Source: Planifilum fulgidum
GTDB lineage: Bacteria > Bacillota > Bacilli > Thermoactinomycetales > DSM-44946
Direction of reading: 5' to 3'
DNA: 64,000 nt
Assembly (NCBI RefSeq): GCF_900113175.1
Contig: NZ_FOOK01000006.1
Span: forward strand, 62,001-126,000
Shown: positions 1 through 64,000 of the stretch, one piece after another
Layout of the letters: each line of letters begins with the position of its first letter
How positions within the stretch are numbered: the first letter of the stretch is position 1
Notes under the pieces: generated by a model
The model's database searches: none
Told to the model about the DNA's origin: nothing
What the model saw: only the letters and a program-made list of their open reading frames with translations
Program-made: the position numbers and the translations under genes

Positions 1-279
1 GACGATGAGGATTTCATCCCCGTTCTCCGCTGGCTCCGCGAAAAAAAGGGAATGCGCCCGACCCGGGCGGCCGAACGGTTGAACGTCCGCATGCCGACCG
101 CCGAGGAAGCGGCCGCCCTCCGCATTGCGAGAAGTCAGCCGGTGCTGGAAATGGACCGCTGGGTGTGGGCCTGCGACGGCAAGAAAAAAGAACTCCTCTG
201 CGAATACAGCCGGATCGTGTTCAACGCTTCCCTGCACCAATTCGTCTACGAATACCCCCTGCGGGAAGCCGATGGATGA
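1..279 (+). CDS. GntR-family transcriptional regulator, C-terminal part (UTRA domain)
   Basis: The frame is open from the first base of the window to a TGA at 277, so the N-terminal winged helix lies outside. The visible part resembles the end of a UTRA effector-binding domain: a RIARSQPVLEMDRWVWA strand pair, then a segment leading into CEYSRIVFNASLHQFVYEY. In this family the UTRA domain binds a small metabolite and releases the DNA-binding half from its operator. The ligand cannot be read from the fragment. A strong hairpin follows about 115 bases downstream. Confidence 0.7.
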   Translation, partial: DDEDFIPVLRWLREKKGMRPTRAAERLNVRMPTAEEAAALRIARSQPVLEMDRWVWACDGKKKELLCEYSRIVFNASLHQFVYEYPLREADG

Positions 280-392
280 CAGGCTCCGGAAGGATGGAAC
301 TTCTTCCGCCCATTGGGTATAATGAGGTCGACAATCGCACGCTCGGGGAGTTTTCCGCCATGATTCCAATCCGACGCAACCGCTCAAAAACA

Positions 393-423
393 AAACCCGG
401 TGACGCAGAACGTCACCGGGTTT
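393..423 (+). terminator. Rho-independent-like hairpin after the GntR gene
   Basis: A perfect 13-bp inverted repeat (AAACCCGGTGACG and its complement) encloses a 5-base loop and is followed by a mixed TTTCCTGTTT tract. It separates the GntR gene from the CDF exporter. Confidence 0.75.
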
Positions 424-497
424 CCTGTTTGCCCGGATGCAAATTCTCTGTATGAACACCAATTTTTTCGCGCACACCATAAGGGGAGGGTCATCCT

Positions 498-1361
498 TTG
501 AAACCGCAACGCGCCGCAGGCCTTTCGATTGTGAGCAATTTGACCGTCGTGCTTCTGAAATTGGCAACGGGCCTATACACCGGATCGGTGGCCGTCCTTT
601 CCGAGGCGATCCACTCCCTGCTGGACCTGGCCGCTTCCATCATGGCCTTTTTTTCTGTCCGGTTGTCCCAAAAACCCCCCGACCGAACCCACCCCTACGG
701 TCACGGAAAGATCGAAAACCTCTCGGGAACCGTCGAAACCCTGCTGATTTTCGTGGCGGGCATCTGGATCATCATCGAATCCTGCGAAAAAATACTGAAC
801 CCCTCCCCGCTCCATTTCCCGCTCCTCGGGGCGGCCGTCATGGCATTCGGGGCCTTCATCAATCTGGTGGTCGGGCTGATCGTCAGAAGAGCGGGAATCC
901 GGGCGAAATCCGTCGCCATGCGCTCCAATGCGCTCCATTTGCTGACGGACGTCTATTCTTCGGCCGGCGTGGCCCTCAGCCTGGTGCTGGTCAGCCTCAC
1001 GAACTTCACCCTGCTGGACCCGCTGATCGGGATCGGCATCGCCCTGTTCATCATGAAGGAAGCATACCAATTGGGGAAAGAATCCTTTCTTCCCCTGCTG
1101 GACGTGAGGCTGACCCCCGAGGAAGAGGAGAAAATCCGGCAGATCCTCCATTCCTACGCCGATGAATACATCGAATACCACGCCCTGCGCACGCGCCGGT
1201 CCGGGCCCGAGGAACACATCGATCTTCACCTGATCGTTCCGTCCGAAATGAGTGTGGAAGAAGCCCACCGCCTGTGCGACCGGATCGAAGCGGAAATCCA
1301 CCGATCCTTTCCCCAGGCTCAGGTGTTGATCCACATCGAACCGGAGGAGGAAAGGCTGTGA
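498..1361 (+). CDS. Cation diffusion facilitator (CDF) family metal exporter
   Basis: A 287-residue inner-membrane divalent-metal/proton antiporter of the CDF family. The start is a TTG preceded by AAGGGGAGGG with good spacing; no ATG fits. Family features are visible: SEAIHSLLDL in the second membrane segment, the conserved HPYGHGKIENLSG loop near residue 65, and HLLTDVYSS with the HxxxD metal site in the fifth segment. The C-terminal ~80 residues form the usual cytoplasmic domain, ending with HIDLHLIV and VLIHIEP. Substrate (Zn, Fe, Mn or Co) cannot be told from sequence. It appears monocistronic. Confidence 0.93.
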   Translation: MKPQRAAGLSIVSNLTVVLLKLATGLYTGSVAVLSEAIHSLLDLAASIMAFFSVRLSQKPPDRTHPYGHGKIENLSGTVETLLIFVAGIWIIIESCEKILNPSPLHFPLLGAAVMAFGAFINLVVGLIVRRAGIRAKSVAMRSNALHLLTDVYSSAGVALSLVLVSLTNFTLLDPLIGIGIALFIMKEAYQLGKESFLPLLDVRLTPEEEEKIRQILHSYADEYIEYHALRTRRSGPEEHIDLHLIVPSEMSVEEAHRLCDRIEAEIHRSFPQAQVLIHIEPEEERL

Positions 1362-1744
1362 CGGTAAAAGCCTTCCCCTTCGGAAAATGCAGACAATGAC
1401 TCTCCGGGCGGAAGAAAGGAGTGTTCGAAACCGGGCGTTCCCGGGCCGGTCTGAAGATTGAGGGAAGGGCCGCCGAACGGGTCGGGGGGATGGCGGGGAC
1501 GGGCAGCGGTGGGCTGGACATGATCCAGCGGGAATACAGCCGCGTGTTGACCCAGAGGACCGGATCGCCTCAGTCCCTAAACGGGCGCCAAACCTCCCGG
1601 ACCCGCCTCCACGGCCATCATCCGGTGCTCCCGGTCCGGGAACAGGCGCCTTCGAAACGATCTTGCTATCCCCGCCGCACCCGGAGCGGGGGGAATTTGG
1701 CGTCCGCGAACAGGGGCGACGCTCCGGGCAGCGAAATGACGGAT
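1362..1744. other. Intergenic region between the CDF gene and arcR
   Basis: No convincing gene is seen. The frames open here have no recognisable domain and no good ribosome site. The only clear signal is the arcR promoter at the 3' end. Confidence 0.5.
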
Positions 1745-1773
1745 TTGTTTTTCACGGCACATGTGCCTACAAT
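1745..1773 (+). promoter_or_regulatory. Probable arcR promoter
   Basis: TTGTTT at 1745 and TACAAT at 1768 are separated by 17 bases. The spacer contains the perfect palindrome GGCACATGTGCC (1756-1767), which could be a regulator site. The arcR start codon is 30 bases downstream of the -10. Confidence 0.5.
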
Positions 1774-1802
1774 AGGAGCAAAAACAGCCGGGAGGTGGTG
1801 GG

Positions 1803-2483
1803 ATGCCATCGGCGCCGAACGTCAGCCTCCGCAAGTTTCCCGTTTTTCACAACCTCCCCAAACGGCGCGTGCAGGAAATCATGGGGGACGCCTTCTTCCG
1901 GAGGTATCACAAGGGACAAATCCTGTTCATGGAGGGAGATCCGCGGGACCGAATCTATTTCCTGCTGAACGGATTCATCAAGTTGGTCAGCATGAATGAT
2001 GACGGTTCCAGTCAATTTTTATTGTACCTGAAACCCTACAGCATGTTTCCCTACGTGGGTTTGTTCCGGGACAAATACTACCGCTTTTCCGCGGAAGCCG
2101 CCACCGATGTGGAACTGCTTTATGTCCTGGCGGACGCCTTTGAACGGCAGATCCGGAACGATCCGCCCGTCCTGATCAATCTGATCCGCATCATGGGGGA
2201 CAAGATGCATGAACACGAAATCCGGATCCAAAAGCTGACCCAGGTGCACGCCACCGACCGGGTGCGGCAGCTGATCAGTTTCCTCCTCCAGGACATCGGG
2301 GAAAAAGTGGACGATTCCACCGTCCGCATCCCCTGCCCCCTCACCACCACCGAATTGGCCAAAATGGCCGGAACCAGCCGGGAGACGGTCAGTCATGTCC
2401 TGCAGGAGTACAAAGCTTCCGGCAAACTGAAGATCAAGTCAAAAATCATCACCATTTTCGACCCTTCGTATTTCACGATGTGA
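1803..2483 (+). CDS. arcR: Crp/Fnr-family regulator of the arginine deiminase pathway (ArcR)
   Basis: A 226-residue Crp/Fnr regulator. A cyclic-nucleotide-binding-like beta-roll covers about residues 10-125, a dimerisation helix follows, and the C-terminal winged helix carries TTTELAKMAGTSRETVSHVL as the recognition motif. The N-terminus lacks the cysteine cluster of iron-sulfur Fnr proteins, so direct oxygen sensing by a cluster is unlikely. GGGAGGTGG sits just before the ATG. The gene converges with the arc operon and its end overlaps the arcC end by 11 bases. That position, and two GTGA-N6-TCAC palindromes upstream of arcA, support the ArcR assignment. Confidence 0.85.
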   Translation: MPSAPNVSLRKFPVFHNLPKRRVQEIMGDAFFRRYHKGQILFMEGDPRDRIYFLLNGFIKLVSMNDDGSSQFLLYLKPYSMFPYVGLFRDKYYRFSAEAATDVELLYVLADAFERQIRNDPPVLINLIRIMGDKMHEHEIRIQKLTQVHATDRVRQLISFLLQDIGEKVDDSTVRIPCPLTTTELAKMAGTSRETVSHVLQEYKASGKLKIKSKIITIFDPSYFTM

Positions 2484-3456
2484 GAGGCATTTCCTTTCTC
2501 ACGCCGCTTCCGCGGGCGGAGATCCGCGTGCCGGCTTTTCCGAGCAGAGCGTCGAAGCCCTTCTCCAGGGACGTGATCACTGCCGTCCGTCCGGGCCTTG
2601 AATCGGCAAACTGCAGGGTGGCCTCCACCTTCGGCAACATGCTGCCCGGCGCAAAATGGCCTTCCTGCATGTACCGCCTGAGCTGGTCGGTCGTCACCTC
2701 TTCCAATTCCGATTGATTCGGCTGCCTGAAGTGGATCGCCACCTTTTCCACCGCCGTCAGAATCAGCAGGATATCCGCATCGACCAACTCGGCCAGTTTT
2801 GCGGCGCCCAAATCTTTGTCGATGACGGCCTCCACCCCCTCAAAGCTTCCATCCTCCCGCCGAATCACCGGAATGCCCCCGCCGCCGGCGCAAACCACGA
2901 TGTGGCCGTTTTCCACGAGCTCGCGAATCACGTCCTTTTCCACGATGTCGACCGGCCTCGGGGAAGGAACCACCCTTCTCCAACCCCTGCCCGCGTCCTC
3001 TTTGAAGAGATATCCTTTTTCCCGCATGATCCGCCGCGCTTCCTCTTCCGTGTAAAAGGGGCCGATCGGCTTGGTCGGATGGCGGAAAGCGGGGTCGCCC
3101 GGATCGACCACCGTTTGGGTGATGACGGTTGCCGCCCTTTTGGGAATGCCGGCATCGGCGAGAGATTTGTCAATCGCCTGCTGCAGCCAGTAACCGATCA
3201 TTCCCTGGCTCATGGCGCCGCACGTGTCCAGGGGCATCGCCGGTGTCCGATCCGTGGCGGCCGCCTCCTGCTGCAACACGATATTGCCGACCTGGGGACC
3301 GTTGCCGTGGGTCACCACGACATTAAAACCCGCCTTGATGATCCTGAGCAATTGTTCCGCCGTCTGTTCACACGCCCTCTGCTGGGCCTGTGCCGTCGCC
3401 TGGTCCTTGGATTTCTGCAGGGCGTTTCCTCCGAGGGCGATGACCACTTTTTTCAT
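2473..3456 (-). CDS. arcC: Carbamate kinase
   Basis: A 327-residue amino-acid-kinase-fold enzyme that makes ATP and carbamate (decomposing to CO2 and ammonia) from carbamoyl phosphate and ADP, the energy-yielding last step of the arginine deiminase route. The N-terminal KKVVIALGGNAL, the HGNGPQVG motif near residue 50 and the AGGGGIPVI segment are diagnostic. It starts at ATG behind a GGGGAGGAG site, 21 bases after arcD, and is the last gene of the arcABDC operon. Length is normal for the family. Confidence 0.96.
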   Translation of the reverse strand: MKKVVIALGGNALQKSKDQATAQAQQRACEQTAEQLLRIIKAGFNVVVTHGNGPQVGNIVLQQEAAATDRTPAMPLDTCGAMSQGMIGYWLQQAIDKSLADAGIPKRAATVITQTVVDPGDPAFRHPTKPIGPFYTEEEARRIMREKGYLFKEDAGRGWRRVVPSPRPVDIVEKDVIRELVENGHIVVCAGGGGIPVIRREDGSFEGVEAVIDKDLGAAKLAELVDADILLILTAVEKVAIHFRQPNQSELEEVTTDQLRRYMQEGHFAPGSMLPKVEATLQFADSRPGRTAVITSLEKGFDALLGKAGTRISARGSGVRKEMPLTS

Positions 3457-3477
3457 TCCGAACTCCTCCCCGTCTTT

Positions 3478-4899
3478 TTATGGTGCGATGGTGCCGTTGG
3501 CCAGGAGAACGATGGAGACCGCTGCCATGACGACAATGACGGCGGCGACGACCAGTTCAAACCTTTTGAACGGCTTTTTCCCCTGTTCCCTGCATGCTTT
3601 CAGGTAGAAGAAGATGCCCGGCGCATAAAGAACGGAAACCATCAGCAAGTATTCCAGCCCCGCCGCGTAAACCAGCCACATCGAATACAACGTGGCCACG
3701 ATCCCCAACAGCAGATCCTTGCCCCGCCGTTCCCCGGCGCCATAGCTTTCGCCGGTCCAGGCCAACTTCAGCTGATACAGGGCCGAGAACAGGTAAGGCA
3801 GCAAAATGGCGACTCCGGCCATGGAATACAGCGCCTGATAGGTCGACTCGGCAAACAGCACCACCAGGATGAATGCCTGGATCAAACCGTTGGTCAGCCA
3901 GAGCGAAGCGCTCGGACTGCCGCTCCGGTTCTCCTTGGACAGCCGTTTCGGCAGCACGCCGTCTTTGGCGGCCACGTAGGGAATTTCCGCCGCCAGCAGG
4001 GTCCAGCCCAGCCAGGCCCCCAGGAGGGAGATCACGAGGCCGAAGTTGATCACCACCGCCCCCCATTTGCCGACAACGGCCTCCATGACGTAAGCCATCG
4101 ACGGCGCCTCCAGAGCGGCCAACTGCGGCTGGTTCATGACACCGAGGGACAGGACGGAAATCAGGATGTAAATGATCAGGGTGCCCAGCAGTCCCAGGAC
4201 CGTGGCCCGCCCCACATCCCGGCGGCGTTTGGCGCGCCCGGACAGGACCACCGCTCCTTCGACCCCGATAAACACCCACAGAGTGACGAGCATGGTGCTC
4301 TTCACCTGCTCCTGCACCTGGGACCAGTCAAAACCGCCGCCCGCTCCCCAGAAATCCCTGAGAAACAGATCCGCTTTGAAGGCGAACATGACGACCACGA
4401 TAAACAGGAAGATCGGAACCAGTTTGGCGATGGTGGTGACGGCGTTGACCAGGGACGCTTCCTTGATTCCTTTCAGGACCAGGGCGTGAACGGTCCACAA
4501 GATCACCGAGGCGCCGATGACGGACGCCAGGTTGTTCCCTTGACCGAATATCGGGAAAAAGTAGCTGAAAGCGCTGAACATCAGCGTCGCGTAAGCCACG
4601 TTTCCCAGCCATGCGGAAATCCAGTACCCCCAGGCCGAGTTGAACCCGATAAACTCGCCAAAGCCCGCTCTTGCATAGCTGTAGATCCCACCGTCCAGTT
4701 CCGGCTTGCGCAGGGCCAAATTCTGATAGGCCAAGGCCAGGGCGATCATCCCGATCCCGGTGATGATCCAGCCGATGATGACGGCCCCGCTGTGGGCGCC
4801 GGCCGCCATGTCGCTCGGCAGGTTGAAGGCGCCCCCGCCGATCATGGACCCGATGACAAGGGCGATCAGGGGAAACAGCCCCACTTTGTTCTCCTTCAT
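3478..4899 (-). CDS. arcD: Arginine/ornithine antiporter
   Basis: A 473-residue APC-superfamily membrane protein with about 12-13 predicted membrane segments. The N-terminus holds the family motif [14 protein letters not shown]. It exchanges extracellular arginine for ornithine, feeding the deiminase pathway at no net energy cost. I chose the ATG giving [10 protein letters not shown] because GAAGGAG lies 8 bases before it; an in-frame GTG 9 bases upstream overlaps that site. Placement between arcB and arcC fixes the substrate better than sequence alone. Confidence 0.92.
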
Positions 4900-4957
4900 C
4901 GGTCTCACTCCTTCACGGTTTTGACATCAACGCCGAATACCGGCGGGTTCTCCCCGA

Positions 4958-4979
4958 GGGCGGGGAAAACCCCCCGCCC
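4958..4979 (-). other. Stable hairpin in the arcB-arcD intercistronic gap
   Basis: An 8-bp perfect G+C stem (GGGCGGGG with its complement) around a 6-base loop lies between arcB and arcD. It has no U-tract. It could protect the upstream mRNA or lower arcD/arcC expression relative to arcAB. Confidence 0.45.
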
Positions 4980-4985
4980 CGGCGG

Positions 4986-5975
4986 CTACAGCGTGGCCAC
5001 CATGACCGCCTTGATGGTGTGCAGCCGGTTTTCCGCCTGATCGAAGACCAGCGAGTGTTTGCTTTGGAAGACTTCGTCGGTGACCTCCATCTCCTTCAAC
5101 CCGTATTTTTCATAGATCCGCCGGCCGATTTCGGTCTCCAGGTTGTGGAAGGAAGGCAGGCAGTGCAGGAAGATGACGTCCTCATTGCCCGTTTTGCGGA
5201 TCATTTCCATGTTCACCTGGTAGGGTTTCAGAAGGCGGATCCGTTCGGCGAACTGATCCTCTTCCCCCATGGACACCCAGACGTCGGTGTAGATCACATC
5301 CACCCCCTGCACGCCTTGGTCAATCTCTTCCGTCAGGGTGAGGGAGGCGCCGGTTTCCTCCGCAATCTCCCGGGCGCTCTTCACCAGCTCCTCCTCCGGC
5401 CAGAGACTCTCCGGGGCGACGATCCGGAAGTCCATGCCCATCTTGGCGCAACCGATCAGCAGGGTGTTGCCCATGTTGTTTCTGCCGTCCCCGACATAAG
5501 CCATTTTGATCCCCCGCAGGCGTCCGAAATGCTCCCGGATGGTCAAAAAGTCGGCGAGGATCTGGGTCGGATGATATTTGTCGGTCAGTCCGTTCCAGAC
5601 GGGGACGCCGGCGTGTTTCGCCAACTCCTCCACCGTTTCGTGCTTGAATCCGCGAAATTCGATGCCGTCAAACATCCTGCCGAGCACCTTGGCCGTGTCG
5701 GCGACGGATTCTTTTTTGCCGAGCTGAATGTCGTCCTTGCCGAGATACTCGGGATGGGCACCCAAATCCACGCAGGCGACGACAAAGGCACAGCGGGTGC
5801 GGGTGGACGGTTTTTCAAACAGCAGGGCGATGTTTTTCCCCTCCAGCAACTTGGGCAGCACCCCGGCGTATTTTTGCGCCTTCAACTGTTGGGAAAGATC
5901 GAGCAAATAGGAGAGTTCCTGCGGGGTGAAATCTTCCAGTTTCAGAAAATGTCTGCCCTTCAAATTGATCGCCAT
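4986..5975 (-). CDS. arcB: Ornithine carbamoyltransferase (catabolic)
   Basis: A 329-residue enzyme that converts citrulline plus phosphate into ornithine and carbamoyl phosphate in this context. The carbamoyl-phosphate loop [12 protein letters not shown] is near residue 55 and the ornithine-binding/catalytic [10 protein letters not shown] near residue 270. The start [10 protein letters not shown] has GAGGAG 8 bases upstream; two upstream starts (GTG, ATG) sit on or too near that site. The catabolic role is inferred from the operon; the sequence alone would also fit anabolic ArgF. Confidence 0.95.
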
Positions 5976-6011
5976 TTCCATCACTCCTCGTGCAAAAATT
6001 GAATCTGCCCT

Positions 6012-7244
6012 TCAGATGTCGTCGCGGATCAGCGGCATGCTCATGCAGCGCGGACCCCCGCGTCCCCGAGCCAGTTCCGAGCTGGGCACCTCAATCACCT
6101 CGATGCCGTGCTCCCGAAGCAGTTGATTGGAAACATAGTTGCGATCGTAGGTGACGACGACTCCCGGCGCGATGGCCAGGGTGTTGGAACCGTCGTTCCA
6201 CTGCTCCCGGGCGGAGGCGATCAAATCTCCGCCGCCGCAGGGGATCAGCACCACATCCTCCAATCCCAGGACTTCCTTCAGGGTCTCGATGAGGTTGTTC
6301 CGTTCGGAGATCTTGACGGTTCCCTTTTCCTCGCCCGGTTCCAGGATGTAAATGCGCATCTCGCCTTTCGGCCCCAGAATCTCCGGATGAACGGTGAATT
6401 TGTTCCGGTCCACCATTGTGAAGACGGTGTCGAGGTGCATGAAGGCGCGGGATTTCGGGATCTCCACCGCCACCACCTTCCGGATCTCTTTCTGCCCGGC
6501 AAACAGATTCAGGGCAAGCTGTTCGATCGCTTGGGCGGTGGTCCGTTCGCTGACGCCGACGGCCAGCACCTGCCGGCTCAGCACCAGTTGGTCGCCGCCT
6601 TCCATCGAGAAGCGGAAATTGCGTTCAAACCAGACGGGAATTTGGTGGGAGGCGAAGCGCGGATGGTACCGGATGATGTAATCCATGAACAGGGACTCGC
6701 GCCTTCGGGCCCTGCGCCTCATCCGGTTGATGGAGATGCCGTTTCCGATCACGGCAGCGGGGTCGCGGGTGAAATACAGGTTGGGCATGGGGTCGAGGTA
6801 GAAGGGATAGTGTTCTTCCATGATTTCGTGGAGATGAATCTTCTTCTCTTCCCGGATTTCGCTTTTCCGGATTCCCGACATGACCTTTTCAACCAGCTGT
6901 TCGTTGGGCATGGACAACAGGTATTCCTTCAGATGGTAGAAGGCGCTGGTGACGTTTGCCTTGCTCTCCGTCAAAATGTCCTCCACAAACTGTTCGCGGA
7001 TCTCGTCGTTGCGCAGAGACTCCGCCATGAGGGTTTCCAGATACACCACTTCGATTCCGCGGTTGCGCAGCGTCTGGGCGAAATAGTCGTGTTCCTTTTG
7101 AATCGCCGGCAGATAGGGAATGTCATCGAAGAGGAGCCGTTCCAGATACTCCGGAGTCAGATTCTCCACTTCCCTGCCGGGCCGGTGCAGGAGAACGGTG
7201 CGGAGTTCCCCGATTTCGGAAGTGACGTGAAGCGGATAATTCAC
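6012..7244 (-). CDS. arcA: Arginine deiminase
   Basis: A 410-residue enzyme that hydrolyses arginine to citrulline and ammonia, the first step of the pathway. Visible active-site parts are FTRDPA, HLDTVFT and the C-terminal [10 protein letters not shown] with the nucleophilic cysteine. The frame extends upstream to 7376, but a GTG at 7244 has GGAGG 8 bases before it and gives the family's usual N-terminus ([20 protein letters not shown]), so the upstream 44 codons are probably untranslated. It is the first gene of arcABDC; a 617-base upstream region carries two ArcR-type operators. Confidence 0.95.
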
Positions 7245-7408
7245 GAGAATTTCCTCCTTCCCGGAATCTTCCCTTTTCATGCACGTACGGACGACAGATT
7301 CGAAAGAGCCGGTTCCTCCCGCTTTCCTCCGATGAAAGCCCCCTTTCCGAAAGACGCGTTTTTCTTTTCCAAACAAATGGATGATTGCGAAATGGCATCG
7401 CTTACATA

Positions 7409-7424
7409 AGTGATATTTTTCACA
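7409..7424 (-). promoter_or_regulatory. ArcR/Crp-type operator, proximal
   Basis: On the arcA strand this reads TGTGAAAAATATCACT, matching the Crp/ArcR pattern TGTGA-N6-TCACA in 9 of 10 defined positions. It lies about 165 bases upstream of the arcA GTG start. The ArcR consensus known from Bacillus licheniformis is of the same type. Confidence 0.65.
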
Positions 7425-7803
7425 TATTGTTTTTCAGTGTGGAAATAATACAGTCTGTTGACGGATTGGTTAACAGATCGTCTTATTCGCTTCATAGCGA
7501 GATTTATTTGTTTATCACATCCTTCAATTTCAGTGTAAAAGATTGAATATCGCCGAGTTGTGAAGCATCGCTCATCAAAAACGTGAAATCGTTCACATTA
7601 AAATAATATTTATTCCTTTAACTCGAATGAATATGCGCTTTGCTTGCGGCTTTCCAGGCCGCGGCTCACCAAACCCTTAAAAATGAAGTTTTTCCATATG
7701 GTTGGCGATGCCGTCCGCCGGGCAAGTCCGCCAAAGGCGCATAAATAATCCATTTTAAAGAAACGGTGAACAAACAGAAGATCCGCCGAAACGGAACCTG
7801 GGC
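7425..7803. other. AT-rich arc operon upstream region
   Basis: This A+T-rich stretch between the arc and lut operons holds no gene I can support. It contains the distal ArcR-type site. I could not define a convincing -35/-10 pair for arcA. Confidence 0.4.
7582..7597 (-). promoter_or_regulatory. ArcR/Crp-type operator, distal
   Basis: A second perfect GTGA-N6-TCAC core, with N6 AACGAT on the arcA strand, lies 173 bases beyond the first site. Two sites could allow looping or a second promoter. Confidence 0.5.
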
Positions 7804-7830
7804 AAAAGAAAAAAGCGGCCGAAAAGCCGC
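7804..7830 (-). terminator. lut operon terminator
   Basis: A GCGGC/GCCGC stem with a short loop is followed on the lut strand by TTTTTTCTTTT. It lies about 30 bases after lutC. Confidence 0.75.
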
Positions 7831-7861
7831 CCGGGGCCGTTTCCGATTCCCGCCCCTTCTC

Positions 7862-8518
7862 TCACTCCAACAGATAAACCACCACACGGTACGGCCCGTG
7901 AACGCCGATGGACAAATCCCCTTCGATATCGGCGCTCCGGCTCGGCCCGGTGATCCAATTGATGCAAGCCGGAACCTTTTCCCCGAGCCGGGCCCAGACG
8001 CCGCGGGTTTCGGACACGACGTCCTGCCTCCGGAGAACCGCGAACAGGACGGGGGGCAACAGGCTGACGCTTCGCCCCCGGTCGTTTCCGCTTCGCAGCA
8101 CGAGCGATCCGGTCGAGGCAACTCCCCACTCCGCCCTCACCAGTCCGGCCGCCGCCCGGGCCGCATCCCGGACTTGTGCCGCGGAATCCCTGCCGGAATC
8201 CCACAGGATGCGTTCCACTCCCGGAAGGTCGGCCGTCACTTCCTCCAACAGGGGATCCTTCCACAGGACGAGGGGTGATCCCCCTTCCCGGTCGATGTCC
8301 TCCATCAATTGCCTCCTGAGGGCTTCCCGCCCCTGAACCCGGATCCCCCGCCCCCCGAGGAGGGAAAGATTGCGGAGAAACCGGCTGATCCGCTCCTCTT
8401 CCGTCAGCTTCTCCTCCCTTGCTTCTCCCTCCGGCGGCGCGGACTCCCCGCGGCTTTTTCCGAGGCGCTCCGACAGCCGGGACAGGAAGCGGCGACGGGC
8501 GTCAGGATGATCCATCAT
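7862..8518 (-). CDS. lutC: Lactate utilization protein C (LUD domain)
   Basis: A 218-residue LUD-domain protein, third subunit of the LutABC L-lactate oxidase system that converts lactate to pyruvate. The LUD fold spans about residues 75-215, with ASTGSLVL and INWITGPSRSADIEGDLSIGV segments. It lacks iron-sulfur cysteines, as usual. Its start overlaps the end of lutB by 17 bases, suggesting translational coupling. It is the last gene of the operon and is followed by a terminator. Confidence 0.9.
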   Translation of the reverse strand: MMDHPDARRRFLSRLSERLGKSRGESAPPEGEAREEKLTEEERISRFLRNLSLLGGRGIRVQGREALRRQLMEDIDREGGSPLVLWKDPLLEEVTADLPGVERILWDSGRDSAAQVRDAARAAAGLVRAEWGVASTGSLVLRSGNDRGRSVSLLPPVLFAVLRRQDVVSETRGVWARLGEKVPACINWITGPSRSADIEGDLSIGVHGPYRVVVYLLE

Positions 8519-9923
8519 CGTTTCCCCCTTCCCGGCGCCACCAGCTTCGAAAGGATTCCGGAGCCGGCCGGGGAAAGTCCCGGCTCTCCGTCCAAGCCGA
8601 CAAGGGACCCGGCCCCTTCTTCAGTCGGCCGGATTCATCGGCCAAAGGACGCGTCAGCCAATGCCCCAGGCGTGCCGCCGCGGTAAACCGTCCCGGATCT
8701 TCGGCGAACCAGGCGAATCCGCGAAAAACCATCTGCTCAATCCGCCGGCTGCGCCCCTCTTCCACCTGATCCCGCCGGAGTTCCAGCAGCATGTCGTGAA
8801 GGGGAATGCGGACGGGACACGCTTCCGAGCAGGCGCCGCACAGACTGGAGGCGTAGGGCAGCTCCCCGTGTTTTTCAAACCCTCCCAGCAGCGGCGACAA
8901 CACGGCGCCGATCGGTCCGGGATAGACGCTTCCGTAGGCATGGCCGCCGATGTGACGATAGACGGGGCATACGTTGAGACACGCTCCGCAGCGGATGCAG
9001 TGGAGAACCGGTTGATATTTGGTGCCGAGCAGCTTGGAGCGGCCGTTGTCCACCACCACAATGTGCAGTTCCTCCGGCCCGTCGGCATCCCCTGGTCGGC
9101 GCGGCCCCGTGATCGCCGTCACATAGCTGGTGATTTTCTGACCCGTGGCGCTCCGGGTCAGCAGCGTCAACAGGACGTCCAGGTCCTCCCACCGGGGAAC
9201 GAGGCGCTCCATCCCCATCACCACCACATGGATCCGGGGCAGGGTGGACGTCAGCCGGGCATTCCCCTCATTGCTCACCAGGACCACCGAACCCGATTCG
9301 GCCACGCCGAAATTGCAGCCGGTGATTCCCATCTCGGCGCGCAGGAATTTCTCCCGCAGCCGCCGACGGGCGTAGGCCGTCAAAGCCTCCGTCTCCTCGG
9401 GCAGCGGCTCGCCCGCTTCCCGGGAGAAGAGCTCGGCCACCTGTTTCCGGTTCTTGTGGATGGCGGGCGCGATGATGTGGGAGGGCGCCTCTCCCGCCAG
9501 CTGGATGATGTACTCCCCGAGGTCGGTCTCCGTCACTTCCACCCCCTGCTCCTCCAGGGTCCGATTCAGACCGATCTCCTCGGTAACCATCGATTTGGAC
9601 TTGACGACGGAAGAAACGCCCTTCCCGGCGGCCAGCCGGAGGATGTACCGGCGGGCTTCCTCCGCCGTGTCGGCGAAAAAAATGCGGCCCCCCGCCTCCT
9701 CCACCCGCTCGGCGAACCGGTCCAGGTACACGTCCAGATTTTCCACGGTGTGGCGGCGGATCGCCTCCCCGCGGGACCGCAGGGCTTCCCAGTCCCCCCA
9801 ATCCTCCGCCGCCCGAAGCCTTCCTTCTCTCAACCGGTCCTGGGTCTCCCGGACGGAACGCCGCAGGAAGTCATCCTCCAGAGCCTCTCCGACCCGCTCG
9901 TGAAACGCCGATTTGCCCCTCAT
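8502..9923 (-). CDS. lutB: Lactate utilization iron-sulfur protein B
   Basis: A 473-residue protein with an N-terminal LUD domain (about residues 70-290) and a C-terminal ferredoxin-like part holding two 4Fe-4S motifs, CIRCGACLNVCP and CGACSEACP. It is the electron-transferring subunit of LutABC. The start is one base after the lutA stop. No lutP permease or GntR-type lutR lies next to the operon. Confidence 0.94.
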   Translation of the reverse strand: MRGKSAFHERVGEALEDDFLRRSVRETQDRLREGRLRAAEDWGDWEALRSRGEAIRRHTVENLDVYLDRFAERVEEAGGRIFFADTAEEARRYILRLAAGKGVSSVVKSKSMVTEEIGLNRTLEEQGVEVTETDLGEYIIQLAGEAPSHIIAPAIHKNRKQVAELFSREAGEPLPEETEALTAYARRRLREKFLRAEMGITGCNFGVAESGSVVLVSNEGNARLTSTLPRIHVVVMGMERLVPRWEDLDVLLTLLTRSATGQKITSYVTAITGPRRPGDADGPEELHIVVVDNGRSKLLGTKYQPVLHCIRCGACLNVCPVYRHIGGHAYGSVYPGPIGAVLSPLLGGFEKHGELPYASSLCGACSEACPVRIPLHDMLLELRRDQVEEGRSRRIEQMVFRGFAWFAEDPGRFTAAARLGHWLTRPLADESGRLKKGPGPLSAWTESRDFPRPAPESFRSWWRREGGNDDGSS

Positions 9924-9924
9924 C

Positions 9925-10650
9925 TCAGCTCAACCCCCGATCCAGAACCTGGGCCACGTGGAGAACCCGCACCGGCTTCCCCCGGCGGCTCAACCTTCCG
10001 CCCAGATGCATCAGGCACCCCATGTCCGAACCCACGAGAAAATCGGCCCCGGTGGACAGGATGTGATCCACCTTTTCGTCGGCCATGGCCGTGGAAATTC
10101 CCCCCATCTTGACGGCGAAGGTGCCGCCGAAACCGCAGCAGTCCTCCCCGCGGGGCAGCTCCTTCAAGGTCAATCCCCGAACATGGGCCAGCAGCTTCAG
10201 GGGCGCCTCCGTCACCCCCAGCTCCCTGCGCATGTGGCAGGAGTGGTGGTAGGTGGCCACCCCTTCCAGGCGGGCGCCCAAATCGGCCAATCCCTGCCTG
10301 TGAACCAGAAACTCGGAAAACTCGAAGCACTTGGCTGCAAGCCCCTGCGCCCGCTCCAGCCATTCCGGCTCCTCTTCCATGAGGCGCGGATACATGCGGC
10401 GGACCATCGCCGCGCAGGAACCCGAAGGGGCCACCACGGCGTCATAGGGTTCCAGGGCGCGGATCAATCCCTTGGCCGCCCGCCTCGCTTCCTTCCAATA
10501 CCCGGTGTTGAAGGCGGGCTGACCGCAGCAGGTCTGCCCTTCGGGAAAGTCCGCGTCGAAACCGAGCCGGCGCAGCACTCGCACCATGCTTTTGCCCACG
10601 TCCGGAAAAAACACATCGACCAGACAGGTTGCAAAGATGCCCAAGCGCAT
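9925..10650 (-). CDS. lutA: Lactate utilization protein A (cysteine-rich CCG protein)
   Basis: A 241-residue protein with two CCG-type cysteine-rich repeats: GQTCCGQPAFN plus SGSCAAMV, and SCHMRREL plus EDCCGFGG. These bind the cofactor or iron-sulfur cluster in the glycolate/lactate oxidase family. The frame opens at 10716, but the ATG at 10650 (MRLGIFATCL) gives the family N-terminus and has GGGGGA upstream, so I start there. First gene of lutABC. Confidence 0.92.
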   Translation of the reverse strand: MRLGIFATCLVDVFFPDVGKSMVRVLRRLGFDADFPEGQTCCGQPAFNTGYWKEARRAAKGLIRALEPYDAVVAPSGSCAAMVRRMYPRLMEEEPEWLERAQGLAAKCFEFSEFLVHRQGLADLGARLEGVATYHHSCHMRRELGVTEAPLKLLAHVRGLTLKELPRGEDCCGFGGTFAVKMGGISTAMADEKVDHILSTGADFLVGSDMGCLMHLGGRLSRRGKPVRVLHVAQVLDRGLS

Positions 10651-10722
10651 ACATTTCCCCCGATTCCCGCAAGCCCCCTCCCGGGGCCTTGCCTTATATG
10701 GAGAAAAGGTTTGCACAATTTC

Positions 10723-10751
10723 ATTATATCACCCCCGGCTCCCCCTGTCCG
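10723..10751 (-). promoter_or_regulatory. lutABC promoter
   Basis: On the minus strand CGGACA and a perfect TATAAT are separated by 17 bases, 73 bases upstream of the lutA ATG. Confidence 0.55.
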
Positions 10752-10770
10752 GGTTCGGCGGTCCGGCACC

Positions 10771-10797
10771 AAAAAGGCCGGAGGGCGACCCTCCGGC
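10771..10797 (-). terminator. Sulfate-assimilation operon terminator
   Basis: A perfect 9-bp stem GCCGGAGGG/CCCTCCGGC with a 3-base loop is followed by TTTTT on the minus strand, 43 bases after sat. Confidence 0.85.
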
Positions 10798-10839
10798 GGA
10801 AATCCGGCATCTTGCGGCCCGGAAAACATCCTCCTCCCG

Positions 10840-12003
10840 TCACCGGGTTCCCTTGAGCCCCTCGATCAAGACCCGAACCACCTCCGGACGGGAAAATTCC
10901 GGCGGCGGCATGATCCCCTCCCTCAACATGGCCCGCACCTTGGTTCCGGACAGCATCACGTGGTGCTCCTCGCCGTGGGGACAGGTCTTGTAGGAGGCCA
11001 TCCCGTTGCAGCGCCGGCAGTAAAAACTGTGCTCGAAGAAGAGGGGGATGATCCCCAGCTCCTCCGGCCGAAATTCGTCGAAGATCCGTTGGGCGTCGTA
11101 GGTGCCGTAATAGTCTCCCACCCCGGCATGATCCCGTCCGACGATAAAATGGGTGCAACCGTAATTTTTGCGGGCCAGGGCGTGGAACACGGCCTCCCGC
11201 GGCCCCGCGTAGCGCATCGCCGCCGGAAAGGCGGCGAGCAGCACCCGGTCGCGCCGGTAGTAATGATCCAGGATCACCTGGTAGCTTTTCATCCGAAGGT
11301 CCGCCGGGATGTCGTCCGATTTGGTCTCGCCGATCAAGGGATTGAGAAACAGTCCGTCCACCGTTTCCAGGGCTGCCTTTTGGATGTACTCGTGGGCCCG
11401 ATGGATCGGATTCCGGGTCTGGAAACCGACGATCCGGCGCCAGCCCCGTTCCCGGAACCGGCGCCGGGTCTCCGAGGGATCCAGGATGAATCGGTTGAAG
11501 GCGCCGTGATCCGGCCGGCGCAGCAGGTGGATCGGTCCCCCGGCCCTAATCGGGGAAGAACGGTACAGGCGGGCCACGCCGGGATGCTTCTCATCTTCGG
11601 TGCGGAACACTTCCCGCGCCTCTTTGCGCCGATCGATCCGGTAAAGGCTCTCCACTTCCATCACCGCGCAGATCCGCCCGTCCTCCCCCCAAAGCGCCAC
11701 CGGTTTTCCCTCCCGGATCTGGTCCGCCCGATCCTCCGGCACCGGAAGAGTGATGGGCAGCGGCCAGACCGTTCCGTTCGCCAGGCGCATCCGGTCCCGG
11801 ACCGAAAGATAATCCTCCTCCCCCAAAAATCCGGTGAGGGGGGAAAACACCCCGGTAGCGATGCACTCCAAATCGGAAAGGGTGACCGGCGAAATCTGCC
11901 AGCCGGGGAGTTCCTTCGCCCGCCTCAGCCATTCCTCCCGTTCCCCTTCGGCGGCAATCCGGCTGACCAGGGTGCCGCCGTGAGGAGTGATGGTTCCCGT
12001 CAT
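10840..12003 (-). CDS. sat: Sulfate adenylyltransferase (ATP sulfurylase)
   Basis: A 387-residue enzyme making adenylylsulfate (APS) from ATP and sulfate. The nucleotide-binding [12 protein letters not shown] and the [11 protein letters not shown] motif are intact. The ATG at 12003 overlaps the cysH stop (ATGA), so the 12 upstream codons of the longer frame are not used. It is the last gene of the SAM-controlled set. A C-terminal CxxC...C pattern ([13 protein letters not shown]), common in Firmicute ATP sulfurylases, suggests a bound metal. Confidence 0.95.
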
Positions 12004-12734
12004 TGCGATTCCCCTTTCCGGTTCGGGTGCAGGCCGCACTCGGTTTTATCAAACCCCGCCCAACGGCCCGCCCGAAAATCCTGGCCGGGTTTGACGGGGA
12101 TGGTGCAAGGCTGGCACCCGATGCTGGGATACTGGCGGTCGTGCAGCGGATTGTAGGGCACGTTCCGCTCCCGGATATAGGACCATACCTGCTCGTGGGT
12201 CCAATAGGCCAAGGGATTCAATTTGACCAGGCCGAAGGCCTCATCCCACTCCACCACTTCCGCATGGGCGCGGGTGGGGGATTGTTCCCGGCGGATGCCG
12301 GTAATCCAAGCCTGGTAACCGACCAGCATCTTCTTGAGGGGTTCCACCTTGCGCAGCCGGCAGCAGAGGTTGGGATCCCGCTCCCACAGCCGGTCCCCCC
12401 ACTTTTCCGCCTGCTGCTCCAGCGTCAAATCCGGAGTAACGCGGATAAACTTCTTTCCGTACCGCCGGGTCAGCCGGTCCCGGGTCTGGTACGTCTCCGG
12501 AAAATGGAGGTCCGTGTCCAGGTAGAAAATGTCCACCTCCGGATCGATTCTCTGCAGCATATCGACGAGGGCCACATCCTCCGCCCCGAAACTGCACGCC
12601 AGGGTGATCTTCCGGGAGCCGAACTTTTTTACCCCCCAGGCGAGGATCTCCGAGGGATGGGCATCCCTCAAATCCTTCGCCGCCCTTTGAATCTCCTTCC
12701 GCTCCACCTGGATTTTTTCGGATGATTCATTCAT
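12000..12734 (-). CDS. cysH: Adenylylsulfate (APS) reductase, iron-sulfur type
   Basis: A 244-residue thioredoxin-dependent reductase of the CysH family. The PP-loop-like [13 protein letters not shown] lies near residue 50. The paired CC (NLCCRLRK) and later CxxC (GCQPC) are the ligands of the 4Fe-4S cluster that marks APS-reducing enzymes. No APS kinase (cysC) is nearby, which fits direct APS reduction. Of three in-frame ATGs I chose [10 protein letters not shown] because GGGAGGG lies 8 bases before it. Confidence 0.92.
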
Positions 12735-12790
12735 TCTTTGATCCCTCCCATTCATTCCATATTCGTCACCCTCCCCTTTGGTTCGCTCGT

Positions 12791-13018
12791 TCACAACGCA
12801 GCGGTCTCCACGACGAAGCCCTTTCCTTTTCCGGCGGAGCGCTTCTCCTCGATAACCATTTCGGTCACCGGAGGCGCGGCGATAAAGTGGCGCTCCAGCT
12901 CCCTCTCCGCCGCCGCGAACGCCCCTTCATCGCTGGCGGCGAGCAGGATGACATAAACGGTCCCTTTCCCCCGTATTTCCGCGGACACCTTATAGAGATA
13001 GATCCCTTCCCGGCTCAT
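12791..13018 (-). CDS. Small DUF3906-like protein
   Basis: A 75-residue protein of unknown function between the sulfite reductase and cysH genes. It reads as a small alpha/beta domain: a YLYKVSAEIRG strand, an ILLAASDEGAFAAAERELE strand-helix unit and a basic GKGKGFVVE tail. It resembles DUF3906 proteins, which I recall next to sulfate-assimilation genes in other Bacilli, but I cannot run a search. The ATG at 13018 has GAGGGG 8 bases upstream. No catalytic residues stand out. Confidence 0.6.
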   Translation of the reverse strand: MSREGIYLYKVSAEIRGKGTVYVILLAASDEGAFAAAERELERHFIAAPPVTEMVIEEKRSAGKGKGFVVETAAL

Positions 13019-13030
13019 CGGCGCCACCCC

Positions 13031-14656
13031 TCAAGACGCCGCAGTCCGGCTCAGGATTTCGTCGAAGCGCCTCTGCAGGGCGTCGATTCCCACCCGCCTC
13101 ACAAAGCGCCAAAAGGGCTCCTCCGGCTCGCGGTGCTCCTTGTAGAAGAGAATCAGTTCCTTCAACACCGGGGCCACCCGGTCCGCCGGAACCCTTCCCT
13201 TGAGAGGGGTGTTGAAGGTCGCCCCTTTCCCCAGATGGCCGCCGACGGAGACGGTGTACGCCTCGATCATCCCGTCGGACGTCTTCATCTTCCCTCCCAT
13301 CAGGCCGATGTCGGCGATCTGCTGCTGTCCGCAGGAATTGGGGCACCCGTTGATGTGCAGGCGGATGGGGATGTCCAGCTCCACCTGTTCGTCCAGGTAT
13401 TCAACCACCCGGCGCATCAGTGCCTTCGTCTCCGTCAGGGCCAGGTTGCAGAACTGGATTCCGGTGCAGGAGACCGCATGGCCGACGAAGGGCTTGGGAT
13501 AAGGCGAAAGCCGCTGGAGAAGGGGTTCCGCCAGCAGATCATCCAGCCTCTCCTCCGGCACGTCGGGGATGATCAGGTTCTGGGTGTTGACGGTCCGCAG
13601 CGAACCGGAACCGTATTCATCCACCAGATCGGCCAGCCGGAAAAACTCCTCCGCGGAGGTCCGGCCCATCGGCACATTGAGTCCCACGTAGAAGTAACCT
13701 TTCTGTTTCTGGGGATGCACTCCGGTGAAATACCCCGCATTCCACCCGATAAGCCGGTCCTTCCCCCGGGACGGATAGGGACCGATGTAGGTTTCGAGCA
13801 CCTCCAGGAACTTCTCCGCCCCCCAGTCCGCCACGAGGAATTTGAGTCGCGACCGGTGCCGCTTTTTCCGGTATCCGTAATCCCGGAACAGCCGGGTCAC
13901 GCCCACGGCCACCTCCACCACCTGCTCCGGCAGAACAAACATGTCCAGTTGCTTCGCCATGTGCGGACGGGAGGAGAGGCCTCCCCCCACCCAGACGTGG
14001 AAGCCGACCGCCTCTTTTCCGTCGATCTCCTTGACCGCCGGCGTGAAGGCGAGGTCGTGGATCTGGGCGTTCGTCGCGTTGTAGACGTTGGACGAGACGG
14101 AAATTTTGTACTTCCGGGGCAAATTGGAAAACTCCCGGTTGAGAAGGAAAGTTCTCTCCAATTCCTCGACGATCGGACGGGTGTCGATCAGCTCGTGGGG
14201 GTCGATGCCGGCCAACGGATTGCCCACGATATTTCGGGGGCAGTCCCCGCAGGCCTCGTAGGGATGAAGCTCCACTTCCTCCAGCCGGCGGAACATGTCC
14301 GGAATGTGCTCGATGCGCAGCCAGTGGTACTGGACCGACTGGCGGGTCGTGACATCGATCAGCCCCCGCCCGTAGTCCCGGGCCAGTTCCGCCAGCACCC
14401 GCACCTGCCGGGAATTCAACAGTCCGGACGGAATGCGGACCCGCATCATGAAATGTCCGTCCTTGGGACGCTGCTGATAGATGCCCGCCCATTTCAGGCG
14501 GACGAAATCCTCCTCAGGAATCGACTCATAGCCCGACTTCGCCCACCGGTAAATATCCTGGATCACGTCCAGGCCGTCCTTTTTCAGCTTCAGCCGCTCC
14601 ACCTCATTCAGTTCCGCCGCATGCTCCTCCCATTTCCACTTCCGCCGCTCGGCCAT
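13031..14656 (-). CDS. Ferredoxin-type sulfite/nitrite reductase (siroheme 4Fe-4S)
   Basis: A 541-residue hemoprotein of the sulfite/nitrite reductase family with two ferrodoxin-like half-domains. The cluster and siroheme ligands are CTGIQFC and NGCPNSC in the C-terminal third; an earlier CGDCPRN segment and RQSVQYH siroheme-contact region are present. Context (cysH, sat, S-box riboswitch) favours reduction of sulfite to sulfide for cysteine synthesis. The electron donor is probably ferredoxin, since no flavoprotein subunit gene is adjacent. First gene of the operon. Confidence 0.9.
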   Translation of the reverse strand: MAERRKWKWEEHAAELNEVERLKLKKDGLDVIQDIYRWAKSGYESIPEEDFVRLKWAGIYQQRPKDGHFMMRVRIPSGLLNSRQVRVLAELARDYGRGLIDVTTRQSVQYHWLRIEHIPDMFRRLEEVELHPYEACGDCPRNIVGNPLAGIDPHELIDTRPIVEELERTFLLNREFSNLPRKYKISVSSNVYNATNAQIHDLAFTPAVKEIDGKEAVGFHVWVGGGLSSRPHMAKQLDMFVLPEQVVEVAVGVTRLFRDYGYRKKRHRSRLKFLVADWGAEKFLEVLETYIGPYPSRGKDRLIGWNAGYFTGVHPQKQKGYFYVGLNVPMGRTSAEEFFRLADLVDEYGSGSLRTVNTQNLIIPDVPEERLDDLLAEPLLQRLSPYPKPFVGHAVSCTGIQFCNLALTETKALMRRVVEYLDEQVELDIPIRLHINGCPNSCGQQQIADIGLMGGKMKTSDGMIEAYTVSVGGHLGKGATFNTPLKGRVPADRVAPVLKELILFYKEHREPEEPFWRFVRRVGIDALQRRFDEILSRTAAS

Positions 14657-14675
14657 GGCTCACTCCCCCTTTGAA

Positions 14676-14710
14676 ATGAAAAATCCCTTTCCCTGAAAAG
14701 AGGAAAGGGA
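14676..14710 (-). terminator. Riboswitch-controlled terminator
   Basis: The stem TCCCTTTCC/GGAAAGGGA is followed by TTTTTCATTT on the minus strand. It lies between the SAM aptamer and the sulfite reductase start, where an S-box off-state terminator belongs. Confidence 0.85.
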
Positions 14711-14721
14711 ATGGTTTTCCC

Positions 14722-14843
14722 TCCTCATCTTCAGGGACCCTAGTGCCCCACCGGAATTGGCACCGTGTCCCGCCTCCGAAGCGAGAGGCGAAACGGGTTG
14801 CCGAGGCTTCATCGGGCCGGTCCCTCCGCCTCTCTGGATGAGG
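14722..14843 (-). ncRNA. SAM-I (S-box) riboswitch, sulfate assimilation operon
   Basis: On the minus strand the S-box landmarks occur in order: CCTCATCCAGAGAGGCGGAG, then GGCCCGATGAAGCC, CGGCAACC, a variable stem, GGTGCCAATTCC and closing GATGAGG that pairs with the 5' end. Binding of S-adenosylmethionine should favour the downstream terminator and shut off the operon. Confidence 0.95.
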
Positions 14844-14939
14844 AATAGGACGGAATATGCATAGGAATGTTTAAAATCTAACCTTCTTAATGAGTTATAA
14901 AATCCAATAAATAAGGTTAATTAACTATGTTTTAATCAC

Positions 14940-14968
14940 AGGATATCCCGAGTTCTCTAACATGTCAA
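14940..14968 (-). promoter_or_regulatory. Promoter of the sulfate-assimilation operon
   Basis: On the minus strand a perfect TTGACA and TATCCT are separated by 17 bases, about 97 bases upstream of the aptamer. Confidence 0.6.
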
Positions 14969-16668
14969 CAGAAAAATGCAAAAACCACCTCTCAACCCTG
15001 GACGGTTTCCAGGGATGAAGGGGCGTGAGCCTGCCCGGCCCGCGAAAACAGGGGTGGTGCGGTGAACGGCCGGATGAGACGGCGTTTATGAAACCGTCAG
15101 AATAAGAAAAATCCGTACGCCTCCCGGCGGCGGGTGCGGATGCGGTCAGCGAAATCAAAAAAGCGCAGGCCATGAGGAGGTTGCTGAAAACGGCATAGAA
15201 TCAGGAACAAGTTGAAGTGAAGGACGGGGGATGCTGTCGTGTCGGGAGGATCGGCTTTGGGCCGAAGTTTCCACATCGACCCGGCGGTTTCCAGCCGAGC
15301 AAAATGCGGGGATCGGCTATTTTTGAAAGTGATGCCGCATGCGTTTCCGCAAGAGGAAAATACAGGGGACCCCTGTTTTCCCGCTGCGTCATTTGCCGGA
15401 ACGGATTCCGGAATGGATAGACCACGGGTGAAGAGCGGGTGATCGCTCTTCCCATAGGTTCCGCCCTATCCGTGACGGACAGGCTGCTCGGAGAAGAGAT
15501 TCAAAGCATCCTCTTGGCACGGGTGGAAGATTTGGAAGAAAATCGGGAAGTCCGGCTTCCGGATATGGGTGGGGGCGGTCCCGTCGAGGCGTTTTGAAGC
15601 TTCCGGACAGCGGATGAAACGATTGAATCTTGGAATGCCTTGAACAGGTTCCGGAGATGGCTGCGGCGGCTTCCCGCGCTGTGTTCCCGTCTGCCGCATG
15701 CGACGGAGGCTTTCTTTGTCCGGATTACCGAATGAATCGGGAAATCTCCGCCGTCTCTTGGTATCCATGGGAAATCGAAACCATCCAGTTCGAAGAACTT
15801 CCGGCCGGGCTCCAGCCCTGGACATGGCAGCAGCTCATCGCCCCGGCGGGATGAAGCCGCCAAGGTTTGAAGTGCTCACCGACCTGAAGCGGATGTGGAA
15901 CGTGCCCGCCTGGAAAAAGTGGAGGATGGTTTGCATGCGAAAGCGGACCGGAGTGCAGGGCGCTTGCAGAAGGGGCAAAGGAGATTTTCGCGCCCGGAAC
16001 GGGCTGTTCCCCGAAAGTCGCCATACATCCCCACTGCCAAATGCTGCGACCTCCGGGGAAGCAGTGCCGATGAGACTGGCGGACGCAAATTGCGGAAAAT
16101 CGGAGGTGATCCGGAGTCGCTTTTCCCGGTTTTTGCGGGATTTGTCATATCTTCGCTTTACGCATATCCGGAACTTCAGGGGACGGGGGAAAGGAACGTC
16201 CCTTTTCCTCCTTCAGGGCGAATCCCTGTGCGGTGAGCTCCGACCGCCCTCTCCCCCGGACCTTTCACCCAAACAGAAGCCGGCCCCGTTCGATTCAAAG
16301 AACCATTTTCCGGGGAGGAAGTCTCTTCGTCATTGCCCGCCGCAACCCGCCGCCGATTGCCTTCGAATGCCCTCTCCGCCCCATCGGCTTGGAATAGCCG
16401 CTTGACCCGGGAAAATCGGTCGTCTGGTCCTGTCGATTCCACGCTCCTTGGTCATCCACCGGTTCAGGGCAACATCCCCTTTTTGAAGAGAAACGCCCGC
16501 AAATGATACAATTTGGGTGAGGGCTTTCAGCGCCGTTCCTCAGGATCGCCTTACGGAAACCCCGCAGCCGCCAGCGGATCCGATGCCATGCAACCGGGAT
16601 GGGAAGGGGATACAGAAGTGCGCGTTTATTTCCGAATATTCTAAATAAAGGAGTGTCCTCAATCCTTC
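14969..16668. other. Gene-poor 1.7-kb region
   Basis: No intact gene is supported on either strand. Open frames here (the longest about 235 codons) have shadow-like composition and no domain. One stretch in the middle looks like decayed coding sequence and is listed separately. No tRNA, rRNA or riboswitch was recognised. Confidence 0.5.
15421..15735 (+). pseudogene. Possible decayed coding remnant
   Basis: One frame reads like a real protein: ALPIGSALSVTDRLLGEE continues into an acidic helix-like segment, then stops at TGA (15595). Beyond the stop the same frame goes on with SFRTADETIESWNAL and an arginine-rich helix. A different frame nearby contains IETIQFEELPAGLQPWTWQQ. No family was recognised, and no start or ribosome site is present. 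Confidence 0.2.
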
Positions 16669-17547
16669 ATGAGTGAAGCAAAACAGTTTGCCATCTTTGC
16701 GGTCATCGCCGCCCTCGTGTTGGGATTTGATCTGTGGGGCGGAATGGAAGGCGAGCAGGCGGAAGAAAAAGGGCAGATCAAAATCGTCCACAACAACTAT
16801 GTGGAAAACATCGCCGTCTCCCATCTTTGGAAACAGATCCTGGAGGAAAAAGGGTACCGCGTGGAACTGGTGCAGACGGAGAAAGCACCCCTCTGGGCGG
16901 GTCTGGCCGGGGGAAGCGCCGACATGGCGGTCGAAGTGTGGTTGCCCCATACCGACAAGGCCTATTACGAAAAATACAAAGACCGGGTGGAGCTCCATCA
17001 ACCCTGGTATGAAGGAACGGCCCTTGGGTTGGTGGTGCCGGAATATGTGGAGGAAGTGGAGACGATCGCCGACCTGAACAAGCACAAGGAGCTGTTCCGG
17101 CGCGGGGATCAGCCGGCCATCGTCGGCATCGATTCGGGGGCCAGCCTGATGATGCTGACGGAGAAGGCGATCCAAACCTATTCGCTGGACTATGAGCTGA
17201 TCGAGAGTTCCGAGCCGGTCATGCTGAGCGAATTGGACAAAGCCTACAAGAAAAAGGAACCGGTGGTGGTCACCCTGTGGAACCCCCACTGGGTGTTCAA
17301 CAAGTACAAACTGAAATACCTGAAGGATCCGGAGAAGGTGTACGGCGAACCCGACACGATCTACTACGTGACCCGAAAAGGCTTTAAACAGGAGCATCCG
17401 GAAGTGATCCAGTGGATGGATCGGTGGGAAATGGACGATAACACCCTCGGCGAGCTGATGAAAAACATGGAGGATACGGGACAACCCCGAACAGGCCGTC
17501 CGGCAGTGGTTGGAAAAACACCGGGACCTGGTGAACGAGTGGGTTGA
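16669..17547 (+). CDS. Glycine-betaine-type ABC substrate-binding protein, C-terminus frameshifted
   Basis: A 292-codon frame with an OpuAC-like fold: it opens with IKIVHNNYVENIAVSHLWKQ and has the aromatic ligand-site region near AVEVWLP. The N-terminus is a membrane segment without a lipobox cysteine, so it may be an anchored protein. After EDTG (about 17478) the frame leaves the family pattern. One base later another frame gives DNPEQAVRQWLEKHRDLVNE and stops at 17549, the expected ending. One surplus G in a GGG run (17478-17480) explains this. No permease or ATPase gene is adjacent, so the protein is an orphan. Spacing to AAGGAG is long (about 15 bases). Confidence 0.8.
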   Translation: MSEAKQFAIFAVIAALVLGFDLWGGMEGEQAEEKGQIKIVHNNYVENIAVSHLWKQILEEKGYRVELVQTEKAPLWAGLAGGSADMAVEVWLPHTDKAYYEKYKDRVELHQPWYEGTALGLVVPEYVEEVETIADLNKHKELFRRGDQPAIVGIDSGASLMMLTEKAIQTYSLDYELIESSEPVMLSELDKAYKKKEPVVVTLWNPHWVFNKYKLKYLKDPEKVYGEPDTIYYVTRKGFKQEHPEVIQWMDRWEMDDNTLGELMKNMEDTGQPRTGRPAVVGKTPGPGERVG

Positions 17548-17571
17548 ATAAAACCTCCCCTTTCGGGGAGG
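17547..17571 (-). terminator. Hairpin terminator downstream of hsp20
   Basis: A perfect CCTCCCC/GGGGAGG stem with a 4-base loop is followed on the minus strand by TTTTATT. It lies about 150 bases after hsp20, at the end of the convergent binding-protein gene. Confidence 0.6.
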
Positions 17572-17719
17572 CGGAGGAGGCGGGCCACAGGCATTCGCGC
17601 GATGCACATCCGTCCCGAAGCCCCTTCGGGGGTGGAGAAAACCCCCTTTCCGAAAGGGCGGCATCGATTCTCCCTGTCCAGGCGCAGCGAGGGATTCCGC
17701 CAAAACGGCTGTTGCCTTT

Positions 17720-18154
17720 TCAATGGAACTCGACGTCCACCCTCCGCCGGTTGGGAGTCACATCCTTGGGGATGCGCACCTCCAGGATTCCGTTGCGGTA
17801 GGTCGCCCGCGCCTGATCCGACTTGACCCGGGACGGCAGGGTGACCGTCCGCTGAAACTGGCCTGTGTAGCGTTCCCGCCGGTGCATCCGTTCCCCTTGC
17901 ACTTCCTGAGTCCGCTGAACGCTGCCGCTGATCGTCAGGCGATCCTCATCCACATCGATCTGCACGTCATCCTTCTTCTCCAGCCCCGGCAATTCGGCGG
18001 AAACAATCACTTCGTTTTCCGTTTCATACACATCCATCCGGGGCATGCGCAGGGCGGGAAACGCGCCCGTGAAGGGTTGTTCGCTCAGCCACCGCTCCAC
18101 CTCCTGCCGCCAGTTCTCCATGTGGCGAAAGGGATCGTAAGGCACGAGGCTCAT
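17720..18154 (-). CDS. Hsp20/alpha-crystallin small heat-shock protein
   Basis: A 144-residue ATP-independent holdase. The alpha-crystallin domain covers about residues 38-130, starting at PRMDVYETENEVIVSAELPG and including YRNGILEVRIPK near the end. The short C-terminal tail carries VDV in place of the usual IxI motif. GGAGGTGGAACC precedes the ATG. It stands alone; no CIRCE element (TTAGCACTC) was seen upstream. Confidence 0.95.
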   Translation of the reverse strand: MSLVPYDPFRHMENWRQEVERWLSEQPFTGAFPALRMPRMDVYETENEVIVSAELPGLEKKDDVQIDVDEDRLTISGSVQRTQEVQGERMHRRERYTGQFQRTVTLPSRVKSDQARATYRNGILEVRIPKDVTPNRRRVDVEFH

Positions 18155-18291
18155 GGTTCCACCTCCCGATATTCGTCGGGAATATTTTGTCCCGTCGGAG
18201 GATCCTCTATGTACGGGACTGCAGGATTCGGGAAGGCCGGTGACGAAAGCAACCGGAAAAGACGGGTTCCGGGGATTCGGGGAGTGGTCCC

Positions 18292-19068
18292 ATGAATACG
18301 CTTTTGGTCATCGATGCGGGAAACACCCACATCAAATGGGGAATTTACGAAGGTCCCACACTGCGATTCCACTGGCGCATTCCCACCTCCAGGACGCACT
18401 CCGAACTGAAGGCGGCTCTCCGCCGTCTCCTCGAGCATCATCCGCTTCACCACCAACTGGAGGGGGCGGTGATCAGCTCCGTGGTCCCGGCAGTAACTCC
18501 GCTATTGATCGACCTGTGCCGGAGATCCCTCGATTGCGATCCGCTGGTTGCCGGCTCCGACATCGAAACGGGGGTCTCTTTCCGCTTTCATCCCGTGAAA
18601 TTGGGATCCGACCGGATCGTCAATGTGGCGGCAGGGGTCAAACTGTACGGCTTCCCCCTGATTGTCGTCGATCTGGGAACCGCGACAACCCTCGACGTGG
18701 TCGACGGAGAGGGGCGATTCGCGGGGGGAGTGATTTTGCCCGGCATCCAAACGGCCGCGGAGGCCCTCATCCGCCGCACCGCCCTGCCCCGCTTCACCAT
18801 CGAACGCCCGGAAGGCATCATCGGAAAAAGCACCGTCGCGGGACTGCGGGCGGGAGCAATCTACGGAGCGGCGGGGCAGATCGACGGACTCGTCCGGCAT
18901 ATCCGCCGGGAATCCCCCCACCCTTTCCGGGTGGTGGCGGCGACGGGAGGGTTCGCCCCTCTGATCGCCCCCCACGCCCGGTCCATCCATCATGTCCATC
19001 CACGGCTCACCCTGGACGGTCTGCGCATCCTGTGGGAAATGAACCGGAAGGGCGGCTCTTCCGGTTAA
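18292..19068 (+). CDS. coaX: Type III pantothenate kinase
   Basis: A 258-residue enzyme that phosphorylates pantothenate in coenzyme A synthesis. Family motifs are present: N-terminal VIDAGNTHIKWGIY phosphate loop, LGSDRIVNVAAG, and DLGTATTLDVV with the catalytic aspartate. GGGGAGTGG lies before the ATG. In many Bacilli coaX neighbours ftsH or hslO; here it stands alone. Confidence 0.95.
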   Translation: MNTLLVIDAGNTHIKWGIYEGPTLRFHWRIPTSRTHSELKAALRRLLEHHPLHHQLEGAVISSVVPAVTPLLIDLCRRSLDCDPLVAGSDIETGVSFRFHPVKLGSDRIVNVAAGVKLYGFPLIVVDLGTATTLDVVDGEGRFAGGVILPGIQTAAEALIRRTALPRFTIERPEGIIGKSTVAGLRAGAIYGAAGQIDGLVRHIRRESPHPFRVVAATGGFAPLIAPHARSIHHVHPRLTLDGLRILWEMNRKGGSSG

Positions 19069-19233
19069 AGGCGCCCGCAAAATTAATCCCCCAATAAAAG
19101 GGGGAATGGGCCGTGCGTCCACCGCCGGGGCAGATTTGCGACAACCGGCGGGCGGTTGCGCCGGATGGCCCAGGGAGCGGAAACTTCCCCTCGCACACCG
19201 GCCCCCGGAACCTGTGCGCATTCTCTTCACCCG

Positions 19234-19262
19234 TTGACAAAATCCGGTTCCGCTTTTACCCT
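19234..19262 (+). promoter_or_regulatory. Promoter with a MarR/TetR-like operator just downstream
   Basis: TTGACA at 19234 and TACCCT at 19257 are separated by 17 bases. A perfect palindrome begins 4 bases after the -10, where a repressor would block transcription. Confidence 0.5.
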
Positions 19263-19265
19263 TTC

Positions 19266-19286
19266 AATTAGTTAGGCTAACTAATT
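19266..19286 (+). promoter_or_regulatory. Perfect 10+10 bp palindromic operator
   Basis: The half-site AATTAGTTAG and its exact complement flank one G. The size and TTAG-N-CTAA character fit a MarR-type repressor site. No regulator gene is adjacent; the nearest downstream gene is the MFS transporter at 19777. Confidence 0.6.
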
Positions 19287-19776
19287 AAAGAGGGGTTCTC
19301 TTTCCCCGGCAAGTCTGCCGCGACCAGGCGGTCTCGGAGTTCAACGGCCTGCGGCACCGGGAACCGGATGCGAAAGGCGGATGGGGTCATCGCCCTCTTC
19401 GGCGAAAAATCCCGGCAGCAGCACACGGCGATGGTTGCGTCCCCCGCCATCCGGTCGTGAAAACCCTTGATGCTCGTCCGCCTGGAGAACCTGCACCATC
19501 CCTCGAGGAATTCGGCCCGGCAGGCCCCGGCAAAGTCCGGCCGGATTTGACGCTTTCGCCCGTCCCAGGAAGGAGGCGACTGCGCCAAACCTGTCTTCAA
19601 CCGGCGGGGGGCGTCGCCTCCGCATCCCTCCCTTTCATTCCATGTCCAAAGGAGCAACGAGCCCGAAGAAGAAACCCCGCGGTTTTCCGGGAGAGCGCCC
19701 TTCGCCCGCCGGGGGAAGCGGGGCGCGAAAGACAAATCTCGGCACACGGAAGATAAACCGGAGTGGAGGAGAAGCC
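19287..19776. other. 490-base leader region before the MFS gene
   Basis: No intact gene. The minus strand contains a phrase like the end of an AraC-type DNA-binding domain (FSPKRAMTPSAFRIRF), which may be a decayed regulator. Otherwise nothing was recognised. Confidence 0.35.
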
Positions 19777-20970
19777 ATGTCCGCAAGCGACCGAACCATC
19801 CAAGCCAACTTCCGTCTGTTTTATTTTCTGGCCTTCTGGGCCCTCGGGGGGCTTTACCCCCTGTTGAGCATTTACCTGAAGGAAGAGATCCGCCTGAGCG
19901 GCAGTCAGATCGGCACCTTGGTGTCCATCGGCCCCATCGTCATGGTGATCGCCCAGCCCGTATGGGGACTGATCTGCGACTGGACCGGCCGCGCCCGCAC
20001 GGTGCTGGTCACCGCCCTTTTGGCCACGGGAGGAATCGGCCTGGGCTTCCTGTTCTTTGACGAATACCTCCCCCTGCTGGCCGCCGCCTCCTCCCTCGCC
20101 CTCTTCCAAGGCGCCATCATTCCCATCTCGGACACCCTCACCGTCAATTACGCGATGCGACACCGCCTCGACTACGGCAGTTTCCGGCTGTGGGGAGCGA
20201 TCGGATTCGCCGCCGCCGGCTTCGCCATGGGATGGCTCGCCGAACGATTCGGCCTTTCGGTCATCTTCTACGGCTTTGCCCTCACCCTGTGGCTGGGAGC
20301 CGCCTCGGCGCGGCGGATGCCCGGTGACCGGATCTCGATGCGGATGGATCTGCGGTCCGGACTGTCCCGCTTGATCCGGCTGCCCCGTTTTGCGCTGTTT
20401 CTTTTGGCCACCTTCCTGGTGTTCGGGCCGATTTTCGCCAACAACACCTATATGGGGCTGCTCTTCCAATCCTCCGGAGCGACGGTGGCCGGGGTCGGAC
20501 TGGGGTTCCTGCTGGCCGCAGGCAGTGAAGTCCCCTTCATGAAAATCGCGGGGAACTGGATCCGCAGACGGGGAGCCCTCGCGGTCACCCTGTTCGCCGC
20601 GGGCATCTCGGCCCTGCGTTGGCTGTTCTATTTCTTTGAACCGGACATCCTGTGGCTCTACCTCACCAGCGTGGTCCAGGGATTGTCCACGGGATTGTTC
20701 ATCCCCGCCGCCCTGATATATGTGCGGAACCTGGCGCCGGAAGAGGCAAAAACCACCGCCGTCTCCCTCTACACGGCGGCGGGAACCGGCCTGGGAAACT
20801 GGTTTTGCACTCTGTTGGGCGGATGGATCCTCGAAACCTTCGACATCTTCACCACCTATCTGTTTTTCGGAATCTTGACGGCAGTCGGGGCGATGATCCT
20901 TTGGATCGTCCTTCGCCTGGAGAAAACGGGCACAAAAAAGGCCTCTCCCGAGCCTGCGGGAAGGCCATAA
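19777..20970 (+). CDS. MFS transporter (MFS_1-like, LacY/nucleoside-symporter type)
   Basis: A 397-residue membrane protein with about 12 predicted segments, of the MFS_1-like group that includes phenylpropionate and nucleoside permeases. Visible marks are GGLYPLLSIYLKEE in the first helix, QPVWGLICDWTGR as the motif-A loop and RLWGAIGFAAAGF in the fifth helix. GTGGAGGAG precedes the ATG at 19777; an upstream ATG at 19642 would add 45 unsupported residues. Substrate unknown. The palindromic operator upstream suggests repression by an unlinked regulator, as for drug efflux pumps. Confidence 0.85.
   Translation: MSASDRTIQANFRLFYFLAFWALGGLYPLLSIYLKEEIRLSGSQIGTLVSIGPIVMVIAQPVWGLICDWTGRARTVLVTALLATGGIGLGFLFFDEYLPLLAAASSLALFQGAIIPISDTLTVNYAMRHRLDYGSFRLWGAIGFAAAGFAMGWLAERFGLSVIFYGFALTLWLGAASARRMPGDRISMRMDLRSGLSRLIRLPRFALFLLATFLVFGPIFANNTYMGLLFQSSGATVAGVGLGFLLAAGSEVPFMKIAGNWIRRRGALAVTLFAAGISALRWLFYFFEPDILWLYLTSVVQGLSTGLFIPAALIYVRNLAPEEAKTTAVSLYTAAGTGLGNWFCTLLGGWILETFDIFTTYLFFGILTAVGAMILWIVLRLEKTGTKKASPEPAGRP
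20934..20966 (-). terminator. cwlJ-gerQ terminator inside the MFS gene end
   Basis: On the minus strand GGCCTTCCCG pairs with CGGGAGAGGCC (one unpaired base) and is followed by TTTTTT. It overlaps the 3' end of the MFS coding sequence and serves the convergent spore genes. Confidence 0.75.
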
Positions 20971-20989
20971 ACGACGCCCACGCCTCTTC

Positions 20990-21313
20990 TTACCGCTCAT
21001 CCCCCAGAAGGGTGGCGGGCTGGTTTTCAAAGACGAAATAATCCACGTTGATGTTCAAAAACATGTTGTCCTTGCCTGTCTGGCGGTCCCGGATCACGAA
21101 ATAGTCCCTGCCCACGTTCCTCAGGGTCCCGGTCACCGACTTCGCAGGCCACCGGGGGTTGTTTTCAAAGGTGAGATAGACGGTGACCACCTTGCCCACG
21201 TTGGCCTGCAGAAACTCTTCGCTGAACCTCCGTTCCGTGTCGCGTTGGGAGATTCCCGCGCCCGTCATGCCATAAATTCCGGCAGACCCGTAGTAGGGAT
21301 AAGACCAATACAT
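20990..21313 (-). CDS. gerQ: Spore coat protein GerQ
   Basis: A 107-residue coat protein required for CwlJ localisation. A short Tyr/Gly-rich head (YWSYPYYGSAGIYG) precedes the conserved domain from about residue 30: FLQANVGKVVTVYLTFENN, GRDYFVIRDRQTGK and NINVDYFVF. In Bacillus it is cross-linked into the coat by transglutaminase. It lies 3 bases after cwlJ, as in other spore formers, and is probably made in the mother cell. Confidence 0.93.
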   Translation of the reverse strand: MYWSYPYYGSAGIYGMTGAGISQRDTERRFSEEFLQANVGKVVTVYLTFENNPRWPAKSVTGTLRNVGRDYFVIRDRQTGKDNMFLNINVDYFVFENQPATLLGDER

Positions 21314-21316
21314 CCT

Positions 21317-21751
21317 TCACCCTCCTAACGAGTAGACTCTCGGACAGGCGGCATAATCGGGAATGTAAAAGCAATGGCTTTTATACCGCCCGCTGTGGGT
21401 CTGGTTGAACCAGGTGGGGGGGCACTCGCCCGCCGGCCGGAAAAACCAAAGGGCGTTGGAGGCGGGATGATGGCGTTCCCCGTTCACCGCCCTCTGCGCC
21501 AAACGAATGTCCTGCTCTCGGGCCCGCTGATAAAAGTACGATTTTTGCACCGCCTCAAACCCTCCCGGCGACTGGAACACCATCTGGCGGATCGTGCGAA
21601 TCGGCTTGAAATCGAGACAATCGGCGATCACCCGGTTCACCCCGACGTTTCCCACCATCAACATGCCCAGCGGGCCGTCCCCTTCGGCCTCGGCCCGCAT
21701 CAGCCGGGCCAACAGCTTGATCTCCTCGCTGTTTGTCCGAACCACGGCCAT
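21317..21751 (-). CDS. cwlJ: Spore cortex-lytic cell wall hydrolase CwlJ
   Basis: A 144-residue hydrolase of the SleB/CwlJ family (Hydrolase_2) that degrades cortex peptidoglycan in germination, notably that triggered by Ca-dipicolinate. The catalytic-domain start LLARLMRAEAEGDGPLGMLMV with its glutamate and the C-terminal NALWFFRP and CFYIPDY segments are clear. Like Bacillus CwlJ, it has no signal peptide. First gene of cwlJ-gerQ. Confidence 0.95.
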   Translation of the reverse strand: MAVVRTNSEEIKLLARLMRAEAEGDGPLGMLMVGNVGVNRVIADCLDFKPIRTIRQMVFQSPGGFEAVQKSYFYQRAREQDIRLAQRAVNGERHHPASNALWFFRPAGECPPTWFNQTHSGRYKSHCFYIPDYAACPRVYSLGG

Positions 21752-21944
21752 CCCCTATCACCCCGGAACCATCTTATGTGCGGAAAAAATGAAAAAGAAC
21801 CGGAATCTCCGCCTCTTGGGAAAGAAAATTCAAATATTTCCAAAGGATTTTCGGCCGGACAGGTCGAAATGTCCCTTAATCCCTTTTTCCTCTTTTCACA
21901 ATGGCGAAAAAACACTGCCGCCTCCGGAAAGGAGTGAAAGAAGC

Positions 21945-23480
21945 GTGGATATCATCCATCGGAACACCGTGGCCGATCTGATCCGCCGCGCCGCCCGCCG
22001 TCATCCGGACAAGGTCGCCCTCCTCTTCGGCGACCGCCAGTGGACATACCGCCATCTGGAGGAAGCCAGCAACCGACTGGCTCGCCATCTGATCGAGGCG
22101 GGACTGAAAAAAGGGGATCGGGTCGCGGCCTTCGGCCGAAACTCCGACGCCTATATGCTGCTGTGGCTGGCCACCGCCAAGGCGGGGCTGGTGCACGTGC
22201 CGATCAACTTCACCCTGGCCGGGGATGAACTCTCCTACATCCTGAACCAATCGGGCAGCCGGGCCCTTTTCCACGATCCGGACCTGGCGGACAGGGTGGA
22301 GGCGGTGAAGGGAGCGACCGTCGTCGAAATCTTCGGCACGCTCCGGGACGGCCGAAAGTTCGACGTGATGCGGCTGGCCGAAGAAGGAAGCGCCCTTCCT
22401 CCCGAGGTGGAGGTCCGGGACACGGATTTGGTCCAGTTGCTCTACACCTCCGGAACCACGTCCGCGCCCAAGGGGGCGATGATGACCCACCGGGCCCTGG
22501 TGCACGAATACATCAGCTGCATCACCGCCCTGGATTTTTCGCCGGCGGACCGCCCGCTCCACGCCCTTCCCCTCTACCACTCGGCGCAGATGCACGTGTT
22601 CCTGATGCCCTACCTGATGCTGGGAGCCACCAACCGCCTGTTGGAAATTCCCGACGCCCAGGAGGTGCTCCGGATCATTTCGGAGGAGAAAATCAACAGC
22701 TTTTTCGCCCCCCCGACCTTCTGGATCAGCCTCCTCAACCATCCCGATTTCAACCGGAGGGATCTGACCAGTTTGACGAAGGGATATTACGGCGCCTCCA
22801 TCATGCCCGTGCCCGTCTTGAAAAAACTGAAGGAAGCCCTGCCCCGGCTGAGCGTCTACAACTGCTTCGGCCAATCGGAGATCGCCCCTCTCGCCACGGT
22901 CCTGCGCCCGGAGGAGCATGAAGCCCGCCCCGATTCGGCGGGAAAACCGGTCCTCTTCGTGGAGATGCGCGTGGTCGACGACAATATGGAAGACGTCTCC
23001 CCCGGCGAAATCGGTGAAGTGGTCTACCGCTCCCCGCAATTGTGCATCGGATACTGGGACAAGCCGGAGGAAACGGCGGAAGCCTTTGCGGGAGGCTGGT
23101 TCCACTCGGGAGACCTGGCCCGGGTCGATGAAGAGGGATACATCACCATCGTGGACCGCAAAAAGGATGTGATCAACACCGGCGGCGTGCTGGTCGCCTC
23201 CCGGGAGGTGGAAGAGGCCATCTACACGCATCCCGCGGTCAAGGAGGTGGCCGTCGTCGCCACGCCCGACCCCAAATGGATCGAAGCGGTCACCGCCGTC
23301 GTCGTGCTGAAGGAAGGCGCCCGGGCCAGCGAAGAGGAGATCATTCAGTGGTCCAGGGAGCGGCTGGCCCCCTTCAAGGTGCCGAAAAAGGTGCACTTCG
23401 TCGAGGACCTGCCCCGCAACGCCTCCGGCAAGATCCTGAAGCGGAAGCTCCGGGAACAGTTTTCCGAAACCGGTACGTAA
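21945..23480 (+). CDS. Acyl-CoA synthetase (AMP-forming)
   Basis: A 511-residue ANL-superfamily ligase activating a carboxylic acid to its CoA thioester. Motifs in order: LLYTSGTTSAPKGAMMTH (P-loop), YNCFGQSE, GWFHSGDLARVDEEGYI and the C-terminal lysine motif PRNASGKILKRKL. I chose the GTG at 21945, behind AAAGGAG, because it matches the family N-terminus (DIIHRNTVADLIRRAA); the upstream frame has no homologous sequence. Fatty or aromatic acid substrate cannot be decided. Monocistronic. Confidence 0.92.
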   Translation: MDIIHRNTVADLIRRAARRHPDKVALLFGDRQWTYRHLEEASNRLARHLIEAGLKKGDRVAAFGRNSDAYMLLWLATAKAGLVHVPINFTLAGDELSYILNQSGSRALFHDPDLADRVEAVKGATVVEIFGTLRDGRKFDVMRLAEEGSALPPEVEVRDTDLVQLLYTSGTTSAPKGAMMTHRALVHEYISCITALDFSPADRPLHALPLYHSAQMHVFLMPYLMLGATNRLLEIPDAQEVLRIISEEKINSFFAPPTFWISLLNHPDFNRRDLTSLTKGYYGASIMPVPVLKKLKEALPRLSVYNCFGQSEIAPLATVLRPEEHEARPDSAGKPVLFVEMRVVDDNMEDVSPGEIGEVVYRSPQLCIGYWDKPEETAEAFAGGWFHSGDLARVDEEGYITIVDRKKDVINTGGVLVASREVEEAIYTHPAVKEVAVVATPDPKWIEAVTAVVVLKEGARASEEEIIQWSRERLAPFKVPKKVHFVEDLPRNASGKILKRKLREQFSETGT

Positions 23481-23514
23481 GAAGGCGGTCGCACCGGACC
23501 CATACCGTGTTCAA

Positions 23515-23540
23515 AGCCCTCCTCTGGGGAGGGCTTTTTA
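23515..23540 (+). terminator. Terminator of the acyl-CoA synthetase gene
   Basis: AGCCCTCC pairs with GGAGGGCT around a 5-base loop, followed by TTTT. Confidence 0.88.
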
Positions 23541-23706
23541 CGCGTTTGGCGAGGAAGACAAACATTCACGCAAAGTTCATCCTTGCCGCAAAAGAGGGGG
23601 GATATAATGAGATTGACTGGACGCATGCATTCCGGGACAACCTGGCATCCAACATCGACCGCCGTTTTGACGGATGCGATATCACAGAGGGAAAGGACTG
23701 ATATCC

Positions 23707-24171
23707 ATGCAATGGATTCGAATGCCGGCCCTGTTGATGATCGCCCTCCTCGCCTTCGCGGCGGCCGCCTGCGGAACCTCTCCGGACGAGGGAAAACCGG
23801 AACAAAGCGGCGCCGCTTCGGAGCATCAGGAAGGCCACTCCGAACATGACGCCGGAAAAAATGCTCCCTCCGCCCCGAAGGTGAAGATGGATCTGCCCGA
23901 GGACGCGAAGGCCGGAAAGGAAGTCTTAATCCAAATCACCGTCACCCATGAGGGAGAACCGGTCAACGACGCGGACGAAGTGCAGTTCGAAATCTGGAAA
24001 AAGGGAGCGCCCAAGGACGATCATGAAATGATCGACGCGGAAAAAACGGGAGACGGGGTGTATTCCATCAAAAAGACCTTCCCGGAACCCGGGGAATACA
24101 AGGTGATGTACCATGTGACGGCGAGGGGAAGCCATGTGATGGAACCCGCCGAAACCCTGGTCGTCCAATGA
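23707..24171 (+). CDS. YtkA/FixH-like lipoprotein
   Basis: A 154-residue lipoprotein with a lipobox ending LAFAAAAC (Cys22), then a His/Glu/Asp-rich linker (EHQEGHSEHD) and a YtkA-like beta-sandwich from about residue 58 with VLIQITVTHEGEPV and GVYSIKKTFPEPGEYKV. Such proteins sit outside the membrane and are often linked to copper or cytochrome oxidase assembly; that role is inferred. AAAGGA precedes the ATG. It stands alone between two terminators. Confidence 0.85.
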   Translation: MQWIRMPALLMIALLAFAAAACGTSPDEGKPEQSGAASEHQEGHSEHDAGKNAPSAPKVKMDLPEDAKAGKEVLIQITVTHEGEPVNDADEVQFEIWKKGAPKDDHEMIDAEKTGDGVYSIKKTFPEPGEYKVMYHVTARGSHVMEPAETLVVQ

Positions 24172-24173
24172 TG

Positions 24174-24201
24174 CCCCCGTGGAACAAAGGGGGTTTTTCT
24201 T
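24174..24201 (+). terminator. Terminator of the YtkA-like gene
   Basis: CCCCC and GGGGG flank a 10-base loop, followed by TTTTTCTTT. Confidence 0.75.
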
Positions 24202-24559
24202 TACATCCGCCGGAAAACCGCTGACGGCCGGCGGAAAGGCGAAACCGAGGCCCGAATCGGCCCTCCGCTCCATCGCGGACCGCTTTTTCACAGGCGGGAG
24301 GCCGGGACGCTGACAAACCTCAAAGTCCGGGGGCGGGAGGCGTTTTCCGCTCCGTCTTTATGCAGCAGGACTCGGCAAAAACCGCCTGACCAACCCTGTG
24401 CCTTCCCGCCGCGGAGGGCTTTTTTCTTCCGGGGAACCGGCAAACGGGGACGCTCTGTCGGGAGTGTTTCCCTTTTTTTCGTCGAATCAACGCGTACAAT
24501 GAAGATGGGAACCGGATTCGACGTCGAGTTCGGAGAACGCCGCGTCCACGGAGGTCGTC
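24202..24559. other. Intergenic region before the ABC exporter
   Basis: No gene recognised. A TACAAT at 24494 could be a -10 for the ABC operon, but I see no matching -35. An imperfect hairpin followed by TTTTTTT lies near 24447-24479. Confidence 0.4.
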
Positions 24560-25486
24560 ATGATAAACAGCCCTGTGTTGGAAATCCGCGATGTGAGCAA
24601 AGAGATCGGCCGGCGGCGAATCATCGATTCCGTTTCGCTGAAGGTGTACCCGGGAGAAGTCATGGGAATTCTGGGGCCCAACGGCGCCGGAAAAACCACG
24701 CTGATCCGGCTGATGACGGGCCTCGTCGCCCCCACCCGGGGGGAGATCCGGATTCGGGGAAAATGCGTGCGATCCCAGTTTGAACAGGCCATGAAGCATG
24801 TGGGAGCCATCGTGGAAAATCCGGAGTTTTACCCGTTCCTGACGGGATACAAGAATTTGCTCCACTTTGCCCGGATGGTTCCGGGGGTGGGCGAAAAGCG
24901 GATCCGGGAAGTCATTTCCCTGGTGAAACTGGAGGAGGCCATCCACGATCCGGTCAAAACCTATTCTCTGGGGATGCGCCAGCGCCTGGGGGTGGCCCAG
25001 GCGATTCTGCACCGTCCCGCCCTGCTCATCCTGGACGAGCCCACCAACGGGCTGGATCCCGCGGGCATTCGCGAACTGCGGGATTATCTGCGCCGTCTGG
25101 CCGAGAAGGAACGGACGGCGGTGGTCGTGTCCAGCCATTTGCTTTCGGAGATGCAGCTGATGTGCGACCGGGTGGCCATCCTCCGGGGTGGAAAACTGAT
25201 CGAAGTCCGGCGGATGAGCGAAATTCTCCGGCGGGATTCCGAGGAACTCCGAACCCGCTTCGAGGTGGATCGGACGGATCCGGTCCCGTCGGTACTGCTT
25301 CAACTGGGCTTAAACCGCGAGTGGAAAGAATGCCCCGGCGGTTTTGAGATAAGGCTGCGGCGGGAGGAAACCGCGGAGCTGAACCGGCGGTTGATCGAGG
25401 CCGGCGTTCGGGTGTACGCCATCCGACGGCTGGAACAGTCGCTGGAAGAACGATTCCTGGAATTGACGGAAGGGGATGCGCCGTGA
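24560..25486 (+). CDS. ABC transporter ATP-binding protein (BcrA-like)
   Basis: A 308-residue ATPase of the antibiotic/lantibiotic-exporter type. Walker A GPNGAGKT is near residue 42, signature YSLGMRQRLGVAQ near residue 137 and Walker B LLILDEPTNGLDP near residue 156. The 80-residue C-terminal extension is normal for this group. GGAGGT precedes the ATG. It overlaps the permease start by 4 bases (GTGA). The exported compound is unknown. Confidence 0.92.
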   Translation: MINSPVLEIRDVSKEIGRRRIIDSVSLKVYPGEVMGILGPNGAGKTTLIRLMTGLVAPTRGEIRIRGKCVRSQFEQAMKHVGAIVENPEFYPFLTGYKNLLHFARMVPGVGEKRIREVISLVKLEEAIHDPVKTYSLGMRQRLGVAQAILHRPALLILDEPTNGLDPAGIRELRDYLRRLAEKERTAVVVSSHLLSEMQLMCDRVAILRGGKLIEVRRMSEILRRDSEELRTRFEVDRTDPVPSVLLQLGLNREWKECPGGFEIRLRREETAELNRRLIEAGVRVYAIRRLEQSLEERFLELTEGDAP

Positions 25487-26253
25487 TCCTGGGAAGGCTG
25501 ATCCGAAACGAACAGATGAAAATCATGGACCGGACGCGGACCCTGGTCATGTGGGCGCTGCTGATCCTGGCGGTCTGCCTGTTGGCGATCGGTCAGCGAT
25601 TGATCTTGGTCTCCGGCGCCCCGGTGGACATGTGGGAATTCGCCGAGGGTTGCACCCACCTGCTGTTCATCGTCCAATTGTTCACCCTGGTCGTCGCGGG
25701 AGATATCATCTCCAGCGAGTTCTCCTGGGGAACGGCGAAATTGCTGCTCATCCGTCCCGTGAGCCGGACCCGCATCCTGCTGTCCAAATTTGCGGCGGTC
25801 GTCACCTTCCTTTTGGCCTGCATGGCCGTCCTCCTGCTGGCTTCGCTGCTGTTCGGAGCGGTCTTCTTCCGCTGGACGGGATTGGGTGACGCCCTGGAAG
25901 CCCTGAAACAACTATTTGCGCGCTACGGACTGTATGGGGTGGAAGTCCTCGTGACCGCCTCCCTCGCCTTCATGCTGTCCGCCGCATCCCGCAGCAGCAC
26001 CCTGTCCGTCGGGCTGTCCATTTTTCTCTTTTTTTCCGGTGGATTTCTATCGGAATTATTGAAAATATGGGGAATCAGCTGGGGAAAATACCTGCTGTTT
26101 GCCAATCTGGATCTTTCGCCCTATTTCTACGGCCACTCCCCGCCTTTTCCGGGCATGTCCCTCGCTCACTCCCTGCTGGTGCTCGTCATCCATTTTGCGC
26201 TGTTTCACCTGATCGCCTGGTGGTCCTTTGCCAAACGGGATGTCCTGACCTGA
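25483..26253 (+). CDS. ABC-2 type permease
   Basis: A 256-residue membrane protein with about six predicted segments, partner of the preceding ATPase. The start is a GTG overlapping the ATPase stop. The motif EFSWGTAKLLLIRPVSR after the second segment is typical of ABC-2 permeases of bacitracin-exporter type (YtrC/YdbJ-like pairs). No regulator is adjacent. Confidence 0.88.
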   Translation: MILGRLIRNEQMKIMDRTRTLVMWALLILAVCLLAIGQRLILVSGAPVDMWEFAEGCTHLLFIVQLFTLVVAGDIISSEFSWGTAKLLLIRPVSRTRILLSKFAAVVTFLLACMAVLLLASLLFGAVFFRWTGLGDALEALKQLFARYGLYGVEVLVTASLAFMLSAASRSSTLSVGLSIFLFFSGGFLSELLKIWGISWGKYLLFANLDLSPYFYGHSPPFPGMSLAHSLLVLVIHFALFHLIAWWSFAKRDVLT

Positions 26254-26342
26254 GGCAGCCGGTCGCATTAAAACTTTTCCGATAAGATTTGTCGGCCCAT
26301 CCAATCAAAACAGTTTGTATATTTTGGAATAACGCGGCGCTG

Positions 26343-26371
26343 TTGACACGCCGAGGGCGCCGTAGTAGGAT
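26343..26371 (+). promoter_or_regulatory. metNIQ promoter
   Basis: A perfect TTGACA and TAGGAT are separated by 17 bases, 35 bases upstream of the SAM aptamer. Confidence 0.65.
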
Positions 26372-26405
26372 GTTTCATGACAATTTCATACGGTGATTCC
26401 GCGCG

Positions 26406-26518
26406 CTCTTATCCAGAGAGGTGGAGGGACTGGCCCGATGAAACCCGGCAACCGTCCGCGGCCATACGCGGAAATGGTGCCAATTCCTGCAGAGCCCAAC
26501 GGTTCTGGCAGATGAGAG
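26406..26518 (+). ncRNA. SAM-I (S-box) riboswitch, metNIQ
   Basis: S-box core elements occur in order: CTCTTATCCAGAGAGGTGGAG, the GGCCCGATGAAACC kink-turn region, CGGCAACC, GGTGCCAATTCC, and GATGAGAG closing P1 with the 5' CTCTTATC. SAM should repress methionine uptake. Confidence 0.96.
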
Positions 26519-26537
26519 AGGCGATTTTAGATATAAG

Positions 26538-26571
26538 ATCCCTTTCTGCTCTGGCAGGAAGGGATTTTTTC
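26538..26571 (+). terminator. metNIQ riboswitch terminator
   Basis: ATCCCTTTCTGC pairs with GCAGGAAGGGAT (one G-U) around a 4-base loop and is followed by TTTTTT. It is the expression platform of the S-box. Confidence 0.92.
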
Positions 26572-26591
26572 GTCAACGGGTGGTGAAATCG

Positions 26592-27572
26592 ATGATCGTA
26601 CTGGATCATGTGAGCAAAGTGTACCGCTCTCCGAAGGACGGAGACGTGGTTGCCCTCAAGGATATTCATCTGGAAATCAAACGCGGGGAGATCTTCGGCA
26701 TCGTCGGCCACAGCGGCGCCGGAAAGAGCACGCTCCTGCGCCTGCTCAACGGCCTGGAGAAGCCTACGTCGGGCCGGGTGACGGTGGACGGAATCCCCAT
26801 CTCCGAAAGCAGCGAGCGCCAGCTGAGGGAAGCGCGAAAGAAAATCGGCATGATCTTTCAGCACTTCCACCTGCTCTGGTCGCGCACCGTCTGGGAAAAC
26901 GTGGCCTTCCCCCTGGAGCTGGCCGGAAAGCCGAAACGGGAGATCCGGGAAAAGGTGGACACCCTGCTGGAACGGGTGGGGCTCACCCACCGGGCCAACG
27001 CTTATCCCGCTCAACTGTCCGGCGGACAGAAACAGCGGGTCGGGATCGCCCGGGCCTTGGCCAACGATCCGACCGTGCTGCTTTGCGATGAAGCGACGTC
27101 GGCCCTGGACCCCGAAACCACCGCTTCCATCCTGGAGCTGCTCAAGGAGATCCACCGGGACACCGGCATCACCATGGTGGTCATCACCCACGAAATGAGC
27201 GTCGTCAAACGGCTCTGCCAGCGCATGGCCGTCATGGAAGACGGAAAGATCGTGGAGCAGGGCGAAGTGGAGGCCCTGTTCCGCGAGCCGAAGCACCCGG
27301 TGACCCGGCAATTTGTGGAATCCCTGATCGCCGAAAAAGAAAACGCCGAACGGCACACCGCCTTGATCCGGATTCCTTCGCGCAAGCTGGACCTTTTGTG
27401 GGGCCTTCTGGCGGAACGGGTCAAGCGGGGCGTGACCGCCACCATCCTGCCCGATGCCGCGGAAAGCGGAGACCATGTGACGCTGCGGATCGGCGGGCCG
27501 AAGGACGCGGTCCAAGAAGCGGTAGCAGCCCTGAAGCAGGATGAACACCGCGAGGTGATCCCCCATGTTTGA
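26592..27572 (+). CDS. metN: Methionine ABC importer ATP-binding protein
   Basis: A 326-residue ATPase of the MetNIQ methionine importer. Walker A GHSGAGKST, signature LSGGQKQRVGIARAL and Walker B LLCDEATSALDP are intact. The C-terminal ~75 residues (from IRIPSRKLDLLWGLL) form the NIL domain that mediates trans-inhibition by methionine. I start at the ATG at 26592, behind GGTGGTGA; the upstream GTG codons are part of that site. It overlaps metI by 8 bases. Confidence 0.95.
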   Translation: MIVLDHVSKVYRSPKDGDVVALKDIHLEIKRGEIFGIVGHSGAGKSTLLRLLNGLEKPTSGRVTVDGIPISESSERQLREARKKIGMIFQHFHLLWSRTVWENVAFPLELAGKPKREIREKVDTLLERVGLTHRANAYPAQLSGGQKQRVGIARALANDPTVLLCDEATSALDPETTASILELLKEIHRDTGITMVVITHEMSVVKRLCQRMAVMEDGKIVEQGEVEALFREPKHPVTRQFVESLIAEKENAERHTALIRIPSRKLDLLWGLLAERVKRGVTATILPDAAESGDHVTLRIGGPKDAVQEAVAALKQDEHREVIPHV

Positions 27573-28221
27573 TCAACTGGACACCCAATTGTTGTGGCAG
27601 GCAACCGGGGAAACGATATACATGGTGGCCATCTCCACCTTCTTCTCGGCCCTGATCGGCATCCCCCTGGGCGTGCTGCTGGTCATCACCGACAAGGGCC
27701 ATCTTTGGGAAAATGTGGCGCTTCAGCGCCTTTTGGGCGTGGTTGTCAACCTGTTCCGGGCGGTTCCCTTCATCGTGCTGGTTCTCTTCCTCTTTCCCCT
27801 GTCCAAACTGCTGGTGGGAACCACCCTCGGGCCGACGGCGGCCACGATTCCCCTGATCGCAGGGGCCGCCCCCTTTTATGCGCGCATGGTGGAAACCGCC
27901 ATCCGGGAAATCGACCGGGGCGTGATCGAAGCGGCCTTGGCCATGGGGGCCACCCGGATGCAGATCGTCCGAAAGGTGCTGTTGCCGGAGGCCAAGCCGG
28001 CGATCATCTCCGGCCTGACCGTCACCTGCGTCTCCCTGATCAGCTTTTCGGCGATGGCGGGGATCGTGGGCGGCGGCGGCCTGGGCGACGCCGCATACCG
28101 CTTCGGCTTCCAGTCCTTCAACGACCAGATGCTGTACGCCTGCGGCCTGTTGCTCGTCCTCTTCGTGCAGCTGGTGCAGTGGGGCGGCGACCGGCTGGCG
28201 CGACGCGTCGACAAACGATAA
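27565..28221 (+). CDS. metI: Methionine ABC importer permease
   Basis: A 218-residue permease with five predicted membrane segments. The EAA loop reads EAALAMGATRMQIVRKVLLPEA, where the ATPase docks. The ATG overlaps the metN end. Its length is normal for MetI. Confidence 0.95.
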   Translation: MFDQLDTQLLWQATGETIYMVAISTFFSALIGIPLGVLLVITDKGHLWENVALQRLLGVVVNLFRAVPFIVLVLFLFPLSKLLVGTTLGPTAATIPLIAGAAPFYARMVETAIREIDRGVIEAALAMGATRMQIVRKVLLPEAKPAIISGLTVTCVSLISFSAMAGIVGGGGLGDAAYRFGFQSFNDQMLYACGLLLVLFVQLVQWGGDRLARRVDKR

Positions 28222-28266
28222 ACCCGATCCGTCAACCGACTTATCCGGAAAAGGAGGCATCGAATC

Positions 28267-29061
28267 ATGAAAAAATGGTGGCTCGGACTGCTCTCGCTCG
28301 CTCTGCTGCTGGCAACGGCCGCATGCGGCGGAGGCAGCCAGGAAAAAACGACGCTCCACGTGGGGGCCACGCAGGTGCCCCATGCCGAAATCCTGAACCA
28401 CATCAAACCGACGCTGGAAAAAGAGGGCATCCAGCTGGAGGTGCGCGTCTTCCAGGATTACGTTCTGCCCAATAAAGCGGTGGAAGAAGGGGAACTGGAC
28501 GCCAACTACTTCCAGCACATCCCCTGGATGGAATCCACCAACAAGGAACAGGGATGGCACCTGGTCAAGGTGACGGGCGTGCACATCGAACCGATGGGAG
28601 CCTACTCCAAAAAATACAAATCCAAAGAGGAGATCCCCGACGGCGCGACGGTCGCCCTCCCCAACGCCACCAGTGAAATGACCCGGGTCCTGCTGTTGCT
28701 GGATCAGCAAGGGCTGATTAAACTGGACAACCGCGAAGGGGACAAAACCCTCAAAAACATCCGGTCCAACCCGAAAAAGCTGAAATTCAAGGCGCTGGAA
28801 CCGGCCATCCTGCCGAGGGTCCTGGATCAGGTGGACGTGGCGGTCATCAACACCAACTACGCCCTTCAGGCCAAGCTGAATCCGCTGAAGGATTCCCTGT
28901 TCATCGAGGACAAGAATTCCCCCTATGTGAACGTGTTGGCCGTCAAGAAAGGCAATGAAAAGGATCCGGCCATCCAAAAGCTGGCCGAAGCTCTCACCTC
29001 TCCGGAAGTGAAAAAGTTCATTGAGGAAAAATACGACGGCGCCGTCGTTCCGGCCTTCTGA
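28267..29061 (+). CDS. metQ: Methionine-binding lipoprotein
   Basis: A 264-residue NlpA-family lipoprotein: the signal peptide ends LLLATAAC (Cys20), and the mature protein starts with THVG-like TTLHVGATQVPHAEIL. The ANYFQHIPWM segment and VAVINTNYAL strand line the ligand cleft in this family. AAAGGAGG precedes the ATG. A strong terminator follows directly. The set metN-metI-metQ behind a SAM riboswitch makes methionine the likely ligand. Confidence 0.95.
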   Translation: MKKWWLGLLSLALLLATAACGGGSQEKTTLHVGATQVPHAEILNHIKPTLEKEGIQLEVRVFQDYVLPNKAVEEGELDANYFQHIPWMESTNKEQGWHLVKVTGVHIEPMGAYSKKYKSKEEIPDGATVALPNATSEMTRVLLLLDQQGLIKLDNREGDKTLKNIRSNPKKLKFKALEPAILPRVLDQVDVAVINTNYALQAKLNPLKDSLFIEDKNSPYVNVLAVKKGNEKDPAIQKLAEALTSPEVKKFIEEKYDGAVVPAF

Positions 29062-29066
29062 ATGAA

Positions 29067-29093
29067 AACCCCCGCGCACAAGGCGCGGGGGTT
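29067..29093 (+). terminator. metNIQ terminator
   Basis: An 11-bp perfect stem AACCCCCGCGC/GCGCGGGGGTT with a 5-base loop lies 6 bases after metQ; the following ATTGATT is only moderately T-rich. Confidence 0.75.
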
Positions 29094-29270
29094 ATTGATT
29101 ACAAGCCACCGACAAAATGGATGAGGGGGCGATTTTTCGTCCCGGCGCCCGCAAAAGCAGGAACCGCCCGGCAACCCCCCCGATGCCCATGCCGAAATCT
29201 GTTTCCACCCTGCGCACGAGGCGCAGGGTTTTCAGCACTGGACCCGGGACGGCTTTTCCTGAAAAGCCGA

Positions 29271-30866
29271 TCACAGCGACGCGATCCACGCCTTCCGCAC
29301 CTTCTCCTCCCGGTCCTCCCGGACGGAACCGGCGCGCCGGGCGCTCCGGATCCCCCAGAAGTAGAAGGCCAGAGCACAGGCGGCAATCAACAGCATGTCC
29401 ACACCGTAGGGAATCAGGTTGTACCCGCCGAATCGCTCGCTGCCCAGACAGGAAACCAGGACGATGAAGGCGAGGTATCCGATCAGCCACAATCCGGCTT
29501 TCAACCGGGGGATGAAATCGGTCCAGCCCTCCTTTGCCTGGTAATAGAGGTAGATCGGCAGGCCCAGCACCATGATCAAAACCACTTTGCCCGTCAGCGG
29601 CCAGGTCGCCCAATAAAGGATCAAGGAGGCCAGGATGAACGCCACCGGGGCGATCACGCCCATCCCCTTCACCCGGATCGGACGGTTCGCCACGTCCCTT
29701 TGGCGCAGCACCATGACGGCAACGGGCCCCGTTGCGTAGGAAATGAGCGTGGCGACGGAAATCACCTCCGCCAGGGATCCCCATCCGCGGAACAAAAAGA
29801 GGAAAACGAAGGCAACCGCCAAATTGAGCCACAGGGCCGCCCGCGGAACCCCGTATTTCGGGTGAATCGACCCGAATATTTTGGGCATATAACCGTTCTC
29901 CTTCATGCCGTAAACCATCCGCGCCGTGGTGGCGGTGTTGGTGATGCCCGCCCCGGACGGTGAAACAAAGGCGTCGGCAAAGAGAAGCAGGGCCAGCCAA
30001 TTGAGATTGAGGGCGATCGCCAGGTCGGCAAAGGGCGAGTTAAAGTGGATGCCTCCCCAGCCCTTGGCGGCCTGTTCCGGGGAAACGGCCCCGATAAAGG
30101 CAACTTGCAGCAGGATGTAGATCCCGCCGGCCATCAGGATCGACCCGACCACCGCGATCGGGATCGAGCGGCTCGGGTTTTTCGCTTCCCCCGCCAGATT
30201 GACCGGACTTTGGAAACCGTTGAAGGCGAACACCACGCCCGAGGTGGCCACCGCCGTGAGCACTCCGGACCAGCCATGGGGGGCAAAGCCGCCGTGGTCC
30301 GTAAAGTTTTCGGCGTGGAAGCCGGCGGCGATCAACCCCGCCACGGTGAGAAGGGGAACGGCCAGTTTGAACACGGTGATGGCGCTGTTCGCCGCCGCAA
30401 ACAGGCGAACGGTCCAGAAATTCAGCAGAAAGTAAACGATGATCAACGCCCCGGCCAAGAGGAGTCCCGCCGGGGACAGTTCCTGCCCGTCGTACAGGCG
30501 CCCGGCCCATTCCCAGGGCCACGAGCTCATATATTGGACGGAAGCCACCGCTTCCACGGGGATGACCGATACGATCGCGATCCAGTTGGCCCATCCGGAG
30601 AGAAATCCGACGAAGGGGCCGTGCGAATGCTGGGCGTACCGCACCATTCCCCCCGTCTGGGGAAACATCGTTCCCAGCTCGGCATAGGTCAGCCCGATGA
30701 ATACCGTGGCGATCATTCCCAAAACCCACGCGATGACGGCGGCCGGCCCGGCGACGGATGCCGCTTTCCAGGCACCGAACAGCCAGCCGGAACCGATGAT
30801 GGTCCCCAGCCCCGTCATCAACAGGGCAAAAGTTCCCAGTTCCTTCCTCACGTTTTTCTCCGACAC
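29271..30866 (-). CDS. APC-family amino acid permease (YveA-like)
   Basis: A 531-residue membrane protein of the amino acid-polyamine-organocation superfamily with about 12-13 segments. The first helix carries GLGTIIGSGWLFG, followed by TYAELGTMFPQTGGMVRYAQ. Length and overall pattern resemble the Bacillus aspartate/proton symporter YveA, but substrate is not proven. I start at a GTG at 30866 with GGGGAG 8 bases upstream; a GTG three codons earlier is possible. It stands alone and converges with metQ. Confidence 0.87.
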   Translation of the reverse strand: MSEKNVRKELGTFALLMTGLGTIIGSGWLFGAWKAASVAGPAAVIAWVLGMIATVFIGLTYAELGTMFPQTGGMVRYAQHSHGPFVGFLSGWANWIAIVSVIPVEAVASVQYMSSWPWEWAGRLYDGQELSPAGLLLAGALIIVYFLLNFWTVRLFAAANSAITVFKLAVPLLTVAGLIAAGFHAENFTDHGGFAPHGWSGVLTAVATSGVVFAFNGFQSPVNLAGEAKNPSRSIPIAVVGSILMAGGIYILLQVAFIGAVSPEQAAKGWGGIHFNSPFADLAIALNLNWLALLLFADAFVSPSGAGITNTATTARMVYGMKENGYMPKIFGSIHPKYGVPRAALWLNLAVAFVFLFLFRGWGSLAEVISVATLISYATGPVAVMVLRQRDVANRPIRVKGMGVIAPVAFILASLILYWATWPLTGKVVLIMVLGLPIYLYYQAKEGWTDFIPRLKAGLWLIGYLAFIVLVSCLGSERFGGYNLIPYGVDMLLIAACALAFYFWGIRSARRAGSVREDREEKVRKAWIASL

Positions 30867-31436
30867 CTTCTCCACTCCCCAACCCGCGAGACAACTTGAG
30901 GGATCGGGAAATGCCCCGCGGCGCCTATATTGGGGAGAATTATATCACAAATGGATTTACGGATTCTATTTATTTTACCTTTTGCAAAAAATTGATTCTA
31001 TTGACCAAACCGATGACATCAGCGGACGGGCTCCCATTTTTACTGTTTAAAAATTGAAAACAAAGGATTTTTCTTGCTTTGCGGGCATTCGTTTGTCTGA
31101 TTTCAAATATGCGCATTACAAAATTCTTATAAAAAATAAGGGAAAAAGCCCCGCATGCATCCCGAACCCTCCCCTTCCATTCCCCCCTCCCACAGGGGAG
31201 ATGGATTTCGCCTATAGGCGCCGCGGTCAAAAAACCGCAAAGCCATGGCGGTCCGGGTGCGGTTGCCGGGTCCCGATGTGATCCCGAAAATGATGAAAAC
31301 AGGAAGGAAATCCTTTTATAAACAGCCCGGTTTGCACGCTTTTTTGTCAAGCGGGGGCAATTTCGTGCTGCCTGCCAAACGGCGACGTGTTTGCAACGCT
31401 TGAGCAAATTCACTTATGATAAAAAGGGGTGAAATG
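30867..31436. other. AT-rich intergenic region at the start of the low-G+C island
   Basis: About 570 bases with no supported gene. Composition changes here from G+C-rich to A+T-rich. The divergent permease and TetR genes must take their promoters from it, but I could not fix -35/-10 pairs. Confidence 0.4.
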
Positions 31437-32018
31437 ATGGCGCGTGAAAGTAAATTTACTAAAAGCGATTTATATCAGGCCACCCACCATCTGCTGCTGC
31501 AACACGGCTACGCAGGGTTTCACTTCGGATTGCTTGCAGAAAAATTAAATATAACCAGAGCGGCTTTATACAAGTATTTCAATAACAAAGACGAGCTGAT
31601 TACGGAATATATGGCTTATGAAATGGAACGATTTCTGGAGGAACTCGAAAAAATCGGTGAATATTCCCGTTTTGAGGATCAATTGGACTTTCTGCTGCGG
31701 GTGATTTTAAAATACAGCGACATCCACCAGATCCTCTCCATGGCATTTCAAATCCCGAAATCGAAGCATGCGAAGGTCAATCAAACGTTGCAACAGTTGG
31801 AGCATCAACACGAAAAAATGTATGCGCTGTTAAACGGTTTCATCCACTTGGGGAAAAAAGAAAAGATGCTCAAACCGGAATTACCCGAGCACCTCCTGCT
31901 TGGTTTTATTTTTAACGCGGTGAACATTCCCAATCGGTCACACGTGCCGGAAGAAGAGTGGAAGAATTTGATCAAGGAGTTTCTTTGTTATGGAATGTTT
32001 GGAAAAAGATGTAATTGA
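31437..32018 (+). CDS. TetR-family regulator (possible HrtR-like)
   Basis: A 193-residue regulator. The N-terminal helix-turn-helix domain covers about residues 6-55 (LLLQHGYAGFHFGLLAEKLN then ITRAALYKYFNNKDELI). The rest is a helical ligand domain with several histidines (IHQ, KHAK, HQHEK, IHL). I chose the ATG at 31437, 6 bases after AAGGGGT. It sits just upstream of an FtsX-type permease and ATPase. The TetR-permease-ATPase order matches the lactococcal heme-responsive hrtRBA set, so it is probably the repressor acting on the two palindromes downstream. Heme as ligand is inference. Confidence 0.85.
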   Translation: MARESKFTKSDLYQATHHLLLQHGYAGFHFGLLAEKLNITRAALYKYFNNKDELITEYMAYEMERFLEELEKIGEYSRFEDQLDFLLRVILKYSDIHQILSMAFQIPKSKHAKVNQTLQQLEHQHEKMYALLNGFIHLGKKEKMLKPELPEHLLLGFIFNAVNIPNRSHVPEEEWKNLIKEFLCYGMFGKRCN

Positions 32019-32030
32019 CACTTGTGTAAC
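32015..32030 (+). promoter_or_regulatory. TetR operator O1 (overlaps -35)
   Basis: TTGACACTTGTGTAAC: an imperfect 7-2-7 palindrome with two mismatches to the O2 half-site, lying over the -35. Confidence 0.65.
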
Positions 32031-32043
32031 CTTGGCCTATAAT
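32015..32043 (+). promoter_or_regulatory. Consensus promoter of the efflux pair
   Basis: Perfect TTGACA and perfect TATAAT are separated by 17 bases. It overlaps the TetR stop codon, giving permease and ATPase their own promoter. Confidence 0.85.
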
Positions 32044-32072
32044 AGCCCCTAGCAATTTATTTTATGTCGAAA

Positions 32073-32088
32073 GTTACACTTGTGTAAC
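32073..32088 (+). promoter_or_regulatory. TetR operator O2 (downstream of the promoter)
   Basis: GTTACACTTGTGTAAC: a perfect 7-2-7 palindrome 58 bases after O1. The GACAC/GTGTC-like core resembles the operator type of lactococcal HrtR. Confidence 0.75.
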
Positions 32089-32146
32089 ATTAGACCCAAA
32101 GGGCATATACACGACAAAATCCAGTAAACACAAAAGAGGTGGACCT

Positions 32147-33268
32147 ATGTTTCTCGCATTAAGGGAATTGAGACATGCCAAATTCCGTTTTTTTATGATC
32201 GGTATGATCTTGTTGTTGATCTCTTGGCTTGTTTTCATTTTGTCCGGACTGGGAAACGGTCTTTCTTCCCTCAGTGCCGCGGTTTTCAAGAATATGGATG
32301 CGGATTACGTTGTTTTTGAAGAAGGATCCCGTCACTCCATGCTGAGGTCGGTGATCTCGGAGGACTTGGTCAAGGATCTCAAAGATCAAAACAATGTGCT
32401 TGATGCCGCCCCCATGGGTTATCGTACGGCAGTGGTTCTTAAAGAAAATATGTCGTCCGATGATGAAAAGATTGACGTCTCCTTCATCGGAATTCAACCG
32501 GGCACATTTTTGGAACCCGAAACCGTTGAGGGGAAGGGGCTTGCCAAAGGGAAGGACTCCGAAGTCATCGTCGATGTATCATTGAAAGATTCAGGCATTC
32601 AACTGGGGGACACCCTTGAAATTGAAGGGACTACGCAGACCATCAAAGTGGTTGGCTTTGTGGAAAATCAATCCTTTAACCATTTGCCGGCCGTTTTTAT
32701 GACTTTGGATATGTGGCGCGAGATTCATTTTGCGGCGCCAGGCTCAGACATGGGGATCGACAAACCCGTCAACGCCATTATGCTCCAAGGGAAGAACATC
32801 TCTCCGGAAAAGATCGATCAATCGCTGAAAGGGATTGAAACGGCAACCAAACAAGAAGCCATTAACGGCGTGCCCGGCTACACGGCTGAAAATGGGACGA
32901 TTATGATGATGCTTGCATTTCTCCTGACCATTTCCGCTGTGGTGGTTAGCGTTTTCTTCTATGTGATCACGCTGCAAAAAACGAACCAATTTGGAATTAT
33001 GAAGGCAATCGGGGCCAGCAACTCCTTCCTTGGACGATCCGTCGTTTCACAAGTGTTCCTGCTTGCTGCAACAAGCATTGGCTTGGGCATCGTGCTCACT
33101 TACGGAACGGCGGCCATTTTTCCGAAAGAAATGCCCTTTGCACTTGACCCCGTGCTTCTCATCGCCTATGCCGTCGCGCTGCTTGCGGTCTCTGTCTTGA
33201 GTTCCCTGATTTCCGTCAGAAAGATCACAAAGATAGATCCACTTCAAGCCATCGGGAGGATCGAATAA
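32147..33268 (+). CDS. FtsX-like ABC permease (HrtB-type)
   Basis: A 373-residue permease with the MacB/DevC-type layout: one N-terminal membrane segment, a large extracellular domain (about residues 45-245) and three C-terminal segments, ending in KITKIDPLQAIGRIE. The GIMKAIGASNSFLGRSVVSQ loop is the FtsX hallmark. It resembles HrtB, which expels heme in Gram-positive bacteria; other small toxic molecules are possible. Its stop overlaps the ATPase start (TAATG). Codon use is A+T-richer than in surrounding genes. Confidence 0.85.
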   Translation: MFLALRELRHAKFRFFMIGMILLLISWLVFILSGLGNGLSSLSAAVFKNMDADYVVFEEGSRHSMLRSVISEDLVKDLKDQNNVLDAAPMGYRTAVVLKENMSSDDEKIDVSFIGIQPGTFLEPETVEGKGLAKGKDSEVIVDVSLKDSGIQLGDTLEIEGTTQTIKVVGFVENQSFNHLPAVFMTLDMWREIHFAAPGSDMGIDKPVNAIMLQGKNISPEKIDQSLKGIETATKQEAINGVPGYTAENGTIMMMLAFLLTISAVVVSVFFYVITLQKTNQFGIMKAIGASNSFLGRSVVSQVFLLAATSIGLGIVLTYGTAAIFPKEMPFALDPVLLIAYAVALLAVSVLSSLISVRKITKIDPLQAIGRIE

Positions 33269-33963
33269 TGACAGGCATTGTTCTGGATAATGTATCCAAA
33301 TATTATAAAGTGGGAGATCAAGAACTTCGGGTTTTAAATCACGTTTCCATAACGGTTCATCCTGGCCAGTTTGTCGCAGTGATCGGCCCCTCGGGTTCCG
33401 GAAAAAGCACCTTTCTCTCCATCGCCGGTGCCCTTCTTGAGCCTTCCGAAGGCGATGTCATCATCAATGGCATCCGTCTGTCCGGTCTGAAACCGAAGGA
33501 ACTTGCAAAGCTGCGTTTGGAGCAGATCGGCTTTATTTTTCAATCCTCCAACCTTGTGCCCTACTTGACCGTTCTGGATCAACTGTTGGTTGTGAAGAAA
33601 ATGGCCGGCTCGATGACAAATAAGGATAAACGTTTTGCTCAAGAGTTGTTGGAAGAAGTGGGCTTGGGAGACAAACTCCACAAGTTCCCCGATCAGCTTT
33701 CAGGTGGAGAACGGCAGCGGACGGCCATTGCCCGCGCCTTCATGAACGATCCAAGCATCATTCTTGCCGACGAACCGACAGCCAGCCTCGATACACAACG
33801 GGCCTTTGAAGTGGTCGAACTGATTTCACGCGGCGTGCGCTCACGAAACAAGGCCGCCATCATGGTTACCCATGACGAGCGTTTATTAAAATATTGCGAC
33901 AAGGTGTATCAAATGCTGGATGGAAACCTGACATTGCTCAAAGAAACCTCGGCGGTCCGTTAA
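33268..33963 (+). CDS. ABC transporter ATP-binding protein (HrtA/LolD-type)
   Basis: A 231-residue ATPase paired with the preceding permease. Walker [10 protein letters not shown], signature LSGGERQRTAIARAF and Walker B IILADEPTASLD are intact. The type is that of MacB/LolD/HrtA exporters. It ends the three-gene set; the erm leader begins about 70 bases later. Confidence 0.9.
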   Translation: MTGIVLDNVSKYYKVGDQELRVLNHVSITVHPGQFVAVIGPSGSGKSTFLSIAGALLEPSEGDVIINGIRLSGLKPKELAKLRLEQIGFIFQSSNLVPYLTVLDQLLVVKKMAGSMTNKDKRFAQELLEEVGLGDKLHKFPDQLSGGERQRTAIARAFMNDPSIILADEPTASLDTQRAFEVVELISRGVRSRNKAAIMVTHDERLLKYCDKVYQMLDGNLTLLKETSAVR

Positions 33964-34034
33964 ACGGGGTCGATCTTTATCATCAGTTTGTTATCATCAA
34001 GACTGGATTTTACGCCTTGCAGGAGGGCGGCTTC

Positions 34035-34076
34035 GTGCATTCGGCCAGACTTCGCATCCCCGTTTTGAACGCGTAA
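34035..34076 (+). CDS. Erm leader peptide (ErmD/ErmK-like, RLR arrest motif)
   Basis: A 13-codon frame starting at GTG, with AGGAGGG 7 bases upstream, encodes MHSARLRIPVLNA. It aligns with the leader of the Bacillus ermD/ermK genes (MTHSMRLRFPTLNQ, as I recall it), sharing HS-x-RLR-x-P-x-LN. The R-L-R element is the macrolide-dependent ribosome arrest motif in such leaders. The erm coding region follows about 220 bases downstream after several hairpins. Stalling here should switch on the methylase. Confidence 0.75.
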   Translation: MHSARLRIPVLNA

Positions 34077-34094
34077 TTTCATACCGCTTAAAGC

Positions 34095-34198
34095 CTCTGT
34101 TTGTGAAGCAGAGTGCGGGAGAAGTCTGCCCTTTTTCACCCCTCAGGCAAAAGCGAAAACCGTTTTCAGGGAAAAAGGCAGCTTGAGCTGCCTTTTTT
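34095..34198 (+). promoter_or_regulatory. Putative erm transcriptional attenuator
   Basis: CTCTG (34095) can pair with CAGAG (34109), while the overlapping GCAGA (34108) can pair with TCTGC (34125) just before CCTTTTT, a weak terminator. A stronger one follows: GGCAGC/GCTGCC (34177-34192) plus TTTTTT. TTGTGAAGCAGAG (34101-34113) also has a perfect 13-base complement at 34277-34289. The arrangement resembles the transcriptional attenuation known for ermK; the exact switching is inferred. Confidence 0.6.
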
Positions 34199-34298
34199 GT
34201 TTCGACGACTCCGCGGAGGGTCTGCAAGGAATGGGCCCGATCCGCCGGGGCGGTCCAGCCGTTATCTCTTCCTGTGCTCTGCTTCACAAGCGGTCAGC

Positions 34299-35154
34299 TT
34301 GTGGATTTTTTGGAAAGAAAGGGGTAACGCGTCTTTCCGCCCGCGCAAATTTGCCAAACAGACAAGCGGAATCGACCCGCCCCATTTTTTGGGCCGGCAT
34401 TTCATTCATGACAAAAAACGGATTCGGGACATGGTGGCGCCGGCCCAAATCGAACCGCACGAAACGGTGCTGGATTTGGGAGCCGGAAAAGGAGCTCACC
34501 TTTGCCTTGGCCGAACGGGCGGGGAAAGGGATCGCCGTGGAGTATGATGCCCGGCTGGTTGACCGGCTGAGGAGGAAGACCTTTTCCAACGTAAAAATCA
34601 TTCAAGACGACATCTTGAACATCAAGCTGCCTGGGGAAAAATTCGTGGTGGTCTCCCATATCCCCTATGCCATCACCATGCCCATTCTGAAAAAGCTCCT
34701 GAACAACCCGTCAAGCGGCTTCCAAAGGGGATTGCTGGTGATGGAAAAAGGGGCGGCCAAACGCTTCACGTCCAAATTTGTGAAGGACAGTTACGTGGCC
34801 CTGTGGCGCATCCATTTTCACCTGCGGTATATGAGAACCATCTCCGCGTGCCATTTCTCGCCGCCGCCCCGCGTGGAATCCGCTTTGCTCAAAATTGAGC
34901 GGAGAGCGGTTCCGGTGATCCGGCCCAAGGCTTGTTTTGCCTTTTGGGCGCTGGCAAGTGATGTGTTGAAGGAGCTGCGGGCCCCCATTGATGAGGCGCT
35001 CAAAGGGGTTTTCACGCGCCCCCAAATCACCCGGTTGAGACGCCATTTGGGGATTGGACCCGACTTTGCCGCGGGCTTTTTATCCGCGATAGAGCGGCAT
35101 GTGCCCAAGGAAAAATGGTCCAGGATGAAAAGAAAAAAGCGGATCTCTATTTAG
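34299..35154 (+). pseudogene. erm: ErmD-type 23S rRNA adenine-N6 methyltransferase, frameshifted
   Basis: The family dimethylates A2058 of 23S rRNA and gives macrolide-lincosamide-streptogramin B resistance. One frame holds the N-terminal part (PPHFLGRHFIHDKKRIRD, VLDLGAGKGA), then near 34494 the reading continues in another frame with LTFALAERAGKGIAVEYDA, VSHIPYAITMPI (motif IV) and MEKGAAKRFTSKFVKDSY. A two-base loss from a GCGC-like sequence would explain it. No ATG fits; a TTG at 34299 is the only upstream start I see. The rest is intact to about 320 codons of frame. It may be an inactive gene or a sequencing error. Confidence 0.8.
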
Positions 35155-35188
35155 TCGCCCTCCCTGTTCCGAAGGCTAAGGCGGGCTT

Positions 35189-35216
35189 GCGGGACTTCTT
35201 CCCCGCTTTTTTCTTT
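35189..35216 (+). terminator. erm terminator
   Basis: GCGGG/CCCGC stem with an 8-base loop, followed by TTTTTTCTTTT. Confidence 0.75.
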
Positions 35217-35558
35217 TGGCAAGCCCCGTCCAAACTTCACAACCTCAAACCGCACACCATCGGCCGGTTGGTCCTCATCCTCCTGCTGAAATCGCCGGAT
35301 CATCATGATCGAAGCCGGACCTGTCGGCGGATTTCAGGGAATTCCGCACATGTTTTCTTCCCTGCGCCGATGAGGGGCAGCGCGCTCCGCCCGTTGTCCG
35401 GGGAAACTGCCCAATCCATGACAAAACGGAAAAGCGGTGATAACCGCCGGAGACGTCTCATACATCCTAAACAAACCCTTCCTTGCGAAAGGGCCTCTTA
35501 AGGATGCGGAGGGGAACGCTCCCTGCATGCTGGTGACGATCAAAAGGAGGCGAAGCGG
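35217..35558. other. Intergenic region between erm and the ZIP gene
   Basis: No gene recognised. Composition returns to G+C-rich toward its end, marking the likely right edge of the acquired segment. No IS end or direct repeat was found. Confidence 0.35.
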
Positions 35559-36677
35559 ATGGCGGTTTGGGGATGGGTGGCGGTCGCCGCCCTGGGATAC
35601 CTTCTCGGCGGATGTGCGATCGGGTGGAAAAAACACTGGTCTGAGCGGGGTCTTCAGGCGCTCTTGGCCGTCAGCACCGGGGTGTTGCTGGCGGTGGCCA
35701 TCCTGGGAATGCTTCCCCACGGATTGGCCGAATCGCCAAACGGAATCCCCTGGGTTCTCGCGGGGTTGCTTGCCGCCTGCGGGCTGCAGCGATGGCTCGG
35801 GAAAAGAAAACAGGAGAAGGCGGCCCATTCTCCGGGGGCGATGTGGGGAGCCTTGACCGGGATGGGAATCCACGCCTTTTTCGAAGGGGTGGCCCTGGGA
35901 GTCGGGTTCCACGCCGACGCCCGCCTGGGACTGGCGGTGTTGTCCGCCTTGGTGTTGCACAAAATTCCGGAGGGGGTGGCGATCGCCTCCCTCGCGGTGG
36001 CCGACGGAAGGAGAAAAAAAGCGATGGCGGCCGTCGGAATCCTGGCCGCCAGCACCGCCCTGGGAACCGGGGCGGCGCTCGCCGCGGCGGAAATCTCGGC
36101 GGCGGGCATTCCGCTCTTGTTTTCCGCGGGAATCCTGCTCTATATCGCGGGCACCGAATTGTGGCCGGCGGTCAACCGAAAACGCGGATGGGGCGGCCTG
36201 GTGTGGCTCTTGTCCGGCATCCTGCTGTACGGACTTTTGGGTTGGGGAAGCGAACTCCTCGCGCCGGCGGATGCCCATTCCCACACGCACCACGCGGTTT
36301 CTCCCCCTTCCGGGGCTTCCTCTTCCCATGATTCCCATCACCACGCACCGCTGGAGGTCCCCGGGGGATTGCCGGTGCCATCCGTTGAAATGAAGGTGGA
36401 GCCGGATGCGAAGGGAGGGTGGAACATCCACCTGTCCACTTCCCATTTCCGGTTTGCCCCGGAACGGGTCAACGGGCCGCACCGTCCGGGGGAGGGGCAC
36501 GCCCACCTTTACGTGGACGATCGGAAAATCGCCCGCCTGTACGCCCCCTGGTTCCACCTGGATTCGCTCCCCCCGGGAACCCACACCCTGCGGGTGGAGC
36601 TGAACAGCAACGATCACCGGCCCCTGACGCACCGGGGAAAGATCATCGAAGACACCGTCACCCTCTCGGTTCGGTAA
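35559..36677 (+). CDS. ZIP-family metal transporter with an extra C-terminal extracellular domain
   Basis: A 372-residue protein. The first ~235 residues form a ZIP-like membrane domain with about seven segments; the metal-site helices carry HAFFEGVALGVGF and VLHKIPEGVAIA. A His-rich linker (HSHTHH, then HDSHHHAP) follows. The last ~105 residues form a second domain ending HLYVDDRKIARLYAPWFHL then SLPPGTHTLRVELNSNDH, probably a beta-sandwich facing outward. ZIP proteins import divalent metals; the fused domain may capture metal. AAAGGAGG precedes the ATG. It appears monocistronic. Confidence 0.85.
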   Translation: MAVWGWVAVAALGYLLGGCAIGWKKHWSERGLQALLAVSTGVLLAVAILGMLPHGLAESPNGIPWVLAGLLAACGLQRWLGKRKQEKAAHSPGAMWGALTGMGIHAFFEGVALGVGFHADARLGLAVLSALVLHKIPEGVAIASLAVADGRRKKAMAAVGILAASTALGTGAALAAAEISAAGIPLLFSAGILLYIAGTELWPAVNRKRGWGGLVWLLSGILLYGLLGWGSELLAPADAHSHTHHAVSPPSGASSSHDSHHHAPLEVPGGLPVPSVEMKVEPDAKGGWNIHLSTSHFRFAPERVNGPHRPGEGHAHLYVDDRKIARLYAPWFHLDSLPPGTHTLRVELNSNDHRPLTHRGKIIEDTVTLSVR

Positions 36678-36812
36678 AATTAAGCAGGAAGCGGTACACC
36701 CCGCTTCCCCTCACGCCACTTCGTCCCTGGCGACAGCGCCCGTACCGGGCGCATCAAAACAAAAGGCCGTCCCGAGACGGAACGGTTTCAGGCTTTTGGC
36801 AGAGTATCAAGA

Positions 36813-36875
36813 GGGAAGCGATTTTTCGTCTCGGCTCCACGCAGTAGCGAGTCGCTCAACGAAAAATCGCTTCCC
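36813..36875. repeat. 17-bp perfect inverted repeat with 29-base spacer
   Basis: GGGAAGCGATTTTTCGT (36813-36829) and its exact complement (36859-36875) flank a short spacer that itself contains AGCGAGTCGCT. There is no coding frame. It could be a structured RNA, a protein-binding element or a remnant of a small mobile element. Confidence 0.5.
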
Positions 36876-36942
36876 GATTCCCATGCTTCGAGATTTGTCA
36901 GCAGTCTCAAATCGCCATCAAAGGGTGCGGCCTTGCTTATGC

Positions 36943-38544
36943 TTACCCCTCATAACCGATCCGCCCGTTGACCAGAGTCAGCACCACCCGGGCCTTCAGG
37001 AGATCCTCCGGATCGGTCTCCAACGGATTGCGGTCGAAAACGGTCACGTCGGCCCATTTGCCGATGGAAAGGGTTCCCCGCTCCCTTTCCTCCCCCGCGG
37101 CGAAGGCGCTCCCCTTGGTGAAGAGGGTCAGCGCCTCCCGCGGGGTGAGCCGTTCTCCGGGAAAATAACCTTCCGGGGGCCCCTCTCCTCCGGGCGGGCG
37201 GCGGGTGACGGCCGCATGAATCCCCAGCAGGGGGTTCATCGGTTCGATCGGTGCGTCGCTGCCCCCGGCACAGACCAATCCCTCCCGCAGCATCGTTTTG
37301 AAGGCGTAGGCGCAGGGCGAAAGCTCCGGCCCCAATCGATCCATCACCCAGGGGAAATCCCCGGCGACGAACCGGGGCTGGACATCCAGCACCACCGGCA
37401 GCCTTTTCAGCCGTTCGATGAGGTCCCGCCTCAGCACCGAGGCGTGGATCAGCCGGTCGGGCAGGCGCCCCTTCCCCGCGGGTAGCGTCTCCAACACCCG
37501 GATGACCCGCTCCGCCGCCAGGTCCCCGATCGCGTGAACGGCGACGGGATATCCCAGCCGGCGGGCCCCTGCCGCCAGTTCCATCATCTCCTCCCGGGAG
37601 TGGACGGCCATGCCCGTCCGGCCCGGGTCATCGCGGTAGGGCCGGCTGAGAAGAGCGGTGCGCCCGCCCAGCGAGCCGTCGGCGAAGATCTTGACTCCCC
37701 CGACGGTTACCCACTCGTCGCCGTCCCCCGCCCAGAGGCCCAGTTCCTCCGCCTCCCCCAGATGGGGATGGTAGATCAAGTGGTGGGTGCGAAAGGGGAT
37801 CCCTTCCGCGGCCAGCTCACGATAAATCCGGAGGGTGTCGGAAAGGCTTCCCACTTCGCGCAAATCGTCGATATGGGCCCCCGTCAATCCGAGGGAAAGG
37901 GCATATCTTGCGGCCTGACGGATCATCTCCTTCAACTGGGCGAAAGCGGGACGGGGCTGGGCATCGAAAAAGGGGCGGGAAGCCTCTTCATAAATCAAAC
38001 CGTTCAGCTTGCCCGAAGCGTCGCGCCCGTAAGCCCCCCGCGGCGGATCCGGGGCATCCTCGGCCACTTTCGCCGCCCGAAAGGCCGCCGAATTGGCCAG
38101 ATGGACATGGTGACACACCCGGGTCAGCAGTACCGGATGGCGGGGTGCGATTTCATCCAGCTCCTCCCGGGTGGGAATCATCCTTTCCCGGAACCGGTTC
38201 TCATCCCAATTGGACCCCAGGATCCATTTTCCCGGAGGGGTCTTTGCGACCCGCTCCCGGAGCAGACGAAGCATCTCCTCCTTGGAACGGGCGCGGGAAA
38301 AGTCGATCAACAGGAACTTCCGCCCGAACATGGCCAGGTGGAGGTGGCTGTCCACCAGGCCGGGCACGGCAAATCCTCCCTGAAGATCGATCCGGCGGAC
38401 ACCGGCGCGTCCGTGTTGCAGTTCCACCTCTTCGCGATCCCCGGCGGCGACGATGCGCCCCTTTTCCACATAAAGGGCTTCCGCCTCCGGACGTTCCGCA
38501 TCCAGTGTGAAGATCCGTCCGCCCGTCAACAGCACCCTCTCCAT
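36943..38544 (-). CDS. Amidohydrolase (YtcJ-like metal-dependent hydrolase)
   Basis: A 533-residue amidohydrolase-superfamily enzyme of the Amidohydro_3 group. The metal-binding VDSHLHLAMFG is near residue 62, VAVHAIGD supplies a later histidine, and CAGGSDAPIEPMNPLLGIH carries the metal-site aspartate. The C-terminal strand VTVFDRNPL closes the composite beta-sandwich. I start at the ATG at 38544 after AGGAGAGGAG; the longer frame runs into rlmD. Substrate unknown. It lies 28 bases after rlmD and may share its mRNA. Confidence 0.88.
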   Translation of the reverse strand: MERVLLTGGRIFTLDAERPEAEALYVEKGRIVAAGDREEVELQHGRAGVRRIDLQGGFAVPGLVDSHLHLAMFGRKFLLIDFSRARSKEEMLRLLRERVAKTPPGKWILGSNWDENRFRERMIPTREELDEIAPRHPVLLTRVCHHVHLANSAAFRAAKVAEDAPDPPRGAYGRDASGKLNGLIYEEASRPFFDAQPRPAFAQLKEMIRQAARYALSLGLTGAHIDDLREVGSLSDTLRIYRELAAEGIPFRTHHLIYHPHLGEAEELGLWAGDGDEWVTVGGVKIFADGSLGGRTALLSRPYRDDPGRTGMAVHSREEMMELAAGARRLGYPVAVHAIGDLAAERVIRVLETLPAGKGRLPDRLIHASVLRRDLIERLKRLPVVLDVQPRFVAGDFPWVMDRLGPELSPCAYAFKTMLREGLVCAGGSDAPIEPMNPLLGIHAAVTRRPPGGEGPPEGYFPGERLTPREALTLFTKGSAFAAGEERERGTLSIGKWADVTVFDRNPLETDPEDLLKARVVLTLVNGRIGYEG

Positions 38545-38572
38545 CGCGCATCTCCTCTCCTTCCGCATCCGG

Positions 38573-39964
38573 TCATTCCCTTTCCCCGTCCCGCTCCAGG
38601 GTGCAAACCGCTTCCACGTGGGAGGTCTGCGGAAACATGTCCACCGGGACGATCCGGCGGATCCGGTATCCCCCCTCGAGGAGGCGGGCGCAATCCTTGG
38701 CCAGGGTGGAGGGATTGCAGGAAACATAGATCAACCGGGGCACCTTCGCCCGGATCAGGGCGTCGATCAGACCTCCCCCCAGTCCGGTCCGGGGAGGGTC
38801 CACGATCACCACATCCGGCCGAAATCCCTCCGACACCCGTCGGGGAAGCCATTCTTCGGCGCGTCCGACATGATATTCCGCGTTGTGGATCCCGTTTCGG
38901 CGGGCGTTTTCCCGGGCGTTCCGGACGGCTTCGGGAACCGTGTCCATCCCGATCACCCGGCGCGCCTCCGGAGCCAGCCACAGGCCGATCGCCCCCACGC
39001 CGCAGTAGGCATCCACCACGATCTCCCGGCCCGTGAGGGACGCCGCCCGTTTCACCTCGTCGTACAGTTTGACCGTCTGCTCCGGGTTCAGCTGAAAAAA
39101 GGCGGGGGCGGAAAGGGCGTACGTTCGCCCGTCCAGCACTTCGCGGATCGCCTCCGCCCCCCACAGCACCCGGCTTCGCTCCCCCCACACCGCGGAAGTC
39201 CTCCGGGGATTGACATTGAGAACGATGCTGGCCAGCCGGGGCAGACATTCCCTCAGCCGTTTCACCAGACGCTCCTCCCGGGGAAGAGCGGGGGTGCGGC
39301 TGATCAGCACCAATTGAACCTCCCCCGTTTGAAGGCCGATCCGCGCCACAAGGTGGCGGAGGGAGCCGGTGTGTTTCCGCTCATCGTATATCGGGATGTC
39401 CAGCTCCTCCACCACCCGGCGGGCCGCCTCCAGCGTCCGGTTCACTTCCGGATGCTGGATCGGACAATCCCCCGTTTCGATCAGCCGGTGGGATCTTGCG
39501 GAAAACATGCCCATTTTCACGCGGCCGTCGATCCGCTTCAGCGGCAATTGCGCCTTGTTCCGGTACCGCCAGGGATCGTCCATTCCCACCGTGGGGGCGA
39601 TGGGGAGATCCTTCAGGCCGGTGTAACGGAAAAAGGCCTCCTCCACAAGCTCCCTCTTCAATTGAAGCTGAAAGGGATAGTCGATGTGCTGCAGCTGACA
39701 CCCCCCGCATGCCTCGTAGACGGGGCACGGAGGTTTCCTCCGGCGGGGAGAGGGTTTGAGGACGCGAAGGAGGCGGGCCCGGGCATACTGCCGCTCCTCT
39801 TCGAACACCCTGGCCAACACCGTCTCTCCGGGAATCGCCCCCTCGACGAACACCACCTTTTTTTGAAAGTATCCGATCCCTTCCCCGTTGATCCCCATCC
39901 GGCGGATCGGAAGGCGGATCACCCGCCCTTCGGCCAGTCGCGCAGATTGTTCGGCTTTGTTCAT
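38573..39964 (-). CDS. rlmD: 23S rRNA (uracil-C5)-methyltransferase RlmD/RlmCD type
   Basis: A 463-residue TrmA/RumA-family enzyme. An N-terminal TRAM domain (about residues 8-70) is followed by 4Fe-4S cysteines C80, C86, C89 (CPVYEACGGC) and a fourth at about C166 (GDCPIQHP). The Rossmann part has VVDAYCGVGAIGLWLA and IVDPPRTGLG; the nucleophilic cysteine is in YVSCNPSTLAKD. Bacillus homologues methylate U747 and U1939. The ATG at 39964 removes an unrelated upstream extension of the open frame. Confidence 0.92.
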   Translation of the reverse strand: MNKAEQSARLAEGRVIRLPIRRMGINGEGIGYFQKKVVFVEGAIPGETVLARVFEEERQYARARLLRVLKPSPRRRKPPCPVYEACGGCQLQHIDYPFQLQLKRELVEEAFFRYTGLKDLPIAPTVGMDDPWRYRNKAQLPLKRIDGRVKMGMFSARSHRLIETGDCPIQHPEVNRTLEAARRVVEELDIPIYDERKHTGSLRHLVARIGLQTGEVQLVLISRTPALPREERLVKRLRECLPRLASIVLNVNPRRTSAVWGERSRVLWGAEAIREVLDGRTYALSAPAFFQLNPEQTVKLYDEVKRAASLTGREIVVDAYCGVGAIGLWLAPEARRVIGMDTVPEAVRNARENARRNGIHNAEYHVGRAEEWLPRRVSEGFRPDVVIVDPPRTGLGGGLIDALIRAKVPRLIYVSCNPSTLAKDCARLLEGGYRIRRIVPVDMFPQTSHVEAVCTLERDGERE

Positions 39965-39996
39965 CTTTTCCGTTCCCTTCCCTGCCGTTTTCCCGC

Positions 39997-40031
39997 AAAA
40001 AAAGCCTGTGCGGCCATCATACCACACAGGC
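39997..40031 (-). terminator. hom terminator
   Basis: GCCTGTG/CACAGGC stem with a 14-base loop, followed by TTTTTTT on the minus strand, just after hom. Confidence 0.8.
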
Positions 40032-40047
40032 AGTCCCTTTTCCCACC

Positions 40048-41361
40048 TCACTGAGCCGAACTGATTTTTTCCTCCCGTTCTTCGCCGACGGGCTCCGGCA
40101 TCCCCAGCAGGGGGCGAAAGACGACCCTTTCCGCCTCCAACCCCAGTTCCTCCGTCAATTTCTCCTCCAGGGACGGATCCCAGCGGCGCAAAATCAACGC
40201 CAGCGCGCCCCGTTCGGCCCCCGGCAGCCAGGCGACATCCACGGCCGAGGTCCCGAACCGTTTCAACCGCTCCTTCACTTGGTGAGAGATGTCGGAGCCG
40301 AGGCGGTCCTTCGTCTCGATGAAGGCGAAGCGGGCTCCCCCCTCCTCCCAGACGGGGAGAACCAGGGGTCGTCGGTAGGGAAGCGGCCGGGGAAGGGGGA
40401 GGCGGAACAGGTTGCAAAGGTCCTCCACCATGGCGCTGGCGGTGGGTTGCTCTCCCGCCCCCTGTCCGACCAGCGTCACGTCCTGAACCGTGTCCGCTTC
40501 GACATGGATGGCATTGTAGACGCCGTTGATGCCGGCCAAGGGATGGGACAGGGGGACCAGGGTGGGCCCCACCTGCAGGGCGACGGGCCCTTCTTCCCCG
40601 AACTGCTCCGCCTTGGCCAGCAGTTTGATCTTGTACCCCAACCGGTGGGCCAACTCCAACTCCTCGGGGGAAATGTCGGTGATGCCCCGCCGGGCGATCT
40701 CGTCGACGGACACCACGGCCCCGAAGGCGAGACGGCTGAGAATCGCCAGTTTGTGGGCGGCATCCAATCCTTCCACATCGGCGGTGGGATCGGCCTCCGC
40801 ATAGCCCCGCCGCTGGGCCTCCGCCAGCACTTCCTCAAAGGGGCGCTGGTGTTCCCCCATCTGCGTCAAAATGAAGTTGGTGGTTCCGTTCAAGATTCCG
40901 GATACGCGCATGATCCGGTTCGCCTTCAGAAAATGCTGCAGGGTCCCCAGCACCGGAATCCCGCCGCCGACACTGGCTTCATACAAAAGCTGAACCCCGT
41001 GCTCCCGGGCCAGTTTCTCCAATTCCGCGCCGTGTTTGGCGATCAGTTCCTTGTTGGCCGTCACCACGTGGCATCGGGTGCGGATGGCCCGTTCGATGTA
41101 AGTTCGGGCAGGTTCCACCCCGCCCATCGCTTCCATGACCACGTCGACCCCTGTCGCCATGATCTCCTCGAACCGGGTAGTGAGCAGGTGCTGCACTCCG
41201 TCCACTTTTCGCTTCTTGTTCGGATCGCGAACCAGGATGTGCTTCACTTCGAACAGGAGTCCGGTTCGGCGCGCAATCACATCCTGATTGCTCTGGAGCA
41301 TTTTGTACACGCCGGTTCCCACGGTCCCCAGTCCCAACAGGGCCACATCGATCCGGTCCAC
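40048..41361 (-). CDS. hom: Homoserine dehydrogenase
   Basis: A 437-residue NAD(P)-dependent enzyme converting aspartate semialdehyde to homoserine, on the way to methionine and threonine. The nucleotide-binding GLGTVGTGVY is at the N-terminus, GGIPVLGTLQ and GILNGTTNFILTQM form the catalytic domain, and an ACT-like domain starts near residue 355. I chose the GTG at 41361 behind GGGAGG; the frame opens 7 codons earlier. A SAM riboswitch upstream ties it to methionine supply. thrC/thrB do not follow, which is unusual. Confidence 0.94.
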   Translation of the reverse strand: MDRIDVALLGLGTVGTGVYKMLQSNQDVIARRTGLLFEVKHILVRDPNKKRKVDGVQHLLTTRFEEIMATGVDVVMEAMGGVEPARTYIERAIRTRCHVVTANKELIAKHGAELEKLAREHGVQLLYEASVGGGIPVLGTLQHFLKANRIMRVSGILNGTTNFILTQMGEHQRPFEEVLAEAQRRGYAEADPTADVEGLDAAHKLAILSRLAFGAVVSVDEIARRGITDISPEELELAHRLGYKIKLLAKAEQFGEEGPVALQVGPTLVPLSHPLAGINGVYNAIHVEADTVQDVTLVGQGAGEQPTASAMVEDLCNLFRLPLPRPLPYRRPLVLPVWEEGGARFAFIETKDRLGSDISHQVKERLKRFGTSAVDVAWLPGAERGALALILRRWDPSLEEKLTEELGLEAERVVFRPLLGMPEPVGEEREEKISSAQ

Positions 41362-41390
41362 TCCGCTTCCCTCCCTGTGCACATTGGATA

Positions 41391-41421
41391 AAATGAAAAC
41401 CCTCTTCGAATAAGAAGAGGG
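41391..41421 (-). terminator. hom riboswitch terminator
   Basis: CCCTCTTC/GAAGAGGG stem with a 6-base loop, followed by TTTTCATTTT on the minus strand, between the aptamer and hom. Confidence 0.9.
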
Positions 41422-41450
41422 TATGTAGCCGCATCATCCATACCCCGCTC

Positions 41451-41580
41451 CTTATCTCTCAGCGCCCCCGGCACTGCAGGAATTGGCACCTTTGCCCCGT
41501 TCAAGGCGCCACCCCGAGGGGTGACGGGGCAAGGTTGCCGGGCTTCATCGGGCCAGTCCCTCCGCCTCTCTGGATAACGA
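41451..41580 (-). ncRNA. SAM-I (S-box) riboswitch, hom
   Basis: On the minus strand TTATCCAGAGAGGCGGAGG, GGCCCGATGAAGCC, CGGCAACC, a long G+C variable stem, GGTGCCAATTCC and GAGAGATAAG follow in S-box order. P1 closes between the TTATC and GATAA ends. Confidence 0.96.
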
Positions 41581-41613
41581 GTCGGGTCAAGCTATGCAAT
41601 TTAATTAGTCCTT

Positions 41614-41642
41614 ATTATCGTACAACGTTCCCCCTTTGTCAA
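41614..41642 (-). promoter_or_regulatory. hom promoter
   Basis: On the minus strand a perfect TTGACA and GATAAT are separated by 17 bases, about 34 bases upstream of the aptamer. Confidence 0.8.
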
Positions 41643-41710
41643 ATCTTTTTTTTGTCCAAAACGATTTTTTCTATTTGAACGGTTCCGCCTCCTTTTCGCA
41701 GGCGGCGTGC

Positions 41711-41737
41711 AAGGAAACGGCCCGGATGCCGGGCCGT
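41711..41737 (-). terminator. SASP gene terminator
   Basis: A perfect 9-bp stem ACGGCCCGG/CCGGGCCGT with a 3-base loop, then TTTCCTT on the minus strand. Confidence 0.65.
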
Positions 41738-41745
41738 CGAAAACC

Positions 41746-42033
41746 TCAGGGGCGCCTCTGGCGAGCCAGCGCTTCCTCCGCTCTTTTCACCATCTCCTTC
41801 ACCATGCGGCCGCCGATGGCACCGCCGATTTTGCCGGCCTCGGCGGCGGTCAGATCGCCGTTGTCTTCCGGTTTCAAGGGTACGCCCAACCGGCGGGCCA
41901 CTTCGAACTTGACCTGTTCGGGATGTATCGGGCCCGTTCCCAGCTCCCGGCTCATCACCTGAGCCTTCAGCCGCTCCATTTCTCCGCGGGCCCGGGGCAC
42001 CAGCAGCCGGTTGCGGCGACGCCTGCGCGCCAT
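41746..42033 (-). CDS. Alpha/beta-type small acid-soluble spore protein
   Basis: A 95-residue DNA-binding spore protein that coats spore DNA against UV and heat. The family pattern is present: RNRLLVPRARGEMERLK, then FEVARRLGVPL and the C-terminal NGDLTAAEAGKIGGAIGGRM followed by a basic-hydrophobic helix. The N-terminus is a run of arginines. GGGGGTGGTGAG precedes the ATG at 42033; the upstream frame is unsupported. Expression should be forespore-specific. Confidence 0.9.
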   Translation of the reverse strand: MARRRRRNRLLVPRARGEMERLKAQVMSRELGTGPIHPEQVKFEVARRLGVPLKPEDNGDLTAAEAGKIGGAIGGRMVKEMVKRAEEALARQRRP

Positions 42034-42087
42034 CTCACCACCCCCTGGGCTTAGTGTGTCCAGCCTCCGGGCTCTCTTACACCGGCA

Positions 42088-42116
42088 CAAAAAAACCTCC
42101 GGCCGAAACCGGAGGT
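42088..42116 (-). terminator. sodA terminator
   Basis: ACCTCCGG/CCGGAGGT stem with a 6-base loop, followed by a run of seven T on the minus strand. Confidence 0.9.
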
Positions 42117-42137
42117 CAAGGGCCCGGGATTTTCCCC

Positions 42138-42755
42138 TCATCCGCGGGCGTTCAGGTAGCGTTTGTTCACTTCTTCCCAGTTCACCACATTCCACCAGGC
42201 CTTCACATAATCGGGCCGCTTGTTTTGGTATTTCAGGTAATAGGCATGCTCCCAAACGTCGAGGCCCAAAATCGGTTGGTCGCCGTCCATCAGCGGGTTG
42301 TCCTGGTTCGGGGTGCTGGTTACGGCCAGTTTCCCGTCGGATTTCACAACCAGCCAGGCCCAGCCGCTGCCGAAGCGGGTGAGGGCCGCCTTGGTGAATT
42401 CCTCCTGGAACTTTTCGAAGCTGCCGAAGGTTTGGTTGATCGCGTCGGCCAGCTCCCCGGTCGGTTGACCGCCGCCGTTGGGGCTCATGATTTGCCAGAA
42501 GAGGGTGTGGTTATAGTGGCCGCCCCCGTTGTTGCGAACCGCGGTGCGGATCGATTCCGGCACCTCGTTGAGGTTGCGCAACAGATCTTCCAGCGATTTT
42601 TCGGCCAAAGCGGAATGACCTTCCAGCGCGGCGTTCAGGTTGTTCACGTAGGTGGCATGGTGACGGCCGTGATGGATCTCCATCGTCCGGGCATCGATGT
42701 GCGGTTCCAGCGCATTGGCGGGATAAGGCAGCGCGGGCAATTCAAACTTTGCCAT
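42138..42755 (-). CDS. sodA: Superoxide dismutase (Fe/Mn family)
   Basis: A 205-residue dismutase. Metal ligands are visible: the histidine in [18 protein letters not shown], the one in [12 protein letters not shown], and the [18 protein letters not shown] motif with Asp and His. The [15 protein letters not shown] pattern favours the manganese form, though sequence alone is not decisive. The ATG at 42755 gives the usual [11 protein letters not shown] start. Monocistronic with its own terminator. Confidence 0.96.
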
Positions 42756-42875
42756 ACACGTGATCCCTCCGTTATGTAGATTTGGTTCAACAGGATGGCC
42801 TGCTGCAAAGTGTCCAATCACCTATTATTATGACCCAAAATCCGGGATATGGTCAATTTTTTTTCGCGGAAAGTT

Positions 42876-44012
42876 TCAGAAGATCGCATCCGGCAACCGG
42901 GTCACGTCCTCCAGGATGTAATCGGCGCCCAATTCCTCAAATTTCGGCCTCGCCTTTTCCCCGGTCAATCCCGTCAAGGTGGCGGCGAAACGGCATCCCA
43001 TCCGGCGCGCCGCCAACAGATCGGCGACGGAATCGCCGACGATCAGCACCTCTTCGGCCCCCGGAAGCGGAAAATCGGCGTCAAGACACGCTTCATCCGG
43101 CGCCTTCAGGCCCAAATAGCCCTTCACATAGGTGAAGGGATGCGGCTTGCCCAGCGGAGCCCGATCGGGGTGGGACTCCTCCGCCCGAACCACCTCGCTG
43201 GCGGTGACGATCCGTTCCGGTTCGAAGGCATCCAGCAAACCCAGCGACCGGAGGGGCACCTCCGTCTCCAGGCGGGGGCGTCCCGTCCCGATCCCCAGGA
43301 CGATGCCCCGGTCGCGCAGGCGGCGCAATGTCCTTTGGATCGCCTCCTTCGGGGCCAGGGGAATCTCCTGGTGAAGAAACCCCGGCTTTCCCGGCGTCCG
43401 GGGCTTGCTTCCCTCGACCCTCCGATACAAATCCTCGCCGAGATACCACTCCTGAAACGCCGATCTCCCCAGTTCCCACAGGGCGCTGTTTCGGGAAAAA
43501 ACCGGCTTTTGAACGTCCAGCCAATCCTCCGCGAGCCGGTTGAGATGGAGGAGAATTTCGTGCTTTTCCGCCCGGGAAGAGGAAAAGGCGGGAATGAAGC
43601 CTTCGTAGGAAGGGCGGAAATCGATCCCGGCCTCCCGGACCACCCGGCCCAGCCCCTTCAACCGTTCCGCGTCGATCGGCTCCTCGAGCCAACTCCGGCT
43701 CCAGCCGGGCCGGATCTCCTCCAGCCGGCGGAGAAGGGACAAAAGCTGGCAGGAAAAGGTGAGAAACACCATGTCCCAGTTGGAGTTGATGCCCCGGGCC
43801 TTCAGCCAGTCCAGCACCCGGTCCTCGGCAAACACCTCCCGCCGGACCCGGCGGATGGTCCCCTCGTCGGGTTCCGGTGTGAAGTTTTCCCCGGACAATC
43901 CCAAATATTCCGGGTGGTGCAACATCTCCCACACGGTCAGGGCCGATGCGTCAAAACAGCGCTCCTCGCTGAGAAACACCCCGTCCACGTCAAACAAGAT
44001 CATCCTGTACAA
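42876..44012 (-). CDS. HAD-superfamily hydrolase with a large insertion
   Basis: A 378-residue haloacid-dehalogenase-like phosphatase. Motif I is MILFDVDGVFLSEE at the N-terminus; motif II is in GIGTGRP near residue 240; motif III/IV is LGKPHPFTYVKGYLG with EVLIVGDSVADLLAAR near residue 315. Between I and II lies a roughly 200-residue helical insertion, much longer than usual caps. The start is probably the TTG at 44012, with GGGGG 8 bases upstream; an ATG at 44003 is possible. Substrate unknown. Confidence 0.8.
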   Translation of the reverse strand: MYRMILFDVDGVFLSEERCFDASALTVWEMLHHPEYLGLSGENFTPEPDEGTIRRVRREVFAEDRVLDWLKARGINSNWDMVFLTFSCQLLSLLRRLEEIRPGWSRSWLEEPIDAERLKGLGRVVREAGIDFRPSYEGFIPAFSSSRAEKHEILLHLNRLAEDWLDVQKPVFSRNSALWELGRSAFQEWYLGEDLYRRVEGSKPRTPGKPGFLHQEIPLAPKEAIQRTLRRLRDRGIVLGIGTGRPRLETEVPLRSLGLLDAFEPERIVTASEVVRAEESHPDRAPLGKPHPFTYVKGYLGLKAPDEACLDADFPLPGAEEVLIVGDSVADLLAARRMGCRFAATLTGLTGEKARPKFEELGADYILEDVTRLPDAIF

Positions 44013-44138
44013 GTGCCGTTCCCCCCGTCATCAGCCTTTCCCTGAAACATTTCTTAATACTTTACCAGAACGGCGGAGAAAATCATAGGGGCCGTCGGCG
44101 CGCGCCCCTTCTCCCCAAAAAATGGATGAAAAAAACCG

Positions 44139-44167
44139 TTGACGAAATTTTTTCAAAGAGATATAGT
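44139..44167 (+). promoter_or_regulatory. Promoter of the D-threonate-type operon
   Basis: TTGACG and TATAGT are separated by 17 bases, about 90 bases upstream of the DeoR start. Confidence 0.75.
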
Positions 44168-44214
44168 GAATATCACAAAAAGAATCACTTCAGAACACTA
44201 TATAACACATGATA

Positions 44215-44231
44215 TGTTCATTTCTGTTCAT
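44215..44231 (+). promoter_or_regulatory. Direct-repeat operator candidate for the DeoR regulator
   Basis: TGTTCAT occurs twice with starts 10 bases apart, one helical turn, between promoter and gene. DeoR-family repressors often bind such repeats, so autoregulation is likely. Confidence 0.5.
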
Positions 44232-44254
44232 AATCAAAGGAGCGAAACCGGTCC

Positions 44255-45037
44255 ATGTTGTCCGCCGAGCGAAGACGATTGATCCTGAAACAGATTGAGA
44301 CGGAGGGTTCCGCCCAGATCAACCAATTGGCCGAGCGGTTCGGCGTGTCCGCGATGACCATCCGGCGGGATCTGGATGTGCTGGAGGCGGAACGAAGAAT
44401 CGTCCGTACCCGCGGAGGAGCCATGCTGCGGGAAGATCCCCGGCGCGAGTTTCCCCACCGGTGGAAAGATGAGAGAAATCAGCCGGCCAAGGAAGCGATC
44501 GCCCGCCGGGCCGTCGCTCTGATCGGGTCGGGACAAAGCGTCATCCTCGATGCCGGTTCGACCAACTTGCGGCTGGCCCGGCAGATGACTTCCCTCCAAG
44601 ACGTCATGCTGATCACGAACGATTTGAAAATCGCCTTGGAATTGGGCGACGTCGAAAGCCTTCACGTGGTGCTGACCGGGGGACAGCTGAAACCCAAGGT
44701 ATACAGCCTCGAAGGGCACCACGGCGTGGCGATGCTGTCCGGATTCAACGTGGACACGGCGTTTATCGGTTGCGATGCCTTCGATCTGGAACGCGGCGCC
44801 ATGACCAACAGCATGACCAAGATCACCATGAAACAGGCGATGATGAAAAGCGCCAGGCGAAGGGTGCTGCTGGCCGATTCCAGCAAATTTGAACAGCGGG
44901 CGCTCCTCTCCTTTGCGGACCTGACCGATTTCCACACCATCATCACCGATGACGGCATCCCCCCGGAGAGCGCCGAAGCCTGCCAAAAGGCGGGCATCGA
45001 AGTGATCATCGCTCCGAAGGAGGAAAGCGCAACATGA
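44255..45037 (+). CDS. DeoR-family transcriptional regulator
   Basis: A 260-residue repressor. The N-terminal helix-turn-helix reads INQLAERFGVSAMTIRRDLD; the sugar-phosphate-binding DeoRC domain spans about residues 75-235, with ILDAGSTNLRLARQM and TAFIGCDAFDLERGAM. It is the first gene of a four-gene operon with a kinase and a PdxA2 dehydrogenase, so its effector is probably a phosphorylated intermediate of that route. ATGA overlap with the kinase gene. Confidence 0.9.
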   Translation: MLSAERRRLILKQIETEGSAQINQLAERFGVSAMTIRRDLDVLEAERRIVRTRGGAMLREDPRREFPHRWKDERNQPAKEAIARRAVALIGSGQSVILDAGSTNLRLARQMTSLQDVMLITNDLKIALELGDVESLHVVLTGGQLKPKVYSLEGHHGVAMLSGFNVDTAFIGCDAFDLERGAMTNSMTKITMKQAMMKSARRRVLLADSSKFEQRALLSFADLTDFHTIITDDGIPPESAEACQKAGIEVIIAPKEESAT

Positions 45038-46289
45038 CCCGGCTGGCGGTGATCGCCGACGACATCACCGGGGCCAACGCGACCGGGGTCCTCCTCCGCA
45101 AAAAGGGATGGAGGGTGGCGGCGCTGTTGGACCACCGCGCATCCCTTGACCGCCTGTCCTCCTGGGACGGCATCGTGTGGAACGCCAACTCCCGGCTTCT
45201 CCCCGCCGGGGAAGCGGGAAAGCGGGTCCGGGGGATGGCCCGCCGGCTCCGGGATCTGCCCTTCGGCGAGACCCTGCAACTGGCCAAGCGGATCGACAGC
45301 ACCCTGCGGGGCGCCATCGGCGCCGAAACCGAAGCGATGCTGCAGGCTTGCCCCGGGGATGCGGTGGCGGCGGTCGTGCCCGCCTTCCCGGCATCCGGGA
45401 GGATCACGAGGGGGAAGACGCTGTTCGTCCACGGCGTCCCCGTCCACCAAACGGAGGTCGGGAGGGACCTCTTCTCCCCGGTTCGCACCTCCGATGTCGT
45501 CGAATTGATCCGGTCCCAGACCTCTCTGCCGGTGGAATGGGTGGAAACGGGAAAAGCCCCTCACCTGGCGGAAGCTCTGTCCAAAGCGGTGGCGCAGGGA
45601 GCCAAAATCGTGGTCTGCGACGCCGCGTCGGAACGGGACATTGAGGCCCTCGCCGAGGCCTGGGCCGCCCTGGAGATCCCCCTTCTTCCCGTCGATCCGG
45701 GTCCCTTTACGGCGGCATACGCCACCGCCAAAGCCTCGATGAAAAAACGCCTGCTGCTGATCGCCGGCACCCCGGCGCCCACCACCCGCGAACAATTGGA
45801 GGTGGTCCAAAGCGCCTTTTCTCCGGGCGTCATCGATGTGGACCTGAACCGGCTGGTGCAGGAGGATGATTTCCGCCGGACCGTCGATGAAATCGGCGCC
45901 CGGATGGACCGCCTGCTGCGGGGTCATTTCCTTCTTTTGCTGCGGACGGACCGGATCCCCTACTCCGGCCCAAATCCCGCCTTCGCCCTTGCCCGGGCCG
46001 TTCGAAGATGGATCGCCTCCCGCCCCTTTGACGGACTGTTTTTGTCCGGGGGTGAAGTGGCCGCCGCCGTCCTGAGGGAATTGGGGGCGGAAGCCGTGGA
46101 ACTGCTGGAGGAGATCCTTCCCCTGGCGGTAATGGCCCGGATCATCGGCGGTCCCTTCGAAGGCATGAACATCGCCACCAAAGGGGGAGCGGCGGGCGGC
46201 CGGGAGGCCATCGTCGCCTGTGTCCGTTCCCTGCTGAAAGCCCCCCATCCCCCGCGAAACAACAAACAGACCGCACAGGAGGAGTGGAG

Positions 46290-46293
<4 letters not shown>
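45034..46293 (+). CDS. Four-carbon acid sugar kinase (DUF1537), probable D-threonate kinase
   Basis: A 419-residue kinase of the DUF1537/OtnK family. The N-terminal AVIADDITGANATGVLL binds the sugar acid, KRIDSTLRGAIGAE is the second conserved motif, and the C-terminal nucleotide domain has GLFLSGGEVAAAVL and GGPFEGMNIATKGG. Enzymes of this family paired with PdxA2 phosphorylate D-threonate (DtnK) or D-erythronate. It overlaps both neighbours by four bases, so the products are likely made together. Confidence 0.9.
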
Positions 46294-47300
<1,007 letters not shown>

Positions 47301-47426
47301 CGGAGCTTTCCGGGGGTCCCCCACGTCCACCTCGGGATGGAAGCGGTTCCTAAAGGAGGTGAGGAACCGGGCAGGAGGTCACAGATTTTCCGGATGCAAA
47401 ACCGTTTTTTCAGGGAGGGATTTCAA

Positions 47427-48797
47427 ATGGAAGCAACCGGAGGTCAAATGATTCTCGGACTACTTGTCGGAATCTTCGCGTTAGTCTTTCTGGTCCTCCG
47501 CACCAAGGTCCACGCCTTTCCGGCCCTGATCATCGCAGCCTCCTTGACGGGACTCATCGGGGGCATGACGCCTCCCGACGTGGTGAATGCGATCACGGCC
47601 GGCTTCGGAAACACCCTCGGCTCCATCGGGCTGGTCATCGGTTTCGGAGTGATGATGGGGCGCATTCTGGAGGTGTCCGGCGCCTCGGAGCGGATGGCCT
47701 ACAGCTTTCTCAAATGGCTGGGGAAGCGGAAAGAGGAATGGGCGCTGGCCCTGACCGGTTACGTCGTCTCCATTCCGATCTTTGTGGACTCCGCCTTCGT
47801 CATCTTAACCCCGCTGGCGAAAGCGCTCTCATCCAAGACGGGGAAATCGGTCGTCGGCTTGGGAGTCGCCCTGGGGATCGGCTTGACGGCGACCCATCAC
47901 CTGGTTCCTCCCACCCCCGGCCCCCTGGGAGTGGCGGGAATCTTCGGAGTGGACATCGGCGTGATGATTTTAACCGGCCTGCTCTTCGGGATTCCCGTCT
48001 TCATCACCGGCATCTACTATTCGAAATGGCTCGGAAAAAGGATTTATCAATTGCCCGATGAAACGGGGCTCGGATGGGTGCGGCCCGACCGGCCGAAAAC
48101 CTATCAGGAATTGCTCGAATTGGAAGAGAAAAAAGACCTTCCGTCCTTGACCCGTTCGCTGGCCCCCATCGTGGTTCCGATCTTGCTGATCTTCGTCAAC
48201 ACGACCATCAGCGCCCTGGAACTTGAGAGCGGCATCTACGATTACCTGATGTTCGTCGGATCCCCCGTCATCGCCGTCGGCCTGGGACTTTTGATCGCCA
48301 TTTACGGTTTGGTCCGCCACCTCCGCCGTTCGGAAGCCCTGGACCGGATGGAAGAGGGAATCCGTTCCGCCGGGATCATCCTGCTCGTCACCGGCGCCGG
48401 CGGAGCCCTGGGAAACGTCCTGCGGGAAAGCGGGACCGGCGAGGCGATCGCCAAGTGGATCGCCGACACCTCCCTGCCGGCCGTCCTGCTTCCCTTCGTC
48501 ATCGCCAGCCTGGTTCGGCTGATCCAGGGAAGCGGCACGGTGGCGATGATCACCGCCGCCTCCATTTCCGCACCGATCCTGAGCGGCCTGGAGGTCAACA
48601 TGGTGCTGGCGGCACAGGGGGCGGCGATCGGCTCCATGGTCTTCTCCTACTTCAACGACAGCATGTTCTGGGTCGCCAACCGGATGTTGGGGATTCGCGA
48701 CACCAAGGAGCAGATTCTCACCTGGTCGGTGCCGACCACCCTCGCCTGGCTGGTTGCGCTGATCATGCTCCTCATCGCCACCGCACTGTTCGGATAA
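47427..48797 (+). CDS. GntP-family sugar-acid permease
   Basis: A 456-residue membrane protein with about 12-14 predicted segments, of the gluconate/proton symporter family. Marks include GFGNTLGSIGLVIGFGVMMG, the ATHHLVPPTPGPLGVAG loop and RLIQGSGTVAMITAASISA. In this operon it should import the four-carbon sugar acid used by the kinase. AGGGAGG precedes the ATG at 47427; the frame opens 30 codons earlier without a fitting start. Confidence 0.92.
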   Translation: MEATGGQMILGLLVGIFALVFLVLRTKVHAFPALIIAASLTGLIGGMTPPDVVNAITAGFGNTLGSIGLVIGFGVMMGRILEVSGASERMAYSFLKWLGKRKEEWALALTGYVVSIPIFVDSAFVILTPLAKALSSKTGKSVVGLGVALGIGLTATHHLVPPTPGPLGVAGIFGVDIGVMILTGLLFGIPVFITGIYYSKWLGKRIYQLPDETGLGWVRPDRPKTYQELLELEEKKDLPSLTRSLAPIVVPILLIFVNTTISALELESGIYDYLMFVGSPVIAVGLGLLIAIYGLVRHLRRSEALDRMEEGIRSAGIILLVTGAGGALGNVLRESGTGEAIAKWIADTSLPAVLLPFVIASLVRLIQGSGTVAMITAASISAPILSGLEVNMVLAAQGAAIGSMVFSYFNDSMFWVANRMLGIRDTKEQILTWSVPTTLAWLVALIMLLIATALFG

Positions 48798-49213
48798 AGG
48801 GAAATTCGATCCCGTTCAACTGCGAACATCCGGAACGCCTTGGCGGGAGTGCGCCCCATCTCCGCCCTCCCCTTCCAAGCAACAAGCCGGTCCCTTTCGG
48901 GGACCGGCTTGAGCCGCTGGCAGACGAACTCCGCGCCAAAGCGCTGCAAAAAGATGTTGAAAGGTGGAGGCTTACCGCCGAATACCTTTGCTGTCGCAAC
49001 GGGACAAAGCAGGAAGCCCCCCTTCGGCATCGGACAGGGATTGTTCACAACGCTTCCCAACAGGGCGGAGATGCGGCAGAGGGCGCTCGCCGGAAAATCC
49101 GGCCCTCCCGAAACCGGTCCATGACCCGACGCCGTCGGGGGACGACCCGTGTGCCGCAGACCTTTCTCCGAAAACGGAGCCCGCGGTGCAAACCGCCGAC
49201 CCGGTTCCGATCC
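48798..49213. other. Intergenic region after the GntP gene
   Basis: No gene recognised. It contains a 12-bp perfect hairpin (48883-48911) that probably ends the operon. Confidence 0.4.
48883..48911 (+). terminator. 12-bp hairpin after the GntP operon
   Basis: CAAGCCGGTCCC and its perfect complement flank a 5-base loop. There is no U-run after it, so it may act as an mRNA-end stabiliser rather than a classical terminator. Confidence 0.5.
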
Positions 49214-50284
49214 TCAACCGATCCGCTCCTTGAAGTCGAGCAAAATCCTTACGAATTCCCGCGGCTTTTCGAAGTGGAAATTGTGACCGGAATCCACCTT
49301 GATGAGCCGGTTGTTTTTGAGAAGAGTGTGGGCTCTTCGGGCGTCCTTTCCGTCCATGGCGGCCAGCAGGATGCCGTTTTCGTCATAGGACCAGTTGGCC
49401 AGGATGAGGACAGTGGGCTTTTCGATCTTTTTCAGCACCGCGGCGTGATCAAATCCCTCATTCCAGGAACCGTCGTAGAAGGCGGCACCGAAGCGGGGAT
49501 CGTAATCGGGCAGGGTCCGGAATCCTTCGTTCATCACCGGGGGCATAAACCAGTACCGGAGGGGGCGGTCCCTGTGCTTTTTCCGGTAGTTCTCCGCATA
49601 CCGGATCATTCCCGGCCGGGCGTCCTGAAAAAACTTCAGGAGGTAGCTGTTTCTCACGTAGTAGAGGGTAAAGTCGCTCTCCTCCCCCTGTTGGACAAAG
49701 CGGTGGCAGATGGTGCTCAGATCCACATAATTGAAGGTTTTCTCGGCCCGGGGAAAAAGGGTGGTGAAGAGGGGCGGATCTTCAAACACCGCCCCCCGGA
49801 CCCATTCGGGATAGTGGGCCGCAAGCCACACCGCGAGAAGCCCGCCGGAGGAGTGGCCGGACACCACCGCCGGCTCTCCGATCACCTGCCGGATAAATTG
49901 GGCCAAATCCCGGCCCATGGCCCTGGCGCTGTATTTCCGGGGATCCTTATCGGATTTCCCGTGGCCGTGGCAGTCGACCACAAACACGTGATATTCCTCC
50001 GCCAGGTCCGGCAACACCCGGGCATAACTGGTCCAATCCATGATCTGGCCGTGGATCAACAACAGCGCCGGACCGTTGTCGGGCCCCTCGGCGTAATGGA
50101 TGCGGGAACCGCCTACGGTCACATCCTTCTCGACAAACCCGGCCCGTTTCACCTCGGCCATGGCCCGGTCGTGATAGGTCAGATTATTGTACACATAAAC
50201 GCCGAAGGCGGCACCGAGCAGAAGGACCAGCCCCATCAGCGCCTTGAGTACGATTCCAAACGCCCTTTTCATCCCCGATCTCAT
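49214..50284 (-). CDS. Membrane-anchored alpha/beta hydrolase
   Basis: A 356-residue protein. One N-terminal membrane segment (about residues 9-28) is followed by an alpha/beta-hydrolase domain facing outward. LLIHGQIMDW supplies the oxyanion region, SGHSSGGLLAVWLA the nucleophile elbow with Ser, and VDSGHNFHFE the catalytic His. Long inserts lie after the nucleophile. The ATG at 50284 has AGGGAG 9 bases upstream. Substrate unknown; it lies downstream of a secreted nuclease/phosphatase-like gene on the same strand. Confidence 0.85.
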   Translation of the reverse strand: MRSGMKRAFGIVLKALMGLVLLLGAAFGVYVYNNLTYHDRAMAEVKRAGFVEKDVTVGGSRIHYAEGPDNGPALLLIHGQIMDWTSYARVLPDLAEEYHVFVVDCHGHGKSDKDPRKYSARAMGRDLAQFIRQVIGEPAVVSGHSSGGLLAVWLAAHYPEWVRGAVFEDPPLFTTLFPRAEKTFNYVDLSTICHRFVQQGEESDFTLYYVRNSYLLKFFQDARPGMIRYAENYRKKHRDRPLRYWFMPPVMNEGFRTLPDYDPRFGAAFYDGSWNEGFDHAAVLKKIEKPTVLILANWSYDENGILLAAMDGKDARRAHTLLKNNRLIKVDSGHNFHFEKPREFVRILLDFKERIG

Positions 50285-50407
50285 GCTGCATCGCTCCCTT
50301 GTTGTTTCGATGAAAAGGCCTGTGCGGGGCAGAGAGGCCCCAAAGCTCCGCGACCCGCCCAAAGGCTTCACACCGGGCCAAACCGGCTCCTTTTCGATCC
50401 CCGGCAA

Positions 50408-51253
50408 TCACTCAACCCACAAGGTGGAAAGAACCGCGTAGTGATCCGAGCCCTCCCCTTCGATGACCCGGCTGTCCAGCACGCGAATGTCCGGCGAAGC
50501 GAAGATGTAGTCGATCCGACGCACCGGATCGGGAACGGGGAAGGTGTAACCGTCCCCCTCGCCCGCCGCCTCGAAGGTGTCCGTCAGGACCTCCCTCAAC
50601 CGGTCGATTTCGGGGGCATCGGGCAGGGCATTCATGTCCCCGGCCAGGACGACGGGATGACGGGCAGAACCCATGATCTCCAGCATTTCCTCCGCCTCCA
50701 GCAGCCGCACCTCCGGATCCAGCCAAGACAGGTGGGTGTTAAAAAGGTGGATCTTCCGCCCGTGGAGGTTGATCACCGCCTCCGGAAACCCGGGCAGTTT
50801 CTGCACGCCCTTTTCCGGCTCCAGGGAACTGATGCGGGAGAGTTCGTGGTTTTTGAAGCGGGTGATCGGATAACGGCTCAAAATCGCCAATCCGTACTCC
50901 CGCCGCGGCTTGCCGGGCTCCGGGGGATCCAGCGAATAGATGGGGGCAAACCGCACCCGCATGTTCAACTTTTCCCCCAATGCCGCCGCCTGATCCACAA
51001 AATCGCTGCGGGCATCCCAGTGTTTGTCCACCTCCTGGAGGGCGACCACATCCGCACCGCTCCGGCGGATCACCCCGGCGATGCGATCCAGGTCGAGACG
51101 GCCGTCATGCCCGACGCCGTGGGCGATGTTGTAGGTGAGAACCTTGACCGCGCGCCCCTTGGGCGGGACGGCATCTCCCGCCTCGGCGCCAAAGGCGGGC
51201 AGCATTCCCAGCACCGCCACCATCAACCAACCGCGAAGGAGTTTCGCCAACAT
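50408..51253 (-). CDS. Secreted endonuclease/exonuclease/phosphatase-family protein
   Basis: A 281-residue EEP-fold protein with a signal peptide (cleavage probably after AFGAEA). Active-site motifs are complete: LTYNIAHGVG, ALQEVDKHW, FNTHLSWLD, LAGDMNALPD and GSDHYAVL. EEP enzymes cut nucleic acids or phosphate esters, here outside the cell. It ends 124 bases before the hydrolase gene on the same strand, so they may share a transcript. Confidence 0.9.
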   Translation of the reverse strand: MLAKLLRGWLMVAVLGMLPAFGAEAGDAVPPKGRAVKVLTYNIAHGVGHDGRLDLDRIAGVIRRSGADVVALQEVDKHWDARSDFVDQAAALGEKLNMRVRFAPIYSLDPPEPGKPRREYGLAILSRYPITRFKNHELSRISSLEPEKGVQKLPGFPEAVINLHGRKIHLFNTHLSWLDPEVRLLEAEEMLEIMGSARHPVVLAGDMNALPDAPEIDRLREVLTDTFEAAGEGDGYTFPVPDPVRRIDYIFASPDIRVLDSRVIEGEGSDHYAVLSTLWVE

Positions 51254-51379
51254 GTTCCGGCACCTCTTTCAAGATGATAGTTTTGCGAAAAGGTTTCATC
51301 TGAGTCGAGATTCGCCGGATTGGCATTCTTTTCCTCCGCGTGCGCGGAAGTTTTTCCGGCCGCGCAAGGGCGGCGGCGC

Positions 51380-52576
51380 TCACTCGTACCGCAGACACTC
51401 GATGGGATCGAGGCGGGCCGCCTTGTTGGCGGGAAGAAGGCCGAAGACGACGCCGAAAAGGACGGAGAAGAGGAGGCCGCCCAGGGCGACGGGAAGGGAG
51501 ACCGTCGCCGGCCACGGGGAAAGAAGGGAGATCAGTCCCGAAACGCCGTAACCGATCAGGATGCCGATCGCCCCGCCGATGACAGTGAGGGTGATCGACT
51601 CGATCAAAAATTGCAGGAGGATCTGGGCGCGCGTCGCCCCCATGGCCATGCGGATGCCGATTTCCCGCGTTCTCTCGGTCACGGAGACCAGCATGATATT
51701 CATCACGCCGATGCCGCCCACCAGCAGGGAGATGCCGCCGATGCTGCCGATCACGATGGTCATGATCCGGGCGACGCGGGAAATCCCCTCGGTGATCTGC
51801 TCCAGATTGAGCACCTGATAGCCGTCGTCCGTGTTATGCCGCCGGTTGAGGAGATCGACCGCCTTTTCTCCGGCGGCCTCGATTTGTTCAGGGCTTTCCG
51901 CCTGAAGGATCAGCTGGCTGATCCTTCCCTGGCCGAACACCCTCTGCCAGGTCCGGTACGGCAGATAGATTTCCGTCTGCTGAAAGCCGGAAAAGAGCCC
52001 CTCCACCGGCTCCAGCACGCCCTTCACCACCACCGGCCGATCGCCGATCCGGATGATGCTTCCCACCGGATTTTTTCCGTCGAACAGCTCGTCCCGGATG
52101 TCGGCGCTGACAAGCGCCCCGGCGCTCCCGCTCAGAAAGTCGGAGGTGCGAAAGCCGCTCCCCTCGCTCAGTTTCCGCTGATCCATCTCCAGGATGCCGT
52201 TGTTGTTGATGCCGAAGACGACCGCCCCTTCCATCCGCTCGCCCCGGTAGCGGATATCGGCGGTGCTGTAACTGACGGCAAAAACCCGCTTCACCTCCGG
52301 CAACCGCTCCAGGGCCCGGATATCCTCTTCGGTAAACAGGTCGTCGGGAAGCGCCCCCCCTTCGTTCAACTGCATCTCCGGGCCGGGCATCACCGTGATG
52401 GTGTTGCCGGTTCCGGCGAAGGCCTCGGTCAGCTGGGCCTCGCCCCCCTGGCCGATGGAGACGATGATGATCACCGAAGCCACGCCGATGACAATCCCCA
52501 GCATGGTGAGAAAGGAGCGCAATTTGTGGGCGAAGATGGAATCAAGGGCCATTTTGACGTTTTCCCACACGCTCAT
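51380..52576 (-). CDS. yknZ: ABC permease YknZ (MacB-type)
   Basis: A 398-residue FtsX-type permease: [19 protein letters not shown]-like N-terminus, first membrane segment, large extracellular domain (about residues 45-270), three C-terminal segments and the terminal [12 protein letters not shown] signature. With YknW, X and Y it forms the exporter that in Bacillus subtilis protects against the SdpC toxin. It overlaps yknY by four bases. Confidence 0.92.
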
Positions 52577-53262
52577 CCCGTCGCCCCCCCACCGCGGACT
52601 TCCCCGATGATGCGGCCGTCCCGCAGCAGCACCCGCCGCTCCGCCCGGGCGGCCACCTCCGGATCGTGAGTGATGAGGACGACGGTTCGCCCCTCCCGGT
52701 GCAGCTCGGCGAACAGATCCATGATGAGCCGGCCCGAGGCGGTATCCAGGGCGCCGGTCGGTTCGTCGGCCAACAAGAGGAACGGTTGGTTCACCAGCGC
52801 CCGGGCGATGGCCACCCGCTGCTGCTGACCTCCGGACAATTCATTGGGCCGATGATCCATCCGGCCCTCCAGGCCCACCCGGCTAAGCGCCTGTTCCGCC
52901 CGCCGTTCCCGCTCCTTTTTGGGAAGGCCCGCATAGATCAGAGGAAGTTCCACGTTTTGCTTGGCGGTCATTCGCGGCAACAGGTGAAACTGCTGGAAGA
53001 CGAAGCCGATCCACCGGTTCCGGATGCGGGCCAGCTCCACCTCGTCCGCCTCCGACACGTCCCGCCCGTTCAACACATAGCGCCCTTTCGTCGGGCGATC
53101 CAGACAGCCGATGATGTGCATCAGGGTGGATTTGCCCGACCCGGAGGGCCCCATGATGGCCACAAACTCCCCTTCCTCGACGGTGAGATCCACCCCCTTC
53201 AGGACGGGGACGGACAAGGGGCCCGTCCGGTAACTCTTTTCCACCTGCTCCAGCCGGATCAT
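52573..53262 (-). CDS. yknY: ABC ATP-binding protein YknY (MacB-type)
   Basis: A 229-residue ATPase. Walker [10 protein letters not shown], signature [15 protein letters not shown] and Walker [13 protein letters not shown] are intact. It energises YknXZ. ATGA overlaps at both ends couple it to yknX and yknZ. Confidence 0.94.
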
Positions 53263-54365
53263 CGGGCCTTCACTTCCGTTCCGCTTCGGAGATCCTCCGG
53301 CGGATCGAGGACCACCGTCTCGCCGGGTTTCACTCCCGACAGGATTTCCAGCCGATCTCCGGAACTGATGCCCACCTTCACTTCCCGGCGGACCGCTTTG
53401 CCCTTCTCCACGGCGAACACGAAGGATTTGCCCTGCTCCTCCCTCACCGCCTCCTGGGGAAGAGTGAGGGCTTTCCTTTTCTCCGCGGCGATCTCCACGA
53501 TCAGGTTGGATCCCAGCTTGAGGGGAATCGGTGTCTTCAGCCTCACTTCCACCGGATAGACCACCTGTCCGGATCCCCCGCCGGGAGCGGCGGCCATCTT
53601 CTCATCGGACCGGGGGAGTTCCCCCACCCGGATCACCTCTCCCTTCCACTCCTCATCCGGGAGGGCGTCGGAGCGAATGATGACCGATTGCCCCTTTTTC
53701 ACCTTCATCACATCCAGTTCGGACACATCCGCCCTCACCTTCAGGTCCTCCAAATCGGCCACGATCACGAGGGGTTCCGCCGAAGCCCCCCTTCCCCCGT
53801 TCGGATTCACCTGGACCACCGTTCCGGACAGGTTGCTTCTGACGGTCAGCCGGTCCAACCGCTTTCGTAGGGTTTCCAGCTGCTTTTGGGCCTGCTTCAT
53901 CTCCAGCTCGGCCAGGCGGATCTCCTGCCGGATCTGCTCTTCAGACACCGCTCCGCCGCCGGGAACTCCGGGCACGGATTGACCGGCCTTTTTCGCCTCC
54001 TCCAGCTGCCGCAGGAGGCCCGAACGCTTCACCCGGGCCGCCTCGATCTGCATTTCCGCCTGCTGTTTTTCGGAATCCAGAAGGTCGTTCCGGTAGCGGA
54101 CGAGAACCGTTCCCTTTTTCACCTTCTTGCCCGGTTTCACGGGAATTTCCGCCAGCTCCCCGCGCTCCGGATCGAGATACACTTCCTGCTGCCTTCCGGC
54201 TTCCAGAACGCCGGAGGTGACGATCTCCTCGCGGATTTCCTCCCGCGCGGCTTTCACCGTTTTCACTTCCGCCTGCGCCTGGGTGTTTCGGATTACATAA
54301 ACCGTGAGCATCGCAGCGATCAAAAGAACCAGACCGGAGCCGATCCAAATTTTGCGGTGTTTCAT
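53259..54365 (-). CDS. yknX: Membrane-fusion protein YknX
   Basis: A 368-residue HlyD/MacA-type protein: one N-terminal membrane segment, barrel-sandwich hybrid strands ([15 protein letters not shown]), a coiled-coil hairpin at about residues 85-165, then the second half of the lipoyl-like domain and a C-terminal beta-barrel. It links the permease to the cell surface. The operon position and presence of yknW identify it. Confidence 0.92.
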
Positions 54366-54406
54366 TCATCCGCCTCCGTTTTTTCATAATCCGTTAAAAA
54401 GGATGC

Positions 54407-54440
54407 CGCGGGGGCGGGGAGAAAGATTCCCGCCCCCGCG
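54407..54440 (-). other. 12-bp G+C hairpin between yknW and yknX
   Basis: CGCGGGGGCGGG and its perfect complement flank a 10-base loop. On the operon strand a short TTTTT follows 6 bases later. It may be a partial terminator or processing site setting different levels of YknW and YknXYZ. Confidence 0.55.
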
Positions 54441-54499
54441 CGGGCCCCGCAGGGCGAAGTTTCCTTGTCCGCACAAGGGAATGTTCTCCCCCGGCCGCC

Positions 54500-55222
54500 T
54501 TACATGCCCTGGGGAGATTGGAAGCTCTCCGCCAGCTCGGAGAACCAGCCGCTCAGCGCGGCAAACAAAAGTCCCCCCACGAAGAGGATCAGGGCGATCG
54601 CCCAGGCTTTCCCCGAAGAGAGGCGGGCGATGACGGACAGCCCTTTGGCCGTGAGGAACAGCTTCCAGAGGGCGAACAGCTCGATCCCGTTCAGAACCCC
54701 CCTGAGGACCGCTCCCTCCGCCGGCACCAGCGCCGCCAGGCTGGTGGGATAAATTTCCGGGTTCTCCGAGGGGCCGAGAAGGAGCATCATGACGACCATG
54801 ATCAAACTGGCCAAAAGAGTAAACAGGTACAGGTGGGTGTTGAGAGAGAAGAGCTGGCGATAAGTCGCCTCTCCCTGGAACAACATCAATAGCAGTTTCT
54901 GGATCAGGGAGATCAGCAGCAAGCTGACGGGAATGCCGACCAAACTCCCGACAAATCCCAAAAAGGCGGCACCCATCGCGATTTGGTCTGGAGCGATCAT
55001 CTGCGCCTCTTCCGGGATGGGCGTCTCCTGGACCATCGAATAGGCCACTTGCGCCGCCACCAGCGCCGCCACGATCGATCCGACCACCATCATCGCCGCC
55101 AATGCCCATCCGAAGCGGGGACGATGGACCATTCGCTCAAACTGCTCGGTGGGAGCGATCAGAATCCCCCACAGGGTGGGTCCCTTGTTGGACGACAAAT
55201 TGGATGAAGACTCCCGATTCAT
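54500..55222 (-). CDS. yknW: Yip1-domain membrane protein YknW
   Basis: A 240-residue membrane protein with a Yip1 domain of about five segments after a soluble head (GILIAPTEQFERMVHRPRFG). In B. subtilis YknW is needed for assembly of the YknXYZ exporter. It is the first gene, 134 bases before yknX. The C-terminal SELAESFQSPQGM is short. Confidence 0.88.
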   Translation of the reverse strand: MNRESSSNLSSNKGPTLWGILIAPTEQFERMVHRPRFGWALAAMMVVGSIVAALVAAQVAYSMVQETPIPEEAQMIAPDQIAMGAAFLGFVGSLVGIPVSLLLISLIQKLLLMLFQGEATYRQLFSLNTHLYLFTLLASLIMVVMMLLLGPSENPEIYPTSLAALVPAEGAVLRGVLNGIELFALWKLFLTAKGLSVIARLSSGKAWAIALILFVGGLLFAALSGWFSELAESFQSPQGM

Positions 55223-56077
55223 GAAATTCCTCCCATCTCTGGATTCCCCTTAAGTATAAATCGTTTGTTCTATATTTTCATCCCGCAATTTTCCCGTCAT
55301 AGGCCCCCGGCTCCGGCACAGATGCCCGCCGGGGACACCGGCGGACCGTTAGCCGGCAGGCATGCGAAGGTTGGCCGCGGGCATCAAAGGGCCACAGACC
55401 TCCGGTCGGGGAAATGTCGCATCCAAACGGGAGAGCGGGGGGAAGGGGGAACTTTTCCGCCGCAAAAACTTTGCCAACATGCGAAGAAGCATCGACCGCG
55501 TCTTGCTCAACGCCCCCGCCGCAAAGCACACGGCCAGCCCTTGGGCAGGTCCGAGGATCCGGCGGAAAACACCCATTCCCTCCGCCTCGGCGCGACACCT
55601 GAGGCCGCGGGATGCTCCCTTCGAAGCCGGAGGCCATGGCAACGGACACAGCCCGCTTCGCAGGGAGAATGCGGGATTCCCCTTTTCGGCCGCCGGGAAA
55701 CCGGGAAATGTGGAAAAACAAGGGCTGCACAAAGGAGCGATAAGGGAAAGGAAATCCAATCGGCCACGGCAGCGCCGCCACTTCCCCGAAAACCGGCGCA
55801 GATTGAACGTCGCGGCACCCTCTTCCGGCCGCCCCTTTTCATCCGCTGAAGATCCTCCTTATCCTCGGCGATCGCCCCCCTTCGGCCGCACCGCGCTCTC
55901 CCGGACACTTACATCATTATGATATCATGATTATATTAAAATGAAAACAGATTTTTCCCGTTAATTGGGGCTTCCCGGCGACGATCGATTCCGATATAGT
56001 GTAAATAGAAAGATTTGACGGACCCTGTCCGCATCCCGCGCCGGTAGAGAGAAGAGAGGAGAAATCGGGAGGGATCG
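55223..56077. other. Intergenic region of about 850 bases
   Basis: No supported gene; all frames give Arg/Pro-rich, domain-free translations. A palindrome ATGATATCAT (55919-55928) in an AT-rich patch may belong to the promoter of the transpeptidase gene or to yknW. No structured RNA recognised. Confidence 0.4.
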
Positions 56078-57013
56078 ATTACGAAAAAGATTTGGAGTTG
56101 GGGTCTTGCCGCCCTGCTCGGCTTCGCGGTGATCTTCGGGCTGGGCGCCACCGACGCGGATGCCGCTTCTCCCTATAAAATCGAAGTGAACAAGGCCACC
56201 AACAAACTGACCCTTTACAAAAACGGCCGGGTGTACAAACAGTATCCCGTGGCCACCGGCCGCACCCCGTCCCTGACGCCGGAAGGCACGTTTCCCATCG
56301 TGGTGAAGTTCGTCAAACCCGGATGGAAGGGCATCCCCGGCGGACACCCGAACAATCCGCTGGGAGAACGGTGGCTCGGCATCAGCGTCAAGGGAGACAA
56401 CGGGAGAACCTACGGCATTCACGGCACGAACCAGCCCAAAAGCATCGGAACTTATGCCTCCAACGGCTGCATCCGCATGTACAACAAGGACGTCATCGAA
56501 TTGTACAATCTGGTTCCGGTCGGCACGACCGTTCATATCCACAGCGGGAAAAAGGGAAGCACCTCCCCGAAAGTCAAACCCGCCTCCGGGAAACTGAAGG
56601 TGTCGGTCAATGTGGCCAACATCCGGAGCGGCCCCTCCCTCAGCGCCAGCGTCATTAAGAAGGCAAAGCGGGGAACGGTGCTGACCCGCACCGGAAAGGC
56701 CAGCGATTGGCACCAAATCCGCCTTTCCAACGGCAAAAAGGCCTACGTCCACGACTCCGTGGTGCGCCTCGTATCCGGCGGTTCGCAGAGCAAAAAAAGC
56801 TCGTCCGAATTCCGCAAGGCCTCGGGCAAGGTGGCCATCAAGGTCTGGCTGGCCAATGTCCGGTCCGCTCCGTCCCTGAAGGCTCCCGTTCTCCAGCGGC
56901 TGGCCAAGGGGAAAAAATTGAACCTGACCGGCGAGAGCAAGAATTGGTACCGGATCCGCCTTTCCAGCGGAAAAACCGCCTACGTCCACAAATCGGTGGC
57001 GGTCAAACGGTAA
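56078..57013 (+). CDS. L,D-transpeptidase with two SH3b domains (apparent ATT start)
   Basis: A secreted cell-wall cross-linking enzyme of about 311 residues. After a signal peptide (TKKIWSWGLAALLGFAVIF, cleavage near DADA-A) comes a YkuD domain with the HGTNQPKSIG and SNGCIRMYNKD catalytic motif, then two SH3b repeats, each with NVRSAPSL/NIRSGPSL and GKTAYVH/GKKAYVH. Between the upstream stop (56045) and the internal GTG at 56129 there is no ATG, GTG or TTG in frame, and starting at the GTG would destroy the signal peptide. An ATT at 56078 behind GGGAGGG fits best. Starting at ATT is inference. Confidence 0.85.
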   Translation: MTKKIWSWGLAALLGFAVIFGLGATDADAASPYKIEVNKATNKLTLYKNGRVYKQYPVATGRTPSLTPEGTFPIVVKFVKPGWKGIPGGHPNNPLGERWLGISVKGDNGRTYGIHGTNQPKSIGTYASNGCIRMYNKDVIELYNLVPVGTTVHIHSGKKGSTSPKVKPASGKLKVSVNVANIRSGPSLSASVIKKAKRGTVLTRTGKASDWHQIRLSNGKKAYVHDSVVRLVSGGSQSKKSSSEFRKASGKVAIKVWLANVRSAPSLKAPVLQRLAKGKKLNLTGESKNWYRIRLSSGKTAYVHKSVAVKR

Positions 57014-57094
57014 TGTTTTTTTCGACTAAATCCTTCTTCTCGACCGCCGGCCGCGGGAGTCCAACCGCATCGCCGCGGGTGAAAAATGTTTGAA

Positions 57095-57127
57095 GCCGTC
57101 AACCCTCCATCGGGTGACGGCTTTTTT
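57095..57127 (+). terminator. L,D-transpeptidase terminator
   Basis: GCCGTCA/TGACGGC outer stem and CCC/GGG inner stem, followed by TTTTTT. Confidence 0.88.
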
Positions 57128-57265
57128 GCCGGCTTGGACGATCCATGTAAAATGTCGTGCGGTATGGGCTCCTCCACGGGCGCCGGTCGGAGGCCTCCTC
57201 GGCCTCCGCATTGCGCGCCCCGGCCCTCCGCCGGAAACGATCCGCACGCCCTCCGGCCGTCAATC

Positions 57266-58048
57266 TCACGAACCGCTGTGCACATCGGCCTTCACAAAGC
57301 GGTGCAGGCCCACCGCCAGCGAGACGATGCAGACGGCGGCCAGGGACACGTATGCCCGGAGAAATACGTCATCGGAAGGCGTCTCGGCCATCATCCCCGA
57401 ATGGAGGATGGGAATGAACCAGGGATTGAGGGCGGCATATTTCATGGAGATCCCGGCGATCAGGATCACCCCGTTGATCCCGGCGGCGCAGACGCCCAAA
57501 ACGACGGGAGCGATCACGTTTTTCCCGAGGATCCCCGCCGCCGCTCCGGCCGGGATGAGCAGGATCTGGAACAAAATGCCCAGCAGGGCCGCCTTGATGA
57601 TCCGCATCAACATCTCACTTGCCGGCACATCCATAAAGGCATCCTTCGGCAGGAATTCACCGGTATACAGGGCGCCGGCCCCCCATTGCAGAAGGAACTG
57701 GACCGCCAGCACAAGGGCCACGATGGGAGCCACGATCAGCAGCTTTCCCGCATACCACTGCCAGCGGGAATACGGATAGGTGAGCAGGTGGTTGATCGTC
57801 CGCTCCTGGTGCTCCCGGGAAAAGACGTACCCGGCGATCAGCGTAAACAGGGGAGCCCCGATGAGCAAATGGACGAACAGAAAATGGTTGCTAAAAAATA
57901 TGAAAAAAGGAACCCTGCGACCGTTCGCCTCCATCCCCATCGCCATCAGCAGGCTCACCGCGACGGGAAACAGAACCACCGCAGCGATCACCCACAGGAT
58001 GGCGGACCGCTTGAACTTACGCGCCTCGGCGCTCAGAATGCATCCCAT
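57266..58048 (-). CDS. ABC-2 type permease (immunity/bacitracin type)
   Basis: A 260-residue membrane protein with about six segments, probable partner of the ATPase that overlaps its start by 32 bases. FSREHQERTINHLLTYPYSR after the second segment is the typical coupling loop of ABC-2 exporters. Together with the ATPase and the two-component genes upstream it forms a stress-detoxification module. Confidence 0.85.
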   Translation of the reverse strand: MGCILSAEARKFKRSAILWVIAAVVLFPVAVSLLMAMGMEANGRRVPFFIFFSNHFLFVHLLIGAPLFTLIAGYVFSREHQERTINHLLTYPYSRWQWYAGKLLIVAPIVALVLAVQFLLQWGAGALYTGEFLPKDAFMDVPASEMLMRIIKAALLGILFQILLIPAGAAAGILGKNVIAPVVLGVCAAGINGVILIAGISMKYAALNPWFIPILHSGMMAETPSDDVFLRAYVSLAAVCIVSLAVGLHRFVKADVHSGS

Positions 58049-58961
58049 TCGCCCTCACCCCCGTCAGGCGGATGAAGTAATCCTCCAGGGAGTCCCGCAT
58101 CAGCGTCGCTTCCGCAATGTCCACCCCGTTTTCGATCAGCAGGCGGTTGATCCGCGCCGACTCATGGAGCCGCTCGTAAACCCGGAGGACTCCCGGCTCC
58201 GCCACCTGATAATCGGCAATTCGCAACCGATTTTCCAGCAAAAAGGCGGCACGGCGGTCGTCGCTCACCTTGAGCTGGAGATAATGGCGGTTCTTTTGCT
58301 GCAGCGTCTCGTAATCGATCTCCTCCAGCAACCTTCCCTGGTGTATGATGCCGATCTTGGTGGCCAGCTGCTGGATTTCGCTCAAAATGTGGCTGGAGAT
58401 GAGGATGGTGATTTTCCGCTTTTCGGCCAAATCCCGGAGGAGTTGGCGAATCTCCATGATCCCCTGGGGATCCAGCCCGTTGGTGGGCTCATCCAGCACC
58501 AGAAACTCCGGCTGGTGCAACAGGGCCCGGCCGATGCCCAGGCGCTGTTTCATCCCCAGGGAAAACTTCTTGTATTTCACGTTGCGGGCTTCCGTCAGAC
58601 CGACCAGTTCCAGGATCTCCTCCACCCGTTCCTTCTCGGGCACGCCCATCAGCCGGCGGTGCAAGTCCAGGTTCTCCCAGGCGGTCAGATTGCGGTAGGC
58701 GCCCGGCGTCTCGATGATCGTTCCCATCCGCCGGAACAACCGATGCCGCCCCTTTTCCTCCGTCCTGCCGAACAGCTCGATCTTGCCGGCAGTCGGTTTC
58801 ACCATGCCGGTGATCATGCGCAGGGTGGTGGTTTTCCCCGCTCCGTTCTGCCCGAGGAAACCGTAGATCTCCCCCCTCTTCACCGTCATGTTCACGCCGC
58901 TGACGGCGAGCTTCTTCCCGTACCGCTTGGTGAGCTGATGGGTCCTCAGCACGATGTCCAC
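58017..58961 (-). CDS. ABC transporter ATP-binding protein (BcrA-like)
   Basis: A 314-residue ATPase: Walker A GQNGAGKTTT, signature FSLGMKQRLGIGRAL and Walker B LVLDEPTNGLDP. The 90-residue C-terminal extension is usual in lantibiotic/bacitracin exporters. The start is a GTG. It follows the histidine kinase gene by about 75 bases on the same strand. Confidence 0.92.
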   Translation of the reverse strand: MDIVLRTHQLTKRYGKKLAVSGVNMTVKRGEIYGFLGQNGAGKTTTLRMITGMVKPTAGKIELFGRTEEKGRHRLFRRMGTIIETPGAYRNLTAWENLDLHRRLMGVPEKERVEEILELVGLTEARNVKYKKFSLGMKQRLGIGRALLHQPEFLVLDEPTNGLDPQGIMEIRQLLRDLAEKRKITILISSHILSEIQQLATKIGIIHQGRLLEEIDYETLQQKNRHYLQLKVSDDRRAAFLLENRLRIADYQVAEPGVLRVYERLHESARINRLLIENGVDIAEATLMRDSLEDYFIRLTGVRANGMHSERRGA

Positions 58962-59035
58962 TCCGCTTGCCCCCTTTCATTCCGGAGTATATCGGGCCAA
59001 TCTTACATCCTTTGAAAACAACCCTTAAAAAACCC

Positions 59036-59998
59036 TTACAAAGGGGGCAACGGGTCCGGTATCCGGCTCCCCGATTCCTTCGCTTTCATCAGGGAGAAGG
59101 AGAACACCGTCTTGCGATGGGGATCGCTTGCCACCCGGATCTCCCCCTTCTGTTTTTCCACCAACTGCTTGACGATGGTCAGGCCGAGACCGCTTCCGCG
59201 CATATGGGGATTGCGGGACCGGTCGCCGGTGTGGAGGCGGTCAAAGATCCGGGGCAATTCCTCCTCGGCAATCCCGGGCCCCCTGTCCCACACCTCCACC
59301 CAAACGCAAGACTCCTCTTCGCGGACGCCCACGCCGATCACGCCCCCTTCCCGGCCGTACCGCAGGGCGTTGCCGATCAGGTTGTTCAGAATCCGCTCCG
59401 TGGCATAAGGGTCTCCCAGGACGAGGATCTCCCCGTCGGGGATCCGGATCTCCGGCGTCAATTCCGCTTCCGTGATCTCCCGATAAAAGGTGAGCACCGA
59501 CTCGCGAACCCGTTCGCACACATCCATCGGCCGCAGGCGGATCTCGGTGTCGCCGGCTTCCAACTTGGCCAGCTCGAAGAAATCGTTGATCAAAACGGTC
59601 AATCTTTTGGCCTTCTCTTCGATGACCTCCAGATATTCCGCCCTATCCCCCTCCGTCAAATCGGGATCCCGCCGCAGGGCCTCCACATAGCCGAGGAGGG
59701 AAGTGAGGGGGGTGCGCAGGTCGTGGGAAACGTGGGTCAAAAGGCGTTTCCGCTCCGCTTCCAGATAGGCGGTCCGCTCTTCCATCCCTTGAAACTGCTC
59801 TGCCAGCCGGTTGATGCGAAGGGCCAGGAGGGTCAGAGCCGGGTCCTTCGTAAACAGGCGGATCCGGAGGTTGCGGTTGTTTTCGGCGAACGCCTCCAGC
59901 GTGTCGGCCATCTGGCGGATCTGGCGGCTCCGCCGGAGATGCACCAGCCAGAGGAGAAGAACAAAAAAAAGCAGGATCCCCGCAGCCGCGACCGTCAT
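59036..59998 (-). CDS. Sensor histidine kinase lacking an extracellular domain
   Basis: A 320-residue kinase with a single N-terminal membrane segment (about residues 2-22) and no extracellular loop. A HAMP-like/coiled stretch leads to the H-box HVSHDLRTPLTSLLGY, N-box NNLIGNALRYG, DRGPGIAEEE and RGSGLGLTIV. Signal perception must occur in the membrane or through the ABC exporter. Its ATG overlaps the regulator stop (ATGA). Confidence 0.92.
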   Translation of the reverse strand: MTVAAAGILLFFVLLLWLVHLRRSRQIRQMADTLEAFAENNRNLRIRLFTKDPALTLLALRINRLAEQFQGMEERTAYLEAERKRLLTHVSHDLRTPLTSLLGYVEALRRDPDLTEGDRAEYLEVIEEKAKRLTVLINDFFELAKLEAGDTEIRLRPMDVCERVRESVLTFYREITEAELTPEIRIPDGEILVLGDPYATERILNNLIGNALRYGREGGVIGVGVREEESCVWVEVWDRGPGIAEEELPRIFDRLHTGDRSRNPHMRGSGLGLTIVKQLVEKQKGEIRVASDPHRKTVFSFSLMKAKESGSRIPDPLPPL

Positions 59999-60699
59999 CC
60001 ATCCTCTCCCCCCAGCCGGTAACCAATGCCCCACACGGTCCGTATATATTTCGGGTTGGAGGGGTCCGGCTCGATCTTGGTGCGCAGGCGCCGAATGTGC
60101 ACCATCACCGTATTTTCGTCGGCGGTGAAGGCTTCCCTCCAGACCGACTCGAAGATCTGGGCCTTGGTAAAAACGCGGCCCGGGTGGGAAAGAAACAATT
60201 TGAGAATCTCAAACTCCTTCGCAGTAAGCATCACCCGCCGCTCCCCCACCCGGACCTCGTAGGTGTTCAGATCCAGCTTCAGATCCCCGTGCTCCAGGAC
60301 GGACGGCCCCTGGGCGGACGAATCGTTCAGGTAGAGATAGCGGCGCAACTGCGCCTTCACCCGGGCGATCAGCTCGGCCATGGAAAAGGGCTTGGTCAGG
60401 TAATCATCCGCTCCCAGTCCCAACCCCAGCACCTTGTCCGCCTCTTCCCCCTTCGCCGACAAAATGATCACCGGCACGGCCCCCTTTGCCCGGATGCGGC
60501 GAAGCACTTCCCAACCGTCGATCTCGGGGATCATCAGATCCAGGATGACCAAATGATAGCTGCGGGCGGCAAGCAGCATGCAGGCTTCGCTCCCGTCCGC
60601 CGCCCGGTCTGTCCGGTATCCCTCCTTGCGCAGGTAGGTGTCGATCAAGCGGCTGATTTCCCGGTCGTCCTCGACAATGAGAATGTTGGGCGCTGACAT
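59995..60699 (-). CDS. OmpR-family response regulator
   Basis: A 234-residue regulator. The receiver domain has ILIVEDDRE, the phosphorylated Asp in LVILDLMIPEIDG and Lys in YLTKPF; the C-terminal winged helix includes ENTVMVHIRRLRTKIE. AAGGAG precedes the ATG. It is transcribed ahead of the kinase and ABC genes and probably controls that exporter. Confidence 0.94.
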   Translation of the reverse strand: MSAPNILIVEDDREISRLIDTYLRKEGYRTDRAADGSEACMLLAARSYHLVILDLMIPEIDGWEVLRRIRAKGAVPVIILSAKGEEADKVLGLGLGADDYLTKPFSMAELIARVKAQLRRYLYLNDSSAQGPSVLEHGDLKLDLNTYEVRVGERRVMLTAKEFEILKLFLSHPGRVFTKAQIFESVWREAFTADENTVMVHIRRLRTKIEPDPSNPKYIRTVWGIGYRLGGEDG

Positions 60700-60915
60700 G
60701 CGGATCGCTCCTTATCCGAATCGATAACTGATGCTTCCATTCTCCAACGTCTCCCGCCGGGAGGTCAATGGGAAAACCGAAAAGGTGACGGCAAGGGAAA
60801 CGTGTCACACTGCCGGGAAAAGCCACCGGGAGGTGAAGTGCCCGCCTCGCAAACCGGCACAGGGATGAATCCTCGGCCGCTCGGGGAAACCCCGGGACCT
60901 TAGGAAAACATGCAA

Positions 60916-60945
60916 GGGGAGCTGCACCGCCCGGCGCGGCTCCCC
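60916..60945 (-). terminator. Hairpin after the DUF1772-like gene
   Basis: GGGGAGC/GCTCCCC stem with a 16-base loop; the following tract on the minus strand is only weakly T-rich. Confidence 0.4.
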
Positions 60946-60955
60946 CGCGATATCC

Positions 60956-61429
60956 TCATGAAATATCGTTCGTCCTCTGCCGGCCGGTGAGCGTGAGGGC
61001 CTTCAGCGCGGCCAGCCACCCGGACAGGGTGAGCAAATGACGCCCGTGATTGTACAGTTGCCATTCGGACTACGCGGCGGCGATCTCCCCTTGACTGAGC
61101 CCTTCGGCCCCCATCAGCCCGGCCATGGTCGGAATAAAGTAGGAGAAAGTGGCCAGCCGCTCGACGATCAGAAGGCCGACGGCAGCCAAGTGCCACTTTC
61201 GCTGCGGCCCCCGGGATCTCAGCGCGGCGTGGGTGTTGGCCAAAGTCAACAGGGTGAGGGGGCCTGTCGTGACATAGACCCAGAACAGGAGCCCGGTATT
61301 CGGCCATGTATCCGGCGGGGCGTCCGCGAACCCGGGAATCACGATCCGCGCTTCGTAAATCCCCGCTCCGAACGCGATGCCCAGGTTGATGACAAAAAGC
61401 CAGAGCAGCACCTCATCTACCCTTTTCAT
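60956..61429 (-). pseudogene. DUF1772-like membrane protein with an in-frame TAG
   Basis: A 158-codon frame interrupted by TAG at codon 120 (61070-61072). The first 119 residues are a four-segment-like membrane protein (MKRVDEVLLWLFVINLGIAF, GLLFWVYVTTGPLTLLTLA). Beyond the stop the same frame continues plausibly, with WQLYNHGRHLLTLSGWLAAL giving the last helix, then ends at TGA. This resembles the normal end of DUF1772-type proteins, so the TAG is probably a nonsense mutation or sequencing error. Function unknown. Confidence 0.6.
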
Positions 61430-61963
61430 GCATTCCTCCCGCCCTTATCCTTTGGTTCCCCCCAGTCCATCCGGGGAGGTTATTTCGATCATAAAGGGCG
61501 GAACCCTTTGCAAGATCCGGCACGGGAAGGATTTCCCATCCAACCCGGGTCTTATTTTGCCGTTGGCCTCGGCGGGGGGCGGGCCTCCCGGTCCAAAACG
61601 GAGGCTTACCCGCCCTTTTCACGATCCATTTCCCTGTTCAATAAGGCGGATTGCTCCCTCCCCGGATTCAACATACCTGCCGCTCCCACGTCCGAGGGAA
61701 ACCGGGGGAGGGCCGAACACCATCGGGCTGGCAAGGGTTGTCCGGTTCACCGCTCGGGGACCGCCGCGTCCAACCTTCCTGCCGCTTCGTCAAATCAGCC
61801 CCCGCTCCCAAAGGACGGGGGACGATTCCTCCGACTTGGGAAGGCCGTAACGGCTGTCCAAAGGCTTTGGCCTTTTCTCCCCGGGAAAGAGGGCGGCCGA
61901 TGGCGGAAGGCCCCAAGCGGCTCTCTGGAGAAAACCGCCCCCTCAAGCCTTTCCGCCGAAGGA
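61430..61963. other. Intergenic region of about 530 bases
   Basis: No gene or RNA recognised; open frames are Pro/Arg-rich and without ribosome sites. Confidence 0.4.
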
Positions 61964-61994
61964 AAAACAAAAAACCCCTCGTTTGAGGGGTTTT
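61964..61994 (-). terminator. Terminator of the DsbA/FrnE gene
   Basis: AAAACCCCTC/GAGGGGTTTT stem with a 4-base loop and T-rich flank on the minus strand (TTGTTTT). It begins at the stop codon of the gene. Confidence 0.85.
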
Positions 61995-62641
61995 CAGTCA
62001 CATCCGTCCGCATCGCAGGCGAAACCTCCGCGGGTTTTCCCGCTTCTCCTGCTCAGTTCCTCCTCGATCACCCGTTCCAGGACGTCCGCATCATAGAGGC
62101 CCGTCAACACCCGGCTGCCGATGACGAAGGTGGGCACGGCCTGGATATTCATTTCCTCGTAGGCATGGCGGAGGGCTTTCCGATGTTCTTCCCGATATCT
62201 ACCCGTTTCCAAGGCTTTGCGGAAATCCTCCCCGTCCAAACCCAACTCCTCTGCCAGCTCCGTCAGAACATGGATGTCGCCGATATCCTTTTCCTCCTGG
62301 AAAAAGGCGGTGAACATCCGGTGATTGTATACTTCTCCCTTTCCGTGCTCCTTGGCGTATTGATATCCCTCAAAGGCGAGGCGGGTGTGCGGTTGGGGGG
62401 ACACCCGGGGGAGGACCATTTTTACGCCGAAGCGTTCAGCAAGGGGATAGACCGTGTTTTTCCAGGCGTTTTTAAGATATTCCCCTTCCGGCCGCAGCGT
62501 CGGCTGTGGCTCGGGTCTGAGTTCGAAGGGCATCCACTCCACGTCCACATCTTTTCCCCGGACGGCTTCCTTCAGCGGAACCTCCGCGATGAAACAGAAG
62601 GGTCACACGTAGTCCGAGTAAACGCGAATCTTCAGCGCCAT
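61994..62641 (-). CDS. DsbA/FrnE-family thiol oxidoreductase, candidate selenoprotein (UPFC)
   Basis: A thioredoxin-fold protein of 215 residues if one TGA is read through. It starts at an ATG behind AGGGAGG and reads MALKIRVYSDYV, then TGA (62603-62605, codon 13), then PFCFIAEVPLKEAVRGKDV and on through a normal FrnE-type protein: DVEWMPFELRPEP, helical insert, and AVPTFVIGSRVLTG with the cis-proline near the end. In relatives codon 13 is the first Cys of CPFC. The C-terminus carries an extra CDADGC. Without readthrough only a fragment lacking the first strand would be made. Selenocysteine is inference; a point mutation is the alternative. Confidence 0.8.
62570..62594 (-). promoter_or_regulatory. 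SECIS-like hairpin downstream of the in-frame TGA
   Basis: Counting the U of UGA as 1, bases 19-23 (GCGGA) pair with 27-31 (UCCGC) around a GGU loop at 24-26. Bases 12-15 (UUUC) pair with 33-36 (GAAG), leaving U17 in the bulge. Escherichia coli fdhF SECIS likewise has a bulged U17 and a loop with G23-U24. Folding was done by eye. Confidence 0.5.
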
Positions 62642-62746
62642 GAAAAACGCCTCCCTCCCTTTAAAGCCGGTGAGAAAAACCCCTGTTGCGGCGGCGAAGG
62701 GGGTGCCGCGATCCCTTCGGCGGATCGCAAGGTACTCCCCTCCGCT

Positions 62747-64000
62747 TCACCTGGCCAACTCATAAATCGCCTGGGCGTAGATGGCCGCCGCCTTGAGGAG
62801 GTCCTCCACCTCGATATGTTCGTCCGCTTGGTGGGCCGTCTCCTCCTTGCCCGGAAAGAGCGGACCGAAGGCGACGCCATTATTGAGGGCCCGGGCATAG
62901 GTGCCTCCCCCGATGGCGAGAAGGGACGCCTTTTCCCCCGTCCGCTCCTCGTACACCCGGGACAGGGTTTGGACCAGCGGATGCTCCGGATCGATGTAGT
63001 GGGGCGGCTTGTGGTCCGTCTCTCCGATCTCGAGACCGTAGGGACGAACCCGCTCGGCGACCGCCTTCCGGATGTCCTCGCCGTTTCCGCGGATCGGATA
63101 ACGGATATTCAGCCCCAATTTCCGTTCTCCCCCTCTCCGATACCGGAACAGGCCGGCGTTGACGGTCAGGGGACCCACCGTGTCATCTTCCTGGGCGATG
63201 CCCAATTTCTTTCCGAAAAAGTCATCCACGAGAAACTCGTTGATCAGCCCGACAAATCGGCTTCCTTCCGGGTCCAGCGCAATCGTCTTCAGGAAGCGGG
63301 CCATCTCCAGGCCGGCGTTCAACCCCTTGTCCGGCTCGGATCCGTGATGGGAACGCCCCTCCAGAACCAGCAGCAGGTGATCGTCCGCCTCCTGGGCGTA
63401 TCCCCGGATGCGGTTCTTAAGCAGAAACTCCTGATACTTCTCCTTCAGGGAGAAGACATCGCCGCTTCCCTCCAAAACCGCCCGGGACCGGTCGGGAACC
63501 ATGTTGAGCCGGTGACCCGCTTCCCACCGGGCCAGCGTCCAGACCTCCGCACCGGCCTCCTCTTCCGCGTCGGGAACTTCACCGACGAGGATGAGGTCGA
63601 GGAGCCCCTTTTCCGCGTAAATGATGGGGAAATCGGCGTCCGGAGCAAAACCCATGGACGGCATTTCCTCCCGCTCAAAATAGTAGGCCATGTCCCGCCA
63701 CAGGTTTTCCTCGTCGGTGCCCAGGATGAGGCGCACCCGCTTGGACAGGGGAAGCCCCAGCTCCTTGATCAGCCGGAGGGCGAAATAGGCGGCCATGGTC
63801 GGCCCCTTGTCGTCAATGGCACCCCGGGCATACAGTTTGCCGTCGCGAATGTCCGGGGAAAAGGGCGGCGTCGTCCATCCGTCTCCGGGGGGAACCACGT
63901 CCACATGGCCCAGGATGCCGATCAATTCCTCCCCTTCGCCGTATTCCACGTGACCCGCGTACCCGTCCAGATTTTTCGTCTCAAAACCGTCCCGCCGGGC
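62747..64000 (-). CDS. pepV: Dipeptidase PepV-type (M20 family), 5' end outside the window
   Basis: The frame is open to the window edge; about 417 residues are visible and the N-terminal ~60 are missing. M20 zinc-site motifs are clear: ILGHVDVVPPGDGW, RGAIDDKGP, GTDEENLW and SHHGSEPDKGLNAG, with a lid domain between. PepV hydrolyses dipeptides inside the cell. The C-terminal QADEHIEVEDLLKAA supplies the last metal ligand. It lies about 105 bases upstream of the DsbA-like gene on the same strand. Confidence 0.93.
   Translation of the reverse strand, partial: ARRDGFETKNLDGYAGHVEYGEGEELIGILGHVDVVPPGDGWTTPPFSPDIRDGKLYARGAIDDKGPTMAAYFALRLIKELGLPLSKRVRLILGTDEENLWRDMAYYFEREEMPSMGFAPDADFPIIYAEKGLLDLILVGEVPDAEEEAGAEVWTLARWEAGHRLNMVPDRSRAVLEGSGDVFSLKEKYQEFLLKNRIRGYAQEADDHLLLVLEGRSHHGSEPDKGLNAGLEMARFLKTIALDPEGSRFVGLINEFLVDDFFGKKLGIAQEDDTVGPLTVNAGLFRYRRGGERKLGLNIRYPIRGNGEDIRKAVAERVRPYGLEIGETDHKPPHYIDPEHPLVQTLSRVYEERTGEKASLLAIGGGTYARALNNGVAFGPLFPGKEETAHQADEHIEVEDLLKAAAIYAQAIYELAR

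Follow-up and report, generated by a model that had tools for sequence, protein, structure and literature searches.

The 64,000-nucleotide stretch of Planifilum fulgidum DNA analysed here (the window) carries on its minus strand a gene with an in-frame TGA at codon 13 that, judged from its sequence and that of its relatives, is very probably a genuine, conserved selenoprotein gene. From sequence, predicted fold and analogy with the FrnE protein of Deinococcus radiodurans (drFrnE), its product can with considerable confidence be taken as the selenocysteine (Sec) form of an FrnE-type cytoplasmic disulfide oxidoreductase, a reductase with Sec13 as the nucleophile. The original prediction had described an ATG with a ribosome site, 12 codons, a TGA, PFC and a full-length homologous frame at positions 61994-62641. 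Both the coordinates and the description proved correct on re-reading: the ATG, 12 sense codons (MALKIRVYSDYV), the TGA and PFC are followed by 202 open codons and a stop. The features of the locus are:

61994..62641, minus strand: predicted selenoprotein coding sequence, FrnE/DsbA-type, 215 residues including Sec13, stop codon included (open reading frame, Pfam, orthologues)
62650..62658, minus strand: purine-rich, GGAGG-type ribosome-binding site GGGAGGGAGG, 5' of the ATG (direct reading)
62639-62641, minus strand: start codon ATG (sequence reading)
62603..62605, minus strand: in-frame TGA, codon 13, predicted to be read as Sec, first position of CPFC (orthologues have TGA or TGT/TGC)
62594..62596, minus strand: codon of Cys16, the last residue of UPFC and its resolving Cys, without variation in A1 and A2
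62575..62587, minus strand: putative SECIS hairpin GCGGAGGUUCCGC with GCGGA/UCCGC as its stem and GGU as its loop; it begins 16 nt past the TGA
61997..62017, minus strand: C-terminal CDADGCD with a CX4C motif (Cys209, Cys214), matching Cys239/Cys244 of drFrnE (sequence comparison)
61994-61996, minus strand: TGA stop codon of the gene (sequence reading)
61972..61993, minus strand: intrinsic-terminator-like hairpin, then a T-rich stretch, directly after the stop (direct reading)

Residues 5-192 of the product match the Pfam DSBA family (PF01323; E 4e-31, 108.7 bits, the cut-off being 25.6). The N-terminus leads directly into the first strand, without an export signal.

Codon 13 was read in orthologues taken from 61 relatives, a named genome collection and 399 Bacilli genomes. 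It was TGA at 40, TGT at 54 and TGC at 19 of 113 loci, and no other codon occurred; after removal of duplicates, TGA was present in 33 of 99 orthologues and TGT or TGC in the other 66, mostly in Bacilli. This places the TGA exactly on the first Cys of CPFC, as had been proposed, and the alignment of homologues suggested as a check returned Cys or TGA at that codon. The argument that a chance hit there is unlikely also held up: TGA is still present in orthologues that are only about 60% identical, and because orthologues share it and otherwise always have TGT or TGC, its occurrence at codon 13 goes far beyond chance. Carriers of the TGA include a congeneric genome (92% identity), Aneurinibacillus, Neobacillus, Cytobacillus, Mesobacillus, Litchfieldia, Tumebacillus and Ammoniphilus, together with Planctomycetales and Gemmataceae assemblies (Planctomycetota). 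When the window gene was compared with its congener 3' of the TGA, dN was 0.040 and dS 0.205, so that the part beyond the TGA is under protein-level constraint (purifying selection). The Cys forms, annotated as "DsbA family protein" in Bacillus, Planococcus and Paenibacillus (for example on a Priestia megaterium plasmid), are orthologues of equal length, mostly 53-69% identical, often with the same CGxDGC tail; they differ in having TGT or TGC for TGA and, in 64 of 66 cases, in lacking the SECIS hairpin.

Several loci call for separate comment. Two Ammoniphilus copies (L066 and L140) have TGA at codon 13 plus a TAG stop at the codon of the conserved Trp36, and a second Litchfieldia salsa copy (L112) has a TGA at that same codon; the other Litchfieldia copy (L088) has no stop at codon 36. 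From their sequences, the three with the extra stop are probably decaying copies. In the tree, the genes L055 and L122 fall among those of Bacilli, although their records are named Pseudomonas sp. ISL-84 and Chryseobacterium sp. ISL-80, both Gram-negative names; the deposited names are therefore probably wrong. A plasmid search returned relatives annotated as Cys-type "DsbA family", along with three unannotated places in Vibrio, in a record nearly devoid of a gene table. Staphylococcus plasmids of about 37-41 kb (H18-H21) carry a stretch that covers 42% of the length of the Aneurinibacillus gene at 74% identity. No gene neighbours common to most Sec loci were found; a few of these loci have an Old Yellow Enzyme or an NADPH:quinone reductase close by, both identified by reading sequences only.

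A conserved hairpin downstream of the TGA, a point that the original prediction had not raised, adds to this evidence. The sequence GCGGAGNNNCCG(C/T) occurs 16-28 nt after the TGA in all 33 non-redundant TGA genes; in Cys genes the hairpin was seen in 2 of 66, against about 1.3 expected from the codon frequencies of these genes. The same bias is apparent in single codons: Ala19 is GCG and Glu20 is GAG in 33/33 TGA genes, compared with 15 of 58 Ala codons and 11 of 58, respectively, in Cys genes. The element could fold in two ways: a GCGGA/UCCGC stem closing a loop of three bases, or a GCGG/CCGC stem closing a loop of five bases that starts with AG. A published model of bacterial SECIS elements has a loop of 3-9 nt with a G in the first two places, a spacing of 16-37 nt and an energy limit of -7.5 kcal/mol (PMC13188914). 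The loop and spacing of the hairpin fit these rules; the bare 21-nt hairpin of the P. fulgidum genome, at -7.0 kcal/mol, falls slightly short of the limit. When the 64 nt beginning at the TGA of the P. fulgidum gene are folded globally, the minimum-energy structure is a competing one, its stability no better than that of shuffled sequences (z -0.4). The stem is near-invariant among TGA genes, and because it hardly varies, its conservation comes without a covariation signal that could support the pairing. A search of the genome with the SECIS pattern gave a single match, the hairpin of this gene. Two Paenibacillus Cys forms from genomes without selA (L059 and L060) still have a whole SECIS-like hairpin. 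We considered these as telling fossils and downgraded them, since about 1.3 such cases in 66 are expected by chance; descent from a Sec ancestor is no more than suggested by them, the number being what codon usage would produce.

The genome is equipped to decode Sec. In the source assembly (3.38 Mb, 62 contigs, 99.99% complete), the check for Sec machinery found all of its parts: a tRNA-Sec with anticodon TCA, and profile matches for selA (622.6 bits), selB (360.5 bits) and selD (393.8 bits). The selD gene itself has an in-frame TGA at the catalytic position, in SKAG-U-GCK (L048:1484-2433; contig C2 of the genome, about 64360-65309), followed by a GGUCC-GGAG-GACC hairpin. We take this TGA to be the known Sec position of SelD; on that reading of the sequence selD also encodes a selenoprotein, one of a familiar kind, and the genome thus has at least two selenoprotein genes. 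Formate dehydrogenase was considered as the reason for the machinery and rejected: the Fdh-alpha matches in the genome lack an in-frame stop, and none with an in-frame TGA was found among them. Across 61 genomes, selA and selB both scored above the curated cut-offs in 25 of 25 with a TGA gene, compared with 15 of 36 with a Cys gene (Fisher p 7e-7, from counts that ignore shared ancestry). In a tree of 97 proteins, built with codon 13 masked and rooted arbitrarily, the best topology has 7 exchanges between the Sec and Cys states, compared with 26 when the labels were shuffled; when supported branches alone are counted, there are at least 4. The supported branches provide three to four independent Sec/Cys contrasts, in which hairpin and selA were all as expected or neutral. 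The root being arbitrary, we make no claim as to which state came first.

Both by sequence (E 5e-17) and by predicted fold (TM 0.82; mean pLDDT of the model, 87), the nearest solved protein is drFrnE (DR_0659; PDB 5cnw, 5co3, 5coh, 5cp1, 5xwh). The window protein shows two features of the FrnE class, an FrnE as nearest structure and a C-terminal CX4C motif. It has UPFC where drFrnE has CPWC: Sec13 occupies the place of Cys22 and Cys16 that of Cys25, and CDADGC (209-214) corresponds to the CX4C present in both. The two differ in that identity is about 26%, that drFrnE has Cys instead of Sec and that its deposited chain is 260 residues long, against 215. drFrnE has been described as a cytoplasmic disulfide reductase with disulfide isomerase and insulin reduction activities, in which the CX4C motif, absent in some FrnE proteins, is proposed to restore the active site and a Cys22-Cys244 disulfide has been observed; loss of its gene sensitises cells to cadmium and diamide (PMC8945050).

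This likeness, together with the placement of Sec13, Cys16 and CX4C, leads us to infer a cytoplasmic disulfide reductase in which Sec13 is the attacking residue. As the machinery is complete and the hairpin is present and conserved, Sec would be inserted at codon 13: SelB would bind the hairpin that lies 16-28 nt 3' of the UGA and redirect the ribosome there, and Sec-tRNA(Sec) would be used. The selenolate of Sec13 in UPFC would then attack a substrate disulfide to give a mixed selenenylsulfide, which Cys16 would resolve with formation of a Sec13-Cys16 bond. By homology with drFrnE, this bond may be reduced via the flexible Cys209-X4-Cys214, with thioredoxin reductase or low-molecular-weight thiols acting next. 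The part played by CX4C is the weakest step, because the model leaves the tail disordered (pLDDT <50) and about half of the relatives, Sec and Cys forms alike, lack it in a count that misses CX5C variants. By analogy, the enzyme would probably serve the cell by reducing aberrant disulfides in the cytoplasm during oxidative or metal stress.

Could the TGA be a mere nonsense mutation, or a miscall, at the catalytic codon? The few relatives with a second in-frame stop at codon 36 do look broken, as a pseudogene would. Against this, the TGA recurs in independent assemblies, with 33 non-redundant orthologues in Bacilli and Planctomycetota sharing it, among them the 92%-identical congener; the stretch 3' of it is under purifying selection, and the gene is associated with a SECIS element and with selA/selB. 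We rejected pseudogene and sequencing error alike on the conservation of the TGA, the SECIS element and the selection, and regard either as very improbable. Even less credit can be given to a reading of the TGA as Trp or another residue through a changed genetic code or a suppressor tRNA: no point in its favour was found, the genome has tRNA-Sec and the gene a SECIS hairpin, the same gene terminates at TGA, and the remaining orthologues have Cys at codon 13, not Trp.

It is also conceivable, if unlikely, that the protein is a true selenoprotein that works as a thiol oxidase, as an isomerase or in the manner of glutathione transferase kappa or HCCA isomerase, rather than as a disulfide reductase. 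HCCA isomerase and glutathione transferase kappa are among its fold neighbours, and drFrnE showed isomerase activity besides insulin reduction (PMC8945050). Nevertheless, drFrnE came out clearly first in the searches by sequence and by fold, and both the UXXC pair and the CX4C tail match those of drFrnE. The lack of an export signal likewise points to a cytoplasmic enzyme, which is more likely to be a reductase. A Sec-containing, FrnE-type disulfide reductase is thus the reading that we prefer.

COG2761, which we take to be the FrnE COG, also holds the DsbA-like UxxC selenoproteins, so that Sec in an FrnE-type protein is not new. Such proteins were assigned to this COG from the Sargasso Sea in 2005 (PMC1088965), and four DsbA-like ones were found in sequenced bacteria in 2006, including the clostridial Firmicute Desulfotomaculum reducens (PMC1794560). 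The original prediction, therefore, stands as regards the candidate selenoprotein, upheld by machinery, codon 13 and SECIS, and is to be amended as regards the novelty of an FrnE-type example. Like the DsbA-like selenoproteins (PF01323, COG2761), the window protein has a DSBA domain, Sec as the first residue of CxxC and a SECIS right after the UGA; its likeness to the Sargasso Sea proteins consists of the shared motif and the COG label alone. Unlike the window gene, which is from Bacilli, the earlier examples came from marine metagenomes, deltaproteobacteria and the clostridial Desulfotomaculum. DsbA-like selenoproteins were reported from 41 organisms in 2016 (PMC5029168), and a 2026 catalogue lists the family as "DsbA-like protein form 1" (PMC13188914). 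In a literature search, an FrnE-type Sec protein was not found named for Bacilli; the accessible text of PMC5029168 does not name its 41 organisms. No curated NCBIfam selenoprotein model (release 20.0) scored over its cut-off, the best being NF041057 with 26.8 bits against 190. What is new, as far as can be read from the genes, is an FrnE-Sec subfamily that occurs widely in Bacilli, in which the SECIS is near-invariant and Sec and Cys have been exchanged repeatedly.

Because no curated NCBIfam model matches this subfamily, annotation pipelines may truncate the gene or label it a pseudogene. Bacilli selenoproteins are poorly known (three families were counted in Bacillales in 2006; PMC1794560), and the FrnE-Sec subfamily provides a well-supported, widespread example of a known selenoprotein type. 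We put forward only tentatively, and with more doubt than conviction, that it might be among the main selenoproteins of Sec-decoding Bacilli and that Sec might have been lost repeatedly to Cys, with the SECIS decaying afterwards. Such repeated loss, if true, would run contrary to the 2006 conclusion that, FdhA and SelD apart, Sec rarely changes to Cys (PMC1794560). The close Sec and Cys orthologues, some of them in sister genomes, are natural pairs for gauging the benefit of selenium in one enzyme.

Follow-up and report, generated by a model that had tools for sequence, protein, structure and literature searches.

A probable SECIS hairpin within a UGA-containing, FrnE-like DsbA-family gene of Planifilum fulgidum

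Organization of the Locus

The window, a term used here for the whole 64-kb stretch of Planifilum fulgidum DNA that was analyzed, carries on its minus strand a gene for an FrnE-like oxidoreductase interrupted by an in-frame UGA (Table 1). Reading from the ATG at position 62641, a product of 215 residues is obtained if the UGA at codon 13 is taken as selenocysteine (Sec), a rare amino acid and the 21st of the genetic code; gene calling with translation table 11 yields just a downstream open reading frame of 184 amino acids, from which the active site is missing. The N-terminal part of the complete protein reads MALKIRVYSDYV-U-PFCFIAEV, and the UGA occupies the place of the first Cys in the CxxC motif of its relatives, giving a catalytic motif of U13-P-F-C16. 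Tyr8, Ser9, and Asp10, which precede the UGA, are invariant in all 38 aligned rows.

Table 1. Positions of the features discussed, numbered in the window unless a locus is named.
Feature	Position	Strand	Basis
FrnE-like DsbA-family oxidoreductase gene, predicted selenoprotein	61994..62641	-	Pfam DSBA, nearest structures, UGA read as Sec
Shine-Dalgarno-like AGGGAGGGAG, putative ribosome-binding site	62651..62660	-	Sequence; 9 nt before the ATG
In-frame UGA, probable Sec codon (residue 13, first of UxxC)	62603..62605	-	Translation, orthologue alignment
Cys16 codon, putative resolving cysteine of UPFC	62594..62596	-	Invariant in 38/38 aligned rows
Lower stem of 4 bp, UUCA/UGAA, nt 13-16 with 32-35	62593-62590 with 62574-62571 (limits 62571..62593)	-	MFE fold; unconserved
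Bulge U17-C18	62588..62589	-	MFE fold; U17 accounted for by Ile/Leu codon
Putative SECIS core (nt 19-31), GGU loop on the upper stem GCGGA/UCCGC	62575..62587	-	MFE fold and orthologue comparison
Apical loop GGU, nt 24-26	62580..62582	-	Orthologue comparison
CDADGC at C-terminus (C209, C214), CX4C	62000..62017	-	Translation; motif known from FrnE proteins
Terminal stop UGA of the FrnE-like gene	61994..61996	-	Sequence
Intrinsic-terminator-like hairpin, directly 3' of the terminal UGA	61970..61995	-	Sequence
Second-subfamily DsbA-like loci with in-frame UGA	L156:1528; L157:1531 (-); L158:1531 (-); L214:1531; L215:1537; L216:1531 (-)		In-frame UGA

The product matches the Pfam family DSBA (PF01323) with 108.7 bits, and its closest solved structures by sequence are those of FrnE from Deinococcus radiodurans. 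The same protein was the best structural match (TM 0.82 by query length, with 26-27% identity in the structural alignment) of an AlphaFold2 model with a mean pLDDT of 87.6. Given a DsbA-like thioredoxin domain, UxxC for CxxC, and a C-terminal CX4C, the product is assigned to the FrnE subfamily of DsbA, which we take to be COG2761. A match to NCBIfam NF041057 (the Rcas_1661 selenolipoprotein family) was rejected because its 26.8 bits lie below the curated cut-off of 190 bits. A CX4C at the C-terminus, together with its role, has been described for FrnE proteins (PMC8945050). With the FrnE of D. radiodurans (PDB 5co3, 5cnw), the window protein shares the fold, a CP(W/F)C-type motif (UPFC in the window), and the C-terminal CX4C (PMC8945050); it differs in having Sec where the Deinococcus enzyme has Cys. 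Among the orthologues introduced below, a fixed-range search located the CX4C in 20 of the 30 UGA forms and in 37 of the 74 Cys forms.

DsbA-like selenoproteins with a UxxC motif have been known since 2005, when they were found in Sargasso Sea data (PMC1088965) and assigned to COG2761 (PMC1088965). Four in all were present in a bacterial survey of 2006 (PMC1794560), and others appear in the GOS data of 2008 (PMC2398784) and in the table of a 2026 review (PMC13188914). The FrnE clade of the Bacilli adds to that kind. Compared by published description, the known proteins and the window protein have in common the PF01323 domain, Sec as the first residue of UxxC, and a SECIS (or, in the window, its candidate) directly downstream, and the earlier sets differ from the window clade in that the latter sits in Bacilli. 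Neither the FrnE clade of the Bacilli nor its hairpin was found described in a full-text search of the literature, which does not prove that there is no such description.

Structure of the Hairpin

With the U of the UGA numbered 1, the minimum free energy (MFE) fold of positions 62605-62560 on the minus strand has an energy of -14.3 kcal/mol and pairs nt 19-23 with 27-31 as the upper stem. The initial annotation had described this stem, the GGU loop, a bulge holding U17, and a 4-bp lower stem, and all of these recur in the MFE fold; the hairpin is hence the favored structure, and its loop opens with a G that lies 21 bases beyond the UGA, as had been claimed. Published rules for bacterial SECIS elements ask for a loop of 3-9 nt, a stem of 4-16 bp, a spacing of 16-37 nt between UGA and loop, an MFE of -7.5 kcal/mol or lower, and a G within the first two positions of the loop, in most cases with G or U after it (PMC13188914). 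The window hairpin agrees with every one of them (3-nt GGU loop, 5 bp, spacing of 20 nt, -14.3 kcal/mol), including the spacing range to which the initial annotation had appealed.

Agreement of this sort was not accepted as proof. In our own implementation, the loose rules fit 1023 of the 1827 TGA triplets in the window (56%), and they were set aside because more than half of the triplets pass; a strict shape, defined as five Watson-Crick pairs, a G[G/U]N triloop, and a spacing of 18-22, fits 2 of the 1827. The folding energy is likewise ordinary, 19 of 200 shuffled sequences folding at least equally well, and its z-score of -1.22 was dropped as an argument. An Rfam search at the hairpin gave no relevant match. 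In the fdhF element of Escherichia coli, a loop G followed by G or U lies at about nt 23-25, and the upper stem is decisive (PMC8659212). The window hairpin resembles it as a small hairpin right after the UGA with a G and then G or U in the loop, but has another stem sequence, a 3-nt loop with its first G one position further on, and an unconserved lower stem. The evidence that speaks strongly for a SECIS here is comparative, rather than folding energy or the loose rules.

Conservation in UGA and Cys Orthologues

Relatives were gathered from 117 loci, of which 116 could be parsed, providing 104 distinct sequences with either UGA (n = 30) or a Cys codon (n = 74) at position 13. Codons 19, 20, and 22, which contribute to the hairpin, are GCG, GAG, and CCG in all 30 UGA orthologues, whereas the same codons occur in 17, 10, and 34, respectively, of the 74 Cys orthologues; all three are found together in 30/30 UGA forms vs 2/74 Cys forms. 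Among the 79 conserved columns of the UGA set (residue at least 93% identical, with codons compared among the sequences sharing that residue), a single codon is used at just four, namely codons 13, 19, 20, and 22. Elsewhere in these genes, the mean share of GCG among the Ala codons is 22%, that of GAG among the Glu codons 32%, and that of CCG among the Pro codons 36%. C31, at a synonymous site of a Leu codon, is kept in 29 of the 30 UGA forms, and the exception (L023) retains a G-U pair. The 30 UGA sequences are related, and hence do not represent 30 independent events; the three independent starred U/C pairs of the tree all point the same way in most pairings, too few for significance in a tree-based sign test.

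The loop behaves in the same manner. Its conservation in UGA-containing homologues had been named in the initial annotation as a check on the proposal, and was found throughout, with G24 and a G or U at position 25 in 30/30. Residue 21, which is encoded by the loop, is Val, Phe, Ala, Gly, or Asp in every UGA form; of the 74 Cys forms, 50 have Lys or Gln there. A 4-bp core of the upper stem is formed with P > 0.5 in 27/30 UGA vs 4/74 Cys forms, and the three UGA exceptions (L023, L052, and L057) form the upper stem when nt 12-45 are folded, i.e., with 11 nt from the UGA omitted.

Two parts of the described structure did not withstand the comparison. The lower stem reaches P > 0.5 in only 2 of the 30 UGA forms, with 66.7% of its cells paired vs 98.0% for the upper stem; it was therefore dropped from the conserved element, and the support that the initial annotation drew from it fails. 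The bulged U17, said there to match the SelB contact of E. coli fdhF, is found in 29 of the 30 UGA forms, but all 74 Cys forms have it too, since it serves as the second base of an Ile/Leu codon and so is constrained by the protein; the match is thus no evidence of a SelB contact. The one UGA form without U17 is L121, a second copy.

The covariation analysis that had also been proposed was run on the orthologues and found a single pair with a two-sided change, a value equaled or exceeded in 417 of 500 shuffles; no signal emerges because the nearly invariant upper stem hardly varies. A divergent paralogue (L159, genome G059) has UGA followed by CAGAGAC/GUCUCUG with the GGU cap exactly at nt 24-26, and against this one paralogue alone a compensatory difference is seen, in that pairs 20-30, 22-28, and 23-27, three of the five and in the same register, differ on both sides from the window.

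With one protein available in 30 UGA and 74 Cys forms, the family amounts to a compact natural experiment on the SECIS, and it shows unusually clearly how such an element shapes its gene. The synonymous sites and the one amino acid point to G21, G24, G30, C31, and the G[G/U]N loop as the bases probably needed by SelB, and to U17 and the lower stem as likely bystanders. That the hairpin might instead be another translational or regulatory element, e.g., for pausing or attenuation, which merely follows the UGA, is very improbable: it tracks the UGA at codon 13, as the distribution of the three codons demonstrates, and the two Cys exceptions resemble relics in genomes lacking SelB.

The Selenocysteine Machinery

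The P. fulgidum genome encodes a tRNA-Sec with UCA anticodon (68.8 bits), SelB (360.5 bits), SelA, and a UGA-containing SelD, all on one contig (C2), and with these four it is a Sec-decoding genome. Its sole match to an FdhA model lies below the cut-off and is without UGA. According to the 2006 survey, every selenoproteome contained FdhA or SelD (PMC1794560), a rule that is not contradicted here since the SelD gene of P. fulgidum carries a UGA.

The machinery also follows the UGA across genomes. In a class sample of 398 genomes, 48 had a close FrnE homologue; with one (G131) set aside, SelB was found in 18 of 19 genomes having the UGA form vs 9 of 28 other homologue genomes (Fisher p = 1.6e-5). 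For 50 of 80 named genomes, the corresponding values were 13/13 UGA and 20/37 Cys genomes, where the sequences of 3 of the 13 also occur, identical, in the class sample. In genome G141 (L056, L201), UGA-FrnE, SelA, and UGA-SelD are all found, but SelB was not recovered at the cut-off used, which may reflect an assembly gap, real loss being the other reading. In another UGA genome (G082), it is SelD for which nothing scored over the cut-off.

These data bear on a further alternative, in which the UGA is decoded as Cys or Trp through a reassigned code or a suppressor tRNA, free of selenium. Cys is indeed the alternative residue in 74 of the 104 orthologues. However, the gene itself stops at a UGA with the terminator-like hairpin directly after it, the upstream gene also ends in UGA, and tRNA-Sec, SelA, SelB, and SelD are all in the genome, so such decoding is considered highly unlikely; one gene would hold two UGAs, of which the first is probably decoded and the last terminates translation. 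Least probable of all, to the point of being negligible, is that the UGA arose by nonsense mutation or sequencing error, leaving a gene that is dead or restarts at the GTG at 62548 and a hairpin that is a by-product of Ala-Glu-Val-Pro-Leu codons, which would accord with the short table-11 frame and the ordinary folding energy but is contradicted by the same UGA in 30 distinct orthologues, by conserved residues on both of its sides, and by three codons without synonymous change.

In all probability, the hairpin is a bacterial SECIS inside an FrnE-like DsbA-family selenoprotein gene, directing Sec to codon 13. This was the central proposal of the initial annotation, and its support comes from a position and loop conserved in all 30 UGA forms, their loss in most Cys forms, and the presence of the Sec machinery.

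Proposed Course of Sec Insertion

The analysis itself yielded the hairpin and the finding that UGA forms selectively conserve it, along with the alignment of UGA with Cys, the protein family, and the Sec genes of the genome; the course of events outlined here is modeled on the SelB/SECIS route of E. coli (PMC4513850). SelB carrying Sec-tRNA-Sec would bind the hairpin at its upper stem and G[G/U]N loop. As in the E. coli route, the hairpin-bound SelB would be brought to the ribosome as it reaches codon 13. Sec would then be inserted for UGA on a fraction of the ribosomes, the rest terminating, to generate the U-P-F-C active site. The resulting enzyme is probably a cytoplasmic disulfide reductase or isomerase, the active site of which may be recharged through the C-terminal CX4C pair, as proposed for the FrnE of D. 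radiodurans.

Candidate Relics and Possible Reversion to Cys

Only two Cys forms retain all three hairpin codons, those of Paenibacillus naphthalenovorans (L075) and Paenibacillus sp. CC-CFT747 (L077), and a search for SelB found none in either genome. The probability of the 4-bp stem is 0.59 in L075 and 0.99 in L077, and a shorter fold keeps the stem in L077 but not in L075. About one such Cys form is expected from independent codon use (17/74 x 10/74 x 34/74 x 74), and hence the two candidates are suggestive only. A third Cys form (L022), whose genome has no SelB above the cut-off, groups as sister to L021, a UGA form (SH-aLRT 95), and its hairpin region reads GCGGAAGGTCCATTA vs GCGGAGGGTCCGCTG in L021, suggesting partial decay, with Sec lost first and the hairpin afterward.

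The tree requires eight U/C changes, at least three of which are forced by starred branches, but it leaves the direction of the Sec/Cys change unsettled. It is an evenly balanced proposition that Bacilli repeatedly exchanged the Sec of FrnE for Cys, with decaying SECIS elements left as relics, and that the SECIS dictates residue 21. Remnant SECIS elements have been shown in FdhA and a HesB-like protein (2006 survey, PMC1794560), and changes from Sec to Cys are described as uncommon events that concern chiefly FdhA and SelD (2026 review, PMC13188914). The FrnE family bears on the frequency of this reversion in bacteria; if the proposition is true, a family of thiol oxidoreductases would have undergone it, contrary to the view of FdhA and SelD as the main cases.

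Other UGA-Containing Genes and Minor Observations

A second DsbA-like subfamily with an in-frame UGA (ITVFSDFL-U-PFC), 37-42% identical to the window protein, was encountered in Bacilli as well as elsewhere in the Bacillota. The loop of its first hairpin frequently does not start with a G, and its SECIS may be a second hairpin at about nt 32-47, which in L157 reads TTGACC-AGTT-GGTCAA. Two divergent UGA-containing DsbA-like genes, the paralogue L159 (L159:1525, minus strand) and L217:1531 (minus strand), have different stems at nearly the same spacing, with loops of GGU and AGUUG, respectively.

The selD gene of P. fulgidum (L194) resembles the window gene in having UGA followed by a 5-bp stem with a GGN triloop (GGUCC-GGA-GGACC), and differs from it in stem sequence and in spacing (about 17 vs 20 nt). 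Most of the Bacilli selD genes read (L194-L211) have instead, some 34 nt past the UGA, a second hairpin, e.g., GGCGCAAGTTTTGCGCC, which varies in a seemingly compensating way; the position of the selD SECIS may have moved.

The second copy in Litchfieldia salsa (L121:3037) bears the UGA together with a further in-frame UGA and the changed base at U17, and is probably decaying. L128 comes from a record titled Chryseobacterium sp. ISL-80 but clusters closely in the tree with sequences of Cytobacillus/Bacillus; given this conflict with its name, the record is probably mislabeled or contaminated. Among plasmid homologues (2 of 25 records read), the Vibrio and Caballeronia copies have Cys, and a search for phage homologues gave no match. 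The window also contains three SAM riboswitches, at 26406-26518 on the plus strand and at 14722-14844 and 41449-41580 on the minus strand.
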